Part shown: one piece after another, positions 1 through 64,000 of the stretch
Layout of the letters: the number at the start of each line of letters is the position of its first letter
Position numbering within the stretch: the stretch's first letter is position 1
DNA from: Acidobacteriota bacterium
GTDB lineage: Bacteria > Acidobacteriota > Terriglobia > Terriglobales > SCQP01
NCBI GenBank assembly: GCA_027459505.1
Contig: DAIDIE010000043.1
Span: forward strand, 124,001-188,000
DNA: 64,000 bases
Direction of reading: 5' to 3'
The notes under the pieces: generated by a model
The model's input: only the letters and a program-made list of their open reading frames with translations
Databases searched by the model: none
Told to the model about the DNA's origin: nothing
Program-made: the position numbers and the translations under genes

Positions 1-766
1 CGTTGCTCAAGGCGCCCAGTATGGCTTCGGCATCAGGAAGGTCGGGCTCCAGGCGGGCTTCAATCACGCTGGCGCCGGGGACGGCGGATTTGAGCGCCAA
101 GGGGGTATCGAGGGCGACGATTTTTCCGCGGTCGACGATGGCGAGGCGGTCGCAGAGGCGGTCGGCCTCGTCCATGTAATGTGTGGTCAGCAACAGTGTC
201 AGCCCCTGGCGTTCGCGCAGGTGCGAGATCAATTCCCAGACCTCCATGCGGGACACCGGGTCGAGTCCGGTGGTGGGTTCATCCAGGAAAAGAATGCGCG
301 GGGCGTGCACGATGCCGCGCACGATTTCCAGCCGGCGGCGCATGCCGCCCGAGAGGGTGCGCGCGAAGGCGTGCAGGCGATCGCCGAGGTTGACCGAATC
401 CAGCAGTTCGCGGGCGATCTGTTTGCGGCGCGGTCCATGAATACCGTAGAGCCGCGCTTGAATGGTGAGGTTCTCTTCGCAGGTAAGGTCGGGATCGCTG
501 GTCATGTTCTGCGGGATGACACCAATCGCATCGCGCACCGCGTCGGGCTCTTTTTCCACGTCGTGACCCGCCACACGCGCATGACCGCTGGTGGGCGGGA
601 CGAGTGTGGTCATCATGCGAATCAGGGTCGATTTGCCAGCGCCATTGGGACCCAGCAGGCCGAAGATCTCGCCGGGTTTGACCTGGAAGGAGACGCCGTC
701 AACGGCGGTGAGGGCGCCAAACTTCTTGGTGATGTTTTCGACCTCAATACTGGCGTCGCCGTTCAT
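1..766 (-). CDS. ABC-2 type transporter ATP-binding protein (partial, runs off left edge)
   Basis: The first 255 residues of a cytoplasmic ABC ATPase that would energise an ABC-2 type exporter of the drug or polysaccharide class. Walker A (GPNGAGKST, residues about 39-47), the Q-loop glutamine near 86, the signature LSGGM near 138, Walker B with the catalytic glutamate (FLDEPTTGLDP) near 160 and the H-loop histidine near 196 are all present and in order. The start ATG overlaps the stop of the upstream HlyD-type gene by 4 bp (ATGA), so the two are probably translationally coupled. The C-terminus and the expected permease lie beyond the window. The exported substrate cannot be inferred. Confidence 0.95.
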   Translation of the reverse strand, partial: MNGDASIEVENITKKFGALTAVDGVSFQVKPGEIFGLLGPNGAGKSTLIRMMTTLVPPTSGHARVAGHDVEKEPDAVRDAIGVIPQNMTSDPDLTCEENLTIQARLYGIHGPRRKQIARELLDSVNLGDRLHAFARTLSGGMRRRLEIVRGIVHAPRILFLDEPTTGLDPVSRMEVWELISHLRERQGLTLLLTTHYMDEADRLCDRLAIVDRGKIVALDTPLALKSAVPGASVIEARLEPDLPDAEAILGALSN

Positions 767-1851
767 TGATGGCCTCCGGCGGCGGAGGCGGCCTTTTGCT
801 GAGCGCGGGTTCGCAAGGGAACCACGACCCAGGCGGTCATGCCGCGCGCCAGGCGCCCATCGGCGTTGTTGACGCGCACGCGCAGTTCCACCGTGCGGAT
901 GTCGCGTTTCGTGCGGCTGACGTCGCGCTGGGTGGCGAAACCGGCCTCAACGGATTTGTAGTAGACGGTTCCGGGAATGGTCTGCCCGGAGGGCAGCCGG
1001 ACGGTGACGCGATCGCCCAGGGAAATCAGATCGGAATAGGTCTCCTCAACATAGGCATCGATCCAGGTGTCATTGAGGTTGTAGACCTCGACAACCGCGC
1101 CGCCGGGCGTGACCACCTCACCGGGGCGGGCGACACGCAGCGAGACGATGCCGGAGACCGGGCTGACAATGCGTGTCTCCCCCAAGCGGGCGGCGGCGAC
1201 CTGTTGCTGAGCCGCGGAGGCCATCTGCGCGGCGCGCAGGGCGGCGGTGTGCTCGGTTTGCATGGCGACCTGCTGCTGTTGGGCGCGCGCATCCTGCAAA
1301 GCGGCCCGCGCGCCCGCCAAATTGCGCTGCGCAACGTCCAGTGCGGCTTTTGCCCCGTCGCGGTTGGTACGAGCATCGTCAAGCTGTTGGGCGGAAATAA
1401 TACCCTGGCTGGCCAGGGGAGCAACACGCTGGTAGTTGGCCTGAAGGCGCTCGAGATTAGCCTGCTGCTGCTGAACATTGGCCTGCTGGGAGCGCAGTTG
1501 CGCCTGCGCCTGGCGGACACGGGCGGCCAAAGTGGCGCGCAGGAGGCGCACTTGCACCTCCGATTCATTCACACTTTGGCGAGCCTGGCGGGTTCCGGCG
1601 GTGGCGGCGAGCAGGCTGGGCTCCAGTTCCGGCTCGGAGAGGAGCGCCAGCACCTGCCCTTTTTGAACGCGATCGCCCACGTCAACGTTGAGCTGATCGA
1701 CCCGGGCGGTGATCTGGGAGCCGACGGCGAGTTCCTCGCCATCGACGACGCCGGCGAGGGTGAGCGATTTGGGGGGGCGGTGAAAGTAAAAATAGAGGGC
1801 CACGAGAACGGCGATCAGCAACAGCACCAGAAGGCGGATGCGGGCTTTCAT
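763..1851 (-). CDS. HlyD/EmrA-family periplasmic adaptor (membrane fusion protein)
   Basis: A 362-residue adaptor that links an inner-membrane exporter to the outer membrane. It has one N-terminal signal anchor (LLVLLLIAVLVALYFYF), a split biotinyl-lipoyl domain around a long Gln/Ala-rich alpha-helical coiled-coil hairpin (about residues 90-200), and a beta-barrel region with the typical D-x-W-I-D-A-Y-V-E-E stretch. I chose the internal ATG at 1851 because it places the anchor at the N-terminus; an upstream in-frame start at 1890 would add 13 uncharacteristic residues. It overlaps the downstream ABC ATPase gene by 4 bp, which indicates a shared export operon. Confidence 0.92.
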   Translation of the reverse strand: MKARIRLLVLLLIAVLVALYFYFHRPPKSLTLAGVVDGEELAVGSQITARVDQLNVDVGDRVQKGQVLALLSEPELEPSLLAATAGTRQARQSVNESEVQVRLLRATLAARVRQAQAQLRSQQANVQQQQANLERLQANYQRVAPLASQGIISAQQLDDARTNRDGAKAALDVAQRNLAGARAALQDARAQQQQVAMQTEHTAALRAAQMASAAQQQVAAARLGETRIVSPVSGIVSLRVARPGEVVTPGGAVVEVYNLNDTWIDAYVEETYSDLISLGDRVTVRLPSGQTIPGTVYYKSVEAGFATQRDVSRTKRDIRTVELRVRVNNADGRLARGMTAWVVVPLRTRAQQKAASAAGGHQ

Positions 1852-1857
1852 GGATTC

Positions 1858-1863
1858 ATTATA
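1858..1863 (-). promoter_or_regulatory. Putative -10 box (TATAAT) of the HlyD/ABC operon
   Basis: A perfect TATAAT lies 6 nt upstream of the chosen ATG at 1851. Transcription from such a box would start at or very near the start codon, so the mRNA would be leaderless or nearly so. No Shine-Dalgarno sequence is visible. A good -35 match is not evident. Confidence 0.4.
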
Positions 1864-1997
1864 ACGCAAACCATATACATAGCTAATCATTTGTAAAGCA
1901 AAGCAAATGGCGTGAGTTCCGGGGGCGCTTCGCCTAACGAGCGTTTGCGGAAGCGCTTAAGATAGTCTTTCAGGAGCATGCCGGGTGAGGAGGCAGG

Positions 1998-3500
1998 ATG
2001 GCCAGCAGCCGCGAGCAGACTGCGCGCTTCGACAACTACATCAATGGGGAATGGCGGGCGCCCGCCACGGGTGAATACGAGCCCAACCGCAATCCCGCTT
2101 GCGCCAGCGAAATGCTGGGCGTGTTTCCGCGCTCCGGGGCCGAGGACGTGGAGCGCGCGGTCAATGCGGCGCGAGCGGCCTTTCCCGCCTGGAAGGCGAC
2201 CCCCGCGCCACGCCGGGCGGAGATGTTGTTTCGCGCGGGTCAGATCCTGGTGGCGCGCAAGGAACAGTTTGCCCGGGATATGACGCGGGAGATGGGCAAG
2301 GTTCTGCTGGAAGCGCGTGGTGATGTGCAGGAAGCCATCGACATGCTGTTCTTCATGGCTGGTGAGGGAAGGCGCCTGTACGGACAGACCACGCCGTCAG
2401 AGCTGCCCAATAAGATGTGCCTGACCGTGCGCAGCCCTATTGGAGTGGCGGGGCTGATTACCCCGTGGAATTTCCCCATGGCCATTCCGAGCTGGAAGAT
2501 CGTTCCGGCTCTGGTTTGTGGCAATACGGTGGTACTGAAACCGGCCGAAGACACCCCGCACTCGGCGCTGCATCTGGTGCAGGCGCTGACCGATGCAGGG
2601 GTGCCGCCCGGCGTCGTCAACGTGGTGTTCGGCACGGGGGAAAGCTGCGGGGCGGCGCTGGTCGAGCATTCCGCGGTGGGCGTCATTTCGTTCACCGGTT
2701 CCACCGAGGTCGGGCGGCAGGTGAATCAGAAAGCGGCGGCGCAACTGAAGCATTGCAACGTCGAGTTGGGCGGCAAGAACGCCATGATCCTGCTCGACGA
2801 CGCGGCTCTGGACCTGGCGATTGAAGGCTGTTTGTGGGGCGCCTTCGGCACCAGTGGTCAGCGCTGCACCGCCGCCAGCCGGCTGATTGTGCAGAAAGGG
2901 ATTTACCAGAAGTTGCTGGACATGCTGGTGCAGCGGGCCAGCCGGTTAAAGATTGGCGACGGACTGGATCCTTCGGTGCAGATTGGACCGCTGATTAACG
3001 AGGCGCAGTTGCAACGGGTTGCCGGCTATGTGGAGATCGGCAAGCAGGAGGGGGCGCGACTGTGTCTTGGTGGCGAGCGGGTCAACCGCGAAGACACCAG
3101 GGATGGCTTCTTTTTTGCTCCCACTGTGTTTGCCGACGTGGAACCGCGGATGCGGATTGCCCGCGAGGAGATATTCGGCCCCGTGGTCTCGGTTCTCCCC
3201 TGCGATGGGCTGGCGGATGCCATTGCCATGGCCAACGACGTTGACTACGGCCTTTCGGCCTCGATTTATACCCGCAACGTCGATGCCGCGTTCCGCGCCA
3301 TGCGCGACCTGGACGCTGGGATTGTGTATCTCAACGCCCCCACCATCGGCGCCGAGGTGCACCTGCCGTTTGGCGGCGTGAAGGGAACCGGAAATGGACA
3401 CCGGGAGAGCGGCCTGGCGACGCTCGATGTCTACAGCGAGTGGAAAACTCTTTACATCGACTATAGCCATCAGTTGCAGCGGGCGCAGATTGATGTCTGA
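1998..3500 (+). CDS. NAD(P)-dependent aldehyde dehydrogenase
   Basis: A 500-residue soluble ALDH-superfamily enzyme oxidising an aldehyde to a carboxylate with NAD(P). The general-base glutamate is in ELGGKNAMI (about residue 257) and the catalytic cysteine in [10 protein letters not shown] (about 292); the motif [12 protein letters not shown] and the cofactor motif FTGSTEVG are intact, and length is typical. The ATG is preceded by AGGAGG at a good distance. The C-terminal tail resembles the semialdehyde (alpha-ketoglutaric or succinic semialdehyde) branch, so a role in sugar-acid or amino-acid catabolism is possible, but the substrate is inference. It is monocistronic by position, with a CE15 esterase gene 121 bp downstream. 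Confidence 0.93.
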
Positions 3501-3621
3501 AGAAACCCGCTGCCTGTAAGCCGGTGGCCCACGAGAAGTCGCCGCTTCATTGTTTTCAGTGCAAACACATACGCCAGGGTATAGACTGGCGCTTCTTAAA
3601 CGTCCTCGCTTGGAGATTGCC

Positions 3622-5022
3622 GTGAACCTGCGCAGATCCCCCAATGTATTCCGTTACCTGGCCTTGTCCGGCGTGCTGGCGTTGAGCCCCACGGTACGTG
3701 GGCAAACGCCGGCACGGACGCACTACCCGCCGGTCGTTCACCTCACCGCCGCGCAGGATCATGCGCGCATGATGCGGCTCCTGGGAATTCAACGGTTACG
3801 CCCGGGCGCCGATCCCAACAACCCAAACTCCCCTAACGCTCCCAACTACGATGAGGCAAAAGCACGCCGCTTCAAGAAGCTGCCTGATCCGCTGGTCATG
3901 GATAACGGGAACCCGGTTCGCACGCACACGCAATGGTGGCTGGAACGGCGGCCGGAGATAGAGCAGGCTTTCACTGAAGACGTCTACGGCCGCATTCCCG
4001 ACGATGTGCCGGCGGTGCACTGGCGGGTGGTGAGCCAGCGCCGGGAAGTGCGCGGCGGGGTTGCGGTGGTGGTGAAGCAACTGCAAGGCCATGTCGACAA
4101 CTCCGCGTATCCGCTGCTCACGGTCAATATCCCGGTGACGCTGGTTATTCCTGCCAACGCCAGCGCGCCGGTGCCGGTCATGATTCATTTCGCCTTCGAT
4201 CCGGTCTTGCTGCAGCGCTTCCTTGCCATGGCGAAAAAACGCGGCTTTAAATTGCCGCCGCCTCCCAAGGGCCCGAGCTGGAAGCAGCAGTTGCTGAACA
4301 GGGGCTGGGGCTACGCCTCGTTGATTCCCACCCGTGTGCAGGATGACAATGGCGCGGGGCTCACCCAGGGCATTATTGGCCTGACGAACCATGGCCAGCC
4401 GCGCCAGCCGGATCAGTGGGGCACGCTACGGGCATGGGCCTGGGCGGCAAGCCGAACCCTCGATTACCTGCAGACCGACAAAGCCGTCAACGCCCATGAG
4501 GTCGGAATTGAAGGTCTGTCGCGCTTTGGAAAAGCGGCGCTGGTGACGGAAGCCTATGACCAGCGCTTCGCCATCGGGCTGATTGGATCATCCGGTAAGG
4601 GCGGCGCGGCCCTCTATCGCCGCAATTTTGGCGAGCGCAACGGTAATCTGGCGGGGACCGGAGAGTATCACTGGATGGCAGGCAACTTCATGAAGTACGT
4701 TGGCCCGCTCACGGCCAACGATTTGCCGGTGGACAGCCATGAGCTAATAGCCATGTGTGCGCCGCGTCCGGTCTTTTTGAGCTCCGGCAAACCCGAAGTG
4801 GAAGGGAAATGGCTGGACATGACGGGAGAGTACGAGGCGGGAGTGGCTGCCGGCGCCGTCTATCGTTTTCTGGGCAAACAGGGCTTGTCGAGTGCTCAGA
4901 TTCCGCCCATCGGGACGGCGCTGCTGCGGGGTGACATCGGCTGGCGGGAACACCACGGCGGGCATACCGATATTCCCAACTGGCCGGCCTTCATTCAATT
5001 CGCCGGAAAGTACTTTAAGTAG
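3622..5022 (+). CDS. CE15-family glucuronoyl esterase-like protein, secreted
   Basis: A 466-residue alpha/beta-hydrolase resembling carbohydrate esterase family 15, which cleaves ester bonds between lignin alcohols and glucuronic acid of xylan. The serine elbow GLSRFGKAAL, the following SSGKGGAALYRRNFGE segment, the LPVDSHELIAMCAPRPV segment and the terminal catalytic histidine in HHGGHTDIPNWPAF match the bacterial branch, where the cysteine of the fungal G-C-S-R motif is replaced. I chose the GTG at 3622: it has GGAG 6 nt upstream and gives a clean signal peptide ending near VRG-Q. An upstream ATG at 3550 would bury that signal. It fits with the GH44 and GH39 genes nearby as a plant cell-wall degrader. 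Confidence 0.88.
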   Translation: MNLRRSPNVFRYLALSGVLALSPTVRGQTPARTHYPPVVHLTAAQDHARMMRLLGIQRLRPGADPNNPNSPNAPNYDEAKARRFKKLPDPLVMDNGNPVRTHTQWWLERRPEIEQAFTEDVYGRIPDDVPAVHWRVVSQRREVRGGVAVVVKQLQGHVDNSAYPLLTVNIPVTLVIPANASAPVPVMIHFAFDPVLLQRFLAMAKKRGFKLPPPPKGPSWKQQLLNRGWGYASLIPTRVQDDNGAGLTQGIIGLTNHGQPRQPDQWGTLRAWAWAASRTLDYLQTDKAVNAHEVGIEGLSRFGKAALVTEAYDQRFAIGLIGSSGKGGAALYRRNFGERNGNLAGTGEYHWMAGNFMKYVGPLTANDLPVDSHELIAMCAPRPVFLSSGKPEVEGKWLDMTGEYEAGVAAGAVYRFLGKQGLSSAQIPPIGTALLRGDIGWREHHGGHTDIPNWPAFIQFAGKYFK

Positions 5023-5056
5023 ATCCGGTCTGGTGGCGCAGCGCGCGCCACCAGCT

Positions 5057-5833
5057 TCACATCCAGCCGCCGTCGATGATGTGTTGCTGATTGCTGATCA
5101 TGGCGCTGTCATCGGACGCCAGAAACAGCACCAACCGCGCGACGTCGGAGGGAAGCAGTTCGCGCTTCAGTGACTGCCGCGTCATGAGCTGCGCGTTGTA
5201 TTCCTCGGTCCGCCAGAGGCGCTTCTGCCGTTCCGTAACCACGGCGCCGGGCAGCACGCAATTGACGCGGATATTGTCCGGCCCCAGCTCATGAGCCAAC
5301 GCGCGTGTCATGGCCACAATAGCCGCCTTCGCCATGTTGTAGAGGAACAGTCTAGGCGATGGTACCAGCCAGGAAATCGAGCTCATGTTGATGATGGAGC
5401 CGCCGCCGGCGCTTTTCATCCCAGGGGCCACCGCCTGCGCGGCAAAAAACTGATGTTTCAGATTGATCGCCATCCGCTCATCCCAGAACTCCGGGGTCAC
5501 TTCGGAGAAATCGTGGCGGTTGTCGCTGGCGGCGTTATTGATGAGAACGCGCACGGACCCTTGCTGCCGCACCAGCTCGATGATGAGCGCACGCAGGCGC
5601 GCGGTATCGGTGACATCGCAGGGCAGAAACACGGGGGCGTGGTCCGCTTGCCTGAGACGCGAGCAAAGCGCCTGGCCTTCCGCTTCGGCAAGATCGCAAA
5701 AAAACACACGCGCGCCCTGCTGCGTGAAGTGCTCAACAAAGGAGGCGCCAATGCCTGTGGCGCCGCCGGTGACGAACACCAGACGGTCGCGCAGGCTGGG
5801 GTAGGTTGCAAACTGGTTGGCAAGCTCGGCCAT
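5057..5833 (-). CDS. Short-chain dehydrogenase/reductase (SDR), classical type
   Basis: A 258-residue NAD(P)-dependent oxidoreductase. The Rossmann glycine motif TGGATGIG, the NNAA motif, the catalytic serine in NMSSISW, the Y-x3-K dyad in LYNMAKAA and the C-terminal glycine pair before WM are all in place. The ATG at 5833 starts 13 bp after the stop of the histidine kinase gene, so the two are probably cotranscribed. A longer open frame starting at 6007 would overlap the kinase gene and adds 58 residues with no SDR similarity, so it was rejected. The substrate is unknown; sugar or 3-oxoacyl dehydrogenases of this fold look alike. Confidence 0.92.
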   Translation of the reverse strand: MAELANQFATYPSLRDRLVFVTGGATGIGASFVEHFTQQGARVFFCDLAEAEGQALCSRLRQADHAPVFLPCDVTDTARLRALIIELVRQQGSVRVLINNAASDNRHDFSEVTPEFWDERMAINLKHQFFAAQAVAPGMKSAGGGSIINMSSISWLVPSPRLFLYNMAKAAIVAMTRALAHELGPDNIRVNCVLPGAVVTERQKRLWRTEEYNAQLMTRQSLKRELLPSDVARLVLFLASDDSAMISNQQHIIDGGWM

Positions 5834-5846
5834 AGAAGCGATTATT

Positions 5847-8441
5847 TCACGCGTGCGCGGAAGCCTGGGGTAAAGCGGCGTCAAGCGGCGCAAGCGGCGG
5901 GGCCGGAATCGCGGAGCGGGGAAGGCGCAGGATAAACGTGCTGCCTTGTCCGGCCTGACTTTCCGCCCAAATCTTCCCATGATGCTGCTCGACAATGGCC
6001 CGCACAATGGTCAAGCCCAAGCCCGATCCGCCCTTGGCTCTGGCATCGCTGGAGTCGACCTGACGGAATCGTTCAAAGATTAACTCCAGCATCTCGGCGG
6101 GAATGCCGCGCCCCTGATCGGCCACACGGAACTCCACCTCGGCGTCCACCACCGCCGCGGAAACGGTAATTGTGCCTCCCGGGGCGGAAAACTTGACGGC
6201 ATTGCTGAGCAGATTGTCCAAAACCTGCAGTAGACGGTCGCGATCCGCCCACAAGCTAAACTCCTCGCACTGCTTGCGCAGCACCAGATGATTACTCATG
6301 GCTAAGGCGGCAATGTTGTCCAGGGCGGATTGGACTACGGCAGCGGCTGAACAGAGCTGCGGAACCATCTGCAGCTTCCCGGAATGCAGCCTGTCCAAAT
6401 CAAGAATATCGTTCACCAGCGAGGCCAGGCGTTCGGAGTTGGTTGACGCCAGGTGGAGCATTCGGCGCTCCTGTTCCGCTTGCCGCGCCAGCTTGCCCGA
6501 AGCCACCAGCCCGAGCGCCGCGCGGATAGCGGCGATAGGGGTTCGTAGTTCATGGCTGACGACAGACATGAATTCCGATTTCATGCGGTCGAGTTCAAAG
6601 CGCTTGCTGACATCACGGAAGCTGAGCAACGCGCCGAGACAGCGGTTGTCGTGGTCGCGGAGCGGGGTGCAGGAATATTCTGCGGCAAAGCGGCTGCCGT
6701 CGCCGCGGCGCAGCAACTCATAGGCAGCCTGCTGAGACGTCTGCGTCAGCAACGTAATCTGCACCGGCCACTGTGCCTCCGCATATGGCTGACCGTTCTG
6801 GTCGAGTGGATCAAAGACCTCGCGAAGCGGGCGCCCGGCGATCTCCCGCGGGGAGCGCGCCAGCAGGCCCGCCGCGGCGGGGTTGGCAAAGCTGACGACT
6901 CCCTGGCGGTCGACGCCGATCAAGCCATCCTCAGCCGAATTCAGGATGAGTTTCTGTTGGTCGCGGAGATCGGAAACGGTGCGTTGGTTCTGCCGTAAAC
7001 GTGACAGGAGTGGGGGCAGCGCCAGGGCCAACAGCGCCAAAAGGGCCCAGAGCATGCTGTAAATAACGCGTCGCCTTTGAAAACTTGCGCTGGGGCGCAA
7101 CACCACCAGATCAGAGGGCGTGCGCATCAGGATGCTCATGGCGTTGATGCCTTTTTCGGCGTGGCGCTGGAACGCGCCGGTGACCGAGATCCGTGCGCCC
7201 TCGTGAACCTGACGCCAATGTCGGGATTGGGAAGAGTCGAGTACGGCGCGAATAACCCTCTTTCCCTGGGCGAGATCGACCCAGGCGCCTTCCCCGGAAG
7301 CACCATGCCCCGCCACCGTGCCGGTCAGGGTGACCAGGCTGGCGTCGTATTGGCGGTCGTTGAGCCGCTTGAGACGCAGCCGCATCGGCGTTGCCGGACG
7401 GCCGGAGCGCGCCGGCCGGATGCGCGCATTGGTCAATGAGACCGCGCTTGGCCCTGGTGAGACGTAACCAATTGCATCAACGAACTGTCCGGGAGCGATC
7501 TTGCTGGAGCTGATGCCGCGCAGGATCAGCCCCGCGGTTTGATCCTCGATGATCACCGTGCCCTTACCGTCTGCAAAGATGACCTCGCCCCGCACGTGCA
7601 CCATATGCTGCAGTGGGCCGGTGAAGTGATATGCCATGAGGCCGGCGATGGCGCTCACCGGCAGACGGAAGGGATGAAGCGCTCCCGTCCGTTCAATGGT
7701 GATCTGCGAGGGAGTTTGAACAAAGAGCTGCGCACCGCGCCATTGCCGCTGCGCTGAGAAGAGCGAGCCGGCCACGCCACGAAGGGTAACCTCCGCGTCG
7801 ACAAGCCGCTTGGCGTCAGCAATCCTCCCCGGAATGCGTACGGGGATGGTGCTTCCTTGATCGACAAGGGTAAGGACGGTCTGCCGCGGCGCCATGTCGA
7901 GCCGGGATTGAAAGTAGTGCGCGTAGGCGCTCGTGGTTTCCACGTTCTGGACAGAGCGAATCACCCCGCGCAAGGCGATGAAATCGGAATCGTAGCTTCC
8001 GTCGCGTAAATCGCCGGGAGTGCGGAAAGGAGCGTGCGGTAGTTGCCGGTGCGCGATCTTGCGAATGCGCAAGCTGATCAGTACTGGTGCAAAATCGCCC
8101 GCGTCGGTAATCCCATCGACTTGGACCACGTCCCCGCAATTCAATCGCAGAAGAGGCCGATAGGGAAGGCGAACATAAATTCCATTCTGACCCTGCTGAA
8201 TGAAGAGCAGGGCGAGGTAGATACCGCGATCCACATAGCTGCGGCGGCTGTAATAGGTGACGACCCCGCGAACGCGAACCAGAATGTGGCGGTCCGCCTG
8301 CTCGCGCGAGAGACGGTGGATCGCGCCGGGCGTCATCCAAACGCCTCGATCCCGCGAAGCACGCGGCGCCGCCACCGCAAACACCTGAAGCAGTAGACAA
8401 ACGCATGCCGCTTGTGCCGCTCGGCCGAGCCGACAGGTCAT
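5847..8441 (-). CDS. Membrane sensor histidine kinase with PAS domain
   Basis: An 864-residue hybrid-free sensor kinase. After an N-terminal signal segment there is a long periplasmic region of repeated beta-rich modules (OB-fold-like by appearance, residues about 40-450), one transmembrane helix near 465, a PAS domain near 500-620 (SAEDGLIGVDRQG), the HisKA phosphoacceptor box SHELRTP near 627, and a HATPase_c domain with N box (NLLSNAVKF, near 745) and G boxes (DQGRGIP, GSGLGLTI near 807). The ATG at 8441 was preferred to one at 8798 because it places the signal segment at the N-terminus. No response regulator is adjacent; the SDR gene follows. The signal sensed is unknown. Confidence 0.92.
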   Translation of the reverse strand: MTCRLGRAAQAACVCLLLQVFAVAAPRASRDRGVWMTPGAIHRLSREQADRHILVRVRGVVTYYSRRSYVDRGIYLALLFIQQGQNGIYVRLPYRPLLRLNCGDVVQVDGITDAGDFAPVLISLRIRKIAHRQLPHAPFRTPGDLRDGSYDSDFIALRGVIRSVQNVETTSAYAHYFQSRLDMAPRQTVLTLVDQGSTIPVRIPGRIADAKRLVDAEVTLRGVAGSLFSAQRQWRGAQLFVQTPSQITIERTGALHPFRLPVSAIAGLMAYHFTGPLQHMVHVRGEVIFADGKGTVIIEDQTAGLILRGISSSKIAPGQFVDAIGYVSPGPSAVSLTNARIRPARSGRPATPMRLRLKRLNDRQYDASLVTLTGTVAGHGASGEGAWVDLAQGKRVIRAVLDSSQSRHWRQVHEGARISVTGAFQRHAEKGINAMSILMRTPSDLVVLRPSASFQRRRVIYSMLWALLALLALALPPLLSRLRQNQRTVSDLRDQQKLILNSAEDGLIGVDRQGVVSFANPAAAGLLARSPREIAGRPLREVFDPLDQNGQPYAEAQWPVQITLLTQTSQQAAYELLRRGDGSRFAAEYSCTPLRDHDNRCLGALLSFRDVSKRFELDRMKSEFMSVVSHELRTPIAAIRAALGLVASGKLARQAEQERRMLHLASTNSERLASLVNDILDLDRLHSGKLQMVPQLCSAAAVVQSALDNIAALAMSNHLVLRKQCEEFSLWADRDRLLQVLDNLLSNAVKFSAPGGTITVSAAVVDAEVEFRVADQGRGIPAEMLELIFERFRQVDSSDARAKGGSGLGLTIVRAIVEQHHGKIWAESQAGQGSTFILRLPRSAIPAPPLAPLDAALPQASAHA

Positions 8442-8532
8442 AACGAAGTCATCGGCTCGGTCTTGGAAAGCATTATGGGCTGGTGGGTGTTGGGATGCGA
8501 TTTTCTTGCGATCCCGCGTCCTTAAAGCAATA

Positions 8533-8562
8533 CGGCGCCACCGCAAAAACTGGGTGGCGCCG
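8533..8562 (-). terminator. Hairpin, likely terminator of the ccdA/thioredoxin/dsbD-like operon
   Basis: A perfect 10-bp inverted repeat (CGGCGCCACC and its complement) surrounds a 10-nt A-rich loop, 28 bp past the stop of the DsbD alpha-like gene. On the minus strand it is followed by TATTGCTTT, a weak U-tract. Confidence 0.55.
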
Positions 8563-8590
8563 CTAAATGCCCCGGATTGGAACGGATGTC

Positions 8591-9064
8591 TTAGCGACTC
8601 CTCAGACTGATCTGGAATGGAATGTTGCGAGGGGGCAGGCATTGGTCGGCATTGCATGCCTGGTAGTGCAAGATCGCCGGCAAGGTACGGGTGCCGGGTT
8701 TTACACGATGGACGGTTACCGGAATGCGAACGGAACCGGTAAAGACAGCAAGCGGCTTCTTGCTGAAGCTGGAGTGCAACACTCCCGCCTTCGGCCACGC
8801 CACCGGGGCAAGCGTTGCGGATGTGCCCGGAGCCAGCTTCAGGCTTGTCGGAATCAGGTAATCGTACGTGGGCGGGTTGGCGTAGATGTGGTAGCCCGGC
8901 GCGATCTGCAACTCGACGACTGCGTGCGCGGTTTCATGGTGAACCACAGCAGGCTGCGCGGAGACAGTGACGACGTTGGCCGGCGATTGTGCCTGCATCG
9001 AGCCGCCGAGCAGCAGAAGGGCTCCCACGGCGAGAGCAAGGGAAGCAAAAGGCTTGCGAATCAT
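8591..9064 (-). CDS. Secreted DsbD alpha-domain-like protein
   Basis: A 157-residue protein with a signal peptide (LALAVGALLLLGGSMQA-Q) followed by an immunoglobulin-like domain resembling the N-terminal alpha domain of DsbD (DsbC/DsbD_N type). The redox pair is visible as C-N-A-D-Q-C-L-P-P, close to the C-x5-C arrangement of DsbD alpha. In canonical DsbD this domain relays electrons from the membrane domain to periplasmic partners. Here it is a free-standing protein at the end of an operon with ccdA and a TlpA-like thioredoxin. I start at the ATG at 9064, which follows a GGAGG 11 nt upstream; a start at 9121 is the alternative. Confidence 0.8.
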   Translation of the reverse strand: MIRKPFASLALAVGALLLLGGSMQAQSPANVVTVSAQPAVVHHETAHAVVELQIAPGYHIYANPPTYDYLIPTSLKLAPGTSATLAPVAWPKAGVLHSSFSKKPLAVFTGSVRIPVTVHRVKPGTRTLPAILHYQACNADQCLPPRNIPFQISLRSR

Positions 9065-9203
9065 CCGATCTGTACTCCTCCCCAATCCTGGAATGAGTTC
9101 CTTAGTGTGTGAGTGGTTCATATCAGGCCCTTGCCGGGCATCCCGCCGTTAGGTTAACACTCGCCGCCAGGGGCCGCTCTTCCAGCGACAGGGCGCCGTA
9201 AGG

Positions 9204-9428
9204 CTACCAGCTCAGCTTTTTACCTTTGAGATGGTTGGGTGCCGCCTTGGTGACAACATTCGTTTGCACCTGCTGGGCTTTGAAGCCATGATGCCGCATT
9301 TCGGCGTGAGCAAACGTGCTCAGCAGCGCGCTCAGGCCAAGGCCGGTGACGAGCAGCAAGCATCCAGAACGATTGGCAAAATTGCGGGTTGCGCGGTAGC
9401 GGCAGGGGCGAACTGCGGAAGAAAACAT
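9204..9428 (-). CDS. Small secreted protein of unknown function
   Basis: A 74-residue protein with a hydrophobic signal segment (LLLVTGLGLSALLSTFAHA) leaving a mature peptide of about 31 residues rich in Lys, His and Gln and without cysteine. The ATG at 9428 has AAAGG at 7-8 nt, which supports it over the longer frame that starts at 9515. It lies between the TlpA-like and DsbD alpha-like genes on the same strand. I recognise no family. Confidence 0.55.
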   Translation of the reverse strand: MFSSAVRPCRYRATRNFANRSGCLLLVTGLGLSALLSTFAHAEMRHHGFKAQQVQTNVVTKAAPNHLKGKKLSW

Positions 9429-9542
9429 GAGAATACCTTTCAGTGGGATATAAATCGTTGGGACGCAAGCAAGCCACCCCGGTGTCTTAGAACCGGGAAC
9501 TCCACAGAGACTCAAGAACGTTCGAGCGGGCCAGCGACCCTT

Positions 9543-10118
9543 TTATAGAATACCGCGTACTGCCCGATCAAGGCTGCCGGGGTCCTCCAGTCCTTCGATC
9601 CGCTCGGCGATGGTGCCATCTTTGCGGACCAGCAGAGTGGTCGGAAGTCCCGTGGCCAAACCGTAGCTGCCGGAGAGCCGGTCCTGATCCATCACTACTG
9701 GATAGGTAAGGGGTGTCTGCTTGAGGAAGCTGAGCACGTCCTGTTTATGGTCGTCTTCGGAAATACCGACGATGACCAGGCCCTTGTTGGCGTACTGCTT
9801 CTGCAACTGTTCCCAAATGGGGATCTCTTCGCGGCAAGGCCCGCACCAGGTAGCCCAGAAGTCGAGGACGACAGGGTGGCCTTTAAAAGCGGAGAGGCTA
9901 AGTTGCGTGCCCTCGGGGGTAGGCAGGCTCCAATTGGGCGCGATGCGGCCATCGATGTTGTCGCTGGTGAGCAGCGGCATTCCCGCCGTGGTTCCCGCCT
10001 TGGCCATCTGCTCGCGCCTGACGTGGGCAATGTAGACGAGACCTCCAACCACAACCAGGGTGATGATCGCCCAGTTCGTCAAGGCGTTGCGTCCGCGGAA
10101 TTTTGGTGAATCGGTCAT
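9543..10118 (-). CDS. TlpA/ResA-type membrane-anchored thioredoxin
   Basis: A 191-residue periplasmic thiol-disulfide oxidoreductase. One N-terminal anchor (WAIITLVVVGGLVYIA) precedes a thioredoxin-like domain with the redox motif WCGPC near residue 95 in FWATWCGPCREE and the cis-proline loop GLPTTLLV. Such proteins reduce apocytochrome c or disulfide-exchange partners with electrons supplied by CcdA. It lies 47 bp after ccdA on the same strand. AGAGG 4 nt before the ATG at 10118 supports that start; a start at 10160 is possible but would add 14 unrelated residues. Confidence 0.92.
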   Translation of the reverse strand: MTDSPKFRGRNALTNWAIITLVVVGGLVYIAHVRREQMAKAGTTAGMPLLTSDNIDGRIAPNWSLPTPEGTQLSLSAFKGHPVVLDFWATWCGPCREEIPIWEQLQKQYANKGLVIVGISEDDHKQDVLSFLKQTPLTYPVVMDQDRLSGSYGLATGLPTTLLVRKDGTIAERIEGLEDPGSLDRAVRGIL

Positions 10119-10165
10119 AAAACCTCTCAAGGTCCATTGATGGCGGCTGCCGGGGCTCATAGCCT

Positions 10166-10900
10166 TTACGACAGCATCTTGCTCAGTAGCGGTACCCGCG
10201 ACAGGTACCCGGAGATGATGGACAGGCTGGAGGTGAGCAAAAGCAGCCCTACCACGACCAGCAATCCGCCGGAAACCATCTCCACGGTGTGCAGATGTTT
10301 CCGGAAGCCCTTATAAAACAGCGTAAAACGATCCAGGGCAATGGCGGTCAGAAAAAACGGAATCGCCAAACCGAGGGTGTAGGTGGCCAGGAGCAGGACG
10401 CCCAGGTGAACCGATTTCTGTGTTGCGGCAAGGCCGAGAATCGTCGCCAGGACGGGCCCAATGCAAGGGGTCCAGCCCAAGGCGAAGGCGATACCAATCA
10501 CCAGTGCGCCGATTCCAGTGCCGACACCAGCCTGACTGCGCAGCCGTTTGTCGGAGTACAGCGCGGTGATTTTCAGAACGCCCAGCAGGTGCAGGCCAAA
10601 CAGAATCACCACGATTCCCATAACCTGGCCGAGAATCACGCGGTATTGCAGCAGCAAGTGTCCAATCGAGCTGGCCGCCGCCCCCAGCGAGAGAAACACC
10701 AGCGAAAAGCCCAATATAAACAGCAGGGAATTGCGCAGCAGAAGGCCGCGCCGCACGTTGGATTGTCCATCACCCTGCGCCGCCAATTGGGAAGCGGTTC
10801 CGGAGAGCATCGACACATAGCCTGGGACCAAGGGCAAAACGCATGGCGAGAGGAACGACAGAATTCCGGCCAGGAAGGCGTAGGCAAAGCTGATATGCAT
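10166..10900 (-). CDS. ccdA: CcdA-type transmembrane thiol electron transporter
   Basis: A 244-residue inner-membrane protein that carries reducing equivalents from cytoplasmic thioredoxin to periplasmic partners. About six transmembrane helices can be read. The two redox cysteines are in the hallmark SFLSPCVLPLVPGY near residue 20 and in GWTPCIGP further on, as in CcdA and the membrane domain of DsbD. It is the first gene of an operon with a TlpA-like thioredoxin, a small secreted protein and a DsbD alpha-like protein. The first ATG follows no clear ribosome binding site. Confidence 0.93.
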   Translation of the reverse strand: MHISFAYAFLAGILSFLSPCVLPLVPGYVSMLSGTASQLAAQGDGQSNVRRGLLLRNSLLFILGFSLVFLSLGAAASSIGHLLLQYRVILGQVMGIVVILFGLHLLGVLKITALYSDKRLRSQAGVGTGIGALVIGIAFALGWTPCIGPVLATILGLAATQKSVHLGVLLLATYTLGLAIPFFLTAIALDRFTLFYKGFRKHLHTVEMVSGGLLVVVGLLLLTSSLSIISGYLSRVPLLSKMLS

Positions 10901-11018
10901 AGGCGAAGCTGGCGCGAGGCCAATCCACTACAGAGTAGACGTGCCGGGCCGGTTAAGGGAAACAAAAAGTCAGGGGCTGGGCTGGGCGTGGACCGGATCT
11001 AATGGCTTTCGACGCCAC

Positions 11019-12212
11019 TCACAGCAGCGCGAAGCGGCGGGCCACGTCGCCAATGATTTCCAGCGCACGGGAGAGCTCCTGGCGCGTATGGGTTGCGGTC
11101 ACGATCGTACGCAGACGCGCTTTTCCTTCAGGTACGGTTGGATAAGCGATTCCAGTGGCCAGCACACCCGCGTCGAAAAGGACGTTGGAGAATTCCATGG
11201 CTCGCCGGCCCTCTCCTACCATGATCGGAGTGATCGGAGTTTCGCTCATGCCGGTGCTGAGGCCGAGCTCCGCCAAGCCCTGTTGGAAGTAGCGCGTATT
11301 TTCCCAGAGGCGCTCAATGCGCTCCGGCTCGGCTTCCAGAATTTCGAATGCCGCCTGACAGCTGGCGGTGACAGAAGGCGGATGCGAAGTCGAGAACAAG
11401 AACGGACGGGCTCGCAATTTGAGGAACTCGATCAGATCGGCACAGCCTGCAACATAGCCCCCCAACACCCCAATGGCCTTGGACAACGTTCCCACCTGGA
11501 TATCGACGCGTCCGTGCAGGCCGAAGTGATCCACTGTCCCCCGGCCATTCTTTCCGAGAACACCCGAGGCGTGGGCGTCATCGACCATCATGATCGCGCC
11601 GTACCGCTCGGCGACATCGCAGAGTTCGGGAAGAGGAGCGATGTCGCCATCCATGCTGAACACTCCATCGGTGATCAACAGTTTGCGGCCCGGCTGATCT
11701 TTGAGTTCCCGCAAAATCGCTTCGGCGGCTGCGACGTCCTTATGCGGGAAGACCTTGATGGTGGCCCGGGAGAGGCGTGCTCCATCGATGATGCTGGCAT
11801 GGTTGAGCTCGTCGCTGACGATGAAGTCTTCCCGCCCCAAAACCGAGCTAACCGTGCCCGCGTTGGCGGTAAAACCGCTCTGAAACACCACGGCGGCTTC
11901 GGTGTGCTTGAAGCGCGCGATATGTTCCTCCAGCTCAAGGTGAAGGCTCATCGTACCGGTAATCGTGCGAACCGCCGCGGTGCCGGCGCCCCAGTGCTTG
12001 AGCGCCTTTTCGGCCGCGGCGAGCAGCTTGGGATGGGTCGTCAGGCCGAGATAGTTGTTGGAGCTGAGGTTGATCACCTCGCGTCCGTCAAAGCGCGTCA
12101 CCGGTGTTTGTTGTGCCTGCAGCACGCGCGCATGAACGCGCAGGCCTCGCGTCTCCAGGTTCTTCAATTCCTCGCCGAGATAGCTCAGACGGCTGCTCTG
12201 TTGGGTGCTCAT
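11019..12212 (-). CDS. kbl: 2-amino-3-ketobutyrate CoA ligase (glycine C-acetyltransferase)
   Basis: A 397-residue PLP enzyme of the alpha-oxoamine synthase family, converting 2-amino-3-oxobutanoate plus CoA to glycine and acetyl-CoA. Diagnostic stretches are SSNNYLGL, the histidine in SDELNHASIIDG, VDDAHASG with the cofactor aspartate, and the PLP lysine in GTLSKAIGVLGGY. It starts 21 bp after tdh, and the pair forms the two-step threonine-to-glycine pathway. BioF-like 8-amino-7-oxononanoate synthase is the main alternative from sequence alone; the tdh neighbour decides for Kbl. Confidence 0.93.
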   Translation of the reverse strand: MSTQQSSRLSYLGEELKNLETRGLRVHARVLQAQQTPVTRFDGREVINLSSNNYLGLTTHPKLLAAAEKALKHWGAGTAAVRTITGTMSLHLELEEHIARFKHTEAAVVFQSGFTANAGTVSSVLGREDFIVSDELNHASIIDGARLSRATIKVFPHKDVAAAEAILRELKDQPGRKLLITDGVFSMDGDIAPLPELCDVAERYGAIMMVDDAHASGVLGKNGRGTVDHFGLHGRVDIQVGTLSKAIGVLGGYVAGCADLIEFLKLRARPFLFSTSHPPSVTASCQAAFEILEAEPERIERLWENTRYFQQGLAELGLSTGMSETPITPIMVGEGRRAMEFSNVLFDAGVLATGIAYPTVPEGKARLRTIVTATHTRQELSRALEIIGDVARRFALL

Positions 12213-12233
12213 GGTTTTATCGCAGGCAGAATG

Positions 12234-13292
12234 TCAGGGTTGCTGCCCATCGGGGAACAGCAGAACCTTGCCGGCTTCACCGCGCTTGAGGCGTTCCATG
12301 CCCGTGGCGAAATCGCTGAGGCGCAGCCGGTCAGTAAACAGCGGATCGAGTTGCAGACGGTCCCCGCGCAGCAGCGATTCCATTTGAAACCAAGTCTCAT
12401 ACATCCGCCGGCCGTGAATGCCCTGCACGGTAAGTCCTTTGAGAATAACCTGTTCGCTGAGATCGATCTCCAGGGGTTTGGCGGGCAGGCCGAGCAGACT
12501 GACGCGGGCGCCGGGGCGGGCAATCGCCAGGCTGGTACGAATCCCGTCAGGATGGCCGGAAAACTCGAGCGAGACATCGACGCCACCGGCGGGAATTCCT
12601 CCTGCGACCATTTCCGATTGGACGCGCGCCAGCACGTCCTCATGCGTGGGGTCTAACAACAGGTCGGCCTTCATGGCGGCGGCCAGGCGGCGACGATACG
12701 GGTTGGGTTCAATGGCAACAACGGGACCGGCGCCGCAAGCCCGGGCAACTGCAATGGCCATGAGCCCGATCGGGCCACAACCCACGATCGCAACACTTTG
12801 GCCGGCAATAGCCCCAGCCAGCACGGTATGTACAGCATTGCCCAGCGGGTCGAGCACGGCAGCATATTCAGGCCGGATGCGGGGATCCAGCTTCCAGATA
12901 TTGCTTTCCGGGATCCGCACGAACTCGGCAAAGCAGCCGTCCGCATCAACGCCCAAAATGCGCAGGTTGCGGCAGACGTGGGATTGGTCGCTGCGGCATT
13001 GCACGCATTTGCCGCAGGCGAGATGCATTTCGGCGGAGACCAGATCGCCGGCGGCCACTGTGGTTACGTCACTCCCGGCCGCTTCCACCACGCCACAAAA
13101 TTCATGTCCGAAGGTGAGCGGGGGATGAAGGCGATGTTGCGCCCAGCTATCCCATTCGTAGATGTGCAGATCGGTGCCGCAAACCGATGCCATCTTCACG
13201 CGCACCAGCACGTCGCAGGGGCCCAACCGGGGAATGGGAACTTGCAGCACCTCGGCGCCGGGCGAGCGATCGGGCTTCACCAGAGCTTGCAT
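12234..13292 (-). CDS. tdh: L-threonine 3-dehydrogenase
   Basis: A 352-residue zinc-dependent medium-chain dehydrogenase oxidising threonine to 2-amino-3-oxobutanoate with NAD. Catalytic zinc ligands are in SVCGTDLHIYEWD and GHEFCG; the structural zinc site C-G-K-C-x2-C-x7-C is complete; the coenzyme motif is VGCGPIGLMA. I chose the ATG at 13292 because the protein then begins MQALVKP, as in known Tdh; ATGs at 13319 and 13400 only add extra N-terminal residues. It is the promoter-proximal gene of a tdh-kbl operon. Confidence 0.92.
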   Translation of the reverse strand: MQALVKPDRSPGAEVLQVPIPRLGPCDVLVRVKMASVCGTDLHIYEWDSWAQHRLHPPLTFGHEFCGVVEAAGSDVTTVAAGDLVSAEMHLACGKCVQCRSDQSHVCRNLRILGVDADGCFAEFVRIPESNIWKLDPRIRPEYAAVLDPLGNAVHTVLAGAIAGQSVAIVGCGPIGLMAIAVARACGAGPVVAIEPNPYRRRLAAAMKADLLLDPTHEDVLARVQSEMVAGGIPAGGVDVSLEFSGHPDGIRTSLAIARPGARVSLLGLPAKPLEIDLSEQVILKGLTVQGIHGRRMYETWFQMESLLRGDRLQLDPLFTDRLRLSDFATGMERLKRGEAGKVLLFPDGQQP

Positions 13293-13410
13293 GGAGCGAC
13301 CTGAGGGAAGGCTGGCCATAAACCCTGACCGGCGGACGCGTTGGGCAAGGAAAGCACGCCTGCCCAAGCGGCACTGTGCTTCTGCAATCGATGCTAGCAC
13401 GCGCCAACAA

Positions 13411-13439
13411 AAGAGCGCACCCCTCTGCGGTGCGCTCTT
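13411..13439 (-). terminator. Rho-independent terminator of the BON-domain gene
   Basis: A perfect 11-bp stem (AAGAGCGCACC pairing with GGTGCGCTCTT) with a 7-nt loop lies 25 bp after the BON gene's stop codon on the minus strand. In that direction it is followed by TTTTGTT. It also separates the BON gene from the tdh promoter region. Confidence 0.85.
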
Positions 13440-13464
13440 GCGGTTCGCGAAGACTGCGGGCGCG

Positions 13465-14268
13465 CTAGCGGGCGGCGGCCTGGGTCTTTTGTCCCGCCAC
13501 CACCAGGTTGTTGGTCACGCTGAAAACCCCACCGATGCTGTTCACGGCATTGTAGGCGAGTTGTTTATCCATCTGCGACGCCACCACCCCGTCAAGCGTC
13601 ACATGGCCGTTGTTGACCAGGATGCGGATGGGGTGCGCCGGATTGTCGGCGTAGCGGCTGAGTTCGGGATTGCCGTAGATGGCACGCGCCGCCAGAAAAC
13701 GAATCTGGTCATCCATGATTGAGGTGGGAGCTACTTTGATGTTGTCGGTTACGCCACGCACGCCCTGGGTGTCGGCGATGATGTCCAGCGCCGAGTCACG
13801 ATCCGCGTAGGAGCGTACCTCGCCACCCACAGTGACGTGCCCGCTTTTCACACCCACGGTCAGGTAGTTGAACGTCTGGCCCTCGCCGATACGGTCGTAA
13901 GTGAGCCGTTCCGCCAGTTGTTTTTTTAGCTTCTGGTCGGGGATGTGCGGAGCATTGACCGCTATGCGGTCAATGACGCCATCCACAGAAGCGATCTGGC
14001 GTGCCATGTGTGCGGCCTCGATATCGTCACGGTAGCTGTTCACCGTTCCCGACAGGGTGACGACGCGGTCGGCGACGTGGGCCCGCACTCCTTTCAGGTG
14101 CGAGTTTTGGTCCAGCTTTTTTTGCAGATAGCTTTGAATGCTGGCATCGATGGCGGCAGTCTTGCTTTGCGTGGCGGCAGGGGAACTGCCCGGCATTGAG
14201 GAGCGCGGTGCCGCCCACAGCGGCAGTGTCAATCCCGCAGCCAAGGAGAGAACGAGTGCGGATCTCAT
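13465..14268 (-). CDS. Secreted BON-domain protein
   Basis: A 267-residue exported protein: a signal peptide (LVLSLAAGLTLPLWA) and three consecutive BON domains, each with the glycine-flanked core VTLSGTV, VTVGGEV and VTLDGVV. BON proteins usually sit in the periplasm and bind phospholipid or peptidoglycan, often in osmotic stress responses; the exact role here is not shown. The ATG at 14268 has a purine-rich AAGAAAGAGAG upstream and puts the signal peptide first; the frame extends to 14376 without benefit. A strong terminator follows. Confidence 0.88.
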   Translation of the reverse strand: MRSALVLSLAAGLTLPLWAAPRSSMPGSSPAATQSKTAAIDASIQSYLQKKLDQNSHLKGVRAHVADRVVTLSGTVNSYRDDIEAAHMARQIASVDGVIDRIAVNAPHIPDQKLKKQLAERLTYDRIGEGQTFNYLTVGVKSGHVTVGGEVRSYADRDSALDIIADTQGVRGVTDNIKVAPTSIMDDQIRFLAARAIYGNPELSRYADNPAHPIRILVNNGHVTLDGVVASQMDKQLAYNAVNSIGGVFSVTNNLVVAGQKTQAAAR

Positions 14269-14432
14269 GGGAAACTCTCTTTCTTTTCTTGGATTTGTCA
14301 CTTTAAGAGACGCCGCCAGCAGGGGTGAAGTTGCAGCCGCGACCCTCAATAGAGCCAGCCGCCAGAGCTCCGTCAAAGACGGTTTGGCAACTGGGGTAAA
14401 ATGGCGCGATTGTACATCACGGACGGAGGGCC

Positions 14433-14464
14433 CTGACGCCCTCCCTTCCGCACAAGGGAGTCAG
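14433..14464 (+). promoter_or_regulatory. Hairpin masking the ribosome binding site of the sugar transporter gene
   Basis: The Shine-Dalgarno sequence AAGGGAG (14454-14460) pairs perfectly with CTCCCTT (14441-14447) across a 6-nt loop. The stem is extended by CTGA (14433-14436) pairing with TCAG (14461-14464) across a 4-nt bulge. The TTG start codon is 6 nt after the Shine-Dalgarno. Such a stem would hold translation low unless melted or displaced. Confidence 0.55.
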
Positions 14465-14466
14465 CT

Positions 14467-15858
14467 TTGAATACTGCTTCTGGAACGAGCACGACACCGC
14501 CCGTCGCCAATAGTTCGGCGTCGTTCATGCTGATCGTCACCGCCCTGGTCGCGGCCACCGGCGGGTTGCTGTTCGGATACGACACCAGTGTCATCTCCGG
14601 CGCGCAGCTATACCTGACCAACGCCTTCCATCTGAGCAGCGACGTGCAATTGGAAACCGCGGTGGGAGCCGCCATTGGCGGCGCCATGCTGGGCAGCGCG
14701 TTCGCCGGTTACGCCTCCGATCGATGGGGCCGGCGCATCGTCCTGCTGATTACCGGTTTCGCCTTTGGTTTGTTCTCCCTGCTGACCGGCTACTCCCATA
14801 CCTTGACGACGTTCCTGGTGGCACGGTTTTTCGTCGGCGCCTGCATTGGCGTGGCCTCGATGGTGACTCCTCTCTACCTGGCGGAGATGTCGCCTGCCCG
14901 CTTGCGAGGCGCCCTGGTGTCGTGCAATCAGTTGGCAATCACCACCGGAATCCTGGTCGCCTATTACGTGGATGCGGCGCTGGCCAAAACCGGAAACTGG
15001 CGTTTGATGTTTAACTCCGCCGTGCTGCCCTCGGCGGTGTTATTCGTTGGCATGTTGCTGCTGCCGGAAAGCCCACGTTGGCTGGCCCGCTCCGGGCGCC
15101 AAGCGGCGGCCTTGGCCGGATTCCAGCGGCTGGGCCGCGGCGCCGAGGCGGAAGCGGAACTGCGCGATGTCGATGAGGTGCTGCGTGAGGAAAAAGCCAG
15201 CATGGCGCAGGGGTCGATCTGGTCCCGCAAAGGCCTGCGCATTGCGCTGCTGGTGGGTATCGGCCTCGCGTTTCTGCAGCAGTTTAGCGGTATCAACATC
15301 ATCATTTACTACGCCCCGGCGATTCTCAAGACGGCGGGCTACTCTTCCAACCAGGCGGCGATTTATGCCTCCACCGAAATTGGCCTGCTGAACGTGCTGG
15401 TCACCATCCTTTCCATCTTCCTGATCGACCGGCTGGGCCGGCGCTTTTTGCTGATCTTCAGTTGCGCTGGTATGGTGGCGACGTTGGCCTGGGTGGGCTA
15501 TTCCTTCCATGCCGGCGTCAAGGGCCAGCCGGTGGTCTGGGGCATGCTGGCCTACATCTTCTTTTTTGCTATCGGCATGGGACCAGTCATGTGGCTGCTG
15601 TTCTCCGAGATTTACCCCACCAACATCCGCGGTAAAGCGATGTCGATTGCCACGGTGTTTGTCTGGTTTGCGGATTGGATCGTGACCAACAGCTTCCTGA
15701 GCCTGGAGCATGCGCTGGGTCAAGCCGGCACGTTCTACTTGTTTGCGGCCATCAATCTCGGTGCGCTGCTGTTCTGCATCAAGCTGGTGCCGGAGACCAA
15801 GAACAAGTCGCTGGAGGATATCGAACGCCATTGGCTGCACCTGGGCCACCAGTCCTAG
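14467..15858 (+). CDS. MFS sugar porter
   Basis: A 463-residue twelve-helix inner-membrane sugar:proton symporter of the major facilitator sugar porter family (XylE/GalP/AraE-like). Signatures: GGLLFGYDTSVISGA in helix 1, DRWGRR in loop 2-3, the PESPRWL segment before the central loop, QQFSGINIIIYYAP in helix 7, DRLGRR in loop 8-9 and the terminal VPETKNKSLEDIE. The start is TTG with AAGGGAG 6 nt upstream, and that site lies in a hairpin. The sugar is not determined. A strong terminator follows, so the gene is monocistronic. Confidence 0.95.
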   Translation: MNTASGTSTTPPVANSSASFMLIVTALVAATGGLLFGYDTSVISGAQLYLTNAFHLSSDVQLETAVGAAIGGAMLGSAFAGYASDRWGRRIVLLITGFAFGLFSLLTGYSHTLTTFLVARFFVGACIGVASMVTPLYLAEMSPARLRGALVSCNQLAITTGILVAYYVDAALAKTGNWRLMFNSAVLPSAVLFVGMLLLPESPRWLARSGRQAAALAGFQRLGRGAEAEAELRDVDEVLREEKASMAQGSIWSRKGLRIALLVGIGLAFLQQFSGINIIIYYAPAILKTAGYSSNQAAIYASTEIGLLNVLVTILSIFLIDRLGRRFLLIFSCAGMVATLAWVGYSFHAGVKGQPVVWGMLAYIFFFAIGMGPVMWLLFSEIYPTNIRGKAMSIATVFVWFADWIVTNSFLSLEHALGQAGTFYLFAAINLGALLFCIKLVPETKNKSLEDIERHWLHLGHQS

Positions 15859-15935
15859 GCAGCGCCGCATGAGAGGCAGCGCGCCGCCGCCGCTGTAACT
15901 TTGCCGCGGCCGTTCGGCTGCAAGCTCGCCAGTGT

Positions 15936-15972
15936 GGCCGCAGTCACCGTGTGTGGCTGCGGCCCTTTGTTA
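15936..15972 (+). terminator. Rho-independent terminator after the sugar transporter
   Basis: A 12-bp stem with one G-U pair (GGCCGCAGTCAC with GTGGCTGCGGCC, loop CGTGT) is followed by CTTTGTTATTT. It lies 77 bp after the transporter's stop codon. The remaining bases up to the GH44 gene show no gene. Confidence 0.85.
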
Positions 15973-16115
15973 TTTCAGCGCCGGGGGAAGCCCGCAACCG
16001 TTCAAGTTGACCCGCCAGGAGCCGTTTGCGCAAAAGAAATGAATTGCAATCCAGTCCCGGTTGATCCACACTGCGAGACACTGTTAGGAACTACTCATCG
16101 CGGGGTGACTCGTTC

Positions 16116-18779
16116 GTGGGACATGCAAACCTTCGTGGCAGGCGCTTTCTTGGATTGTTCGCTGGTTTGGCTCTAGTGCTCGCCGGTTGCGGTGGCGGAT
16201 CGAGCCCAGCGCCCAATCCCCCCAGCACAGTCACAATTCCGGGACAGGTAACTGGCCTGACTGCAAGCGTGGTCTCTGGACAAGTGACCTTGAACTGGAC
16301 CGCCGTCACTGGCGCGACCAGCTACAACGTGGAGCGCGGGACCGCCAGTGGTGGTCCCTACACCTCGATTGCCACCCCAGCGGCAACCACCTACACCGAT
16401 ACCGGAGTCACCGCCGGCTCGGCTTACTACTACGTCGTGGCAGCGGTGAACTCGGCGGGAACTGGCGCCTTGTCCAAAGAGGCTTCGGTGAGTGTGCCGG
16501 CGCCCTCGCAAAACGTCCAAATCAACGTCGACGCCCTGAGTGATCGGCACAGCATCAGTCCGTTGGTTTATGGCGTCGACTTCCCGCCAAGTGCGGCCTA
16601 TGTCAGCGCCAGTGGCACGACCTTTGTCCGCTGGGGTGGAAACGCCTCGACCCGTTACAACTGGAAAAACTTTTATGCCAACTCGGCAGCCGACTGGTAC
16701 TTCCAGGACAACACTTTCAATGCGCTCGGGCTCAATACCAGTGGACAAGGTGCGGACTCGGTGCAGTTTGTCTCCGATGTGGTGGGGGCGGGCGCGAATG
16801 TCGTCACCACCATTCCAATGCTGAGCTGGGTGGCGCGAGGCGGCCCCCAGTACTACAGCTTCTCGGTGGCAAAATACGGCGCGCAATGCAAAACCAATCC
16901 ATATCTTGCTGACGACGGCGACGGTCTGCAGACGGACTGCAAGACGCCCGTTACCGGCAATGATCCCAATGACGCCAACGTTCCGCTGCTGGATGTGCCA
17001 GGAAGTAACGATCCCAGCGGCTCGGTTTACCGCAGTCAGTGGGTGGCTGCGCTGGCGCCGGCGTTTGGCAGCACCCCACACTTTTACGATCTGGACAACG
17101 AACCCGATATCTGGTCGGGTACGCACCGCGACGTTCACCCCAACCCGGTGACGTATAGCGAACTGCTGAGCGATGCCGTCAAAGAGGGTGGAAACGTCAA
17201 GGGTTGGGACAAGCAGGCGGTGACGTTTGCGCCCGTCTCCTGTTGCTGGTATTACTACTGGAACTCGGCAGCGGGCGGCAACGACAAGGCGGCGCACGGC
17301 AATCTGGACTTCTGGCCATGGTGGTTGAACGACATGGTGTGGGAAGGGAAGCTGGCTGGCCAGCCGCTGGTCAACGTCTTCGACTTCCACGCCTACCCGG
17401 AATTGAACTCCACCACGGGGCTCACTGCGGCTCAGGTCGACGCAATGGCGCTGCCCAGTACGCGCGGGTGGTGGGATACCAGCTATCCGAGCCAGGGGTG
17501 GATTGGCCAAAACAATGTCACCTCCATGCAGCCCTTGCCCACCCATGAGGCGCGACTGGTGCGTGCCATTGCAATGGTCAACGGCATCTCACCCGGGTTG
17601 CCGCTGAGCGTAACGGAATGGAATTTCGGCCTGACCGGCGAGGATCCGCTGCCGGTGGCACTGACAGACGCGGAGGCTTGGGGTCTGCTGGGCCAATACC
17701 AGATTTACTCCGCCGCGCGCTGGACGGCGCCCGATGCCTCCACGCCCTCGTATCAGGCATTGGAGCTGTTCCGCAATTACGACGGACAACACAGCAGCTT
17801 TGCGCCGATTTCGGTATCAGCTACCAACGACTGCGGCAGCTTCTCCAGCAATCCCTACGACTGCAGCACCTTTGCGGCGGTTGACGCCAATGGGAGCCGC
17901 ATGACGCTGCTCGTGGTGAACAAGAGCGGTAATCAGCTCAACGCCACGCTGAATCTCAGCAACTTCACTGCCACGCAGGCGACTCCCTACACACTTTCCA
18001 CGGCCAACAGCGCACAGATTCAGGCGGGAACGGCCGCGCCTTTCAGTAACTCCATGACCTTCCCGCCCATGTCGGCGACCCTGGTCGTCCTGACCGGATC
18101 AATGAGCAAGACGCCAGCCACGGAATGGGCCCTGGAACCTCCGGTTACGGGCACCAGCGACGCCAATGCCGGCATCGTCATGGCCAACAGCGGGACCACG
18201 GTAAACGTGTATCCCTCGCTGACCGGTGGCAGTGCTGGAACCGTAACCTTAAGCGGCGTGACCGCCGATGCGGGTATTACGGCAACAATCTCCCAGGCCA
18301 GCCTCTCGGCTCAGCAGGGCGGCACGGTGGGTCTCACCGTCGCGGCCGGCACACAGCCCGGGTTTTATCACTTCCAGGTGACTGGCGCCGACAGCAGCGG
18401 AGTAACCACCACCCAGGACGGACTGGTGGAAGTGGGCAATCCGCCCGCCACTCTTACCGCCTCCGGCGATCTGCAGAGCGCTCCCGCGGGCGCCAACCTC
18501 ACCCTGGGCGTGAGCGTTAATCCGGGATCCAGCGGAGCCACCGCCAGTGGAATCGACGTCCTGTTTTCCACCAGTGCGGGAACCTTGGCCGCCAGCAGCG
18601 GCGAAACGGTGGTGGGGCAATCGGCCGACGGCAGCAAGATCATTGTCACCAGCGGCGGCACTGGCGCCGCCACGGTCGTCCTGACGCTGCCTGCGACCGC
18701 CGGAACAGTGAACGTGCAGGCGGAAGGACCCTACCCCGTCGGCCATCCGGTTTACAGCTTCACCGAGACGGCGCAGTAA
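16116..18779 (+). CDS. GH44-family endoglucanase/xyloglucanase lipoprotein with FN3 domain
   Basis: An 887-residue secreted lipoprotein. The lipobox LAGC puts the lipidated cysteine at 25. A fibronectin type III domain follows (about 42-128), then a GH44 catalytic domain (about 135-640) with the acid/base glutamate in DLDNEPDIW near 328 and the nucleophile in VTEWNFG near 501. The C-terminal 230 residues are beta-rich Ig-like modules. GH44 enzymes cleave cellulose, xyloglucan or mixed glucans. The start is GTG at 16116; the nearby ATG at 16123 is out of frame. With the CE15 and GH39 genes it suggests a surface plant-polysaccharide degrading set. Confidence 0.9.
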   Translation: MGHANLRGRRFLGLFAGLALVLAGCGGGSSPAPNPPSTVTIPGQVTGLTASVVSGQVTLNWTAVTGATSYNVERGTASGGPYTSIATPAATTYTDTGVTAGSAYYYVVAAVNSAGTGALSKEASVSVPAPSQNVQINVDALSDRHSISPLVYGVDFPPSAAYVSASGTTFVRWGGNASTRYNWKNFYANSAADWYFQDNTFNALGLNTSGQGADSVQFVSDVVGAGANVVTTIPMLSWVARGGPQYYSFSVAKYGAQCKTNPYLADDGDGLQTDCKTPVTGNDPNDANVPLLDVPGSNDPSGSVYRSQWVAALAPAFGSTPHFYDLDNEPDIWSGTHRDVHPNPVTYSELLSDAVKEGGNVKGWDKQAVTFAPVSCCWYYYWNSAAGGNDKAAHGNLDFWPWWLNDMVWEGKLAGQPLVNVFDFHAYPELNSTTGLTAAQVDAMALPSTRGWWDTSYPSQGWIGQNNVTSMQPLPTHEARLVRAIAMVNGISPGLPLSVTEWNFGLTGEDPLPVALTDAEAWGLLGQYQIYSAARWTAPDASTPSYQALELFRNYDGQHSSFAPISVSATNDCGSFSSNPYDCSTFAAVDANGSRMTLLVVNKSGNQLNATLNLSNFTATQATPYTLSTANSAQIQAGTAAPFSNSMTFPPMSATLVVLTGSMSKTPATEWALEPPVTGTSDANAGIVMANSGTTVNVYPSLTGGSAGTVTLSGVTADAGITATISQASLSAQQGGTVGLTVAAGTQPGFYHFQVTGADSSGVTTTQDGLVEVGNPPATLTASGDLQSAPAGANLTLGVSVNPGSSGATASGIDVLFSTSAGTLAASSGETVVGQSADGSKIIVTSGGTGAATVVLTLPATAGTVNVQAEGPYPVGHPVYSFTETAQ

Positions 18780-18845
18780 GCCGCGGTCTCTTCAAGTACT
18801 CTGCGCGGTTTACCGGGGCTGTTATCTCACCGATTGCCCCAGCGT

Positions 18846-18851
18846 TTATCA
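18846..18851 (+). promoter_or_regulatory. Putative -10 box (TATCAT) of the aspartic protease gene
   Basis: TATCAT ends 7 nt before the ATG at 18859, with no Shine-Dalgarno sequence in between. If used, the transcript would be leaderless. Confidence 0.35.
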
Positions 18852-18858
18852 TCCTCAT

Positions 18859-20190
18859 ATGCAAGTGGATCAAGCTTTCCGGACCCGCTGCCGTCTGCCG
18901 ATTGTGCTGGTTCTGCTGATCACCGCCGCGGTAATGGGTGGCGCGGCCCAGTCCTCGCCGGCCGCGGGAAGGCAATTGGATGCGCTGGTTTGGACAAAAT
19001 CATTCCCGGAACTGGTTTCGCGGTATCCACATTTGCGGCCGCAGCTCGGTCCGCTCGAGCAGCCTTACTTCGACGGAATCATCGCTGGGCGTGAAGGGCG
19101 CCTGGAGCAGTCGCGCCGGCATTTGCGGCCCCTTACCGGAAAACTGAGCGCCCATAGGACCGCAACTGCCCTGCGAACGCTGGCCTGCGACGACTTCCTG
19201 CTCTCCCATTACCGTGAAGCCGCCACGGCTTACGCCCTGCTTCTCGATCATTACGCCAGCCATCTTCAAGCAACGGAAAAGCAGGAGCTCAACGACAACC
19301 GCTCGGTTGCGGCTCTGCTTGGAGGTGCCCCGCGGGAGAGCGTCGGCCTCATTCCCAGGGTTAACCTGCCTTTGCGCCGTGATCTTGTCGGCTTACTGGA
19401 TACCCAAGTGGCCGCCGGAAAACAGAAGCGCTGGTTCATCCTCGATACCGGCGCCGGAATGACCACAATTCCGGAATCGACCGCGCGCGCCTTCCATCTA
19501 AAGATGCTGCCAGGCCAGGCTGAAACGCAGGGCATAACCGGCGTCGAGGTCCCTTTACACGTGGCCATTATTCCGCAACTGCGCTTCGGGCGGGTGGTGC
19601 TGCGAAACATTCCAGCCCAGGTGGTTTCGGACGCGTCGCTGACCATACCCGGGAGGTTGCCGCACCAGACCACCTTGCTTGCAGGCATTCTGGGATTTCC
19701 GGAGCTGCGCCTATTGGGTAATCTCCACTTCAACGTTCGCACCAAACAATTGCGCCTTGGGGACCCAGAGCCCGCCGGCCCGCGAATCTCCTTGTACATG
19801 TACGACATGGTCGCGCTGCTGGGTATGAGATATCAGGCGCGGCCAGTGCTGTTCAGCTTGGATACCGGCGCGCAAGCGGGACTGCTCACCGCTCATTTCC
19901 TGCGGCGCTTTCCCGCCATTAAGGACCGGTTGAAGCCCCGGCCCTACATCTTCGCCGGGGCCGGAGGGCAACGGCGCATGACTGCGTATTATGTGCGTGA
20001 CATTCCCATCCAATACGCGGACACCAGCGTCGTGCTGCATGATCTGCCCGTCCTGACGGAAGACATTGGTCTGCAACCGCTGGACGGTGTCGACGGCAAC
20101 ATGGGGCAGGACCTGTTGCGCAAGTTGGGGAATTACAGTATAGATCTGCAGTCCATGGGGCTTGGCGCCGGTATAGCGCATGCCAAATGA
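18859..20190 (+). CDS. Secreted retropepsin-like aspartic protease with two DTG motifs
   Basis: A 443-residue exported protein: a signal peptide (LPIVLVLLITAAVMGGAA), a helical region (about 40-155) and two consecutive retropepsin-like domains. Each half carries an active-site motif: FILDTGAGMTTIP near residue 196 and FSLDTGAQAGLLT near 335. Each also has a downstream hydrophobic-glycine segment (LAGILGFPEL; DGVDGNMGQDLL) as in clan AA peptidases. The first half matches the Asp_protease_2 type. Two lobes in one chain could form an intramolecular dimer, as in pepsin. The substrate is unknown. The gene lies between two glycosidase genes. Confidence 0.82.
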   Translation: MQVDQAFRTRCRLPIVLVLLITAAVMGGAAQSSPAAGRQLDALVWTKSFPELVSRYPHLRPQLGPLEQPYFDGIIAGREGRLEQSRRHLRPLTGKLSAHRTATALRTLACDDFLLSHYREAATAYALLLDHYASHLQATEKQELNDNRSVAALLGGAPRESVGLIPRVNLPLRRDLVGLLDTQVAAGKQKRWFILDTGAGMTTIPESTARAFHLKMLPGQAETQGITGVEVPLHVAIIPQLRFGRVVLRNIPAQVVSDASLTIPGRLPHQTTLLAGILGFPELRLLGNLHFNVRTKQLRLGDPEPAGPRISLYMYDMVALLGMRYQARPVLFSLDTGAQAGLLTAHFLRRFPAIKDRLKPRPYIFAGAGGQRRMTAYYVRDIPIQYADTSVVLHDLPVLTEDIGLQPLDGVDGNMGQDLLRKLGNYSIDLQSMGLGAGIAHAK

Positions 20191-20278
20191 TCGGCCGGAA
20201 ACTCGCCGCCGCGGGAATTGCCTCCGAAGGAACTCTTAACGCATCGCGCCATTTTAAATTGTTAGACTGGCAACCGTT

Positions 20279-21799
20279 ATGCAACTTACTCGACTCCGCC
20301 TGCTGGGCCCCGCCGTCGCCCTATTTTGTTTTACCGCACTGAGCGCATCGCGCGCTCTGGCCCTTGATTCCGCAAGTACTCGGATCACGGTGGATGTAAA
20401 CGCGCCGCAAACGCCTTTCCCGCACTTTTGGGAGCAGATGTTTGGTTCCGGGCGCGCCATTTTGTCCTTGCGCGAGAGCTACCGGAAGGACTTGAGCACG
20501 GTTCACGCCGCGACAGGCTTTGGCTACATCCGCTTCCACGGCATTTTTAACCGGGGTGTGGGCGTATTTCACCTCGATGCGCAAGGCCATCCTGTCTACA
20601 ACTGGACCTATGTGGACCAGATCTATGACGGGCTGCTGGCGCGGGGGGTGCGCCCCTTTGTCGAGTTAAGCTTCATGCCGCCCGCTCTGGCGGCCAACCC
20701 GGCGGCATCGGTATTTTGGTACCACGCTCACACCTCACCACCCAACAATGACGCGCTCTGGCAGGATCTGATCCGCCACTTCGCCCGCCACCTGATCGCC
20801 CGCTACGGCTTGGCCGAGGTCTCCCAGTGGTACTTCGAGGTGTGGAATGAGCCCAACATTGACTTCTGGGCTGGCAACCCGAAACAGGCGACCTACTTCC
20901 ACCTCTACGACGTCACCGCCACGGCTTTGAAGCAGGTGAACCCTTTGCTGCGCGTCGGCGGCCCGGCGACCGCCCAGGCCGCTTGGGTCACTCCTTTTCT
21001 GCAGCACTGCGTGCAGAACCATATCCCGGTCGATTTCGTCTCCACTCACGTCTACGGCAACGACTCGCCGCGCAACGTTTTCGGCACGAGCGGCCCCATT
21101 GATCGTAAGCACACCGTGGCGCGGGCCGTGGACAAAGTGGCCCAGGAGGTGGCTGCATCGCCGCTGCCCCACACCCCCATCATCTTCAGTGAATACAACG
21201 CCAGCTACAGCAACGACGGCACAACCGATTCGCCGTTCATGGGGCCATGGCTGGCCAACACCATACGGCAGGTGGATGGCAAGGTGCGCATCATGTCGTA
21301 CTGGTCGTTTTCCGACGTCTTTGAAGAGGGCGGGGTGGTGAAAACCCCTTTTTATGGTGGCTACGGGCTGATCGCCGCGGATCACATTGAAAAGCCGGCC
21401 TTCAATGCCTTTCGCCTATTGCACCAGCTTGGCGACCGGCGCATCGCGGTGAACTCAAAATCCGCCTTGGCGACCGTGCGCCCCGATGGAACCATCGTCG
21501 TCGCGTTATGGAACTACGCCCCCGTTCATGGCAGCGCGCCGTTGCGGACGATAGTGCTCCATTTCAAAGGTCTGCGCGGCACCCACGCGGTGACGGTGCA
21601 GAGCGTGGACCCTCGCCATGGCAATGCCCTGAGAGCCTGGCAACAGATGGGCAGCCCGCAGTTTCCCAGCAAAGCCCAGGTCAACACGCTGCAGCGTGTT
21701 GGCGCGTTGCCCGCGCCCGAAGTTTTGACCATGCGCGGCAACTCGATTACCGTTCCACTGGTATCGCAGGAACTCGCCATCGTCACCGTGCGCCCCTGA
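20279..21799 (+). CDS. GH39-family beta-xylosidase-like glycosidase, secreted
   Basis: A 506-residue protein with a signal peptide (LLGPAVALFCFTALSASRALA) and a GH39 (beta/alpha)8 catalytic domain followed by a beta-sandwich. The acid/base glutamate is in YFEVWNEPNIDFW near residue 191 and the nucleophile in IIFSEYNASY near 305; the FGYIRFHGIF segment near residue 80 is also characteristic. GH39 members release xylose from xylo-oligosaccharides; some act on other linkages. Its place near GH44 and CE15 genes fits hemicellulose use. No Shine-Dalgarno is obvious before the ATG. Confidence 0.9.
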   Translation: MQLTRLRLLGPAVALFCFTALSASRALALDSASTRITVDVNAPQTPFPHFWEQMFGSGRAILSLRESYRKDLSTVHAATGFGYIRFHGIFNRGVGVFHLDAQGHPVYNWTYVDQIYDGLLARGVRPFVELSFMPPALAANPAASVFWYHAHTSPPNNDALWQDLIRHFARHLIARYGLAEVSQWYFEVWNEPNIDFWAGNPKQATYFHLYDVTATALKQVNPLLRVGGPATAQAAWVTPFLQHCVQNHIPVDFVSTHVYGNDSPRNVFGTSGPIDRKHTVARAVDKVAQEVAASPLPHTPIIFSEYNASYSNDGTTDSPFMGPWLANTIRQVDGKVRIMSYWSFSDVFEEGGVVKTPFYGGYGLIAADHIEKPAFNAFRLLHQLGDRRIAVNSKSALATVRPDGTIVVALWNYAPVHGSAPLRTIVLHFKGLRGTHAVTVQSVDPRHGNALRAWQQMGSPQFPSKAQVNTLQRVGALPAPEVLTMRGNSITVPLVSQELAIVTVRP

Positions 21800-21878
21800 G
21801 CACGGTTGGACGCTTTCCGCCAGCCGCGGCGATGCTGTCTTGTTAGTATGGATAGTTCGCGGAAAGGAAGATCGCTTC

Positions 21879-23075
21879 ATGTCCCAGGAAGTCGTTCAGA
21901 TGAAGGCGCGGGGGTTTATCTGCGTGAACGCGCACCCGCAGGGGTGCGCGCGCCATGTGGAGCAGCAGGTGGCGACCGTCAAGCGCACGGTTCCGACCCA
22001 TCTAAAAGGGGTACGCACCGCGCTGGTGATCGGCGCCTCAACCGGGTATGGTCTGGCCTCGCGCATTGCCGCCGCCTGGGGCTTTGGGGCGCGCACGGTG
22101 GGCGTGTTTTTCGAACGTGCGCCGCAGGGCAGCCGCACCGGGAGCGCCGGCTATTACAACACCGCGGCCTTTCATGAGTTGGCCCGCCGCGACGGACTCG
22201 ACGCCTGGAGCCTGAACGGCGACGCCTTCTCCGATGAGCTCAAGCAGCAGACTCTGGAATTGTTGCGGAGCCAGGTTGGACCGGTCGACCTGGTGATTTA
22301 CAGCCTGGCATCACCGAAACGAACTGATCCCCGCACAGGAACGGTGTACAACTCGGTTCTGAAGCCGGTTGGGCAGACCTACACCAGCACGACCATCGAT
22401 CTGGACCGCCAGAAACTGACCGGGGTGACTCTCGAACCGGCAAGTGAAGCCGAAGTTGAGGCGACGGTGGGGGTTATGGGTGGCGATGACTGGCGCCGCT
22501 GGATTGAGGCGCTGCTGCAGGCGGGACTGCTCAATCAGGGGGCGCGCACCCTGGCTTATTCCTACATCGGCCCGGAAGTCACCTGGCCAATCTATAAAGA
22601 CGGAACCATTGGGCAGGCGAAGAAAGATGTCGATCATGTGGCGGCCGAGTTGGATGCCATGCTGCTGCGTCAGGTCGGCGGGCACGCCTGGGTGTCCGTC
22701 AACAAGGCAATCGTCACCCAAGCCTCGGCGGCGATCCCTGTGGTGCCGCTTTACCTCAGCATTTTGATGAAAGTGATGAAAGAAAAAGGTGTGGAAGAGG
22801 GCGCGATTGAGCAGATGACGCGTCTGGTCACCGATCACCTGGCGGCCGGCAGCAAGCCGCAATTTGACGAGCAGCGGCGCATACGCCTGGACGACCGCGA
22901 AATGCGCCCCGATGTGCAGCAGGCGGTGGCCGCGCTGTGGCCCACCGTCACCAGCGAGAACCTCACGCAGGTAACCGACTACGCCTCGTTTCAGCGGGGT
23001 TTCCGCAACCTGTTTGGCTTTGAAGTCGACGGAGTCGACTACAACCAGCCGGTGGAAGTCGAGCGCGGCTGGTAA
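21879..23075 (+). CDS. fabV: Trans-2-enoyl-ACP reductase, FabV type
   Basis: A 398-residue NADH-dependent enoyl-ACP (or enoyl-CoA) reductase for the last step of fatty-acid elongation. Features are the N-terminal RGFICVNAHPQGC, the cofactor motif GASTGYGLASR, the conserved SPKRTDPRTG segment and the active-site Y-x8-K in YIGPEVTWPIYKDGTIG. FabV enzymes are much less sensitive to triclosan than FabI. The ATG at 21879 has AAGGAAG 8 nt upstream; an in-frame TTG at 21840 lacks such support. It converges on serA across a shared terminator. Confidence 0.96.
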   Translation: MSQEVVQMKARGFICVNAHPQGCARHVEQQVATVKRTVPTHLKGVRTALVIGASTGYGLASRIAAAWGFGARTVGVFFERAPQGSRTGSAGYYNTAAFHELARRDGLDAWSLNGDAFSDELKQQTLELLRSQVGPVDLVIYSLASPKRTDPRTGTVYNSVLKPVGQTYTSTTIDLDRQKLTGVTLEPASEAEVEATVGVMGGDDWRRWIEALLQAGLLNQGARTLAYSYIGPEVTWPIYKDGTIGQAKKDVDHVAAELDAMLLRQVGGHAWVSVNKAIVTQASAAIPVVPLYLSILMKVMKEKGVEEGAIEQMTRLVTDHLAAGSKPQFDEQRRIRLDDREMRPDVQQAVAALWPTVTSENLTQVTDYASFQRGFRNLFGFEVDGVDYNQPVEVERGW

Positions 23076-23092
23076 AGCCCTGCGAGCGTGTC

Positions 23093-23136
23093 GCGCGGAA
23101 CGGATGCTGGCCGCACCCGTCCCGCGCAAGCTTTTT
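23093..23136 (+). terminator. Terminator between convergent fabV and serA
   Basis: An 11-bp stem with one mismatch (GCGCGGAACGG with CCGTCCCGCGC, loop 13 nt) is followed on the plus strand by AAGCTTTTT. It begins 17 bp after the fabV stop codon and its T-run touches the serA stop codon. Confidence 0.5.
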
Positions 23137-24754
23137 ACAGCCGCACTGGAAGGGCGCTGTGAATTGCGGGTACCGACTTCAATTGCTGCAACACCCCGGT
23201 GTCCACCGGACCATCCACCTCCACAATGGCCACGGCCCGCAACGGCTTCTCACCGCGCAGTTGCTCGGCGCTGGCGTCACTCTTTTGTTGCCGCCCTAAC
23301 GCGAAGCTGGCGATATTGATACCGTTCTTGCCGAGCACCGTGCCAATATGGCCGATCACGCCGGGAACGTCGTCATTGCGTAAGACCAGCAGGTGTTCGC
23401 TCAGCGGCGCCTCCAGATCGATGTCGTCCAGGCCCAGCAGGCGCGCCTGACCGTTGAGGACGGCGGCCTGCAGATGCACCTCGCCCTCGTCCCCTTTCAG
23501 CAACACCGACAGCGAGCGCAACTGGTTGCGCGTATTGCGCCAGCTTCCCTCGTGAATGGCCAGTCCGCGCTTTTCCGCCATGGTACGCGCGTTTACCACG
23601 TTGGCCTTTTCCGAAAGGGTGTGATTCAGCAGCCCGGTCAGCACCGAGTTGCGGATGAGCTCCGTGTTCCAGTCCGCCAGGTCGCCGGAATAGCGCAGCG
23701 CCAGTTCGCGAGGCTGTGAACCGCCCAGTTGCGCCAGCAGTGCGCCCAGCTTCTGGCCGAGATCGAGCCAGGGTTGCAGTTCCTTGTACTCTTCATAGCC
23801 AACCGAAGGCACATTCACCGCGTTCTGGATGATGCCGTTAGCCAGGTAGTCCTTGATTTGGCTGGCAATTCGGTGTCCCACCCGTTCCTGCGCCTCATCA
23901 GTGGAACCGGCGATATGCGGGGTGGCAATGAGGTGGGGAGCACTGAGCAATGGAGAGCCGGCAGGCGGCTCCTTTTGAAAGACGTCGAGAGCAGCCCCAC
24001 CCACCTGCCCGCTCTGCAGCGCTTCCAACAGGGCGGTTTGATCGATCAGTTCGCCTCGTGCGCAATTGATGATGCGAATGCCTTTCTTCATCTTCGCGAA
24101 GGCCGCGGCGTTCAACATGTCGCGGGTGTCGGGAGTCAGAGCGACGTGCAGCGTCAGGTAGTCCGATTGCGCATAAAGCTCGTCGAGTGAGACCAGTTTG
24201 GCGCCCGACTCGCGCACCGCCAGTGCAGAGACAAACGGGTCGTAGGCCAGCAAAGCCATTCCAAAGACGGCAGCACGGCGTGCAACCTCCAGGCCGATGC
24301 GCCCCAGACCAAGAATGCCCAGCGTCTTGCCTTGCAACTCGGTTCCTTGCAAGGACTTCTTTTCCCACTGCCCGGCCCGCGTAGTGGTGTCGGCGCGAGG
24401 TATTTCCCGCGCGAGGGCGACCATGAAACCCAGTGTCAGTTCGGCGACGCTGGAGGCGCTGCCGCCCGGAGTGTTCATCACCACCACGCCCTTCCGCGTG
24501 GCCGCTTCCAGATCGACGTTATCCACCCCTATGCCGGCCCGCCCCACCACCTTAAGCTTGGGCGCGGCATCGAGCAGAGTGGAGGTAACTTTCACCGCCG
24601 AGCGTACGATGAGGGCGTCGGCGTCGGCCAGTTCCTTGACCAGACTGCCGTCCTGCACGGAGGCGGGGGTCAGCTTCACCACGCTCCAGCCGGGTTCGTT
24701 TTCCAGTTCCTGGATGCCCTTGGGGGAGATTTTCTCGGGGATGACAATCTTCAT
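23135..24754 (-). CDS. serA: D-3-phosphoglycerate dehydrogenase
   Basis: A 539-residue first enzyme of serine synthesis (3-phosphoglycerate to 3-phosphohydroxypyruvate, NAD). It is the long form: catalytic and Rossmann domains (LGILGLGRIGLEVARR; catalytic Arg in NCARGELID, Glu in DVFQKEP, His in ATPHIAGST), an allosteric substrate-binding-like domain in the middle, and a C-terminal ACT domain (VLRNDDVPGVIGHIGTVLG) for serine feedback. The ATG at 24754 gives the typical MKIVIPEKIS start; the frame upstream to 24865 is not SerA-like. It lies 64 bp after a class V aminotransferase homologue on the same strand, a pair that suggests a serine operon. Confidence 0.96.
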   Translation of the reverse strand: MKIVIPEKISPKGIQELENEPGWSVVKLTPASVQDGSLVKELADADALIVRSAVKVTSTLLDAAPKLKVVGRAGIGVDNVDLEAATRKGVVVMNTPGGSASSVAELTLGFMVALAREIPRADTTTRAGQWEKKSLQGTELQGKTLGILGLGRIGLEVARRAAVFGMALLAYDPFVSALAVRESGAKLVSLDELYAQSDYLTLHVALTPDTRDMLNAAAFAKMKKGIRIINCARGELIDQTALLEALQSGQVGGAALDVFQKEPPAGSPLLSAPHLIATPHIAGSTDEAQERVGHRIASQIKDYLANGIIQNAVNVPSVGYEEYKELQPWLDLGQKLGALLAQLGGSQPRELALRYSGDLADWNTELIRNSVLTGLLNHTLSEKANVVNARTMAEKRGLAIHEGSWRNTRNQLRSLSVLLKGDEGEVHLQAAVLNGQARLLGLDDIDLEAPLSEHLLVLRNDDVPGVIGHIGTVLGKNGINIASFALGRQQKSDASAEQLRGEKPLRAVAIVEVDGPVDTGVLQQLKSVPAIHSALPVRL

Positions 24755-24818
24755 GCTGTGTCCTCGTTTAGCGCCCGGTGCGGGGCGGAATGGCGGATGG
24801 CGCGCAGCCATCGCCGGT

Positions 24819-25766
24819 TCATGGTTGCGAGTCACGCCGTGGCCGCGGCACGGCGGCTTCGGCACAACTCGATGCGAATTCCGATGGTTTCTTTTCCAGG
24901 GGCGCGGGCCGCAGTCCTAATTGCACCGCTAGCTGGCCGAGCGCTGGCGCGTCGTTGCCGCCACGAGTGGCGAGAGCGCCCTCTTGCAGGAGCGTTTTCA
25001 GTGATGCCCCAAGCCCCCCAACCAGGTGAGCGGAGAGAGGCCAGCGCGTCTCGCCTTGCCCCTGCCGTTCTCCTTCCCCGCGCAAGTCGAGCAGAAAGCG
25101 AGGTCGGCTGCCGGCCCGAATCCAATTCCAGGCACGGCCGCTGATCGCCAGCCAACTGAGCCCTTCGGGGCCAAGCAGCGCAGGACTCCCCACCGCCAGA
25201 ACGTCAATGCCCCAGGACTCGAAGTTGATACCGTCGAGCGCGGCCGTCAGCGTGGCGTCAACCACCAGCAGAATGTCGTTGCCGGCCTGGCGGACTGCGT
25301 GCGCAATCCCTTCCATGTCGTGACGGACCCGGCTGGAGCTTTCAGTGGAGGCAAGAAACACGGCGCGATGCCCGGTCGCCAGCTGATTGCTGAGCCGGCC
25401 GTGCAGATCTTCCCGGGTAAAACGTTCGCCCTCGGGTCGCTGCATCAGATCCACCGTGCAGTTATAGGCGGAGGCGATCTCACGCCAGCGCTCGCCCCCG
25501 CTGCCCGCCGACAGCACCAGGACACGGTCGCCGGGCTCGGTGCAGTTCACAACTGCCGCTTCCAGCGCTCCAATCGCAGGGCAGGGAAGCAGCACGCCCG
25601 TCGTCTGCAGGCCAAAAAACTGCTGCAACAATGCCAGCGTCTCTTGCACCAATGCGCCATCGGCGGGGAGGTTGGAAACGGCTGCGGGGCGCGAGTGGGC
25701 TGCCCCCGCGCGCGTCAACGAGGGTGCGGCGTGCTGGAACGGATCAATTGGCGCCTGCTCGTCCAT
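24819..25766 (-). CDS. Class V aminotransferase homologue lacking the PLP lysine (probable pseudoenzyme)
   Basis: A 315-residue homologue of the serine-glyoxylate/alanine-glyoxylate aminotransferase group. Several family landmarks are clear: LPCPAIGALEAAV, GDRVLVLSAGSGGERW, and the cofactor aspartate in VVDATLTAALDGINFESWGIDV. Where functional members read G-S-Q-K, this protein reads VGSPALLGPEGLSW, so the Schiff-base lysine is missing and the loop is one residue shorter. The protein is also shorter than the usual 360-390 residues and ends in a low-complexity tail. The frame is intact, and AGGGA precedes the ATG at 25766. In related genomes such a gene next to serA would supply phosphoserine aminotransferase activity; here that role is doubtful. 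Confidence 0.8.
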   Translation of the reverse strand: MDEQAPIDPFQHAAPSLTRAGAAHSRPAAVSNLPADGALVQETLALLQQFFGLQTTGVLLPCPAIGALEAAVVNCTEPGDRVLVLSAGSGGERWREIASAYNCTVDLMQRPEGERFTREDLHGRLSNQLATGHRAVFLASTESSSRVRHDMEGIAHAVRQAGNDILLVVDATLTAALDGINFESWGIDVLAVGSPALLGPEGLSWLAISGRAWNWIRAGSRPRFLLDLRGEGERQGQGETRWPLSAHLVGGLGASLKTLLQEGALATRGGNDAPALGQLAVQLGLRPAPLEKKPSEFASSCAEAAVPRPRRDSQP

Positions 25767-25963
25767 TCGGTATCCCTGAGCGGCATTCCTGCATCCCGGG
25801 AAATATTCAGAATAACAGCTCCGGGCGCGGCCTTCCCCGGAGAGTTGCTGTGAAAAGAAGCCAACCAGCACGGCGTGCCTGGTGTTGCGCCGCCGTCACT
25901 TTGCCGGCGCACATGAGCAGGCACAACAGTGGCGGGTGCAAATGAAAAAGTGCTTGCGCGCAA

Positions 25964-26125
25964 GCGGCACGGCCGCTTTTATTCCACCCGCTTCGGTGTC
26001 CGGCCGAAGCTCGCTAATAGTGGCCGCGCTTTACTAGTCGCCAGCGGTGCGGGACCTAGTAGGCAACCCCGCACTTCGGCCTGCGATTTCGAACTCGAAA
26101 ACAGTTCGACTCGGCCCTGGCTCGT
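25964..26125 (+). repeat. 162-bp structured interspersed repeat, copy 1
   Basis: Copy 1 of a repeat found three times in the window at exactly 162 bp. It differs from copy 2 at 3 positions. It starts with a 5-bp hairpin (GCGGC-ACG-GCCGC) followed by TTTTATT. It then has a 7-bp hairpin GCTTCGG/CCGAAGC, a 7-bp hairpin GTGCGGG/CCCGCAC and a 7-bp hairpin TCGAACT/AGTTCGA. It lies in the gap upstream of the gamma-carbonic anhydrase gene. Confidence 0.95.
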
Positions 26126-26311
26126 CAGGACCGCTTTTGACGCGTGCCATTCCAAAGGAGCGAGCCACCGAGTCCTCCCTGCGGGAGGAGATCGCAGGTG
26201 GAGGGCCGCGAAATTCCGAAGGGCGGCTCCCTCGCGGGGGAGAGGAGCCTGGCATCGGCGGCTTCACGTTCTCACTGGAGAACGTGCCAACGACCCAACG
26301 GAAAGCAATGC

Positions 26312-26337
26312 CAGCGGGCGGCTCAGGAGACGAGGCC
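26312..26337 (+). repeat. Short 26-bp repeat, copy 1
   Basis: Matches 56492-56517 at 25 of 26 positions; the core is GGCTCAGGAGACGAGGCC. Flanking sequence is only weakly similar. Both copies are intergenic. Confidence 0.6.
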
Positions 26338-26493
26338 GTGCCTCGCTGCCGCAATCCGGGAAAGCACTCGTGCTACCCTTAAAGATTCAGGTGAGCGAAG
26401 GCAAAGCCGTGTCGCGCCCCGCTGGAAACGCCACTTTTGCTACTGGCGCAAAGGCATTGGCGGCGCTTCGCAGATGCCCCCAAAGGATCGGTC

Positions 26494-27006
26494 GTGGTCA
26501 AGAGTTTTCTCGGTCATCATCCCAAAATTGCCGCCTCGGCCTATATCGAAGAGAGTGCGCAGATTATCGGTGACGTGGTCATTGGCGAGGAGTCCAGCGT
26601 CTGGTTCAACGCGGTGGTCCGTGGCGATGTGCACTCCATTCGCATTGGGCGGCAAAGTAACATTCAGGACTGTTCTGTGCTGCACGGCTACAAAGACACC
26701 TGGCCGGTCACGGTTGGTGATCGTGTGAGTGTGGCGCATTCGGTCACGCTGCATGGTTGCACGGTCGAGGATGACTGCCTCATCGGCATGGGCGCGGTCC
26801 TGCTTAACGGCGTCACCGTTGGCAAAGGTTCCATCGTGGGAGCCGGCGCCGTGGTTCCCGAGGGAATGCGCATTCCTCCCGGCAGCCTGGTGCTTGGTTT
26901 GCCCGCGCGAGTAAAGCGCCCGGTTACGGAAAAGGAAACTGCCATGATCGCGCGCCACGCCTCCAATTACCTGCTCTACAAGAAGCAGTACCAGGAGATG
27001 CGCTGA
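26494..27006 (+). CDS. Gamma-class carbonic anhydrase family protein
   Basis: A 170-residue left-handed beta-helix protein of the YrdA/PaaY/gamma-CA group. Hexapeptide repeats run through the chain (IIGDVV, VGDRVS, IGMGAV, VGAGAV). The zinc histidines are in VAHSVTLHGC and probably VLHGY. The C-terminal helix (ARHASNYLLYKKQYQ) is typical. Members may hydrate CO2 or be non-catalytic, so activity is not certain. I chose the GTG at 26494, with AAAGGA 6-7 nt before it; an ATG-like start at 26437 would add 19 residues outside the fold. Confidence 0.9.
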   Translation: MVKSFLGHHPKIAASAYIEESAQIIGDVVIGEESSVWFNAVVRGDVHSIRIGRQSNIQDCSVLHGYKDTWPVTVGDRVSVAHSVTLHGCTVEDDCLIGMGAVLLNGVTVGKGSIVGAGAVVPEGMRIPPGSLVLGLPARVKRPVTEKETAMIARHASNYLLYKKQYQEMR

Positions 27007-27064
27007 AGCTGATGCGCCCGGCGCGCGCTGATGAGCTCACCCGACTGGCAAGAACGGCGAAGAA

Positions 27065-28372
27065 ATGATTCGAGCGATCAAAGGAACACGCGACCTGCTG
27101 CCCCCCGAGTCGGGCCTTTTTGAGGAGGTCGAAACGGTGGCGCGCGAAGTGTTCCGCCTCTACAACTTCGCCGAAATCCGCACGCCCATCTTCGAAACCA
27201 CCGAATTATTTGCGCGCAGCGTTGGGGAAGAGACCGACATCGTCACCAAAGAGATGTACACCTTCCAGGACCGGGACGAAAGCTCGTTGACCTTGCGTCC
27301 CGAGGCCACCGCCTCGGTGGCGCGCGCCTACGTGGAGCACCGGCTGTGGGAGAAACCCGGTCTGACGCGCTTGTACTATATGGGCCCGATGTTCCGGCGG
27401 GAACGGCCACAAAAGGGACGCTACCGGCAGTTTTACCAGATTGGCGCCGAAGTGATGGGTTCAGGCGCGCCGCAGGTCGATTTTGAGTTATTGGAGATGC
27501 TCACGCTGCTGTTGCAGCGCTTTGGGCTGACCGATGCCGAGCTGTTGCTGAATTCAGTGGGCTGCCCGCAGTGCCGCCCGGCCTACCACGAGGCGCTGCG
27601 CAAGGCGCTGGAACCGCGACTGCCGCGCATGTGCGCCGATTGCCAGCGCCGCGCACAGACGAATCCGCTACGCGTGCTGGATTGCAAGGTGCCCGAGGAT
27701 CAGCCCATCATCGCCGAGTTGCCGGTGTTGAAGGACTACCTTGACCTGGGTTGCCGGGAACACTTCCAACAGGTCTGTCAGTTGCTCGACAGCGCTGGTA
27801 TCCGCTATCGGCTGGAGCCGCGTCTGGTGCGGGGACTGGACTACTACACGCGCACCGCCTTCGAGTTTGTGCACGGCGCCCTGGGCAGCCAGAACTCCTT
27901 GCTGGGGGGCGGCCGCTACGATGGATTGGCGCAGGTGCTGGGCGCTCCCGCCCAGGCTTCCCAGGGCATTGGGTTCGCCATTGGCGAAGACCGCTTCGTG
28001 CTGGCCCTGCAGGCGGCTCGCGAAAAGGCGGGCGCCATAGTGCCAGCGGGCAGCGATGTCTTTATCGCCCCTGTGGGCGCGGAGGTGCAATCCGCTTGCC
28101 TCGCCCTGGCGCGGGAGTTGCGCGCCGCCGGACTTTCCGTCGAGACCGGCGAGGCCGGACGCAAATTGGGCAAGCTGCTGGAACTGGCCTCCCGCACTGG
28201 CGCACGTTTTGCGCTGCTCGTTGGTGAGCAGGACCTGAGCGGCAATCAGATTCCGGTCAAGCAACTGGCCACTGGGCACCAGCAGAGCGTCGAACGCGCC
28301 GGACTCTCCGATTATTTAAAGCAGGCACTGACCGCGGCGCCAGTGACCGCGGGAGAGGTGGGCAAGTCATGA
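27065..28372 (+). CDS. hisS: Histidyl-tRNA synthetase
   Basis: A 435-residue class II aminoacyl-tRNA synthetase charging tRNA-His. Visible are the N-terminal IKGTRDLLPPES, motif 2 with YMGPMFRRERPQKGRYRQF, the histidine-specific GLDYYTRTAFEF segment and motif 3 in GIGFAIGEDR. A C-terminal HGTP anticodon-binding domain follows. The stop codon overlaps the ATG of the next gene by 4 bp, so it leads an operon with a small membrane protein and aspS. Confidence 0.97.
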   Translation: MIRAIKGTRDLLPPESGLFEEVETVAREVFRLYNFAEIRTPIFETTELFARSVGEETDIVTKEMYTFQDRDESSLTLRPEATASVARAYVEHRLWEKPGLTRLYYMGPMFRRERPQKGRYRQFYQIGAEVMGSGAPQVDFELLEMLTLLLQRFGLTDAELLLNSVGCPQCRPAYHEALRKALEPRLPRMCADCQRRAQTNPLRVLDCKVPEDQPIIAELPVLKDYLDLGCREHFQQVCQLLDSAGIRYRLEPRLVRGLDYYTRTAFEFVHGALGSQNSLLGGGRYDGLAQVLGAPAQASQGIGFAIGEDRFVLALQAAREKAGAIVPAGSDVFIAPVGAEVQSACLALARELRAAGLSVETGEAGRKLGKLLELASRTGARFALLVGEQDLSGNQIPVKQLATGHQQSVERAGLSDYLKQALTAAPVTAGEVGKS

Positions 28373-28878
28373 CCGCCGATACCGCCGTCACCCTGGAGAA
28401 GCTGCGCGAGGAGCGGCGCAGCTACATCATTGGCAGCCTTGTCATTCTGTGCTTCGGCCTAATCGGCGGGTGGCTGGCTATCGTGATTCACTTTCACGGC
28501 GCACCCGAGGTTGTAGCCGGCTACATGAAAACGCGCAGCGTGGCGGACCTGCGGAAGATACTCGCCCAGGTTCCGATAGCGATCCTGGTGTGGTACGCGG
28601 CTTTTCTGGCGCTGCTGTTTTTGAACCTGCGCTTTAGCCGCATCATTGAACGGCCGCGTGTCGCCTACCAGGAATCGCCCTTCCACCCCGGCCGTGTCGG
28701 CTGGGTGCTGTTTTTATTGCTGACATTTGTTTTGGCCAGTTTATTGTTGGAGCTGATCGTGCTCTTCCTGCTCGCCTCCTGGGGCAAGCAGGAGATCCAG
28801 CGCCGTACCCGCGTCTACATCGCGCAATCCGAGCCCGGCTCCGGCGAATCGACAAAGGATCCGACTTCTCATGAGTGA
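28369..28878 (+). CDS. Small inner-membrane protein of unknown function
   Basis: A 169-residue protein with three predicted transmembrane helices (about 20-42, 66-88 and 110-137) and charged ends. I recognise no family and see no catalytic motif. It is locked between hisS (4-bp ATGA overlap) and aspS (8-bp overlap), so it is cotranslated with both. The coding signal is supported by these overlaps and by the membrane pattern. Confidence 0.8.
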   Translation: MTADTAVTLEKLREERRSYIIGSLVILCFGLIGGWLAIVIHFHGAPEVVAGYMKTRSVADLRKILAQVPIAILVWYAAFLALLFLNLRFSRIIERPRVAYQESPFHPGRVGWVLFLLLTFVLASLLLELIVLFLLASWGKQEIQRRTRVYIAQSEPGSGESTKDPTSHE

Positions 28879-30712
28879 ATCGCCCGTTCTCCCCACTCCT
28901 CTTCATGCCATCGACCTGGAGCCCCTGGGTGACTGGCAGCGCACTGGTTATGCCGGTGATCTGCGCCTGGCGCAGGCTGGACAAAAGGTCACCTTGCTGG
29001 GCTGGGTGCAGCGCCGCCGCGACCTTGGCTCGCTGCTCTTTATCGATTTGCGCGACCGCGCCGGCGTCTGTCAGGTGGTCTTCAATCGCGAAAACGACGA
29101 GCAGATGCACGAACGCGCTCTGCACCTGCGTTCCGAATACGTAATTGGTGTGGAAGGCGAGGTGGTCAAGCGCGCTCCCGACACCGTGAACCCCAATCTC
29201 GCCAGCGGCGAGGTTGAGGTAATCGCGCGGCGTCTGGCGGTGTTTAACGACGCGCGCACGCCGCCGTTCCTGCTCGACTCCGAGGTGCCCATTGCCGAGG
29301 AGACGCGGTTGAAGTACCGCTACATCGATCTGCGGCGCGAGGCCATGCAGCGCAACCTGCGACTGCGGCACAACGTGGCGGCCGCCATCCGGCGTTACTT
29401 CGACAAGCATGGTTTCCTGGAAGTCGAGACCCCCTTCATGACGCGCAGCACGCCGGAAGGAGCCCGCGACTATCTGGTCCCCAGCCGTGTCCAGCCCGGT
29501 TCCTTTTACGCCCTGCCGCAGTCGCCGCAGCTTTTCAAACAAATCCTCATGATCGGCGGCTGTGACCGCTATTTCCAGATCGTGCGTTGCTTCCGCGATG
29601 AGGACCTGCGCGCCGACCGGCAGCCGGAGTTTACCCAGATCGACGTGGAGATGACGTTTCCGACCATGGAAACCATCTTCCAACTCATCGAAGGCATGCT
29701 GGTGGAGGCCTTCGCCGCCGCCGGCTTCCCATTGCAGACACCGTTTCCACGAATGAGCTGGGAAGAGGCGATGGCGCGTTATGGCAGTGATAAGCCTGAC
29801 CTGCGCCTGCCCGCCATGGTCGATGTCCGGGAGGCATTTAGCGCCGCCGATCTGGAACAGCTCCGCCTGCGCTCCGACCTGCCCCTGCTGGCCATTCGTA
29901 TCCCGCAGGTGGGCGCGCTGTCACGCCGCGAGCGCGACGAGCTACGCCCGCTATTGGAAGGGCGGCCGGTCAAACTGTTCGAGGATTTCGCCCGCATTCA
30001 AAAGAATTTCCCTGAGGCCGGCGCCAAGATCACCGCGCTCACCTCGTGCGGCCCAGAAGACTTGATCGCACTGGTGGGCGCTCCGCTGGAAGAGAGCGGT
30101 GCGGAAAACGCGGAACAGGCAAAGCCGCTGACCCGTTTGCAACTGTTGAGCCATGGCGGAGCGCTGCGCCTGGCTCTTGGACAAAAGTTCGCCGAGCGGC
30201 ATAAGTTGCTGGATCCCCAGGATTTCCGTTTCCTTTGGGTGACATCTTTCCCGATGTTCGAGTGGGATGAGGAGGAGCGCCGTTGGGCCGCCGCCCACCA
30301 TCCCTTCACCTCCCCTTTGGACGAGGATTTGCAACGCTTGGAGAGCGATCCTGGAGCGGTCAAGGCAAAAGCCTACGATGTGGTGTTGAATGGCACCGAA
30401 CTGGGTTCCGGCAGCATCCGTATCCATCAGCGCGAGGTGCAGGCGAAGATCTTCCAAATGCTCGGCATGAGCGAGGAAGAGGCCACCCAACGCTTCGGCT
30501 TCTTCCTGGAGGCGCTGCAGTATGGCACTCCCCCACACGGCGGCATCGCCCTCGGTTTGGACCGCATGGTCATGATCCTGGCCGGGCAAACCACCATCCG
30601 CGAGGTCATCCCATTTCCCAAAACGTCACGCGCGGTGGACCTCATGGTGGATGCCCCCACGCCGGTTTCGCCCCGCCAGTTGCGCGATCTGGGCATTCGC
30701 CTGAAGGAATAA
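28871..30712 (+). CDS. aspS: Aspartyl-tRNA synthetase, bacterial type
   Basis: A 613-residue class II synthetase. An N-terminal OB-fold anticodon domain (LLGWVQRRRDLGSLLFIDLRD) is followed by the catalytic core with motif 2 (IVRCFRDEDLRADRQPEFTQ), the bacterial GAD insertion (about 310-420) and motif 3 (GGIALGLDRMVM). Whether it is discriminating, or also charges tRNA-Asn, cannot be told by eye. It starts inside the end of the small membrane protein gene, as third gene of the hisS operon. Confidence 0.97.
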   Translation: MSESPVLPTPLHAIDLEPLGDWQRTGYAGDLRLAQAGQKVTLLGWVQRRRDLGSLLFIDLRDRAGVCQVVFNRENDEQMHERALHLRSEYVIGVEGEVVKRAPDTVNPNLASGEVEVIARRLAVFNDARTPPFLLDSEVPIAEETRLKYRYIDLRREAMQRNLRLRHNVAAAIRRYFDKHGFLEVETPFMTRSTPEGARDYLVPSRVQPGSFYALPQSPQLFKQILMIGGCDRYFQIVRCFRDEDLRADRQPEFTQIDVEMTFPTMETIFQLIEGMLVEAFAAAGFPLQTPFPRMSWEEAMARYGSDKPDLRLPAMVDVREAFSAADLEQLRLRSDLPLLAIRIPQVGALSRRERDELRPLLEGRPVKLFEDFARIQKNFPEAGAKITALTSCGPEDLIALVGAPLEESGAENAEQAKPLTRLQLLSHGGALRLALGQKFAERHKLLDPQDFRFLWVTSFPMFEWDEEERRWAAAHHPFTSPLDEDLQRLESDPGAVKAKAYDVVLNGTELGSGSIRIHQREVQAKIFQMLGMSEEEATQRFGFFLEALQYGTPPHGGIALGLDRMVMILAGQTTIREVIPFPKTSRAVDLMVDAPTPVSPRQLRDLGIRLKE

Positions 30713-30800
30713 CGGTCGCGCGTTCCACTGCGGCGCGAAGAGCAACAGCCATGACGGCGTGTTCGGTTAACACCTCCGGTTGGACCTTTGTGGGGCTTCC

Positions 30801-32828
30801 ATGGGCGTAATCCGCGTCCTCTCCGACACCATCGCCAACAAGATCGCCGCCGGCGAGGTCGTCGAGCGCCCCGCTTCCGTTGTCAAAGAGTTGGTCGAAA
30901 ACGCTCTCGACGCCGGCGCCCGTCACATTCGCGTCGAACTCGAAGCCGGTGGCCGCAAGCGCATCCGCATTATCGATGATGGCTGCGGCATGGTCCAGGA
31001 CGACGCCCTGCTTGCCTTTGAACGCCACGCCACCAGCAAGCTGCGCGAGATTGAAGACCTCGACGCGATCTCCACGCTCGGTTTTCGCGGCGAGGCGCTG
31101 CCCTCGATTGCCTCGGTATCGCGGCTGCTGCTGGAGACCGCCCCCAAAGAGGCTCGCGAAGGAACGCGCATCGAGATCGCCGGCGGCAAAATGCGCGATG
31201 TGCAACCCGCCGGGCTTCCGCACGGAACTTCGATCACCGTTGACGATCTCTTCTTCAATGTCCCCGCGCGCCGCAAGTTCCTCAAGGCGGAGGCCACCGA
31301 ACTGGGTCATGTGGCCACCCTTTTGACCCACTACGCGCTGGCTTATCCGGAAATTCACTTCGAATTGGATACCGCCCATCGCACCATCCTCAACGCTCCT
31401 CCGGCGCGCGACGCCGGCGAACGGCTACAACAACTGCTGGGCAATGACCTGCTGGGGCAAATGGTTGAGGTGCAAGAGGCGGTGCAATGGCCGGCTTACC
31501 CATCCCAGGAGCAGCCGGCGCCCGGCGAAGAGACAGTGGACGCCAGCATGTCTCTGCATGGCTTCGTCTCGCGGCCGGAACTGCAAAAGCTCAATCGCAA
31601 TTCAATTTTCACGTTTGTGAATCGCCGCCTCGTACGCGACCGTATCGTGCAACACGCGCTGCTGGAGGCCTATCGCAACATGCTGCCCAACGGCGCCTAT
31701 CCCGTGGCGCTGTTGTTCATCGACCTGCCCTACAGCGAGGTCGACGTCAACGTACATCCCGCCAAGACCGAGGTCCGCTTCCGCCGCCAGGGCTTTGTTC
31801 ACGATGCGGTGCGCGACGTGGTCCGGCGAGCGCTGGGCGTCGCCCGGCCTGTTCCCTCATTCGTGCACGAGCAGCGCGCGCGTCCCACTGCCGGCAACGC
31901 CTGGAGTGGACTGGGCAGGGAACTGGCCCAACAAATCGACTCGATTCAGCCGCAGGATCCGCTTGGCGTATCTCTGTCGGACCTGAACCTGCAGCAGGCG
32001 CGCGAAGAGTACGCGGCACAACAGGCCGGCGCCGGCTACGATCAGGTCAGCTCCGCTTCCGACTTCCGGCTGACACCGGAATTGCTGCAGCCACAGGCGC
32101 AGCCCCTCCCTTTCATGGGGCCAGCAAGCGGCGCGCCATCTGCCCAACACCCGCCGCCCGCGCCCGCTTATGTGCCTGAATCCCGCCACGGCTGTGCCGG
32201 AGAGGTCGAAGAGCTCATCGAAGAAGATCCCGGCCTGGGCCGCAATCTAGCCCGCCTCAAAGCGCTGGGGCAGATTCGCGACAGCTTCATCATCGCCTCC
32301 CACCCCGACGGCCTCTGGCTGGTCGATCAGCACGCCGCCCACGAACGTGTCCTCTTTGAACAAATTCTCCAACAGCGCCTGCGCGGTGAAGTCGAGCGGC
32401 AGCAACTCCTTTTGCCGCTGATTGTCGAACTCGATCCCGGCCGCTGGGTGCGTTTCGCCGAAATTGAAGAGGAGTTGCGCGCCGCGGGCTTCGACGCCGA
32501 ACCCTTTGGAACCCGCACCATCGCCATCAAGGCCACACCGGCGGGCATTGCCTCAGTCCAGGTGCAGAGATTGCTCGATGAATTGCTCGATCTGGGCGAC
32601 CAGGAGAACCGAACCACCAGCCTGGATGCCGTCCGCACCCGCATTGCCGCCACCATCGCCTGTCACGCCGCGATCAAGGTCAACATGCGCCTGGATATTG
32701 AACGGATGGACTGGATTCTGCATCAGTTGGCGGAGGCGCGCTATCCAATGACTTGCCCGCACGGCCGCCCGGTACTGCTGCGCTACGGGCTGCAGGATAT
32801 CCAACGCGCCTTCAAACGCATCAAGTAG
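30801..32828 (+). CDS. mutL: DNA mismatch repair protein MutL
   Basis: A 675-residue mismatch-repair ATPase and endonuclease. The GHKL ATPase motifs are IAAGEVVERP, ELVENALDAG, DDGCGM and FRGEALPSI. The C-terminal domain has the metal-binding endonuclease motif DQHAAHERVLFE (near residue 508), plus ACHAAIK and CPHGRP, so this is the nicking type found in bacteria without MutH. The ATG at 30801 is preferred over 30780 because it gives the usual start MGVIRVLSDTIANKIAAGE. It lies 88 bp after aspS; a strong hairpin follows. Confidence 0.97.
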   Translation: MGVIRVLSDTIANKIAAGEVVERPASVVKELVENALDAGARHIRVELEAGGRKRIRIIDDGCGMVQDDALLAFERHATSKLREIEDLDAISTLGFRGEALPSIASVSRLLLETAPKEAREGTRIEIAGGKMRDVQPAGLPHGTSITVDDLFFNVPARRKFLKAEATELGHVATLLTHYALAYPEIHFELDTAHRTILNAPPARDAGERLQQLLGNDLLGQMVEVQEAVQWPAYPSQEQPAPGEETVDASMSLHGFVSRPELQKLNRNSIFTFVNRRLVRDRIVQHALLEAYRNMLPNGAYPVALLFIDLPYSEVDVNVHPAKTEVRFRRQGFVHDAVRDVVRRALGVARPVPSFVHEQRARPTAGNAWSGLGRELAQQIDSIQPQDPLGVSLSDLNLQQAREEYAAQQAGAGYDQVSSASDFRLTPELLQPQAQPLPFMGPASGAPSAQHPPPAPAYVPESRHGCAGEVEELIEEDPGLGRNLARLKALGQIRDSFIIASHPDGLWLVDQHAAHERVLFEQILQQRLRGEVERQQLLLPLIVELDPGRWVRFAEIEEELRAAGFDAEPFGTRTIAIKATPAGIASVQVQRLLDELLDLGDQENRTTSLDAVRTRIAATIACHAAIKVNMRLDIERMDWILHQLAEARYPMTCPHGRPVLLRYGLQDIQRAFKRIK

Positions 32829-32834
32829 CGGCTG

Positions 32835-32877
32835 AAACAGCAAGAGGGCGCCGCATAGGGGCGCCCTCTTACTGTTT
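32835..32877. terminator. Long symmetrical hairpin between convergent mutL and tonB-like genes
   Basis: An 11-bp stem (AAGAGGGCGCC with GGCGCCCTCTT, loop GCATAGG) is extended by AAACAG pairing with CTGTTT across a single mismatch. It begins 6 bp after the mutL stop codon. Its symmetry would let it act in both directions. Confidence 0.8.
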
Positions 32878-32897
32878 CCATCTCACCGCGGATGTTG

Positions 32898-33059
32898 GCG
32901 GCACGGCCGCTTTTATTCCACCCGCTTCGGTGTCCGGCCGAAGCTCACTAATGGTGGCCGCGCTTTACTAGTCGCCAGCGGTGCGGGACCTAGTAGGCAA
33001 CCCCGCACTTCGGCCTGCGATTTCGAACTCGGAAACAGTTCGACTCGGCCCTGGCTCGT
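32898..33059 (+). repeat. 162-bp structured interspersed repeat, copy 2
   Basis: Exactly 162 bp, differing at 3 positions from copy 1 and at 9 from copy 3. Its right end abuts the stop codon of the minus-strand TonB gene with no spacer. Read in the direction of that gene, it has the same orientation as copy 3 has relative to ileS. Confidence 0.95.
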
Positions 33060-34082
33060 TCAGTACAGTTTGAAGTCCACATCGATCAACGCCTGGACCG
33101 CGATCGGGTTGCCATGGTGATCTTTGGCGGGGATAAAGCGCCACAGCTTCACCGCCTCAATTGCCTTTTCGTCCAGCCCCAAACCCAGCGGTTGGGTCAC
33201 GCGGATGTCGTGCGCCTTCCCGTCGGGGCCAACCACGATAGAGAGCTCGACTTGTCCTTGCAGCTTGGCTTTGCGCGCCGCGTCGGTAAAGTCGGGGTCC
33301 GGCGAGTAAATGGCGCGGGGGCCAGTGGCCGCGGCGCCAAGCTGATAGTTGCCGCCGCCCGTGTTGGCGCCATAGCCGGGCCCGAGGCCGTTGCCGTGTC
33401 CCGGTCCAATGCCACCGCCACCTCCATTGCCCAGCGAGGGAGGCGCGACTCCGGCGTTTGGATTGCCAAACTGTGGCAGGTTGGGCTGCGGCACGCTCAC
33501 CGGCTGCACCACGATTGCCGGCGCAACCGGCAACTTCGGTTGCGGCAGCGGCTTGATCTTCGGTGCGGTCAAGGGCTGCTTGAGCGTAAGTTTCGGCAGC
33601 TTCCCGCGGCTTACCGGGTGCAGGTCGCGGGCCCCGCCTCCGCCCCCAATTTGCTTGGGAGCGGGCGGCGTCGCCAGCATAGGTGCCGTAACGATCGGCG
33701 TCTCCACTGCTACTTGAGGCGCCTTGGGGGATGGGTGCAGCACGATGTAAAGCAGCAGCAGGATGACGGCGATATGCAGGGCCAGCGAGCCAACGCGGCT
33801 GAGCGGGTCGCCTTTCGTTTCCGGAAACCAGTTCACCGGAACCGGCTTGGACTCCACCACCAGGGGCGGTTCTTTCGTTTTGCCAAAACGGTTTTGCCAG
33901 CCCTCGCGGATCGACTCCAGCAGCGAGGGCGGCGTATACAGGGGATGGTAGACGGGGTCTTCCCCCGAAGCGGTTTGTACGCCAGCCGGGGGGGGCGGCG
34001 GTTCCGCTACAATCTGCTGTCCATGCTGTTCGGATTGTTCCGGCATGATCTCTTTTTCCTGCGAGCCCCGGCGATCGTCCAT
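33060..34082 (-). CDS. TonB-family energy transducer
   Basis: A protein of about 340 residues that would couple the proton-motive force to outer-membrane TonB-dependent receptors. After a long cytoplasmic N-terminus there is one transmembrane helix (LALHIAVILLLLYIVLH), a Pro/Lys-rich then Gly-rich periplasmic linker, and a C-terminal TonB domain (VELSIVVGPDGKAHDIRV, AIEAVKLWRFIPA). The start is uncertain: the ATG at 34082 has GGGGA at 10 nt, the ATG at 34046 has AGGA at 10 nt, and the frame is open to 34214. No ExbB/ExbD genes are in view. Confidence 0.88.
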   Translation of the reverse strand: MDDRRGSQEKEIMPEQSEQHGQQIVAEPPPPPAGVQTASGEDPVYHPLYTPPSLLESIREGWQNRFGKTKEPPLVVESKPVPVNWFPETKGDPLSRVGSLALHIAVILLLLYIVLHPSPKAPQVAVETPIVTAPMLATPPAPKQIGGGGGARDLHPVSRGKLPKLTLKQPLTAPKIKPLPQPKLPVAPAIVVQPVSVPQPNLPQFGNPNAGVAPPSLGNGGGGGIGPGHGNGLGPGYGANTGGGNYQLGAAATGPRAIYSPDPDFTDAARKAKLQGQVELSIVVGPDGKAHDIRVTQPLGLGLDEKAIEAVKLWRFIPAKDHHGNPIAVQALIDVDFKLY

Positions 34083-34510
34083 GACGTCAATTTCCCCACG
34101 CCTGTAGTGCTTTGAGAGCTTCTGTTGAGCGCGTTTTGCGCCGGGAAATGGTCTCCCGGAAGCTCCAGCAGCACTGCCATGCGTCGGGCTAACTGATACG
34201 ACGCATTCTAGCACCTCAGGGTTTCTATTCCTGCACTTGCGAAAAGTCGCAATGGGCTACCCACATTGAGTTCTCGACAGAGAGGCAATACCTACCGCCC
34301 CTGCGCACCTCGCCGGCTTTCACGGCCGCAAGGTGCTGCTTCCACTTTGGATGCGCTGCCGCAACTGAGGGTGAACCAAATGTGTCCTTCAGAGTGCATT
34401 TGTTTACCTCTTCTACAGGAGCGAGCCATCCTGCGCTGCAGGCCCCGCTTCGTGCTCTCGGTCGCAAACCGCAATGGGTCCTGGAGGTGGGCCGCTTATA
34501 ATGTAGTTTT
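34083..34510. other. 428-bp divergent intergenic region (tonB-like / ileS)
   Basis: This region holds the promoters of two divergent genes. I looked for a T-box leader before ileS and found no AGGGTGG-type antiterminator. No convincing gene is present. Confidence 0.5.
34497..34502 (+). promoter_or_regulatory. Putative -10 box (TATAAT) of ileS
   Basis: A perfect TATAAT ends 8 nt before the ileS ATG. A transcript from it would be leaderless or nearly so; no Shine-Dalgarno is present. Confidence 0.45.
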
Positions 34511-37351
34511 ATGCCTTCGTCCCTCAAGCAGACCTTAAATCTCCCCGAAACCAAGTTCCCCATGAAGGCCAACTTGCCGGAAAGCGAACCCCGTTTGCTG
34601 CGCAAGTGGAACGAAGAGGACCTCTACGGACAAATCCAGAAGGCACGTGCCGGACGACCCACGTTTGTCCTCCACGACGGGCCGCCTTACGCCAACGGCG
34701 CCATCCACCTGGGGCACGCCCTCAACAAGATCCTCAAGGATTTCATCGTAAAGTCCCGCACCATGGCCGGTTACGCCGCCCCCTACGTGCCGGGTTGGGA
34801 CTGCCATGGCCTGCCGATTGAGATCAAAGTAGACCAGGAACTTGGCGCCAGGAAGGCCGGCATGGACCCGCTGGCAATCCGCGCCGCCTGCCGGGCCTAT
34901 GCGCTCAAGTTTGTCGACCTGCACCGGGAAGAGTTCCGCCGCCTGGGGATCCTGGGGCAATGGAATGAGCCCTACCTGACGCTGACGCCGGATTTCGAGG
35001 CCGCCATCGCCGATCAGATTCTCCGCTTCATCCGCGAGGGCTATGCCTATAAGGGTTTGCGCGCCGTCTACTGGTGTACCCATGACCGCACCGCGCTGGC
35101 CGAGGCCGAGGTGGAGTACGAACAGCACGAGAGTCCAACGGTTTGGGTGAAATATCCCTACCTCTCCGGCGCCTTGCCCGAGGGCGTGCCGGAGCAACAG
35201 CTGTTCGCTGTGATCTGGACGACCACTCCCTGGACGCTGCCCGCTAGCGTTGCATTGGCGTTTCATCCGGACCTGGATTATGTCGCGATCAAGGCCAGTT
35301 CCGGGGAGGTCTATATCCTGGTGGAAGCCTTGGCGGAAGCTACTGCCAAGCGCTGCGGCTTTGAAATTGAGTCTGTCCTGGCGCGCTTTCCCGGCCGCGT
35401 CATGGAGCACGTGCGTTTTCAGCACCCCTGGCTGGAGCGTGAAGTGCCCGGCGTATTGGCCGATTACGTGACCACCGAGCAGGGCACCGGAATTGTGCAC
35501 ACCGCTCCCGGTCACGGTGCCGAGGATTTTCAAACCGGCGAACGCTATCACCTGCCGGTCATCTGTCCAGTCGACAACGCGGGCAAATTTTTTGGCCCCG
35601 AGACTGCTCCCTTTGAGGGTTTGCAGATCTTTGCCGCCAATCCGCTGATTGTGCAGCACCTGCGCACCCTGGGACGTTTGCTGGCCACCGCGCCGCTGAC
35701 CCACTCCTATCCCCATTGCTGGCGCTGCCACCACCCCATCATTTTTCGCGCCACGCAGCAATGGTTCATCGGCATGGAGCGTCATCAGCTACGGGAAAAG
35801 GCGCTGCAGGCCATCAAGACGGTGCGCTGGTATCCGGAATGGGGCGAAGAGCGCATCACCAACATGATCGCCAACCGCCCCGACTGGTGCATCTCGCGCC
35901 AGCGCGTCTGGGGTGTGCCCATTCCCGTGCTGGCGTGCAAGGCGTGCGGCAACTACCTGCGCAATGATGCCGTCGACGAGCGTATTGTCTCGATCTTCCG
36001 CTCCGAAGGCTCCGATAGCTGGTTTGCCAAACCCGCCAGCGCCTTCGTTCCCGACGGTGTTGCCTGCGCCTGTGGAGGCCGGGAGTTTACCCAGGAAAAA
36101 GATATCGTGGACGTCTGGTTCGAAAGCGGCTCCAGCCAGGCCGCCGTGCTTGGCCATAAACCTGAGCTGCCCTGGCCCGCCGATTTGTACGTCGAGGGGG
36201 GCGATCAGTATCGCGGCTGGTTCCACTCGTCACTGCTGGTATCAGTGGGGACGCGCGGCAAGGCGCCCTACAAGAGCGTGCTTTCCCATGGCTGGGTCCT
36301 GGATGCCGACGGGCGAGCCATGTCGAAGTCGCTCGGCAACATCATCGAGCCGCAAAAGATCGTCGCCCGTTACGGCGCGGAGGTGTTGCGCGTCTGGGTG
36401 GCCAGCGTCGAATACCGCGATGACGTGCGCATCAGCGAAGAGATGCTGACCCGTCTTGCGGACGCATACCGCAAGATCCGCAACACCTTCCGGTATCTAC
36501 TCGGCAACCTGCACGGCTTTGATCCCGCGGTGCACGCCCTTCCCGTGGAGAAACTGGCCGAGCTCGACCGCTACATGCTGGGGCAGGCGGCGCAGTTGGC
36601 GGACGAGTGCCAGCGCTGGTACGAGGAATACAGCTTCCATCGCGCCTACCATCGTTTGTACGAGTTCTGTGCGGTCGACCTCAGCGCTTTCTACCTGGAC
36701 GTTCTCAAGGACCGTCTGTATACCTCCGCGCCGGATGGTCCTGCGCGGCGCAGCGCTCAAACCACGCTGTGGCTGCTCGCGGAACTGCTGGTTCGGCTTT
36801 TTGCTCCACTGCTGCCCTTTACCGCCGAAGAGGTATGGCAGTACCTGCCGGCGCAGACCTGTGGCGCCGCCAACGCCGGTGGCTATGATGCCGAGCGGCG
36901 CGGCACGAGTGTCCATCTGCAGGAGTTTATGAATGTTGGTCCGCTTGCCACTCCCGGCCCGGACTTCGATCAGCGATGGACATCGCTGCTCAACGCGCGG
37001 GAGGCGGTGTTGAAAGCCCTGGAAAATGCACGCCAGCAGAAGACGATTGGCACCGCGCTGGAAGCCAGGGTGCGTCTGTTTGCTGAACCGGCGGCGCTTG
37101 CGGTGTTGAGCGGTTATCGCGAGGGCCTGCCGGCGCTGTTCATCGTTTCCCAGGTCGAGGTGCAATCGGCCGGAGAGAAGGAAGGCCTGCGGGCGGAGGT
37201 CGTTACCGCCGACGGCCGCAAATGTGAACGTTGCTGGAACTACGCCACTGACGTCGGCGCCGACACGCGTTTTTCCACCGTCTGCGGCCGCTGCGCGGCC
37301 GTCCTGGAAAGCCTGGGAACCTCCGCGGAAGTGACCGCATCGCATGGCTGA
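34511..37351 (+). CDS. ileS: Isoleucyl-tRNA synthetase
   Basis: A 946-residue class I synthetase charging tRNA-Ile. The HIGH motif appears in [16 protein letters not shown], the KMSKS motif in [11 protein letters not shown], the editing (CP1) domain lies between, and the C-terminal zinc finger is CERCWNY with CGRC. The first ATG gives the conserved N-terminus [17 protein letters not shown], so the start is firm although no ribosome binding site precedes it. Repeat copy 3 begins 11 bp after the stop codon, and lspA follows. Confidence 0.97.
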
Positions 37352-37362
37352 GGCCCGTCGTA

Positions 37363-37524
37363 ACGAGCCAGGGCCGAGTCGAACTGCTTTCGAGTTCGAA
37401 ACCACAGGCCGAAGTGCGGGGTTGCCTACCAGATCCCGCACCGCAGGCGACTAGTAAAGCGCGGCCACCATCCGTGAGCTTCGGCCGGACACCGAAGCGG
37501 GTGGAATAAAAGCGGCCGTGCCGC
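37363..37524 (-). repeat. 162-bp structured interspersed repeat, copy 3
   Basis: The reverse-strand copy, again exactly 162 bp. It differs from copy 2 at 9 positions and all four hairpin stems are conserved. It lies in the ileS-lspA gap, 11 bp after the ileS stop codon. Confidence 0.95.
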
Positions 37525-37580
37525 CTCACGTTTCTGGCGCCGTGTTTTGTTCAACGGCACGCTGCTGACAAGGGACTGCA

Positions 37581-38096
37581 TTGAATTCATCGCTTCGCAC
37601 TCGTTCATTTGTGATCGCCCTGGTGGTGTTTGTCCTGGACCAGCTCACCAAAGGCTGGATTCAGCGCATGCCGTCCTATGACAGCATCACGGTGATTCCG
37701 CACTTTTTCAGCCTGGTGCACCTGGAAAACTCGGGCGCCGCCTTCGGCATTCTGCAGAACTCAACTTCGCCCTGGAAGGTGTTGCTGCTGGTTGGTTTTT
37801 CGCTGCTGGCCCTGATCGTTGTTTTTGCCATGATCTGGCGCAACCGCAATAACCTGCTGACCAGCATCTCCCTGGGGCTGATCTTTGGCGGGGCCTGCGG
37901 CAACTTGTTTGATCGCCTGGTGCGCGGCAGCGTTGTGGATTTCCTGCTCTTTTACGTGCGCCAGTGGGAGTGGCCGGCATTCAACGTCGCCGACAGCGCC
38001 ATTGTCATCGGCGCCAGCCTGCTGGTCTGGGAGATTCTCAGCACTCGCCAGCAGGAAAATCAGCCCGCCGGTCTGGGCGCCTCCAGCGGGAACTAG
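37581..38096 (+). CDS. lspA: Lipoprotein signal peptidase (signal peptidase II)
   Basis: A 171-residue four-helix inner-membrane aspartic peptidase that cleaves prolipoprotein signal peptides. The motifs DQLTKGW, LENSGAAFG, and the two catalytic aspartates in GNLFDRLVRG and FNVADSAI are present. The start is TTG at 37581 with AGGGA 6 nt upstream. It acts after Lgt, encoded 5 kb downstream, and processes lipoproteins such as the GH44 protein. It is convergent with lptFG (21 bp apart). Confidence 0.96.
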   Translation: MNSSLRTRSFVIALVVFVLDQLTKGWIQRMPSYDSITVIPHFFSLVHLENSGAAFGILQNSTSPWKVLLLVGFSLLALIVVFAMIWRNRNNLLTSISLGLIFGGACGNLFDRLVRGSVVDFLLFYVRQWEWPAFNVADSAIVIGASLLVWEILSTRQQENQPAGLGASSGN

Positions 38097-38117
38097 CGAA
38101 ACTCCCCTCCGCGAACC

Positions 38118-40433
38118 TTACGTTGGAACCCGCAGCAGGAAGTAAATGCCGAGCGCCGCGAAAAGCAGGTCCGGCGTCCAGGCCGCCAGCGATGGCGGCA
38201 ACTGATTGAGGTTGCCCAGTGCCTCCAGGAATCCAGAGGCTATCCAGTAGAAAATCGCCACAAAGATGGCCAGCGCAATCCCGGTGACGGTCCCGCGTTT
38301 GCCCACACTCATGGAGAAGGGAAAAGCCAGCAGCGCCATCACCAGCGAAATGATTGGGTAGGCAATCTTCTTTTGCAACTCCACACGCAACCGCGCAACT
38401 TGATAGCCACTGCGCTGCAGGTCATGTATGTAGCGCTGTAACCTCCCGTAGCTCATCTGTGCATATTCGTTGGCGTTGGTGCTGAAATACGACGGCTGCT
38501 CCGGCAGCCCGGAAAAGCTGGCGACGGTATAGGCTTCGTAGTTCGTTACCGCCCCCGCCTCGAAATCGCGCCTCCAGCCGGCTTCGAAGACCCAATTGTT
38601 TAAACCCGAATCCCAGTGCGCGTCGCGCGCAAAGATGGCGCGCCGCAAAGCAAACGTCGCCGGATCGACCGTGAACACCGAAACCCCGCTCAACTCGTTG
38701 TGGGCGGGATCGAAATATTGAAAATAGTAGAGATCGTTTTTCTTGCCCCAGACCCAGCGGTGTTCGGGACGCTGGAAAGTGCGCGGTGCCTGTCCTTTAA
38801 TCTCCGAGCGCAGCGCGTCCTGCTTGCGATTGAATCCCGGTAAATAGGTCTGGTCCATCCAGAACTGGCCACCCGCCAGCAGAAGAGCCACCAGCGTCAC
38901 CGGCACCAGCAGACGGTAGATGCTGGTCCCGCAGGCTTTCAGGGCGGTGATTTCGTTGGCCCGCGACATCAGGCCGAACGTCACCAGCACGCCCACCAGA
39001 ATGCCCACGGGAACAATCAGGTACAGCATCTGCGGGCTGAGGTAGAGCAGGTAGCGCAGCATCAAACCCATTGAGGAATGGGTGCGAACCATATCCCCAA
39101 CCAGCTCGAAAAAGGTGAAGGCCAGCAGCAGGATCAGAAACGAACCCAGAATAAGCGCTACAAAGGAGACGAACTCGCGAAAAACGTAGAGGTCAATCAG
39201 CGATAGCGCCCAATGCATCTGGATCTTGCGCCGTCTGCCACCGTTCTTGCGCAGAAACGGCAAACGACCCGCCCTTGGCTGCAGCTTGGCGAGCAGTCCC
39301 GCCGCCCAGGCTTTCACCAGCGCCGCCGGATCGTGCGAGCGCTGAATACGGCGGGGCACATCATCGGCTTTGCTCAGCAGCCAAAGACCGAGCAGGCCAC
39401 AGGCAATATCCGGCGCCCAGAGTCCAAACCAGGGCGCCACCCGCCCCTGTCGCGCCATGCTGAGACCCAGGATGAAGACTATGTAGTAGCCAAACACCAG
39501 CAGCAATGTCAGTAGAAAACCGTTGGATTTGCTGCCGCGCGCCCCGCGACTGGCCGATAGCCCCAACGGAATGCCGGCCAGCGCCAGAGCGAGTGCCGCA
39601 AACGCCAGCGAGAAGCGCCGGTGAAACTCGATCCGCGCGCTTCGCCAGTCTTTGCTGTAGCGCGCCGCCCACCAGAGTTGCCCCAGGTTCATGGCCTGGG
39701 GGCTGAGCACCGGCGGCGGGGTGGGCTTCAGCAGAATCGGCAGGTCACTGCTGAGAAACGAGTTGACCAGAAACTGGCTGGGGCGTGCCGGGGTGGCTTC
39801 ATAGGTGGCGCCCTGCTGCAGATGAAGTTGCAGCGAGTTCGGCCCGGTGTTGAGCAGCTCTCCCCGCCGCGCCAGGGTCAGCCGTGGAAAGCCCGGATTG
39901 GCAATCTCGCCCACCAACACCTTGCGCCAGCGCTGTCCTCCATTAATGGCGTCGCCGACGTAGACGACCATGTTGGGAATGTTTTCAATGAAGACGCGCG
40001 GCTGCACCTCGTACTTGATCTGCGAGTTGCGCAGCCCGGTCTCCATGTTGAGCAGGTTGCGCGCCGCCAGCGGTGCAATCCAGAGGCTGGTCACCAACCC
40101 AAGTCCCAACGCGCCCACGGCGAACATCATCAGTGGACGCATCAGCGTCCGCGTATTCACGCCCGCGGCCCGCATTGCGGTCAATTCGCTGTCGCCCGCC
40201 AATCGCCCCAGCCCGATCAGAATGCCCACCAGCACCGCCATGGGAATGGTGAAAATCAGGGTGGCCGGCAAGGCGTACAGAAACGCCACCAGCAGCGAGG
40301 CGGAATTGCTCCGCACCACAATCTCCAGCAGCCGCCCCGCCTCGCGCATGAAAATGACAAACGTGAACAGCAGCAATCCCAGCAGGGCATTGCTCAGCAC
40401 TTCACGCAGCAGGTAGCGGGTCAGGATGCGCAC
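38118..40433 (-). CDS. lptFG: LptF-LptG fusion, LPS-export permease
   Basis: A 771-residue protein containing two complete permease units of the LptF/LptG family. Residues about 1-370 form the first: MRILTRYLLREVLSNALLG, GRLAGDSELTAMRAAGVN, a periplasmic jellyroll and three C-terminal helices. After a basic linker (about 370-405) the second starts at LSLIDLYVFREFVSF with SRANEITALKACG. In most bacteria these are separate genes whose products form a heterodimer over LptB2 to extract LPS. The frame is open throughout with no internal stop. It is divergent from the GH57 gene and convergent with lspA. Confidence 0.93.
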   Translation of the reverse strand: MRILTRYLLREVLSNALLGLLLFTFVIFMREAGRLLEIVVRSNSASLLVAFLYALPATLIFTIPMAVLVGILIGLGRLAGDSELTAMRAAGVNTRTLMRPLMMFAVGALGLGLVTSLWIAPLAARNLLNMETGLRNSQIKYEVQPRVFIENIPNMVVYVGDAINGGQRWRKVLVGEIANPGFPRLTLARRGELLNTGPNSLQLHLQQGATYEATPARPSQFLVNSFLSSDLPILLKPTPPPVLSPQAMNLGQLWWAARYSKDWRSARIEFHRRFSLAFAALALALAGIPLGLSASRGARGSKSNGFLLTLLLVFGYYIVFILGLSMARQGRVAPWFGLWAPDIACGLLGLWLLSKADDVPRRIQRSHDPAALVKAWAAGLLAKLQPRAGRLPFLRKNGGRRRKIQMHWALSLIDLYVFREFVSFVALILGSFLILLLAFTFFELVGDMVRTHSSMGLMLRYLLYLSPQMLYLIVPVGILVGVLVTFGLMSRANEITALKACGTSIYRLLVPVTLVALLLAGGQFWMDQTYLPGFNRKQDALRSEIKGQAPRTFQRPEHRWVWGKKNDLYYFQYFDPAHNELSGVSVFTVDPATFALRRAIFARDAHWDSGLNNWVFEAGWRRDFEAGAVTNYEAYTVASFSGLPEQPSYFSTNANEYAQMSYGRLQRYIHDLQRSGYQVARLRVELQKKIAYPIISLVMALLAFPFSMSVGKRGTVTGIALAIFVAIFYWIASGFLEALGNLNQLPPSLAAWTPDLLFAALGIYFLLRVPT

Positions 40434-40559
40434 GGGAATCCATTCCAGTGTAGAACTGCTTTCCGTTTCCGGTCCATTTTGGGCAAAATCCCCCGCCGGG
40501 ATGACCTCTCCTCATGGGGGAGCGCCCGCCGCGACGGGGGAAGCGGGAGGCTGCCCCGC

Positions 40560-40565
40560 TATTAT
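40560..40565 (+). promoter_or_regulatory. Putative -10 box (TATTAT) of the GH57 gene
   Basis: TATTAT ends 6 nt before the ATG at 40572. No Shine-Dalgarno is visible. Leaderless transcription is a possibility. Confidence 0.4.
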
Positions 40566-40571
40566 GGAATC

Positions 40572-42728
40572 ATGATCCGCGTTGCCATCCTCTGGCACAT
40601 GCATCAGCCGCTCTACAAGGATCCGCGCACGCAGCGCTATGAGCTGCCCTGGACGCGCATGCACGCCTTGAAGGACTACTACGGCATGGTGCGCTTGGCG
40701 GAGGAGTTCCCCAGCCTGCATTTGACCTTCAATCTGGTCCCGTCATTGCTCATGCAGATTCAGGATTATGCCAACGGGACCGCCGTAGATCCCTTTTGGG
40801 AGCTTGCTCGCCGCCCCGCCGAGGAACTGGACCGCTCCGAACGCGAGTTCGTGCTGCGCTACTTCTTCCAGGCTCACCCGAAGACGATGATTGGGCGCTT
40901 TCCCCGCTACGCCGAGCTGCTGGAGAAATTCCGCCAAGTGCGCTGGGATGCGGGGCGTGCCGCCCGCCTGTTTACCAATCAGGAGTTGCGCGATTTACAG
41001 GTCCTCAGCCAATTAGCCTGGTTCGACGAGTACTTCCGTGAGGAGGAGCCCGCTCGATCGCTCATTGAACAGGGGCTTGCCTACAGCCTGGAAGATCAGG
41101 CGGAAGTCTGCGAGCTGCAGACGGAACTAATCCAGCGCGTCATCCCCGCATATCGCAAAGCCAGGGAGCGTGGTCAGGTAGAGCTGTCGGTCACGCCCCT
41201 TTACCACCCGATCCTGCCGCTGATCTGCGATACCAGTGTGGCGAGCGAGTCGCGTCCGGATGTGCGCCTGCCGCGTTCCGCCTTCCGCCAGCCTGATGAC
41301 GCGCGTGAGCAACTGCAACGGGCGCGCGCGCTGTACCGGGAATTGTTCGGCGAAGATCCCGCCGGGCTTTGGCCTTCGGAGGGAAGCGTCTCTGACGAAG
41401 TCGCCCGCATCGCCAGCGAACAGGGTTTTCGTTGGCTGGCCACCGATGAGGGCGTATTGGGGCGCTCGCTGGGGGTCAAGTTCGCCCGTGACGAACAGGG
41501 CGAAGTCATCGAGGCGGAGCGGCTTTACCGGCCGTATGTCTTTACCGGAACCAGTCCCTCCCTGTATGTGTTCTTCCGCGATCACAACCTCTCGGATCTG
41601 ATCGGCTTCGTCTATTCCTCTATGGACGCGGAAAAAGCGGCGGAAGACTTCGTGCAACGAATTCGCTCGTCATGCCGTCCCGCCGTGCGGAAGGGTGCTG
41701 ATGCCCTGGTCGCGGTCATTCTGGATGGGGAGAACGCCTGGGAACACTACGAGCAGAGCGGCCGCCCGTTTCTGCGCGCCCTCTACCGCCGCCTGACCAG
41801 CAGCCCGGATATCGCCACCTGCACCTTTTCGGAAGCCTGCGGCTTGCCGGCTTCCGATCTGAGTCACCTCGTCCCCGGCTCATGGATCAACGCCAACTTT
41901 GACGTCTGGATCGGCGCCGAGGAGGACAACCGCTCGTGGGATCTTCTTGCCGCGGCTCGTCGCGTCTGGCAGTCCGCCCGCGACGCTTCCCCGGGAACCT
42001 TGACCGCCGCCCTGGAGCTCTCTCGCGAAGCCCTGCTCGCGGCCGAGGGCAGCGACTGGAACTGGTGGTACGGCCCTGAACATCAGACCGAAAACCTGTC
42101 GGAGTTTGACAGCCTCTACCGCGGCCACCTCAGCATGGTTTATACCGCTCTTGGGCAGGCGCCGCCGGCTTCACTGCTGGTGCCCATCTTCCGGCTACGC
42201 CACGCCGCCGCCTTCCAGCCCGCCACCAAGTGGATTCAACCCCATATCGATGGGCGCGTCAGCAGCTATTTCGAGTGGATGGGCGCCGCCGAGTACCACG
42301 TCGACCGGCGCACCTCCACCATGAGTGGTAAAGAGTTCACCATCGCCGCCCTGCTGGCCGGCTACAACGGAACGGATCTCTTCCTCCGCCTTGATTACCA
42401 CCGCCCGCTCAGCGAACTGACGGCCGAGATCAAGATCGACTTCAACACGGGCGCCGCAGCGCTCTCGATTCACCTCTTGCATGGACAACTGCAGAACTGG
42501 CAGTGGACACACGGAGGCGAAACCCGCCATCCCGATGGGGTGATCGTCGCGGCAGGGAAGATCCTCGAAGCGCAGCTTCCGCGGGCCCTCCTGAGCGCCG
42601 CCCTACCGAATGCTCCGGTAACAGTGAGCGCCACAGTTTACGTTGGCTCGCTCCCCATCCAGGTAGTCCCCGCTGAGGGAGCCCTGACGCTGGAGTTGAG
42701 CAGCGAGCAAACCTTGCAGGAAGTCTGA
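40572..42728 (+). CDS. Glycoside hydrolase family 57 protein
   Basis: A 718-residue cytoplasmic protein with an N-terminal GH57 (beta/alpha)7 barrel; the family includes alpha-amylases, 4-alpha-glucanotransferases and branching enzymes. Recognisable are WHMHQPLYKDP at the N-terminus, FNLVPSLLMQI, the nucleophile glutamate in GLWPSEGSVSDEV near residue 268 and the acid/base aspartate in LDGENAWEHYEQ near 385. A beta-rich C-terminal domain follows. The long frame open from 39621 is only antisense to lptFG; the ATG at 40572 starts the conserved sequence. A role in glycogen or maltodextrin turnover is inferred. Confidence 0.92.
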   Translation: MIRVAILWHMHQPLYKDPRTQRYELPWTRMHALKDYYGMVRLAEEFPSLHLTFNLVPSLLMQIQDYANGTAVDPFWELARRPAEELDRSEREFVLRYFFQAHPKTMIGRFPRYAELLEKFRQVRWDAGRAARLFTNQELRDLQVLSQLAWFDEYFREEEPARSLIEQGLAYSLEDQAEVCELQTELIQRVIPAYRKARERGQVELSVTPLYHPILPLICDTSVASESRPDVRLPRSAFRQPDDAREQLQRARALYRELFGEDPAGLWPSEGSVSDEVARIASEQGFRWLATDEGVLGRSLGVKFARDEQGEVIEAERLYRPYVFTGTSPSLYVFFRDHNLSDLIGFVYSSMDAEKAAEDFVQRIRSSCRPAVRKGADALVAVILDGENAWEHYEQSGRPFLRALYRRLTSSPDIATCTFSEACGLPASDLSHLVPGSWINANFDVWIGAEEDNRSWDLLAAARRVWQSARDASPGTLTAALELSREALLAAEGSDWNWWYGPEHQTENLSEFDSLYRGHLSMVYTALGQAPPASLLVPIFRLRHAAAFQPATKWIQPHIDGRVSSYFEWMGAAEYHVDRRTSTMSGKEFTIAALLAGYNGTDLFLRLDYHRPLSELTAEIKIDFNTGAAALSIHLLHGQLQNWQWTHGGETRHPDGVIVAAGKILEAQLPRALLSAALPNAPVTVSATVYVGSLPIQVVPAEGALTLELSSEQTLQEV

Positions 42729-43401
42729 CCGCCCGCTGTTCAGCCCCCACGCCCTTTCATTTCGTTCATTTCCACTGAACCTTTTGGCGCCGCTGCTGCC
42801 TGTCCTAAGCGGCTCAAGCGGCTCAGCGAGTGGCTCGGCTCTCCACCTTGGCCCTCTCGCCGCTCCGAATTATGTAAACCAATCATCCGCAGTCGCAGCT
42901 TGCCGATGTGCAAAAAAGAATTATCAGACGTAACGCGGGTACGCTTGAGCCTTGGCGGGCTATCGCGACGCCCCACGTTTGGATGAATCCAGACGGGTGT
43001 GCCACTCGTCTGAAAAGATGGAAATGGACCTGGTCGAGTCTTCCTGAGGGGGACAAATAGGCCACCAAAATACCGCTTGCGACCTGGGAAACCAGCGTCA
43101 GCACAAGCCGCCGGTCGGTCTGCGGAGCTGATGAAAAGTGGTGAATTTGAAGGGTTTGGCTGTGGGGCGTTCAGGAGCCCCACGGTTCGGGCTGGTGGGG
43201 CTCCTGAACTGCTTCGCAGCAGGTGAGGGAACCTGCTAACGAGGAGAACGAACGCGTTAACCCCAAGCTAGCAACACATTGTTACAAAATTGTTTCAATC
43301 ACCGTAAATTTTGATCCCGAACGTTATTTTTCTGGTGCGTATCGGGCATTTTCGGGTCAAAAAATTTTTTTTCGCTCGCCTGCTACACTGGATCAACAGC
43401 C
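42729..43401. other. 673-bp intergenic region with strong inverted repeats upstream of lgt
   Basis: I see no convincing gene here. The part near 43260-43380 is clearly AT-rich compared with its surroundings and ends in a possible lgt -10 box (TACACT, 43384-43389) 12 nt before the start codon. The left part contains the direct repeat AAGCGGCTC near 42808. The inverted repeats at 43169-43237 are listed separately. Confidence 0.5.
43169..43237. repeat. 15-bp perfect inverted repeat with alternative hairpins
   Basis: GTTCAGGAGCCCCAC (43169-43183) pairs perfectly with 43195-43209 around an 11-nt loop. Directly after it, AGCAG (43218-43222) can pair with the upstream CTGCT (43209-43213). Alternatively AGCAGGT (43218-43224) can pair with the downstream ACCTGCT (43231-43237). 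These two choices exclude each other. There is no U-tract, so it is not a simple terminator. Confidence 0.7.
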
Positions 43402-44205
43402 ATGTTTCCTCGCCTTTTCTCCATTGGACATTTCACTCTCCATACCTACGGCCTGCTGGTCGCAACCGGGTTCCTGCTCGGAATCTACGTTGCCCAGAAG
43501 CTCGCGAAGCAATTTGGCCTGAATCCCGATCTGGTGTTTAACCTGGCGGTTTACGTCGCCTTCGCCGCCGTGGTGGGTTCCAAGGTGTTCCTGGTGATTC
43601 AGGACTGGCGCTTTTACTGGCATAATCCGGCCGCTCTGGTCTCCACGGAATTCCTGCAATCCGCCGGAATCTTTTATGGGGGCTTGGTTTTCGGCCTGCT
43701 CACCCTCACGCTCTACGTGCGCCACCACAAAATGCGCTGGCTGGCCGTGGGCGATTGCCTTGCCCCCGGCGCTGCTTTAGGACATGCCATTGGCCGGCTT
43801 GGCTGTTTTTCCGCCGGATGCTGCTGGGGTAAACCCACCAATGCCAGTTGGGGCGTCATCTTCACCAGCCAGTACGCACACCAGACCGTTGGCGTCCCGC
43901 TGGGCGTGCGGCTTTATCCCACGCAGCTCATCGAATCGGGAGCCGAGTTCATCATCTTCGGCATCCTGATGTGGATCGCACGCCGTCGCGGCTTTAGCGG
44001 CGAACTCACCTCCTTTTATCTGGTGGTCTACGGCATTGTTCGTTACCTGGTGGATTTTCTGCGCGTCTATGAACCGCAGGCCATGTTGTTCCATGGGCTT
44101 ATGACAGACGCCCAATTGACCAGCCTGTTCATGATCGCCCTCGGCATTGGTATCTGGATGCGACAGGGGCGCCGCCGCACAGTGCTCTCTAACGTTCCCG
44201 CCTGA
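43402..44205 (+). CDS. lgt: Prolipoprotein diacylglyceryl transferase
   Basis: A 267-residue seven-helix inner-membrane enzyme that transfers diacylglycerol to the lipobox cysteine of prolipoproteins, the first step before LspA. The Lgt signature is seen as GHAIGRLGCFSAGCCWGKPT, with the conserved HTYGLLVATGFLLG start and YPTQLIES. It is the first gene of a run with rluD and the VWFA protein gene (21 bp to rluD). Confidence 0.95.
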   Translation: MFPRLFSIGHFTLHTYGLLVATGFLLGIYVAQKLAKQFGLNPDLVFNLAVYVAFAAVVGSKVFLVIQDWRFYWHNPAALVSTEFLQSAGIFYGGLVFGLLTLTLYVRHHKMRWLAVGDCLAPGAALGHAIGRLGCFSAGCCWGKPTNASWGVIFTSQYAHQTVGVPLGVRLYPTQLIESGAEFIIFGILMWIARRRGFSGELTSFYLVVYGIVRYLVDFLRVYEPQAMLFHGLMTDAQLTSLFMIALGIGIWMRQGRRRTVLSNVPA

Positions 44206-44225
44206 TTCCCGCCACCCACACCGGC

Positions 44226-45392
44226 ATGCACGCCCCGGCCTCCAACCCCTGCATCTTTATCGTTCCACCAGAGGAGGGGAGTGTTCGCCTGGACCGCTTC
44301 CTGACCGGGCAGTTGCCGCAACTGAGCCGTGCCCGCATCCAGGAACTCATCCAGCAGGGGCAAGTCCAGGTCGCTGGCCGCACCGCCGGCAAGGCCTCGG
44401 AAACCCTCAAAGGCGGTGAGCAGGTTGCGATTGCCGTCTCCGCGCGCCCCCAGCCGTCGCTGGAACCGGAAGCACTGCCCCTGGACGTGCTTTACGAGGA
44501 CGACGACCTGGCCGCGATCAACAAGCCCGCCGGCCTCGTGGTCCACCCCGGAGCGGGGCGCAGCGGCGGCACACTGGTCAACGCCTTATTGCATCGTTTC
44601 GAGCACCTCTCCGGACGGGGACAAGCGCCCCTGGTCGTAGCCGAAACGTTTGCCGTCCCAAGTGCTGCATTCGAGCAGGAGGGTTCGCCGGACGCTTCCG
44701 ACGAGGAGCTGACGCCTCTTACCGATCGCGCCTTGCGGCCTGGTATCGTCCACCGCCTGGACCGCGATACCAGCGGCGTACTGGTGATCGCGAAAAATGA
44801 CTGGGCCCATCAACGCCTGGCCGCGCAGTTTCAAGCGCGCACGGTACGTAAGCAATATCTTGCGCTGGTGCATGGGCGAGTCCCCACTGAACAGGGGCGG
44901 GTGGACGCTCCAATCGACAGAGACCGCTTTAATCGTGTCCGCATGACCACCAAACGCCGCTCGGGCCGCGAAGCGCACACCCTCTATACGGTTTTGGAGC
45001 GGTTTGTGGGGCTGCCGGGCATTTCTGCAGCCCCTGGCGGGGTTCAGACATCTGGCCAAAAGGGCTCAGTTCGTGCAGCAAGACAGCCAGTGCACTACAC
45101 TTGGCTGAGCGTGCAGATCCTCACCGGGCGCACTCATCAGATTCGCGTGCATCTGGCTTCCATTGGCCACCCGGTTGCTGGAGATCGCTTGTACGGCGCG
45201 CCGGCAGTTCTGGCTGGCCCGGGAGATTGGACCGGTCGCGGCTTGTCACGCGTCTTTCTGCATTCCGCGGAGTTGCGTTTGCAACACCCGCGCTCTGCTG
45301 CGGAGCTTGTGTTTCAAGCTCCTTTGCCGGATGAGTTAAAGCAATGGTTGAATGAACTGCGGGCCCAGGGAACGGGGCTGAATAAGGCATGA
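44226..45392 (+). CDS. rluD: RluD-family 23S rRNA pseudouridine synthase
   Basis: A 388-residue RNA-modifying enzyme. An S4 RNA-binding domain (residues about 19-75) precedes the RluA-type catalytic domain with the active-site aspartate in GIVHRLDRDTSGVL, the INKPAGLVVHP segment and GRTHQIRVHLASIGHP. Two insertions of about 25-35 residues (near 125-160 and 265-285) make it longer than E. coli RluD. Its stop overlaps the ATG of the VWFA gene by 4 bp. Confidence 0.92.
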   Translation: MHAPASNPCIFIVPPEEGSVRLDRFLTGQLPQLSRARIQELIQQGQVQVAGRTAGKASETLKGGEQVAIAVSARPQPSLEPEALPLDVLYEDDDLAAINKPAGLVVHPGAGRSGGTLVNALLHRFEHLSGRGQAPLVVAETFAVPSAAFEQEGSPDASDEELTPLTDRALRPGIVHRLDRDTSGVLVIAKNDWAHQRLAAQFQARTVRKQYLALVHGRVPTEQGRVDAPIDRDRFNRVRMTTKRRSGREAHTLYTVLERFVGLPGISAAPGGVQTSGQKGSVRAARQPVHYTWLSVQILTGRTHQIRVHLASIGHPVAGDRLYGAPAVLAGPGDWTGRGLSRVFLHSAELRLQHPRSAAELVFQAPLPDELKQWLNELRAQGTGLNKA

Positions 45393-46408
45393 TGAACTCT
45401 CGCAATCTGTTTACGGTGGCTCTGGCCGCTGGTCTTTTTTTCGCCCCAGTCACGCTCGGCGCCCAAAGCAAGCCGGGGCAGAGCGCCGGCGCCGCGCCAG
45501 CCGCTACTGCCAGTGAAGCCGGGCCCACCCCCCCCGGTCCCACGCGAATCGTGCAGAACGTCAATGAAGTGAGTGTGGTCTTCTCCGCGCTGGATAAGCA
45601 CCACCACCTCATCCAGGGGCTGCAGCCCAATCAGGTGCAGGTGTTTGACAACAATCACCCGCAGCAGATCGTGCATTTCGCCAACGAAGGAAACCTGCCG
45701 CTGCGCATTGCCATTCTGGTCGATACCAGCAGCAGCATTCGTGACCGGTTCCAGTTCGAGCAGCAGGCGATGATTAATTTCCTGAACTCGGTGGTGCGGC
45801 CCAGCGAAGACAAGGCAATGGTCGTCTCCTTCGATTCAACCGTCGAGGTGGTGCAGGGCTTTACCTCCAGTCCCGACAAGTTGCGCCGCGCCATCCAGGT
45901 GCTGCGCCCGGGGGGCGGCACCGCGCTCTATGACGCCGTCTACGACACGGTGAAAGAACAGATGAGCACGCCCGACCCCAATGTTCGCAAGGTCATCGTC
46001 CTGGTCAGTGATGGCGCCGACACGCAAAGCCGCTGGCCGAGTCCGGTCGCCGCCATTCGCGAGGCCCTCAACCAAGGTGTCACCGTCTTTACGGTGAGTA
46101 CGGAAGCCACCGGAATCGACCCCAAAAGCGATGATGTGCTGAAAAAGATCGCCGGGCAGACGGGCGGCTTGAGCCTGTTCCCCTTTGAGGCCAATCAACT
46201 GGTCAAGAGTTTTGGCCAGATTGCCAACGAGTTACGTCACCAGTACGTTGTGGATTACCACCCCAACGACTTCCAGCCCGATGGCAGCTTCCACAGGGTC
46301 ACAGTGAAGCTGGCCATTAAAAAGGCGAAAGCGCGGACGCGCGTTGGCTACTACGCGCAAAACGAGAGCGAGTCCGCCGAGGCCCACTCGCCCGCCCCGG
46401 CGCACTGA
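45389..46408 (+). CDS. Secreted VWFA-domain protein, acidobacterial type
   Basis: A 339-residue exported protein: a signal peptide ending near LGAQ, a short N-terminal beta domain (VNEVSVVFSALDKHHHLI) and a von Willebrand factor A domain. The metal-ion site DTSSS is near residue 111, with a conserved threonine in GGGTALYDA and an aspartate in LVSDGAD. This domain arrangement is typical of a family greatly expanded in Acidobacteriota and supports the taxonomic call. Function is unknown, probably adhesion or protein-protein contact. It is translationally coupled to rluD. Confidence 0.9.
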   Translation: MMNSRNLFTVALAAGLFFAPVTLGAQSKPGQSAGAAPAATASEAGPTPPGPTRIVQNVNEVSVVFSALDKHHHLIQGLQPNQVQVFDNNHPQQIVHFANEGNLPLRIAILVDTSSSIRDRFQFEQQAMINFLNSVVRPSEDKAMVVSFDSTVEVVQGFTSSPDKLRRAIQVLRPGGGTALYDAVYDTVKEQMSTPDPNVRKVIVLVSDGADTQSRWPSPVAAIREALNQGVTVFTVSTEATGIDPKSDDVLKKIAGQTGGLSLFPFEANQLVKSFGQIANELRHQYVVDYHPNDFQPDGSFHRVTVKLAIKKAKARTRVGYYAQNESESAEAHSPAPAH

Positions 46409-46458
46409 AGCGCCGCGCGGTTCGCCTTACCGGCTTGATTCGGTAACCGGATACCCCT

Positions 46459-47205
46459 ATGCCGCTGCGCGAAGCGGATGCCATCATTTTGCGGAGCTAT
46501 CCGCTCAAGGAATCCGACAAGATCGTCAGCTTTTATACCCGTGAGTACGGTAAGCTGCGTGGCGTCTGCCGCGGCGCGCGCCGCCCGAAAAGCGGTTTTG
46601 GCGGAGCGCTGGAGCCCCTCACCCACGTCCGCATGCAGTTTTTCGAGCGGCCCAACCGCGACCTGTGCACGGTGGACCGTTGTGATGTCGTGGCCTCCAT
46701 GCTGGAGACCGCCAGCCGCGACTACACCATATCCGTCGGCCTGAGCTATATTGCCGAAATTGCGGAAAAACTGCTTCCCGAACGCGAGGTGCAGGACGCG
46801 GTCTTCCGGCTCATGCTGGTTGTCATGGCCGCCCTGCGCGACGGCGCCCCCATCTGGCTCCCCCTGCTCTATGACCAGTACTGGAATGTGCGCCTGGCTG
46901 GCTTTCTTCCTGATTTCTCTTACTGCGCCGCCTGCGGCGCCGCTCTTGTAGAAATGGCCGGATATCATCCCGCCACCGGCGAGGGGCTGATGTGCCCCGA
47001 TTGCCAGCACCCCGCCAGCAGCCATCTTGGGGCCACCTCGCTGCGCCTGGCTCAGGCAATGGCCCGGACACCTCTGCCGCAACTGCTCACCTCGGCGGAG
47101 AACGCCCGCGAAGCCTTTGCAGACCTGCGAGGCCTGCTGCATGAACGGCTGGAAGCCCATCTCGAACATCCCCTGCAAAGCTGGCGCCTGCTCTTGCAGG
47201 CGTGA
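46459..47205 (+). CDS. recO: DNA repair protein RecO
   Basis: A 248-residue recombination mediator that loads RecA with RecR. The N-terminal OB-fold (ADAIILRSYPLKESDKIVSFYTREYGKLRGVCRGARRPKS) and the zinc-finger positions C-A-A-C and C-P-D-C are present. Length is typical. It follows the VWFA gene by 50 bp and precedes glyQ on the same strand. Confidence 0.94.
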   Translation: MPLREADAIILRSYPLKESDKIVSFYTREYGKLRGVCRGARRPKSGFGGALEPLTHVRMQFFERPNRDLCTVDRCDVVASMLETASRDYTISVGLSYIAEIAEKLLPEREVQDAVFRLMLVVMAALRDGAPIWLPLLYDQYWNVRLAGFLPDFSYCAACGAALVEMAGYHPATGEGLMCPDCQHPASSHLGATSLRLAQAMARTPLPQLLTSAENAREAFADLRGLLHERLEAHLEHPLQSWRLLLQA

Positions 47206-47289
47206 CTCACAACTGCATCGCTCCTCGCCCTCATGAATTAAACTGGAAAGACGCGGCCCTCCTTGTCCAGGCGGCCGCTGAGTTGAATC

Positions 47290-48258
47290 ATGAGCCAATC
47301 GACCCCCACCGCCGAAGCGGCTGCCGCTTCCACCAATGTGGCCGCCAACCGCGGCCTGAGCTTCCAGGAAGTTCTGCTCAAACTCCAGCAATTCTGGGCC
47401 GAGCAGGGCTGTGTTCTCCAAATGCCCTATGACCTGGAAGTCGGCGCCGGCACCATGTCGCCGGAAACCTTTCTGCGCGTTCTCGGTCCCCAGCCCTACA
47501 AAGTCGCCTACCTGCAGCCCAGCCGCCGTCCCGCCGACGGCCGTTATGGCGAAAACCCCAACCGCCTCTATAAGCACACGCAGTTGCAGGTCATTCTCAA
47601 GCCGCCTCCCGCCGACGTCATCGCCCTCTACCTGCGCAGTCTGGAGGCCATCGGCATTGAACTCGCCAAGCACGACATCAAGTTTGAAGAAGACAATTGG
47701 GAGTCGCCCACTCTCGGCGCCTGGGGGCTCGGCTGGCAAGTGATGCTGGACGGACTGGAAATCACCCAGTTCACTTATTTCCAGCAGTGTGGTGGCGTCG
47801 ACCTCAACCCCATTTCCGCCGAAATCACCTACGGCATGGAGCGCATCACCGCCTTCCTGCAGGATGTCGAGTCGGTCTACGACATCCGCTGGAGCGGTGC
47901 ATTCAAGTACAGCGATGTGCGCTTCGCCGACGAACTGCAAATGTCGGTCTACAACTTCGAGAAGGCCGACGTCGGCAAACTTTGGCAGCACTTTGAGCTC
48001 AATGAGGAAGAGTGCAAGGCGCTCCTTACTGAATATCGCCAGCTTAGCGCCCAAAAAGAAGATGCCGGGTCGCAGGCAAAGTTGGCCCGCTTCCCGCTGC
48101 TGGGCGCCTATGAGCTTTGTCTGAAGTGCTCGCATTTATTCAATCTGCTGGACGCGCGCGGCGCGATTTCGGTCACTGAGCGGGTGGGCGTTATCCAGCG
48201 TGTACGCAACCTGGCAGTCGCCATTGCCCGCGGCTGGACCGAACAGAACGCGCGTTAG
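47290..48258 (+). CDS. glyQ: Glycyl-tRNA synthetase alpha subunit
   Basis: A 322-residue catalytic subunit of the tetrameric bacterial glycyl-tRNA synthetase. Conserved stretches are [58 protein letters not shown] and FTYFQQCGG. It is followed 66 bp later by glyS, so both subunits come from one transcript. The N-terminal extension before LSFQ (about 23 residues) is a little longer than usual. Confidence 0.97.
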
Positions 48259-48324
48259 CCGCGCGCCATGCGGCGCGTAGCTGCCTCCGGACTGAACAAT
48301 TTTTAGGCTCAAACAGGCTCAAGC

Positions 48325-50457
48325 ATGGGAAACGATCTGCTCGTTGAAATTGGTGGGGAAGAAATCCCGGCGCGTATGGTAGCTGGCATCGCGGAGAGCT
48401 TTGCCGCTTCACTGCTGAACGAACTCCGCGGTCAGCAACTGCTTTCCGCCACGGATGCGCCGCAAACCGCCTGGGCGTACACCCCGCGCCGCCTGGTCTT
48501 TGAGTGCTCCGGAGTCGCCGCGCGCCAGGCCGATCGGGAAGAGCAGGTGCTGGGACCGCCCGCGAAAGTCGCCTTCGCCGCCGACGGCAGTGTCTCCGCG
48601 CAGGGCGCCAACTTTGCCGCCAAATTCGGCGCGCCGCCTTCCGCTTTGCAGCGCGTGCAAACCCCCAAGGGCGACTACGTCGCCCTCCAGCGCCAGATCC
48701 CCGGCCGCGACGCGGCCGCATTGCTGGGCGAGATCATTCCCCAGGCCCTGCGTAACGTTCAACTACCGAAAGCGATGCAGTGGAACGAGTCCGGTTTCCG
48801 CTTTATCCGTCCCTTGCGCTGGCTCACGGTGTTGCTGGGTGGTGAGGTCGTTCCGGTGGAACTGGCCGGCCTGCGCAGCGGACGCACCACGGAAGGCCAT
48901 CGCACGCTCGGCAAGCGCGCTATCACATTGAATTCGCCTGCCGGGTTTGCGGATGTGCTGCGCCAACAGTTTGTCCTGCTCAGCCGCGACGAGCGCCGCG
49001 CCCGTATCGAGCAGGGCATTGCTGCCGCGCTACGGGGGACCGGCCTCCGTGTGCGGCAGGACGATGGTCTGCTTGAGACCCTCATCAATCTCACCGAATT
49101 CCCCACCGTCGTCAAAGGCGATTTCGATCCAGCTTTCCTCGACCTTCCCGCGGAAGTGCTGGTCACCGTCATGCGCGATCACCAGAAATACTTCGCGGTC
49201 GAACAGGAAAAGCCGGCGGCGAATGGGGAGCACCCCCTGGCGCCGCACTTCCTGGCCATCATGGATCTGGATGCGGATCGCGAGGGCCTGATCCGCCACG
49301 GCCATGAACGGGTTCTACGCGCCCGCTTCAACGACGCGCGTTTCTTCTGGCAGACCGACCGCAAACGCAAACTCGAGCAGCGCATCGCCGATCTGGAATA
49401 CGTCACCTTCCAGGCGCAACTGGGCAGCTACGCGGAAAAAACTAAACGTGTTGTTCAGCTTAGCCGCCTCCTCGCACAGCACTTCAACGGCAAAATCGCG
49501 GCGTTTCAGGAAGAAGCGGTGCAACAGGCCGCCCGTCTGTTGAAATGCGATCTCACCACAGAGGTGGTCAAGGAGTTCACCGAACTGCAGGGCATGATGG
49601 GTGGCCTGTACGCCCGCGCGGAGGGCTTGGGTGAAGCCACCGCCGTGGCGATCTATGACCAGTACAAACCCCTGGCAGCCGACGCCGAACCGCCGCGCAG
49701 CCTGGAAGGCGCTATCGTTTCGCTGGCCGATAAGCTCGACACGCTCGCCGGAATGTTCGCCTTGGGAGAGATTCCCAGCGGCTCCCGCGACCCCTACGCC
49801 CTGCGCCGCCAGGCCAACGGCGTGGTTAGAATTATCGACCGGCACAAGTTACCGATCGACTTGCAGGGCGTGCTCAAAGAGGCACTTGCCGGCTATGACC
49901 GCGAGGACTTCGAAAGCAGCAAGACCATTGAAGCCCTGCTGCAGTTCTTCCGCGAGCGCGAGCAGTTCTACTTTGAGGAAATCGCGGCCTTTCCGCAGGA
50001 CGAGGTGCGCGCTGTGCTGGCGGTCAATGCCAGCAATCCGCTCCAGGCCGCCGAGCGTCTGGCGGCCCTGCATCAGGTTCGCGAACAGCAGCCGCAGGCC
50101 TTTGCCGCGGTGGCAGCGGCGCTGAAACGCATGCGGAACATCGTCCGCAAAGAGAGCTGGACTGAAAGCGCGTGGCAACAGCAGCTCCTCAAGGAGAATG
50201 CGGAAAAGGAACTCGCCAGCCGCGTCGCAAACGCCGCCGGGCAGGGAAAGGCCGGTCACAACGCTGGCTATGCGGAGCAGTTGCTCGCCATCGCCGCGCT
50301 GGCGCCCCAACTCGAAGAGTTCTTTAACGCCGTCCGTGTCAACGACCCCGATTCCGCGTTGCGCGCCAATCGCTTGTCGCTGCTGGTCTGGGCGGGCGCT
50401 GAACTCTCGCGGGTGGCCGACTTCTCCGAAATTGTGATTGCCGGCGAGCGCCCCTGA
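48325..50457 (+). CDS. glyS: Glycyl-tRNA synthetase beta subunit
   Basis: A 710-residue tRNA-binding subunit. It begins with the typical DLLVEIGGEEIPARM, contains the HD-like central segment and ends in an anticodon-binding DALR-type domain (ANRLSLLVWAGAELSRVADFSEI). It pairs with GlyQ directly upstream. The 295 bp to the next gene show a possible CATAAT -10 near 50646 and nothing else I can call. Confidence 0.96.
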   Translation: MGNDLLVEIGGEEIPARMVAGIAESFAASLLNELRGQQLLSATDAPQTAWAYTPRRLVFECSGVAARQADREEQVLGPPAKVAFAADGSVSAQGANFAAKFGAPPSALQRVQTPKGDYVALQRQIPGRDAAALLGEIIPQALRNVQLPKAMQWNESGFRFIRPLRWLTVLLGGEVVPVELAGLRSGRTTEGHRTLGKRAITLNSPAGFADVLRQQFVLLSRDERRARIEQGIAAALRGTGLRVRQDDGLLETLINLTEFPTVVKGDFDPAFLDLPAEVLVTVMRDHQKYFAVEQEKPAANGEHPLAPHFLAIMDLDADREGLIRHGHERVLRARFNDARFFWQTDRKRKLEQRIADLEYVTFQAQLGSYAEKTKRVVQLSRLLAQHFNGKIAAFQEEAVQQAARLLKCDLTTEVVKEFTELQGMMGGLYARAEGLGEATAVAIYDQYKPLAADAEPPRSLEGAIVSLADKLDTLAGMFALGEIPSGSRDPYALRRQANGVVRIIDRHKLPIDLQGVLKEALAGYDREDFESSKTIEALLQFFREREQFYFEEIAAFPQDEVRAVLAVNASNPLQAAERLAALHQVREQQPQAFAAVAAALKRMRNIVRKESWTESAWQQQLLKENAEKELASRVANAAGQGKAGHNAGYAEQLLAIAALAPQLEEFFNAVRVNDPDSALRANRLSLLVWAGAELSRVADFSEIVIAGERP

Positions 50458-50752
50458 GCGCTCCACCAGGCGCAGCAGCCATTGAACCGGTTCTTCTTGA
50501 GGGCGCGCTTGCCCGTGACGCGCGTGCATGATTTCAGGGCAGCGGCGACTCGGATCCGCCGGTATTTTGAACTCACCGGCGGGGCGCCCCAAAGAGCTGT
50601 ATCGTTGCAGCCGCTTCTCGCATTCCGGTCGCGCATCCTTTTCTGACATAATTTCTCTTCGCGCTCGACGCTTCCGGTGATGCGAATCCAAGACTCGCTC
50701 TGCCGGGCGGGCCGCGCGCGCAGTTAGCGGTGTTCTTCAAGGGGGAGCGGGG

Positions 50753-53700
50753 ATGTCCACTTCACGCCGTACGTTTTTGAAGAGCAGTACCTTCGCCGCG
50801 GCCAGCGCCGCATTGGGGGAGTTGGCCGGCAAAAGCAAGGCGGGCGCGCAGCAACCTGCCGCGGACAACGCCGCGCCCCTGCAGGAGACGCCTGCTCTTT
50901 TTGACAGCCCCGCCGCCGCCGGGTTTACCCGCGGCATTGGCATCTATCCCGGCGACCCGCGCCAGTTCACCGGTCCCTCGCTCGTCCTCGACACCAGCAA
51001 CGCCTATCGCAATCTCGCGCTGCTGCGTCCGGCCTACCACTCCAGCAGCTACGATTACAACCTCACCGCTCAGCTTGTCACCGACGGCATCAAAGACTCC
51101 GTGCTGCCCACCTGGGTCGTCACTTCGGTCAGTCCTGGCTTTGTTCTGCCCAAAGATGAACGCGAGTTCGTTCTCGATCACGCCCCCACCAGCGTCACTC
51201 CAGTGCGCGGACCGGAGGGTTGGATTCAGGTGCAGCTCGGGGGCGGGGAACAGCTTCCGGCTGTCGACGCGGTTGCCATCACCATGGTCGCGCGCAGCTA
51301 TAGCGGTCATCCGCGCAGCTTTACCCTGAAGCTCCTGGGTTCCGCCGATGGCCATGTCTGGACCCAACTCGGGACGGTCAGTAACCCTGCTGCCGCTCCT
51401 TTGACCGGCTATCCCCCGGACTTCGCCCGCCCCGGCGAGTTGTTCAAGCCTGAAATCGACTTCAGCGCGCCGGTGTCGCTGCGCTACTACCGGCTGGTGT
51501 GCGAGGGCGAGGGCGACTTCGCAATTGGCGAAATCAAGTTCTTTCACCAGAAACAGCGCGTCGAATTCGGCGGCCCTTACAGCTTTACCAGTGCCTGGAT
51601 GAGCGCCGGCCTGGACGAGGAGTGGGTGTATGTCGATCTCGGCGGCAGCTTCTCCTTTGACCGCGTGAAGCTCTACTGGATTGCCCCTCCCGCCGCCGGC
51701 TCGCTGCAAGTCTCCGATGACGCGCAGAACTGGAAGACGGTTCAGGCGCTCCCCACCGCCGCTCCGGTGCATGATCTCCGTCTGAGTGGCGTGCGTGCCC
51801 GTTACGTGCGCGTACTGCTGACCAAGCCCAGCGCCCCATACGGCTATATCCTCAGCGAGTTTGAAGTCTATGGACGCGGCGGCTTCATTGCCCAGCCGCA
51901 GGCTCAACCGCAACCCGCGAATGGCCGCCTTGACCTGACTGGTGGCTCCTGGCGGCTGCAGCGCGACTCGCTGGTATCGGCCCAGCCCGCTGCCATCGCC
52001 ACCACCGGCTTTGCCGCGGATGCATGGCTGCCGGCTACCGTTCCCGGCACCGTGCTGGCCTCCTACCGTAATCTGGGCGCCATTCCTGATCCCAACTACG
52101 CCGATAATCAACTGCAGATCTCCGATTCCTACTTCTACGCTGACTTTTGGTATCGCACCGAATTCACCGCGCCAACCACGAAAAAGGGCGAGCGGCAGTG
52201 GTTGAATTTTGATGGCCTCAACTGGAAGGGCGAGATCTATCTCAACGGTCAGCACCTGGGCGCCATCGACGGCGGCTTTATGCGTGGACGCTTCGACGTC
52301 ACCAGCCTGCTGCGTCCAGGTCCAAGCAACGCGCTAGCGGTGCTGGTCCGCAAAAATGCCACCCCGGGAAGCTGCAAACAGAAAACCTTTCAGAGTTCTG
52401 GCAAAAACGGCGGCGCCCTCGGCCTGGATAACCCCACCTACCACGCCTCCATTGGCTGGGACTGGATTCCCACCATCCGCGGCCGCAATACCGGCATCTG
52501 GGATGACGTTTACCTCACCACCAGCGGCCCGGTCCTGATTGAAAACCCCCTGGTCACCACCCAGCTCCCGCTGCCGTCCACCCAATCGGCCGACGTAACC
52601 CTGAGTCTGGAGCTGGCCAACTACGCCGCCAAAACCGTCTCGGGCAATCTGCGCGTTCGTTTCGGGGACATCCAGCTTCATGATCACGTGAGCGTCGCGG
52701 CAGGGAAGCGCCAGACCGTCACCCTCAATGCCACACGCTTTAAGCAGTTGCACATCGAGAATCCGCGCCTCTGGTGGCCCAACGGTTATGGCGAGCCATC
52801 GTTGTACGAGGTCGAGATCAGCTTTGAGCCGCATGGCGCCCCCGCCGATCGCAAAATCTTCAACACCGGCATTCGCCAGATTACCCGTGACGTCGTTCCC
52901 GTGGAGAACGGCCATGCTTTGCGCATGTTCGTCAATGGACGACGCTTCATTCCTCGCGGCGGAAACTGGGGCTTTGCCGAATCCATGCTGCTGTACCGCG
53001 CCCGCGAATACGACGCCGCGTTGCGCTACCACCGCGAAATGAACATGAACATGGTGCGCAACTGGGTAGGGCAGATCGGCGACGACGAGTTCTACCAGGC
53101 CTGCGATCGCCACGGCATTGTCGTCATGCAGGACTTCTGGCTGGCCAATCCCTGGGACGGTCCCGAACCCTCTGACGACAACCTGTTCATGAGCAATGCC
53201 CGCGACCTGGTCAAGCGCATTCGCCATCACGCCTCAATCGGACTCTACTGCGGCCGTAACGAGGGCTATCCGCCAGTTCCCCTGCGCCAGGAATTGCCCC
53301 AACTCGTTGCCCAATTGCATCCCGGCATTCCTTACATTGGGAGTTCCGCCGACGATGTGGTCAGCGGACACGGCCCCTATATGGCCATGCCTCCGGACTT
53401 CTATTTCAAGCACGCCGCCTCGCGCCACTTTCACAGCGAGATCGGCATGCCCAACATTCCCAGCCTGGAGAGCGTCAGCCTGATGATGCCACCCGCGCAG
53501 ATGTGGCCGCAGGGCCTCACCTGGGGCCTGCACGACTTCTGCCTGGAAGGGGCGCAGGGCGGAGTCACTTTCCGCGGCATGGTGGACGACAACTATGGCG
53601 GCGCCACCAGCGCGGCCGACTGGATCAGCCTCGCGCAGTTCATCAACTACTCGGGCTACAAGGCCATGTTCGAGGCCCAGAGCAAGCACCGTATGGGGCT

Positions 53701-54400
53701 GCTCATCTGGATGAGCCACCCCTGTTGGCCCTCCTTCGTGTGGCAAACCTACGACTACTACCTGGAACCCACCGCCGCCTATTTCGGGGCCAAACAGGCC
53801 AACGAGCCGCTGCACATCCAGTGGAATCAGGCGGACGACACCGTCGAGGTGGTCAATTACAGCGCCGGCGCGGTCAGCGGCCTTACCGCATTGGTTGAAG
53901 TCATCAACTCCGATGGCGCGGTGAAGTGGCGCACCCAGGCGGCGCTCACCAGCGCCGAGGACTCGACCGCCGCTCCTATTCGCATGCAGTACCCGGCGGG
54001 CCTGACCCCGGTACACTTCATCCGGCTGCGCTTGAGCCAGGGCGGCAAGCTGCTCTCACAGAACCTCTACTGGCGCGGCGCGGAGCAGGGCAATTATCGC
54101 GCCCTGCGCGATCTGCCCATGGTCAAACTGCAGGCCAACACCAGCGTGCAGCAAGAGGGCGAGATTTGGCGCCTGAGCACGGCGCTGCATAATCCGGGAA
54201 CGAGCGCAGCGCTTCTGGTGCGGCTCAAAGCCGTGGGCGAACGCAGCGGTGACCGCATCTTGCCGGTGATCTACGAGGACAATTACTTCGCGCTCATGCC
54301 GGGGGAAACCCGCGTGATCAGCAGCGAACTACGGCAGTCGGACACGCGCGGCGAACCACCCGCCATCCGCGTGGAAGGCTTTAACGTTGCGGCGAGATGA
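50753..54400 (+). CDS. Large Tat-exported GH2-family glycosidase (exo-beta-glucosaminidase/mannosidase-like)
   Basis: A 1215-residue enzyme with a twin-arginine signal (SRRTFLK). Next come two discoidin-like F5/8 type C modules (about 70-380) that probably bind sugars. A GH2 sugar-binding jellyroll, Ig-like domain and TIM barrel follow (about 395-1000), then C-terminal beta domains. In the barrel the acid/base glutamate is in YCGRNEGYPP near residue 835 and the nucleophile in HSEIGMPNIPS near 895. The overall plan resembles exo-beta-D-glucosaminidases and beta-mannosidases; the substrate is not certain. The ATG follows GGGGGAG. It is flanked by unrelated genes. Confidence 0.88.
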   Translation: MSTSRRTFLKSSTFAAASAALGELAGKSKAGAQQPAADNAAPLQETPALFDSPAAAGFTRGIGIYPGDPRQFTGPSLVLDTSNAYRNLALLRPAYHSSSYDYNLTAQLVTDGIKDSVLPTWVVTSVSPGFVLPKDEREFVLDHAPTSVTPVRGPEGWIQVQLGGGEQLPAVDAVAITMVARSYSGHPRSFTLKLLGSADGHVWTQLGTVSNPAAAPLTGYPPDFARPGELFKPEIDFSAPVSLRYYRLVCEGEGDFAIGEIKFFHQKQRVEFGGPYSFTSAWMSAGLDEEWVYVDLGGSFSFDRVKLYWIAPPAAGSLQVSDDAQNWKTVQALPTAAPVHDLRLSGVRARYVRVLLTKPSAPYGYILSEFEVYGRGGFIAQPQAQPQPANGRLDLTGGSWRLQRDSLVSAQPAAIATTGFAADAWLPATVPGTVLASYRNLGAIPDPNYADNQLQISDSYFYADFWYRTEFTAPTTKKGERQWLNFDGLNWKGEIYLNGQHLGAIDGGFMRGRFDVTSLLRPGPSNALAVLVRKNATPGSCKQKTFQSSGKNGGALGLDNPTYHASIGWDWIPTIRGRNTGIWDDVYLTTSGPVLIENPLVTTQLPLPSTQSADVTLSLELANYAAKTVSGNLRVRFGDIQLHDHVSVAAGKRQTVTLNATRFKQLHIENPRLWWPNGYGEPSLYEVEISFEPHGAPADRKIFNTGIRQITRDVVPVENGHALRMFVNGRRFIPRGGNWGFAESMLLYRAREYDAALRYHREMNMNMVRNWVGQIGDDEFYQACDRHGIVVMQDFWLANPWDGPEPSDDNLFMSNARDLVKRIRHHASIGLYCGRNEGYPPVPLRQELPQLVAQLHPGIPYIGSSADDVVSGHGPYMAMPPDFYFKHAASRHFHSEIGMPNIPSLESVSLMMPPAQMWPQGLTWGLHDFCLEGAQGGVTFRGMVDDNYGGATSAADWISLAQFINYSGYKAMFEAQSKHRMGLLIWMSHPCWPSFVWQTYDYYLEPTAAYFGAKQANEPLHIQWNQADDTVEVVNYSAGAVSGLTALVEVINSDGAVKWRTQAALTSAEDSTAAPIRMQYPAGLTPVHFIRLRLSQGGKLLSQNLYWRGAEQGNYRALRDLPMVKLQANTSVQQEGEIWRLSTALHNPGTSAALLVRLKAVGERSGDRILPVIYEDNYFALMPGETRVISSELRQSDTRGEPPAIRVEGFNVAAR

Positions 54401-54526
54401 GCGCGGCAAACCGCCGACCTGCCACAACTGCTGGAACGATTGACGGGAATGGTCCTGCGACGGGATGGCTGGCCGTCCGCGCAACTAGTCTGCCGGAAGC
54501 GCTTCCGCTCCTCGCCCAAGCGACGC

Positions 54527-54964
54527 TCACGGCGAAAGTACCGGGCCGCCCCCATTATTCCCGCCGGGCAACAATGGGTAAAGCCATCCCGAAGATTCCC
54601 GGATTCTGCGCAGCTCTTTCTCGCTGATCAGTTTCACCCGAAATCCTTCTCCGGGCTGGGAGCTCAGAAGCCATGGAGCGCGGATTACCAGAACGCCCTT
54701 TAGTGAGGGCAAGTCTGATTCATTATGTTGCACACGGGTATCTTGTGCAACTATCGCCATGTCGACGTCTTCGTCCGAAGGCCAAGTGGCCGCTGTTTCT
54801 CCAGGCAGTCCGCAGTGACAAGGCATAACTTCGGCAATACTGGGCTTCCGTGGCAATCGCTTTAGGGAAGCACGGCCAAGAGCGCCGGGTGGCACAAACG
54901 CCCCGTTCACAAGCAGCAACATCGCTGCCGCCAAGACACACTTCACCTGAGCATTGCGCTTCAT
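54527..54964 (-). CDS. Small secreted protein of unknown function
   Basis: A 145-residue protein with a signal peptide (VKCVLAAAMLLLVNGAFV) and a mature part with one CHC motif and otherwise no recognisable domain. The ATG at 54964 has GGGAGG 6 nt upstream, strong support over the longer frame to 55114. It follows the 325-residue secreted protein gene on the same strand after 146 bp and may be cotranscribed. Confidence 0.65.
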   Translation of the reverse strand: MKRNAQVKCVLAAAMLLLVNGAFVPPGALGRASLKRLPRKPSIAEVMPCHCGLPGETAATWPSDEDVDMAIVAQDTRVQHNESDLPSLKGVLVIRAPWLLSSQPGEGFRVKLISEKELRRIRESSGWLYPLLPGGNNGGGPVLSP

Positions 54965-55110
54965 CAATACCTCCCGTCCGGGAGCCGAAAGGGACTCCAG
55001 GGCGCCTCGTGAGTCAGTTGTCTTCGGTCCGGTGAGCCGCTTGCCAGGCGCCTCCCCGAGCAGATAGGCGCCTGGCTGAATTAGCGGTTTTAGTTTTAGC
55101 TGTCTCCTCC

Positions 55111-56088
55111 TCAACTGTGATCGTAGTCATTGAGAATGTAGCCTTTGGCGCAGTTCCCCTCATGCAGCTTCAGAACGCCGCGGAATACCTGTCCGCTGAC
55201 GCTGAACCCGTTGGAGAGCGTCAGCGTGAAAGTGCTGGAATGGCCCCCATTACGCTCAGTGACGATCAGGTCGTAAGCATAGCCACCCGCCCCGTTGATG
55301 CTGGCGGTTCCGGCGATGTGACGCGTAAAGGCGTCTACCTTGGTATAGGCCGTAACACTGTCGGACCTCATGAGCAGACCTGACTGGCTGAAATAGACAT
55401 TGCCCCACAGATTGCCGTCGCGTACGCCCGCATGAACGGCGATGATGCCGCTGTCGCCATTGGAGAGGCTGAGGAACGCATGCCCGGTGATCCAGTCATT
55501 GCAAGGTGCGCACTCGGTGCCGCCACCCGGAACAACGACGGATGGCCACTCAATCTGGCCCGTGATGTCTCCAGTGGCGTTCACCAACGCCTGTAAGGGG
55601 CCTCCCACGGCGAATTCCAACGTGACCGACGCCTCATCTCCGCCGGCCGCGGCGGCGAAGCTGCCGCCCGTGATATTCATATCTCCGGTGGCCACTACGA
55701 CGTTGGAACCAGCGCCCTGAGCCATGGTGTACAAAGTGATGACTCCAGTAAGCGTACCCTGAGATGAGCTGTAGCTGAAATTCAAGGGCGCCGTCTGGTT
55801 CACCAGGAATGTGTCCCGGTCCACCAGGGTCAATGTTAATGGCGCCTGCACGGGTGAACTGATGGTGAAGGTTCCGTCAAGCGAAAAGAGCGAGCCACTG
55901 CCGTTGGCGCTGCCCGACATCTGGCAGGGGCTGCAGTCACGAAACTGCATCGTGATTGTTGGCGACCCGGTCCCAAGAAAATCCACATCGGTTGTTGACG
56001 TGCCCAGAGTGAGCGCGCTCTGCGCCCACAGACTGACAGGCAGAAGTGCGCACAACACTAGTCCACAAGACCATATTCGTGTCCTCAT
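55111..56088 (-). CDS. Secreted beta-rich protein of unknown function
   Basis: A 325-residue exported protein (signal peptide ending near SLWA-Q) that is rich in Gly, Ser and Thr with alternating beta pattern and two C-x2-C pairs (CSPC, CAPC). The C-terminal segment with GTASINGAGGYAYDL and FTLTLSNGFSVSGQ resembles a glycine-rich beta module often seen at the ends of secreted bacterial proteins; I cannot name the family firmly. The ATG at 56088 has AGGGGG upstream. Confidence 0.7.
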   Translation of the reverse strand: MRTRIWSCGLVLCALLPVSLWAQSALTLGTSTTDVDFLGTGSPTITMQFRDCSPCQMSGSANGSGSLFSLDGTFTISSPVQAPLTLTLVDRDTFLVNQTAPLNFSYSSSQGTLTGVITLYTMAQGAGSNVVVATGDMNITGGSFAAAAGGDEASVTLEFAVGGPLQALVNATGDITGQIEWPSVVVPGGGTECAPCNDWITGHAFLSLSNGDSGIIAVHAGVRDGNLWGNVYFSQSGLLMRSDSVTAYTKVDAFTRHIAGTASINGAGGYAYDLIVTERNGGHSSTFTLTLSNGFSVSGQVFRGVLKLHEGNCAKGYILNDYDHS

Positions 56089-56665
56089 TTAACCGCCCCC
56101 TTGTGATCAGACTCCACTTCCCATAGAACTGAAGTAAGGTGCTACTGTTGTGTCTTTGTAAAAAGAAACTCCAGGACCACGGCAAGAGGGACTTATAGTC
56201 CATGCTGCTGCTCACAACTTAAGCCGGGGAGCGTGATTAGTAAGTTAATGTACTGACACTAAACGTGCACTGGTGCGTATAGTCCAACAAAGACCAAGGG
56301 GACGGTGACTTCTGAGCACGGAATCACCCGTCTGTGCCGCCTCCGGTATCGAAGAGACCGGCCGGGGCGGGTTTGGGCGCAGTATCGGTCCTGGCAGGAT
56401 GTGCGGCCCTCTCGGGCAAAACAGATGCTCGGTAGTCGGGAACTTCACGGGCTCGCCGGAGGAACAGCCAAACGCCGCGCAGGAGCGACGTCAGCGGGTG
56501 GCTCAGGAGACGAGGCCAAGCGTTTTCTGCCCCGATGCATAGAGTGCCGCGCTCACCGCTTCAGCCCCTGTTTCCCTGTTTTCCGGCACTCGACTCCCCG
56601 CGTTCGACCTGCTATAAATAGCTGACGGCCAGCAGTTGCCCCAAGTCCCGAGGGGAGACGTCTCT
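56089..56665. other. 577-bp intergenic region before the selenoprotein gene
   Basis: It contains the upstream region of the minus-strand secreted protein, the second 26-bp repeat copy, and near 56611-56622 a TATAAA inside the arms GCTAT/ATAGC that could be the peroxiredoxin promoter. The palindrome GAGACGTCTC lies between ribosome binding site and ATG (56655-56664). No gene is seen. Confidence 0.5.
56492..56517 (+). repeat. Short 26-bp repeat, copy 2
   Basis: Matches 26312-26337 at 25 of 26 positions. It is intergenic, upstream of the selenoprotein gene. Confidence 0.6.
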
Positions 56666-57232
56666 ATGCGAAAGACTCTGATCGCCGGCCTGCTCTGCGC
56701 CGCGTTGTCGTGCGCGGCCGCGGCGCAATCCGGTCATATTGTCCGCACTCAACTCAAAGTCGGACAAAAAGCCCCCGACTTCACCCTGCTGGACGACCAC
56801 TTCCAGCCGGTCTCGCTCCATCAGTTCCGCGGCAAACAGAAGGTCATCCTCGCCATCTACCTGCTCGCCTTCACCCCCGGTTGAAAGCAGGAGTTGCAGG
56901 GCTATCAGGCTGATAGCCAGAAATTGAAAGCTGCCAATACCGTCGTTCTGGGCATGAGCATGGATTCACCCGCCGCCAATGGCGTCTTCGCCAAGCAGAT
57001 CGGGGTCACCTTCCCGTTGCTCAGCGATCCCGCCGGATTCGTGGAGAAGCAGTACGGCGTGCTGGACGCGAGAAACACCATCCATGGCGTGAAATTCGCC
57101 ATCGCCCGCCGCACCACGTTTGTGATCGACAAGCAGGGCATCATCCGCCACATTGACGTCAGTGACACCGCGCTGAATCCCAACAACGCCGTCGCGTTCT
57201 GTCTCCTGCACGCGCATGGCAAAGGGAAGTAG
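56666..57232 (+). CDS. Selenocysteine-containing secreted peroxiredoxin (UGA at 56882-56884 read as Sec)
   Basis: A 188-residue thioredoxin-fold peroxidase if the in-frame TGA at codon 73 is read as selenocysteine. Before it are a signal peptide (LIAGLLCAALSCAAAAQ) and the AhpC/TSA start VGQKAPDFTLLDDH. After it the frame continues without interruption through SMDSPAANGVFAKQ, FPLLSDPAGFVEKQYGV and RRTTFVIDKQGIIRH, including the conserved arginine. The TGA falls in LAFTPG-U-KQEL, exactly where peroxiredoxins have the peroxidatic cysteine three residues after threonine. The conserved Pro at U-7 is replaced by Leu. A C-terminal cysteine (AFCLLHAH) could resolve the selenenic intermediate. A tRNA-Sec gene lies 63 bp downstream, convergent. 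Read conventionally it would be two fragments ending at 56884 and starting near 56894. Confidence 0.93.
56885..56918 (+). promoter_or_regulatory. Bacterial SECIS-like hairpin
   Basis: A perfect 8-bp stem, GGCTATCA (56900-56907) with TGATAGCC (56911-56918), closes a 3-nt loop GGC. It starts 15 nt after the UGA, with the loop about 25 nt after it, and the loop begins with G. These properties fit SelB-binding elements in bacteria, which lie just downstream of UGA inside the coding region. Confidence 0.8.
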
Positions 57233-57295
57233 ACCAGCGGGGCCAGGTCAAACAGGGTACAACTTCCACCGGGTTTTCGGACTGGGGGAGGTGAT

Positions 57296-57390
57296 TGGCG
57301 GAAGCGCATCGGAGTCGAACCGACCGAGCCCCGTAAAGAGGCCCCACTGGTTTTGAAGACCAGGGCAGCCACCGGACCACATGCGCTTCC
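57296..57390 (-). tRNA. selC: tRNA-Sec (anticodon UCA)
   Basis: A complete 95-nt selenocysteine tRNA with encoded CCA (57296-57298) and discriminator G. It has the diagnostic 8-bp acceptor stem GGAAGCGC/GCGCTTCC, a 5-bp T stem (8+5 architecture), a 6-bp D stem with a 4-nt CGGT loop, a 5-bp anticodon stem with loop CTTCAAA (anticodon at 57354-57356), and a 7-bp long variable arm. Length, D loop and the TTCGACTCC segment match the E. coli selC layout. It is convergent to the selenoprotein gene. selA, selB and selD are not within the window. Confidence 0.97.
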
Positions 57391-57470
57391 GCTTTCCAGT
57401 GTAGCCCAGCACTTGCTTGGGACTAATCCGTCTTCCGCCATCCCGCTAACGAAATCGTCCTCCGCTGCCG

Positions 57471-58394
57471 ATGAAAGCAGTGGTGCTTTCCATGACGACA
57501 ACCTCATCCTTCCGTATTGCCCTCATCTTGCCGCTGTTCGGCATGTTGTTCCTCCACACGCAGAGAGCGGCCGCGCAGAATGCTAGTGCAACGACTTCGA
57601 ATCCGGGCGCCGCGGCAGGGCCGCTGCTCAATGTTTCGTTCACGGGAACCCATGAGGCGGGCGTCAACAGCATCGAAGTGGACCTCGCCACCGGTTACCA
57701 GTTCAACCCAAAATGGTCGCTCACCTTTGGCCTTCCTATCCTGACGACGACCGGCAGTGGCGTGAGCGCCAATGGCATTGGCGATAGCTATGGTTCGCTG
57801 AATTACCAGACGGGAAGCGCGATCCAGTCCACCAGCGCCTTCACCGTCTCGGCGCCTACCGGCAGCAAGACCAAGGGACTCACCAACGGCCATATGGGCG
57901 TCAGCCTTGACGAACGGCTGGAGACGGAAAACTTCACCGTCAATCCCTTTGTGGAAGTGGGCGTCGCCAACAACAATTCCTTGTCCGTGCTGCAGATCCG
58001 CCGTGTGCGCGCCTACAGCAGCAGCGGTGAGCAGGCCGACAGCCAGGCGGGACTAGGGTGGAGCGCCGGCGCGCTGAGCCTCAGCGTTGCCGGCTACGAC
58101 GTCGCGGGCATCTCGCGCCAGATCGTCTACAGCCGCATTGCCGGCAGCAGCGCAGCCAGCAAGTCCCACTCCATGACCAAGCACGCCGCTCCCAACCTCG
58201 CATTGAAGAGCGTCTCCGGTCCCTCCACCTTGGTCAACGATTACGGAGCTGTGGGTGAACTGGACTACGACCTCACGCCCAACGTGAGCCTTGGCGCCAA
58301 CTACGCCCGCAGTGTTTACTACGGCAGCAACAGCGCGTCGTTCTCGGTGAACTTTGACGTGATGGGCATGCTGCATCACGCGCAAAAGCACTAG
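57471..58394 (+). CDS. Secreted beta-barrel-like (outer-membrane type) protein of unknown function
   Basis: A 307-residue exported protein with signal peptide (IALILPLFGMLFLHTQRAAA-Q) and an alternating hydrophobic beta pattern (DLATGYQFNPKWSLTFGLPIL, LGANYARSVYY) ending in a FSVNFDVMG strand, as in small outer-membrane barrels. No specific family is recognised. Starts at 57471 or 57492 are both possible; neither has a convincing ribosome binding site. Confidence 0.7.
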   Translation: MKAVVLSMTTTSSFRIALILPLFGMLFLHTQRAAAQNASATTSNPGAAAGPLLNVSFTGTHEAGVNSIEVDLATGYQFNPKWSLTFGLPILTTTGSGVSANGIGDSYGSLNYQTGSAIQSTSAFTVSAPTGSKTKGLTNGHMGVSLDERLETENFTVNPFVEVGVANNNSLSVLQIRRVRAYSSSGEQADSQAGLGWSAGALSLSVAGYDVAGISRQIVYSRIAGSSAASKSHSMTKHAAPNLALKSVSGPSTLVNDYGAVGELDYDLTPNVSLGANYARSVYYGSNSASFSVNFDVMGMLHHAQKH

Positions 58395-58580
58395 GGGATC
58401 ATTCAATTCCACACTGGCTCTACCCTCGGTCCGCCCAGCGTGCGTCCCGGGCAGGTTCCGGGCGGCCACGCTCACAGCCGTTTGCTGCCAGGACAACCAG
58501 CTAAAAAAATGCCGGCATCGCTTTGGATGGCTCATTCGATCGCCAAGCATTAGCGTCCTGAGTTAAGGAGGTACAACTGT

Positions 58581-59096
58581 ATGGCTGGCCGATTCTTGCA
58601 ACGCCGTGACCCATACTTGTCCGACCTGTTTCAATTCCGCCGCAACTTCGATGATTTGTTCACCCAGATGCTGCAGCCGTTGGGCGTCTCCAGCAGCGAG
58701 CAGCAACTGAACTTGGGCTGGGTTCCGGCGATGGAGTGCTCGCTGGACCAGAGCCAGAACAAGTACCATGTCCGCCTGGCCTTGCCGGGCGTCAAGCCCG
58801 ACGAGGTCAATATCCAGGTGCATGGCAACGAGCTCACCATCAGCGGCGAGCGCCGTCAGGAGAGTGAACAGAAGCAGCGGCAGTACCTGCAGCGGGAGTT
58901 CAGCTATGGCGCCTTCGAGCGCAGCATCGCCTTGCCGGAGGGCATTGATCCCGACAAGATCGAAGCCCGCTTTGAGCAAGGGGTACTGAACATTACCGTG
59001 CCGCTTTCCGAAAAGGCTCAACCGAAACGTATTCAGATCCAGGGCGGCGAGTCTCAGCCCAGGCAGGTTTCCGCCAAGGCCGAGAAGGCTGCCTAA
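58581..59096 (+). CDS. Small heat shock protein, Hsp20/alpha-crystallin family
   Basis: A 171-residue ATP-independent holdase chaperone. The alpha-crystallin domain (about 48-145) is clear: YHVRLALPGVKPDEVNIQV, LTISGERRQ, FERSIALPEGID and the closing GVLNITVPLSE. A helical N-terminal arm (SDLFQFRRNFDDLFTQML) and a short tail complete it. AAGGAGGT lies 8 nt before the ATG. A good terminator follows 160 bp downstream. Confidence 0.96.
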   Translation: MAGRFLQRRDPYLSDLFQFRRNFDDLFTQMLQPLGVSSSEQQLNLGWVPAMECSLDQSQNKYHVRLALPGVKPDEVNIQVHGNELTISGERRQESEQKQRQYLQREFSYGAFERSIALPEGIDPDKIEARFEQGVLNITVPLSEKAQPKRIQIQGGESQPRQVSAKAEKAA

Positions 59097-59257
59097 TGCA
59101 GGTGAGCTTGCGGCGGCTGCGAGGTTGTGGAGCAGGCTGGCTGCTCGCCACGTCCAAAGGTGTCTTCGGACTCGGCGTGGAAGCCAGTGCAAACTTAGGC
59201 CTCGCAAGAACACCCCTGGCGGGAAGCGCGCCTTAAAATGGCCTCACAGCAAAGAAA

Positions 59258-59285
59258 AAGGGCGGCCAGAACAGCGGCCGCCCTT
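59258..59285 (+). terminator. Rho-independent terminator downstream of hsp20
   Basis: A perfect 10-bp stem AAGGGCGGCC/GGCCGCCCTT around an 8-nt loop, followed by CCTTTGAG and preceded by an A-run. It also marks the end of clearly host-like genes before the phage island. Confidence 0.75.
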
Positions 59286-59368
59286 CCTTTGAGCCTATTT
59301 GCAATGTCTGATAATGGATAACAGGTCCCTTCAACGTTTCCCATTGCGGTGCCCTCAACGTCCACACT

Positions 59369-59653
59369 CTACTTCCGGCGCGGTGCCGCTGTCAACCTCG
59401 CGGGAGTAGCGGCCTTGAGCCTTCGTCGCTTCCACTGCGCGAGGTAGGCCGGGTAGGCCTTCCTGCAACCGCGGCACACGGCTCGTCCCGTCGCGCGTTT
59501 ATGCCGCCCGCATCGATCGCACAACCCGAGCCGGCGGCGCCGTCGGCGCGTGCGTTGCATCGCCTCTCGCGCGCTGGCCAGGCACCGCTCACAGCGCGAC
59601 CGGCCGGGTGCTGCGGAGGCCAAACAGCTCGAACACTTCTTCCGTGGTGGCAT
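59369..59653 (-). CDS. Small Cys-rich (zinc-ribbon-like) protein
   Basis: A 94-residue basic protein with four C-x2-C pairs (CSSC, CERC, CDRC, CRGC), enough for two zinc sites, and an Arg-rich body, suggesting nucleic-acid binding. Similar small proteins are common in phage-derived regions. The ATG at 59653 is preceded by TATATT 9 nt upstream and lacks a Shine-Dalgarno; a GTG at 59671 is an alternative start. Confidence 0.55.
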   Translation of the reverse strand: MPPRKKCSSCLASAAPGRSRCERCLASAREAMQRTRRRRRRLGLCDRCGRHKRATGRAVCRGCRKAYPAYLAQWKRRRLKAATPARLTAAPRRK

Positions 59654-59787
59654 CGGCCAGCAATATACCACACCAGCGGCGGAGGGTAACCCTCCTTACT
59701 TTTGCTGTCCGTTTCGGACCATTCTGAGTCCGTGCGGAGTTGAAGCGTCCCGCTTCCGTTTCCAGCCTTGGTCCTCGATGCATATTC

Positions 59788-59811
59788 ACTTCAATGTTTA
59801 CTTCAATGTTT
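59788..59811. repeat. 12-bp tandem repeat (ACTTCAATGTTT x2)
   Basis: Two perfect adjacent copies, AT-rich compared with the surrounding sequence. Possibly a protein-binding site in the phage control region. Confidence 0.8.
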
Positions 59812-60069
59812 GTGGAATCCGCGAAAGCGGCCGCTCGCGATAGGCCGGGCGGGGGAGAGCCCCGGGGGAGGGCGTTCCTCCGCGTGCAATGCTCGCGGCG
59901 CGACCGAGAGCAAATAAAAATCGAGAAATTACAGCGTTCGATGCAGAAATGGCTGCAAGTCGTTGATGTCACGCGAGTTGCGACGCGCGGAAAACGCGAA
60001 GCCACGCCGGTACGGCGCACTCCGGTTGGCGATGCTGCGATTGACGAATGGCGCTAAGGATGCGGCTGA

Positions 60070-60092
60070 GGCGGCCGCCGAAGGCGGCCGCC
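60070..60092. repeat. Paired self-complementary 10-mers (hairpin with GAA loop)
   Basis: GGCGGCCGCC occurs twice, separated by GAA. The 10-mer is its own reverse complement, so the pair can form a very stable 10-bp hairpin or two binding half-sites. Confidence 0.85.
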
Positions 60093-60316
60093 GGGAATTA
60101 GGCGAAATTCGGGCAATTTATAGGCGTTTTTCGGCAGAGAGTCGCAAAATCGGCGAAAAGCGCTGCGACACAGGCGTTTTCGGATACTGCGATCCGTAGA
60201 CTGCGCGTTGCGGGGCTGTTGGCGGCGCTTATCTTGCCGATTCCCACGTGTGAGGGGCGCTTGTGCACTCGCAGCGATGGACAACGGAGCCGGATCGGCG
60301 TAATTTCAAGTCACTC

Positions 60317-60664
60317 ATGAGTCAGAATCCCGGCAGTCACGCGCACCCGGACGCTTCTGGCGCCGCGCCTCGCGTGGAGGCGCCCCTCGCGATCGAGCTC
60401 GACTCGATGGGCTGCGCAGTGCGGGTGTACGGGCGCCTGATCCGGCTCCCGGCGTCCGAATACCGGGTGCTCGCGCTGCTAACCGCGCGACCACTGAGGT
60501 GGCATACGGCAAGCAGCCTCGCCGAGACGGCGGCGCTGGGCATGAACGCGCTTCGGTGCGCGATATGCAGCTTGCGCATGAAGCTGCCGCCTGGAACGAT
60601 CGCCAGCCGGTACCGTCTGGGCTACCGTATCTCGCCGGTGGCGATGAAGGCCTCACTCAATTAG
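60317..60664 (+). CDS. Small winged-helix DNA-binding protein
   Basis: A 115-residue protein whose C-terminal 75 residues match an OmpR/PhoB-type winged helix: LPASEYRVLALLTARP, TASSLAETAALGMNALRCAI and the wing segment LGYRIS. There is no receiver domain. As the first plus-strand gene of the phage-like cluster it may control it. The ATG at 60317 has no ribosome binding site; a TTG at 60263 with GAGGGG nearby is an alternative that adds 18 residues. Confidence 0.6.
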   Translation: MSQNPGSHAHPDASGAAPRVEAPLAIELDSMGCAVRVYGRLIRLPASEYRVLALLTARPLRWHTASSLAETAALGMNALRCAICSLRMKLPPGTIASRYRLGYRISPVAMKASLN

Positions 60665-61077
60665 CCATCCTGTGCACTGCCTGCCGGATTTCTCCGTCAC
60701 CGCAACAGGGCAAGTGGCGAAGGGTGTGCGGCACCTGACCTAACGGTCAGATTATGTCTAAAAAAAACAATTGCCGAGGCCGGCGAAAACGCGCGCACAG
60801 TGGGAGGTGTGCTCGCGCGCTTCCCGAGGCTAACCTGCCTTGACCAGCGCGTGACGCGGCGCCCCGGCGGCGCCGGCGACAACGGGGAACACATCGCCAC
60901 GGCAACGGCGTCGCCCTTCGGGGCCACCAGCCAGAGCCCATGCGACGCAAGTAGTCCGTTTGGCGATCCGGCGCCGCTTCCAATCCTTCCAGGACCAGGC
61001 GTCGCGGGCTCGATACGACTAGGGCCGCGATCTTGTCGTCTCCACGTTCGCGCACCCGTCTATCTTCCCCTTCCCGT
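60665..61077. other. 413-bp region without a firm gene
   Basis: The only candidate is a plus-strand frame from a GTG at 60800 to a stop at 61079-61081, which would overlap the next ATG by 4 bp like other genes of the cluster. Its composition (Pro/Arg/Gly-rich) and lack of a ribosome binding site make it weak. A 29-codon frame starts at 60746 with an A-run. I call neither. Confidence 0.4.
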
Positions 61078-61371
61078 ATGAATCGAACAGCTTCCGCCGG
61101 AACGCCGGTGCTGACACCGAGCCGTCGCATCGCGTATTACGCCTCCGCGCGCGTTCGTAGCCGGTTGCTGCGCAATGAGGCACGGCTTGTCTGCGAGCAC
61201 GGGCGCGAGTACTTGATTCTTTTGCGAGAGCCCCCCGAGGTCGAACAGCGGCGCCACATCGACTCGGGACCGCCGGCGCCGGGCCAGACCGATATCCTCC
61301 GATTCGCACACGTCGCCGGAGACAAACACCTTTGGGCCGCCGCGCGCGTACGCGTCGAGGCCTTCGCGTGA
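61078..61371 (+). CDS. Hypothetical phage-type protein
   Basis: A 97-residue protein of mixed composition with no recognised domain. It overlaps the next gene by 4 bp (GTGA), which supports its reality. The ATG at 61078 is preferred; the frame extends to 61033 with no better support. Confidence 0.5.
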   Translation: MNRTASAGTPVLTPSRRIAYYASARVRSRLLRNEARLVCEHGREYLILLREPPEVEQRRHIDSGPPAPGQTDILRFAHVAGDKHLWAAARVRVEAFA

Positions 61372-61586
61372 AGGGCGGCCGACGCCCCTGTCGAGAAAGC
61401 GGCGCGCCGCTTTCGCATTCCGTAAGGCAGGCCATCGAGGCCATCGGCGATGCGACCAGCGAGGCCATCACGACCTCAGAACGCGACATGTTTCCTCAGG
61501 ACGCGGCGGCGCTGCTTGATGTACTAAAGCCGCTGCGGGCCATTCGAAATACGGTAGACACACTACTGGAGGCCGACGGGCAATGA
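61368..61586 (+). CDS. Hypothetical phage-type protein
   Basis: A 72-residue protein starting at a GTG that overlaps the previous stop by 4 bp, with GAGG 6-7 nt upstream. The C-terminal two thirds look helical (FPQDAAALLDVLKPLRAIRN). No family is recognised. Its stop overlaps the next ATG by 4 bp. Confidence 0.5.
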   Translation: MKGGRRPCRESGAPLSHSVRQAIEAIGDATSEAITTSERDMFPQDAAALLDVLKPLRAIRNTVDTLLEADGQ

Positions 61587-61762
61587 GAGCCGTCTGCCTG
61601 CACATGATGTCGCACTGGATCGCCGGACGCCTGCTGTGCAATTACTGCTTTTCGGACCTGACTCCGGATCGGCTTCGCGCACCCGAGCGCAAAACGGCCG
61701 CGCCGGCAACGCCCGCACGCGGGGCGGACACTCGCGAGCAGTTGGAGGACTTTTTCAGATGA
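61583..61762 (+). CDS. Very small hypothetical protein (59 residues)
   Basis: A 59-residue frame beginning MRAVCLHMMSHWIAGRLLC, with the C-x2-C pair LLCNYCFSD that could bind a metal, and an acidic end (EQLEDFFR). It is joined by ATGA overlaps at both ends (61583-61586 and 61759-61762), strong evidence that it is translated although short. No family is recognised. Confidence 0.55.
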   Translation: MRAVCLHMMSHWIAGRLLCNYCFSDLTPDRLRAPERKTAAPATPARGADTREQLEDFFR

Positions 61763-62010
61763 ACATCGAAGTGGGATCGGCAGAAGGCGCGGGCGAACGC
61801 TTCATAGGCGTCCGGTTCAGCGGTGAGGGCGCGGCGTTTGAAGCCACCATGCGTATTGAGGACGCCGAAGCGCTCTCGCGTACCATCGCCGCGGAGGTGC
61901 AGCGGCTGCGGCCTCAAGCGCTGATCGTGGCGCCCCCTCCTGCGAAGGACCTCGGAGAGGCGCTGCAACGCGTCGACGCGGCGATGGCCGCCGTCAAGCA
62001 GGTCAATTGA
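61759..62010 (+). CDS. Hypothetical phage-type protein
   Basis: An 83-residue protein with a beta-like start (IGVRFSGEGAAFEATMRIED) and a helical end. It is joined to its neighbours by 4-bp overlaps on both sides. No family is recognised. Confidence 0.55.
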   Translation: MNIEVGSAEGAGERFIGVRFSGEGAAFEATMRIEDAEALSRTIAAEVQRLRPQALIVAPPPAKDLGEALQRVDAAMAAVKQVN

Positions 62011-62222
62011 GCCGGCGCCGGCCGCGGACGCTGCTTTCGGCGCTCGGGCGCCTGGCGCGAGACCGCCGCGTGTCCGCCGGCATCCAGATTCGCGCGTGCG
62101 AGCTGCTTATGGTCGTGCACGGCTTCAAGTTGCCGGCGCCGGCCGCGCCGGTGAAGCGAGGGAAGCCGACGAAGGCCGACCGAGAGGACGGCGCGCGGCT
62201 ACGGAGGCTGCTGCACGCGTAG
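62007..62222 (+). CDS. Hypothetical small basic protein
   Basis: A 71-residue Arg/Lys-rich protein, probably starting at the TTG that overlaps the previous stop (TTGA). The helical segment IQIRACELLMVVHG precedes a basic tail. No family is recognised. Confidence 0.45.
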   Translation: MSRRRPRTLLSALGRLARDRRVSAGIQIRACELLMVVHGFKLPAPAAPVKRGKPTKADREDGARLRRLLHA

Positions 62223-62325
62223 TCGACGCCAGCGGCTGCAACGATTTTTGTTGTACAACCATCTCGGCCGCGGGGGCCGATATATACCCCGCTCCGCGGC
62301 GGCAAGCGCCGCATAGGAGAACAGA

Positions 62326-62868
62326 ATGCGAACGATTGCTGCAGGAAATCTTGCGGGGCCCCCGCAGGTCTCCAACACCGCCATCACGACCGCTCAGATT
62401 TTTGCGATTTACGCCAACCAAGCCGCGACGACCACGCCTGTCCTGGTCACACTGCCTGGCAGCTTGCGGTTTGACGGCAAGCCGTTCCGGCTGAGGGCCT
62501 CCGGATGGGCCACCGTCGGCGGCACGTCTCCGACGCTGAACGTGACACTCTACGAAGGCAGCTCGTTGACCCCGGGGAGCAACACCGTGCTGGCGGCGCT
62601 CGGGAGCGCCCAGGCGGTCACCACGGCCGCCAGTTACCCGTGGGCGATTGAGGCCGTCCTGCAGGGAGACAGCAAGAGCAAGATTCTGCAGGGGCGCTTT
62701 TCCGTGACGCTCGATAACGTCGTCAGCGCATGGGCCGCGCTCACCAACGCCCCGACCAGCATCGATCTCTTGACCGAAGGTAGCTTGCAATTCTGCGTGG
62801 GCGTGACTTTCGGGGTGGCCAACGCCGCCAACCTCGCGCAGTTGGACGCGCTGATCATCGAGGGCTAA
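62326..62868 (+). CDS. Probable phage structural protein of unknown type
   Basis: A 180-residue protein low in charged residues and rich in Ala, Thr, Ser and Leu with a strong beta-strand pattern (FRLRASGWATVGG, LNVTLYEGSS, GRFSVTLDNVVSAW, LQFCVGVTFG), consistent with a virion surface or decoration protein. AGGAGA lies 5 nt before the ATG, and TATATA with a GC hairpin precedes it, so it may have its own promoter. No family is recognised. Confidence 0.6.
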   Translation: MRTIAAGNLAGPPQVSNTAITTAQIFAIYANQAATTTPVLVTLPGSLRFDGKPFRLRASGWATVGGTSPTLNVTLYEGSSLTPGSNTVLAALGSAQAVTTAASYPWAIEAVLQGDSKSKILQGRFSVTLDNVVSAWAALTNAPTSIDLLTEGSLQFCVGVTFGVANAANLAQLDALIIEG

Positions 62869-62936
62869 CGTTCCCGACCAGCGGCGCGTGACTCCCTTCG
62901 CGGCGCGCGCCAATCTTCTCCTCTCCCCGTCTCCTT

Positions 62937-63167
62937 ATGGACCCGTTGCCTTTGCCCCTCCTCCGGCCGCGCCGGCGCGGCATCTTCACGTCTTCGCTGC
63001 GCAAGCGTGCGCCGCAGCCGTGCTCATTCCACCAGTTCCGCGCGGCGGCTATGGAACGGCTGCAGGCGCGGCCGGGCCTTGCGGAGCTGCCACGCAAGGA
63101 GCGGCGCCGCATCGCGTCGGAATGGGCGCGACGCGCCAAGAAGGCGCAGCGGCAGCAACGGCCGTAG
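62937..63167 (+). CDS. Hypothetical small basic protein
   Basis: A 76-residue Arg-rich protein, with a helical C-terminus (ERRRIASEWARRAKKAQRQ). No clear ribosome binding site. It fills the gap between two better supported genes. Confidence 0.4.
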   Translation: MDPLPLPLLRPRRRGIFTSSLRKRAPQPCSFHQFRAAAMERLQARPGLAELPRKERRRIASEWARRAKKAQRQQRP

Positions 63168-63199
63168 GCCGCACGTTTACCACGTTCTACAGGACACCC

Positions 63200-63532
63200 A
63201 TGGCTCAAGTGCACGACACCGCCGCCCACGCGCTGGGAACACCGAAACGCCGCGAGGCGACGGCCGCGGCCAGCAAGCGCGAGAAGGGCGGAAAGCCGAA
63301 GCGCCGCGTCACCGGCATGCGGATTCACAAAGCCGCCGACGGCAGCTACAGCGTGCGGCATGAGCACGAAGGCGAACAGACGGCGGCCGAAGCGCCAACG
63401 ATGCTGCCCGACACCGACGCGCTGCACGACCATATCGAGGCGCAGATGGGCGAGCCGAACCCAGGAGAGGACCAGGACGAGGACAACGAGCCCGTCAGTG
63501 GGCAAGGAGGGGCTGATGGCCAAGCGCAATAA
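63200..63532 (+). CDS. Hypothetical phage-type protein
   Basis: A 110-residue hydrophilic protein, basic in the N-terminal half and strongly acidic at the end (PGEDQDEDNEP). The ATG at 63200 has AGGA 6 nt upstream, which decides against the longer frame from 62888. It overlaps the next gene by 17 bp. No family is recognised. Confidence 0.55.
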   Translation: MAQVHDTAAHALGTPKRREATAAASKREKGGKPKRRVTGMRIHKAADGSYSVRHEHEGEQTAAEAPTMLPDTDALHDHIEAQMGEPNPGEDQDEDNEPVSGQGGADGQAQ

Positions 63533-63725
63533 CCCAAGCCTCTACCGCGCTCTGCACCACCTGCGCGAGGGAGGCCTCCATAAGGCGCTCCACGTTCCGC
63601 TCGATGAAGACATTCCGGAGGCGCGCGTCGAGCGAGCCACGCACTCGCCGAACCCCCACGTGGAGCACATGGCGCGAATGGCTCTGACGATGGAGGGATT
63701 CCACCATACCGGCAAAAAGAAGTAA
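63516..63725 (+). CDS. Hypothetical small phage-type protein
   Basis: A 69-residue His-rich protein (YRALHHLREGGLHKALHVP). AAGGAGG lies 6 nt before the ATG, the best ribosome binding site of the cluster, so translation is likely. It is directly upstream of the terminase gene. No family is recognised. Confidence 0.6.
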   Translation: MAKRNNPSLYRALHHLREGGLHKALHVPLDEDIPEARVERATHSPNPHVEHMARMALTMEGFHHTGKKK

Positions 63726-63741
63726 AGCCACGGGCGTGGCA

Positions 63742-64000
63742 ATGCCGGTGGCGCCAGAAGCGCCAGCAAAGCAGCGCCGAGGGCGGCCGCCTAAAGCCGG
63801 GGTCAGCGACCACGACCGCGAATGGCTGCGCTGGCGCGCAATGACAGATCTGTACTTCCTCTGCAAGGAAGTGCTCGGCTACCGGCTGCTGACCGAGGAG
63901 ACGCATCGCGAGCTCTGCGACGCGTTCGTGCATAAGGATTCGAGCTGGCGTTGCGCGGCATGCGGCGCGATATTCATTCCCGACCTGGTTTATCAACCAG
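63742..64000 (+). CDS. Phage large terminase subunit, N-terminus (partial)
   Basis: The first 86 residues of an open frame that leaves the window. The segment DLYFLCKEVLGYRLLTEETHRELCDAFV is typical of the N-terminus of phage DNA-packaging ATPases, before the Walker A motif, which is not yet reached. A C-x2-C pair (WRCAACGA) follows. It anchors the right part of the window as a phage packaging module. Confidence 0.75.
   Translation, partial: MPVAPEAPAKQRRGRPPKAGVSDHDREWLRWRAMTDLYFLCKEVLGYRLLTEETHRELCDAFVHKDSSWRCAACGAIFIPDLVYQP

Follow-up and report, generated by a model that had tools for sequence, protein, structure and literature searches.

The gene beside serA in the window, the whole 64,000-nt stretch of DNA that was analysed, is the remnant of a class V aminotransferase that has lost its active-site lysine. 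It is likely to be the displaced native phosphoserine aminotransferase (PSAT) gene of this lineage, whose step was taken over by SerC and which is now in advanced decay. Decay is the simplest account of this relic, given its many losses, the intact serA-linked orthologues in related genomes and a canonical SerC elsewhere in the host genome.

The relic gene and its product

The relic is a class V aminotransferase by descent, its PF00266 profile score exceeding the gathering cut-off (Table 1), and the serA beside it is ordinary. As the sequence-only reading had stated, the gene has no internal stop or frameshift and is followed by a ribosome-binding site for serA; its frame has an ATG start and 315 codons, and the site, GAGGA, lies about 7 nt 5' of the serA ATG. 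Its indels relative to the orthologues are in frame. Among the marks of a pseudogene, stop codons and frameshifts are thus absent from the frame; truncation and relaxed constraint relative to the orthologues are present, both ends being gone. A tblastn search of positions 24500-26600 with eight orthologues returned one in-frame match and no frameshifted remnants of the ends, all matches in other frames having E > 0.1, so that a single sequencing frameshift cannot explain the missing ends. Neither an Rfam match nor a promoter-like site was found around the gene.

Table 1. Coordinates of the relic, its landmarks, serA and a second lysine-less gene (window positions unless a locus is named)
Feature	Position	Strand	Basis
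Relic / pseudoenzyme of serA-adjacent class V aminotransferase, 315 aa	24819..25766	-	PF00266 38.6 bits, cut-off 21.5
Codons G193-S194-P195-A196, replacing G-S-Q-K-A of intact orthologues	25179..25190	-	alignment, sequence
Codon of retained cofactor aspartate D170	25257..25259	-	alignment mapping
64-nt relic-serA gap with serA ribosome-binding site	24755..24818	-	sequence
serA, phosphoglycerate dehydrogenase, 539 aa	23135..24754	-	TIGR01327 568.7 bits, cut-off 454
Full-length orthologue without lysine	L278 (G692:C1:2030200-2035500), 2015-3202	+	sequence

Alignment with 21 intact orthologues agreed with the earlier description of a G-S-Q-K site changed to G-S-P-A with a one-residue deletion: the residue at Gln is missing and Pro occupies the Lys column, leaving the relic without the Schiff-base lysine of an active enzyme. 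Its only lysines are residues 257, 292 and 293. A shifted lysine rescuing the site was considered and rejected, since with no lysine before residue 257 none can fill it. In orthologue numbering the losses comprise Lys191, Gln190, Gly63 of the phosphate loop, Phe89 (which we take, from human AGT, to stack on the cofactor ring) and Thr239. The N-terminal PGPT motif is missing, and the C-terminal domain with R-x-A-H-L/I-G is absent, R335 (presumably the binder of the substrate carboxylate, as in human AGT) and H338 of the orthologues having no counterpart. The C-terminal part is indeed shortened, as had been claimed, the relic measuring 315 aa versus 391-423 aa for the aligned intact orthologues. 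Of 97 invariant residues overall, 39 are kept and 17 fall in columns that the relic lacks altogether, among them the entire C-terminal stretch; within the core, 32 of 57 invariant residues survive. The cofactor aspartate (D170; Asp165 in orthologue numbering) is retained, as first read, and so are Ser139, Glu137 and GERW of the orthologues. The further claim that the fold landmarks are intact stands for the central large-domain core, but not for the N-terminal PGPT motif and the cofactor loop, which are lost. An AlphaFold model (32-row alignment) has a mean pLDDT of 68.6, with a confident core that includes blocks above 90 in residues 71-120, and gives no confident structure for residues 1-34 and 266-315. 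Having lost the lysine, Gln, aromatic residue, phosphate loop, N-terminal motif and C-terminal domain, the relic protein should be unable to transaminate.

Intact orthologues and linkage to serA

Counting the host, 37 of 41 genomes contain a match to the relic protein. Same-family orthologues are present in 10 of 13 relatives, are about 390-400 aa long, keep the lysine and stand directly upstream of serA in all ten cases; by a strict count serA is directly downstream in nine, and in G013, the remaining one, the two genes abut or overlap. In the sister family, serA is directly downstream, within the 1.5-kb flank, in 30 of 46. The lysine is present in all 56 orthologues of the two families, so its loss is not shared with close relatives, a point on which the sequence-only reading had asked for a comparison. 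The 41 genomes compared include no other member of the relic's genus, a search of a wider collection of genome contigs revealed no close relative of the relic, and one class V aminotransferase of its type is left in the host genome.

Over the whole alignment the relic is 32-36% identical to the family orthologues, which average 70% among themselves. The host serA is 63-74% identical to its family orthologues, and the acceleration is therefore specific to the relic gene. Two intact members compared with the NCBIfam models matched BhcA best, at 253-259 bits, far below the cut-off of 650. From its genomic context, the intact aminotransferase is probably the order's own PSAT, co-encoded with serA.

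A canonical SerC in the host genome

The suggestion that another gene must serve as PSAT is strongly supported, the search for a second serC-like gene having recovered a canonical SerC (TIGR01364, type 1) at G000:C42:43957-45027, on another contig than the relic. It scores 461.7 bits (cut-off 443.6) and has the site A-G-L-Q-K. Among the 41 genomes, the host alone carries a canonical SerC above the cut-off. The relic itself is not matched by the TIGR01364 or TIGR01365 models at E up to 1. Contamination by the SerC contig was considered and rejected: the ctaB next to serC is most similar to those of the host's family, all 7 of which rank above the 12 remaining genomes, and the contig has a tetranucleotide distance (0.106) in keeping with that of window pieces.

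In a 77-row tree the host SerC groups, with support, with the SerC proteins of families f90 and f92 of the same class. This clade is sister to sequences from Gammaproteobacteria and Myxococcota, and the SerC of families f91, f4 and f99 lies far from it. Its patchy spread among related orders argues for horizontal transfer, by which the host lineage would have gained its SerC. In Acidobacteria bacterium YP4.bin42 (L145), a canonical serC (3848-5080) lies directly upstream of serA (5238-6824). This serC occupies the slot used elsewhere by the class V aminotransferase and belongs to the clade of the host SerC.

Distribution of the aminotransferase and SerC across the class

Canonical SerC (E up to 1e-30) occurs in 77 of 399 genomes of the class, and a strong aminotransferase match (E up to 1e-60) in 249. 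None of the 77 SerC genomes has a strong match, versus 249 of the 322 without SerC, at a limit of 1e-60 that was chosen after the scores were known and at which the groups touch (weakest strong match 1.3e-60, G522; strongest weak match 1.8e-58, G468). The Fisher probability of 1.7e-40 for this exclusion ignores kinship and, the genomes being related, overstates it. Families f90, f91 and f92 each contain both states, pointing to repeated switches. Weak aminotransferase matches in SerC genomes were examined as further relics and rejected: the 29 inspected, which come from 19 of 22 SerC genomes that were searched a second time, are all paralogues that retain the lysine and have no flanking serA.

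A second type of SerC (type 2, TIGR01365) was found in 27 of the 399 genomes, four of which also have a strong aminotransferase match and none of which has type 1; for G575, G638, G663 and G708, the status of having no aminotransferase match derives from their absence among the matches listed. This survey covered the class sample, and G006, G007, G009, G010, G011 and G013 lie outside it. Two genomes without the aminotransferase, G003 of the same family and G018 of the sister family, carry SerC type 2 above the cut-off, and G008 has a near-identical open frame, a candidate SerC type 2. All four sister-family genomes without an aminotransferase match carry SerC type 2. The 73% complete genome G012 has neither an aminotransferase nor a SerC type 1 match. 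At the thresholds used, 50 of the 399 class genomes have no SerC of either type and no strong aminotransferase match.

A second lysine loss and probable stages of decay

The lysine is kept in 81 of 82 further loci, from genomes among the matches listed. The exception, G692, is a SerC type 2 genome whose full-length frame reads G-G-S-E-N-A in place of G-G-S-Q-K-A (K191N) and is also altered at Phe89; this loss is independent of the relic's. The four genomes that combine SerC type 2 with a strong aminotransferase match are G577, G692, G372 and G750. Of these, G577 keeps the lysine despite its SerC type 2; G692 and G577 both read TSGPT, all others of that alignment reading TPGPT. Counting 139 genes including the relic, the lysine is missing from two of three where a SerC is known versus 0 of 136 elsewhere (Fisher about 3e-4), a count in which strong matches are over-represented, G372 and G750 are excluded and six of the 136 genes come from genomes outside the SerC type 2 search. 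G372 and G750 hold the two weakest of 106 sister-family aminotransferase matches (chance 0.001). The omega on the G692 branch is 0.087 versus 0.051, a borderline difference (2dlnL 3.7). This decay series in genomes with a second PSAT fits a displaced enzyme that is losing its function.

Selection on the relic

With time calibrated on serA, the relic branch has an omega of 0.22 (0.11-0.46 for doubled or halved time) versus 0.047, and the fit rejects an omega of 1 for the branch as a whole. The value of 0.22 is rough, since synonymous sites are saturated in the codon model without calibration and the time bound was reached on two branches of the serA fit. If the excess divergence were purely a final neutral phase, that phase would amount to about 1.1 substitutions per codon. 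Simulated neutral drift of this kind, indels not counted, left the frame free of stops in 0.6-0.7% of runs at a GC of 0.62 and in 3.2-3.7% at 0.74. An open frame is thus somewhat unlikely under long neutral drift, and either the neutral phase was short or some residual role or serA polarity keeps the frame open. Codon-position GC was dropped as a sign of constraint, GC2 lying at the top of the range of intact orthologues; the GC3 shift of the relic is compatible with either reading.

Proposed displacement and its alternatives

In the proposed course of events, PSAT activity in the order would be supplied by a class V aminotransferase of AGAT type whose gene immediately precedes serA, and the host lineage would have gained a canonical SerC horizontally. 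Because the transferred SerC would have taken over the PSAT step, the old enzyme would have become dispensable. The Schiff-base lysine, Gln, ring-stacking aromatic residue and phosphate loop would then have eroded, with loss of the N-terminal motif and the whole C-terminal domain following in our reconstruction of the order of events. The frame may be open by chance; alternatively, the relic and serA probably share an operon with the relic first, so a nonsense mutation in the relic could have a polar effect on serA, and this may keep the frame open. Three observations count against displacement and decay: the 315-codon frame is still open after large divergence with an omega of 1 rejected, SerC type 2 coexists with a strong aminotransferase match in four genomes, of which G577 keeps its lysine, and the 50 genomes above have none of the three candidate PSATs. 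The rejection of omega 1 would also be explained by an early functional phase of the branch.

Those same features of frame and omega, the latter well below 1, are what a maintained pseudoenzyme, the idea raised in the sequence-only reading, would predict, that is, a protein that keeps the large-domain fold for a non-catalytic role such as binding SerA or a serine-pathway intermediate and so tuning flux. The retained core residues, the confidently predicted core and the preserved serA linkage agree with such a protein. We nevertheless regard it as unlikely: omega averages in the time before displacement, both termini lack a confident prediction, and relatives that switched to another PSAT are commonly without any trace of the gene. 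Moreover, the one other lysine loss seen belongs to a genome that has a further PSAT, suggesting that constraint was released. The more specific proposal that the lysine-less protein was selected as a non-catalytic subunit or sensor, a native PSAT turned SerA regulator after the SerC takeover, is rather improbable; nothing found demands it, and it is the boldest reading left standing. It is doubtful, to a greater degree, that the intact enzyme is some other AGAT-like enzyme, for example an aspartate- or serine-glyoxylate aminotransferase that is dispensable here and linked to SerC only indirectly. BhcA as best match and the genomes with no PSAT candidate would favour that assignment, but the linkage to serA, and a distribution strongly complementary to those of two SerC types, speak against it. 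An assembly or sequencing artefact in this metagenome-assembled genome, a 45-contig assembly, is very improbable, since the losses are spread along the whole gene and both ends, the frames of the relic and serA are intact, and the host has the SerC that displacement predicts.

Relation to known systems

The relic belongs to the same family as the AGAT-type class V aminotransferases (PF00266), which include the Thermus thermophilus 'aspartate aminotransferase subgroup IV' (PDB 1iug) and BhcA (NF045640). The entry 1iug is its top match both by sequence and by Foldseek on the predicted core fold. Unlike these enzymes, the relic has neither the lysine, Gln, phosphate loop and N-terminal PGPT motif nor the C-terminal domain, and it scores far below every equivalog cut-off listed. 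SerC (TIGR01364, serC_1) and serC_2 (TIGR01365) belong to another branch of the class V aminotransferases. Across the class they take the place of the intact orthologues, and they likely catalyse the same reaction. A partial-length match to the class V aminotransferase family and fold was also seen in PDB 9os7, a chain of Mycoplasma penetrans methionyl-tRNA synthetase.

As in non-orthologous gene displacement followed by gene loss, a transferred isofunctional gene would here have replaced the native one. In contrast to the typical case, the displaced gene survives here as an open frame next to serA, and relatives show stages of decay. Methanococci have class V phosphoserine-forming aminotransferases, an AGAT-like enzyme being proposed for the PSAT step; in this proposed role they resemble the intact orthologues, a likeness of described function rather than of compared sequence. 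A literature search, judged by its listings, yielded no account of this aminotransferase in Acidobacteriota or of its displacement by SerC. We predict that an AGAT-like aminotransferase passing no equivalog model tested is the PSAT of most genomes of the class, as judged by the share with a strong match, and this assignment would fill a pathway gap overlooked by annotation with SerC models. The progression from intact through lysine-less and truncated to absent would form a natural series of enzyme decay after replacement, in which dead enzymes kept as regulators can be tested against those merely slow to vanish. If the lysine-less protein were kept by selection, the full-length K191N copy of G692 would be a younger example.

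Elsewhere in the window, on the forward strand at 18859-20190, an open reading frame of 443 aa contains two D-T-G-A motifs (LDTGAGMTT and LDTGAQAGL) and presumably resembles a tandem retropepsin-like aspartyl protease.

Follow-up and report, generated by a model that had tools for sequence, protein, structure and literature searches.

Two papers (PMC13188914, PMC9312934, citing Sohling 2001) list peroxiredoxins of the TxxU type as an experimentally supported selenoprotein family; 91 selenocysteine (Sec) peroxiredoxins from 78 organisms were counted in a 2016 survey (PMC5029168). For the Acidobacteriota, an early survey recorded three selenoprotein families with four proteins (PMC1794560), and a 2025 method paper gives three known selenoproteins in the Acidobacteriota strain Occallatibacter riparius (PMC12013277), among which the family described here may be included. 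A search of openly available article texts returned no description of an exported Sec peroxiredoxin. Because TxxU peroxiredoxins are already known, the novelty of the locus reported here lies in an exported subfamily and not in a new principle.

We compared the protein with its closest described relatives. With the TxxU Sec peroxiredoxins (COG1225/PF00578; PrxU of Eubacterium acidaminophilum; NF040737) it has in common Sec in place of the peroxidatic cysteine, the TxxU motif and the AhpC/TSA fold (PMC13188914, PMC9312934). It differs from PrxU in its exported leader, in a single C-terminal cysteine 99-106 residues after Sec and in its occurrence throughout the Acidobacteriota, and it scored 59.5 bits with the PrxU model NF040737, for which the cut-off is 270. 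The best NCBIfam model was that of the BCP/PrxQ thiol peroxidases (NF006960; 84.4 bits, cut-off 140), and no equivalog cut-off was reached in the NCBIfam search. The TPGC/U motif is common to both, but the protein does not have the resolving cysteine that BCP/PrxQ enzymes carry five residues past the peroxidatic one, and BCP/PrxQ form a separate, fully supported clade. In both sequence and fold, the solved structures nearest to the protein include those of AhpE of Mycobacterium tuberculosis (Rv2238c) and Sulfolobus Bcp4/Bcp1. AhpE is a 1-Cys peroxiredoxin according to PDB titles; the exported family carries Sec, together with a leader and an extra C-terminal cysteine that is invariant. UxxC peroxiredoxin-like selenoproteins, of which this genome has two (L127 and L130), also combine the AhpC-TSA fold with Sec, but they carry a UxxC motif, show no clear leader and make up a separate subfamily.

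A peroxiredoxin frame with one internal UGA

The gene lies at 56666..57232 on the + strand of the window (the whole stretch of 64,000 nucleotides that was analysed). A purine-rich sequence, GAGGGGAG, at 56650..56657 (+), read directly from the DNA 8 nt 5′ of the ATG, is a likely ribosome-binding site. The frame runs from 56666 to 57229 and ends in a TAG at 57230-57232, and the TGA at 56882-56884 is its sole internal stop. Translation with UGA as Sec gives 188 aa, beginning MRKTLIAGLLCAALSCAAAAQ and with the active-site stretch LAFTPGUKQELQ, which matches the AhpC-TSA domain (PF00578) over profile positions 1-124 of 124 (114 bits, E 4.1e-33). Frame translation and comparison with homologues place codon 73 (56882..56884, +) at the peroxidatic position of a TPG-U motif, in the column that holds the cysteine of T-P-G-C. 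The preliminary description had proposed two same-frame pieces parted only by a TGA, which together would make a full-length AhpC/TSA protein with the TGA exactly at the catalytic cysteine, and it had expected standard annotation to split the gene. Each of these points was borne out: one internal stop was found, at codon 73, the joined pieces cover the whole domain profile, the column aligns with the peroxidatic cysteine, and the mechanical list of open reading frames yields two fragments.

The same description had called the protein an exported selenoprotein with a signal peptide, and the composition of the leader supports this. The first ~20 aa (MRKTLIAGLLCAALSCAAAA; 56666..56725, +; cleavage site uncertain) resemble a signal peptide by composition, as read from MRKTLIAGLLCAALSCAAAAQ. 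A hydrophobic N-terminal stretch is present in 62/62 family copies, a set in which a few entries are the same gene fetched twice, whereas cytoplasmic BCP/AhpE relatives are without one. By the same measure of composition, nearly all 62 copies have a basic start followed by a hydrophobic core. The N-terminal leader thus probably marks the protein for export, and taking all the sequence evidence together, we conclude that the locus very probably encodes an exported selenocysteine peroxiredoxin. Elsewhere in the window, 50753-54400 (+) encodes a large protein with glycoside hydrolase family 2, exo-beta-D-glucosaminidase Ig-fold and F5/8 type C domains, and 58581-59096 (+) encodes an HSP20 small heat-shock protein.

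Conservation and phylogeny in the Acidobacteriota

Of the 397 genomes sampled from the order, 109 contain a homologue with exactly one in-frame TGA. The same form turned up in many further families when 396 genomes across the phylum were searched with a profile. Given this recurrence, the one-TGA form is far beyond chance. All but one of the phylum matches listed above 140 bits have exactly one TGA; the exception, from genome G404, has none and is a BCP-type protein with cysteine. A clear tRNA-Sec (E < 1e-10) was present in 95 of the 109 gene-bearing genomes and in 56 of the 288 gene-free genomes, with both lists read by hand from tables (Fisher p 3e-36, a value that overstates independence because the genomes are related). 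The 14 gene-bearing genomes without a clear tRNA-Sec include many incomplete MAGs and some that are not incomplete. The two named relatives of the gene come from Acidobacteria/Terriglobia MAGs. A plasmid search returned only peroxiredoxins with <60% identity, the best among the matches listed at 44%.

Every one of the 62 copies that were read over their full length has its TGA at this codon. An alignment of 30 members shows Sec at U73 and Cys at C179 without exception; further invariant positions include T70, G72, D121 and R149. The preliminary description had described both flanks of the TGA as well conserved, and this holds, since the half downstream of the UGA is as conserved as the upstream half in homologues down to ~43% identity. 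It had also proposed asking whether related genomes keep the TGA, with an unrelated residue at that column counting against Sec. Family copies keep the TGA throughout, BCP/PrxQ and AhpE relatives have cysteine, and the relatives read show Sec (TGA) or Cys only. We also considered matches with TAG or TAA as users of alternative Sec codons and rejected them; in each of the four that were read, the stop precedes the domain, close to where the match begins, and a cysteine occupies the active site.

A tree built from 78 proteins contains a 100/100 branch that separates all exported Sec members and the AhpE-like proteins from BCP/PrxQ and from the exported Cys peroxiredoxins that other members of the order carry. 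These exported Cys proteins are therefore not Sec-to-Cys versions of the Sec family, because they sit on the BCP/PrxQ side. The tree suggests that the Sec family is likely monophyletic and leaves its fork with the AhpE-like proteins open. No Cys version was found inside the exported clade in the order search, the phylum search or the tree. Nearby, cytoplasmic BCP proteins have TPG-U in two genomes (L099, L100) and TPG-C in a close sister genome (L094), and from these sequences a recent Sec/Cys exchange is apparent in this neighbouring group. Another type of Sec peroxiredoxin in the phylum is an AhpE-like protein (L102:271-690, genome G628) with the active site AWTSV-U-TTQ.

Since no Cys ortholog was found, the setting of the exported enzyme may demand selenium chemistry, for example resistance to over-oxidation. 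If the rule that there is no Cys form holds, the family is a natural setting in which to test why certain enzymes retain Sec over Cys, and how a Sec enzyme stays reduced outside the cytoplasm. Judged from these sequences, a large phylum with very few selenoproteins in the early survey would make wide use of Sec in an exported antioxidant enzyme, and mechanical gene calling splits the gene of that enzyme in two.

Cys179 and the proposed catalytic cycle

We next considered how the Sec residue might be resolved. Exactly one cysteine follows Sec in 62/62 loci, 99 to 106 residues on and near the C-terminus, and the 50 residues that precede Sec contain no cysteine. In the window gene this is Cys179 (codon 57200..57202, +), the only Cys after Sec and invariant in the family. 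AlphaFold2 modelled the mature part with a pLDDT of 88 and a pTM of 0.85 and placed Cys159 (Cys179 in precursor numbering) in a C-terminal helix formed by mature residues 152-167. The best Foldseek matches to the model were Sulfolobus Bcp4/Bcp1 and M. tuberculosis AhpE. In the Prx5 (PRDX5) class the resolving cysteine lies ~104 residues after the peroxidatic one, in the C-terminal helix. This placement is like the spacing found here, although the window sequence is nearer to BCP/AhpE. We propose Cys179, with reasonable but far from full confidence, as a resolving cysteine in the last helix.

Under this proposal, the protein would be exported to the periplasm, where the selenolate of Sec73 would reduce peroxides and be converted to selenenic acid, Cys179 would resolve the selenenic acid to a Sec-Cys selenenylsulfide, and a membrane-fed thioredoxin-like protein of the CcdA/TlpA type would re-reduce it. 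The cycle would serve to protect the envelope from peroxides. The choice of a CcdA/TlpA-type reductant is a guess, to which we give slightly less than an even chance. Candidates occur in the window ~46 kb from the peroxiredoxin gene: a TlpA/ResA-like exported thioredoxin-fold protein with a WCGPC motif (9546..10160, -; PF00578 and PF00085, with CGPC read in L123), a possible reductant, and a CcdA/DsbD-type transmembrane protein (10169..10900, -; PF02683, E 1.3e-15), a possible carrier of electrons to the periplasm. A simple survey of open reading frames around 13 family loci found no evident conserved operon partners, and since the neighbour genes are not conserved, no dedicated reductase is indicated. 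A wider proposal, which we hold to be evenly balanced, is that these proteins form an exported peroxiredoxin subfamily that spans the phylum, uses Sec exclusively and works outside the cytoplasm through an intramolecular pair of Sec and a Cys in the C-terminal helix.

The protein might instead be an exported selenoprotein peroxidase of the 1-Cys, AhpE-like kind, in which Cys179 would be structural or inter-subunit and an external thiol would reduce the selenenic acid directly. In favour of this assignment, M. tuberculosis AhpE, a 1-Cys enzyme, is among the neighbours by fold and by sequence, and the BCP-type resolving Cys at +5 is missing. Against it, Cys179 is invariant in 62/62 copies and is the sole further thiol observed in the mature protein, which would be unusual for a structural residue. 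We consider the 1-Cys assignment unlikely, though still a serious competitor to a resolving role for Cys179. It is very improbable that the protein is a ResA/TlpA-type thiol:disulfide oxidoreductase and not a peroxidase; the AhpC-TSA fold is shared and the genome has several TlpA/ResA-like proteins, but the family has no CxxC or UxxC motif, and its TxGU motif and later conserved arginine (R149) are of the peroxiredoxin type.

Probable recoding of the UGA codon

Immediately downstream of the UGA we found a hairpin with the features of a bacterial SECIS element. It spans 56900..56918 (+), reads GGCUAUCA-GGC-UGAUAGCC, starts 15 nt 3′ of the UGA and has a perfect 8 bp stem with a 3-nt loop beginning GG, in keeping with the small loop, G in the first two loop positions and placement right after the UGA that characterise bacterial SECIS hairpins. 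A covariance model (R1) for which 16 sequences were taken from bacterial families other than that of the window's genome matched the window at the UGA (56882-56928) with 41 bits and E 3.1e-8, against 11 bits for the second-best match, a score that owes part to conserved protein-coding sequence. A search of Rfam with the hairpin returned no matching family.

Two types of hairpin follow the UGA in the family. Type I (n=27, the window included) has the form GGCgUAUCA-GGC-UGAUAuCGCC, with the loop variants GGC, GUC, GGG and GGA, and in type II (n=32) the stem is longer, for example GCUUUCCAG...CUGGAAGC, and encloses a loop of ~13 nt. In the type I alignment, pairs 21-36 and 24-32 change on both sides (8 cells compared with 1.6 in shuffles), 95% of cells are paired and the pairing is lost when the partner is slid. 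The working structure of type II is less certain than that of type I. Type II hairpins, often with a bulged U, were seen in the order's family f2 and in f27 (loci L022-L044, L053-L062 minus L055 and L060, and L080). When synonymous codons were randomised, all 59 distinct sequences proved more stable than their own mean (mean z -1.7); the window's hairpin region alone gave a modest fold z-score of -0.9. The stem codons TAT and GCT are rare elsewhere in the family genes.

The genome (4.06 Mb, 45 contigs, 97% complete) contains selA (543 bits), selB (325 bits, with its neighbours) and selD (351 bits), and the tRNA-Sec gene selC, with a UCA anticodon, lies in the window at 57300..57390 (-), convergent with the peroxiredoxin gene and 67 bp past its stop (ARAGORN; RF01852, 79.7 bits). 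The absence of selA, selB and selD from the genome had been put forward as an argument against Sec, and all three, along with the tRNA-Sec, are present. Linkage to tRNA-Sec was rejected as a general rule, as the two genes are adjacent here, ~5.8 kb apart in G011 and unlinked in the other family loci examined. With the SECIS hairpin downstream and the SelA/SelB/SelD/tRNA-Sec set complete, codon 73 shows at the sequence level the behaviour of a Sec codon; SelB would bind the hairpin and deliver Sec-tRNA to the UGA.

A pseudogene or sequencing error, with the UGA a true nonsense mutation and the downstream piece decaying, would account for the two fragments in the mechanical list, but this reading is refuted because >100 genomes from across the phylum, down to ~43% identity, have kept both the UGA and an equally conserved downstream half. 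It also conflicts with the SECIS covariation and is exceedingly improbable. Equally negligible is the chance that a changed code or unspecific readthrough inserts tryptophan or another ordinary residue, for which no support was found, as the only tRNA with a UCA anticodon in the window is of the tRNA-Sec type, several family members use TGA as a true stop, relatives have Cys and not Trp at the column, and the sel genes are present.

Four other genes of the genome have an in-frame UGA. In fdhA (ARI-U-HS; L129, G000:C24:122041-122979, -) and selD (GUAGK; L011, G000:C24:313736-314662, +) it falls at the usual Sec position. The remaining two are further probable selenoproteins of the UxxC peroxiredoxin-like kind, L127:1501-1836 (-) on G000:C39 and L130:1156-1449 (+) on G000:C31, with the motifs GVWUPSC and HYGUIFC, respectively.
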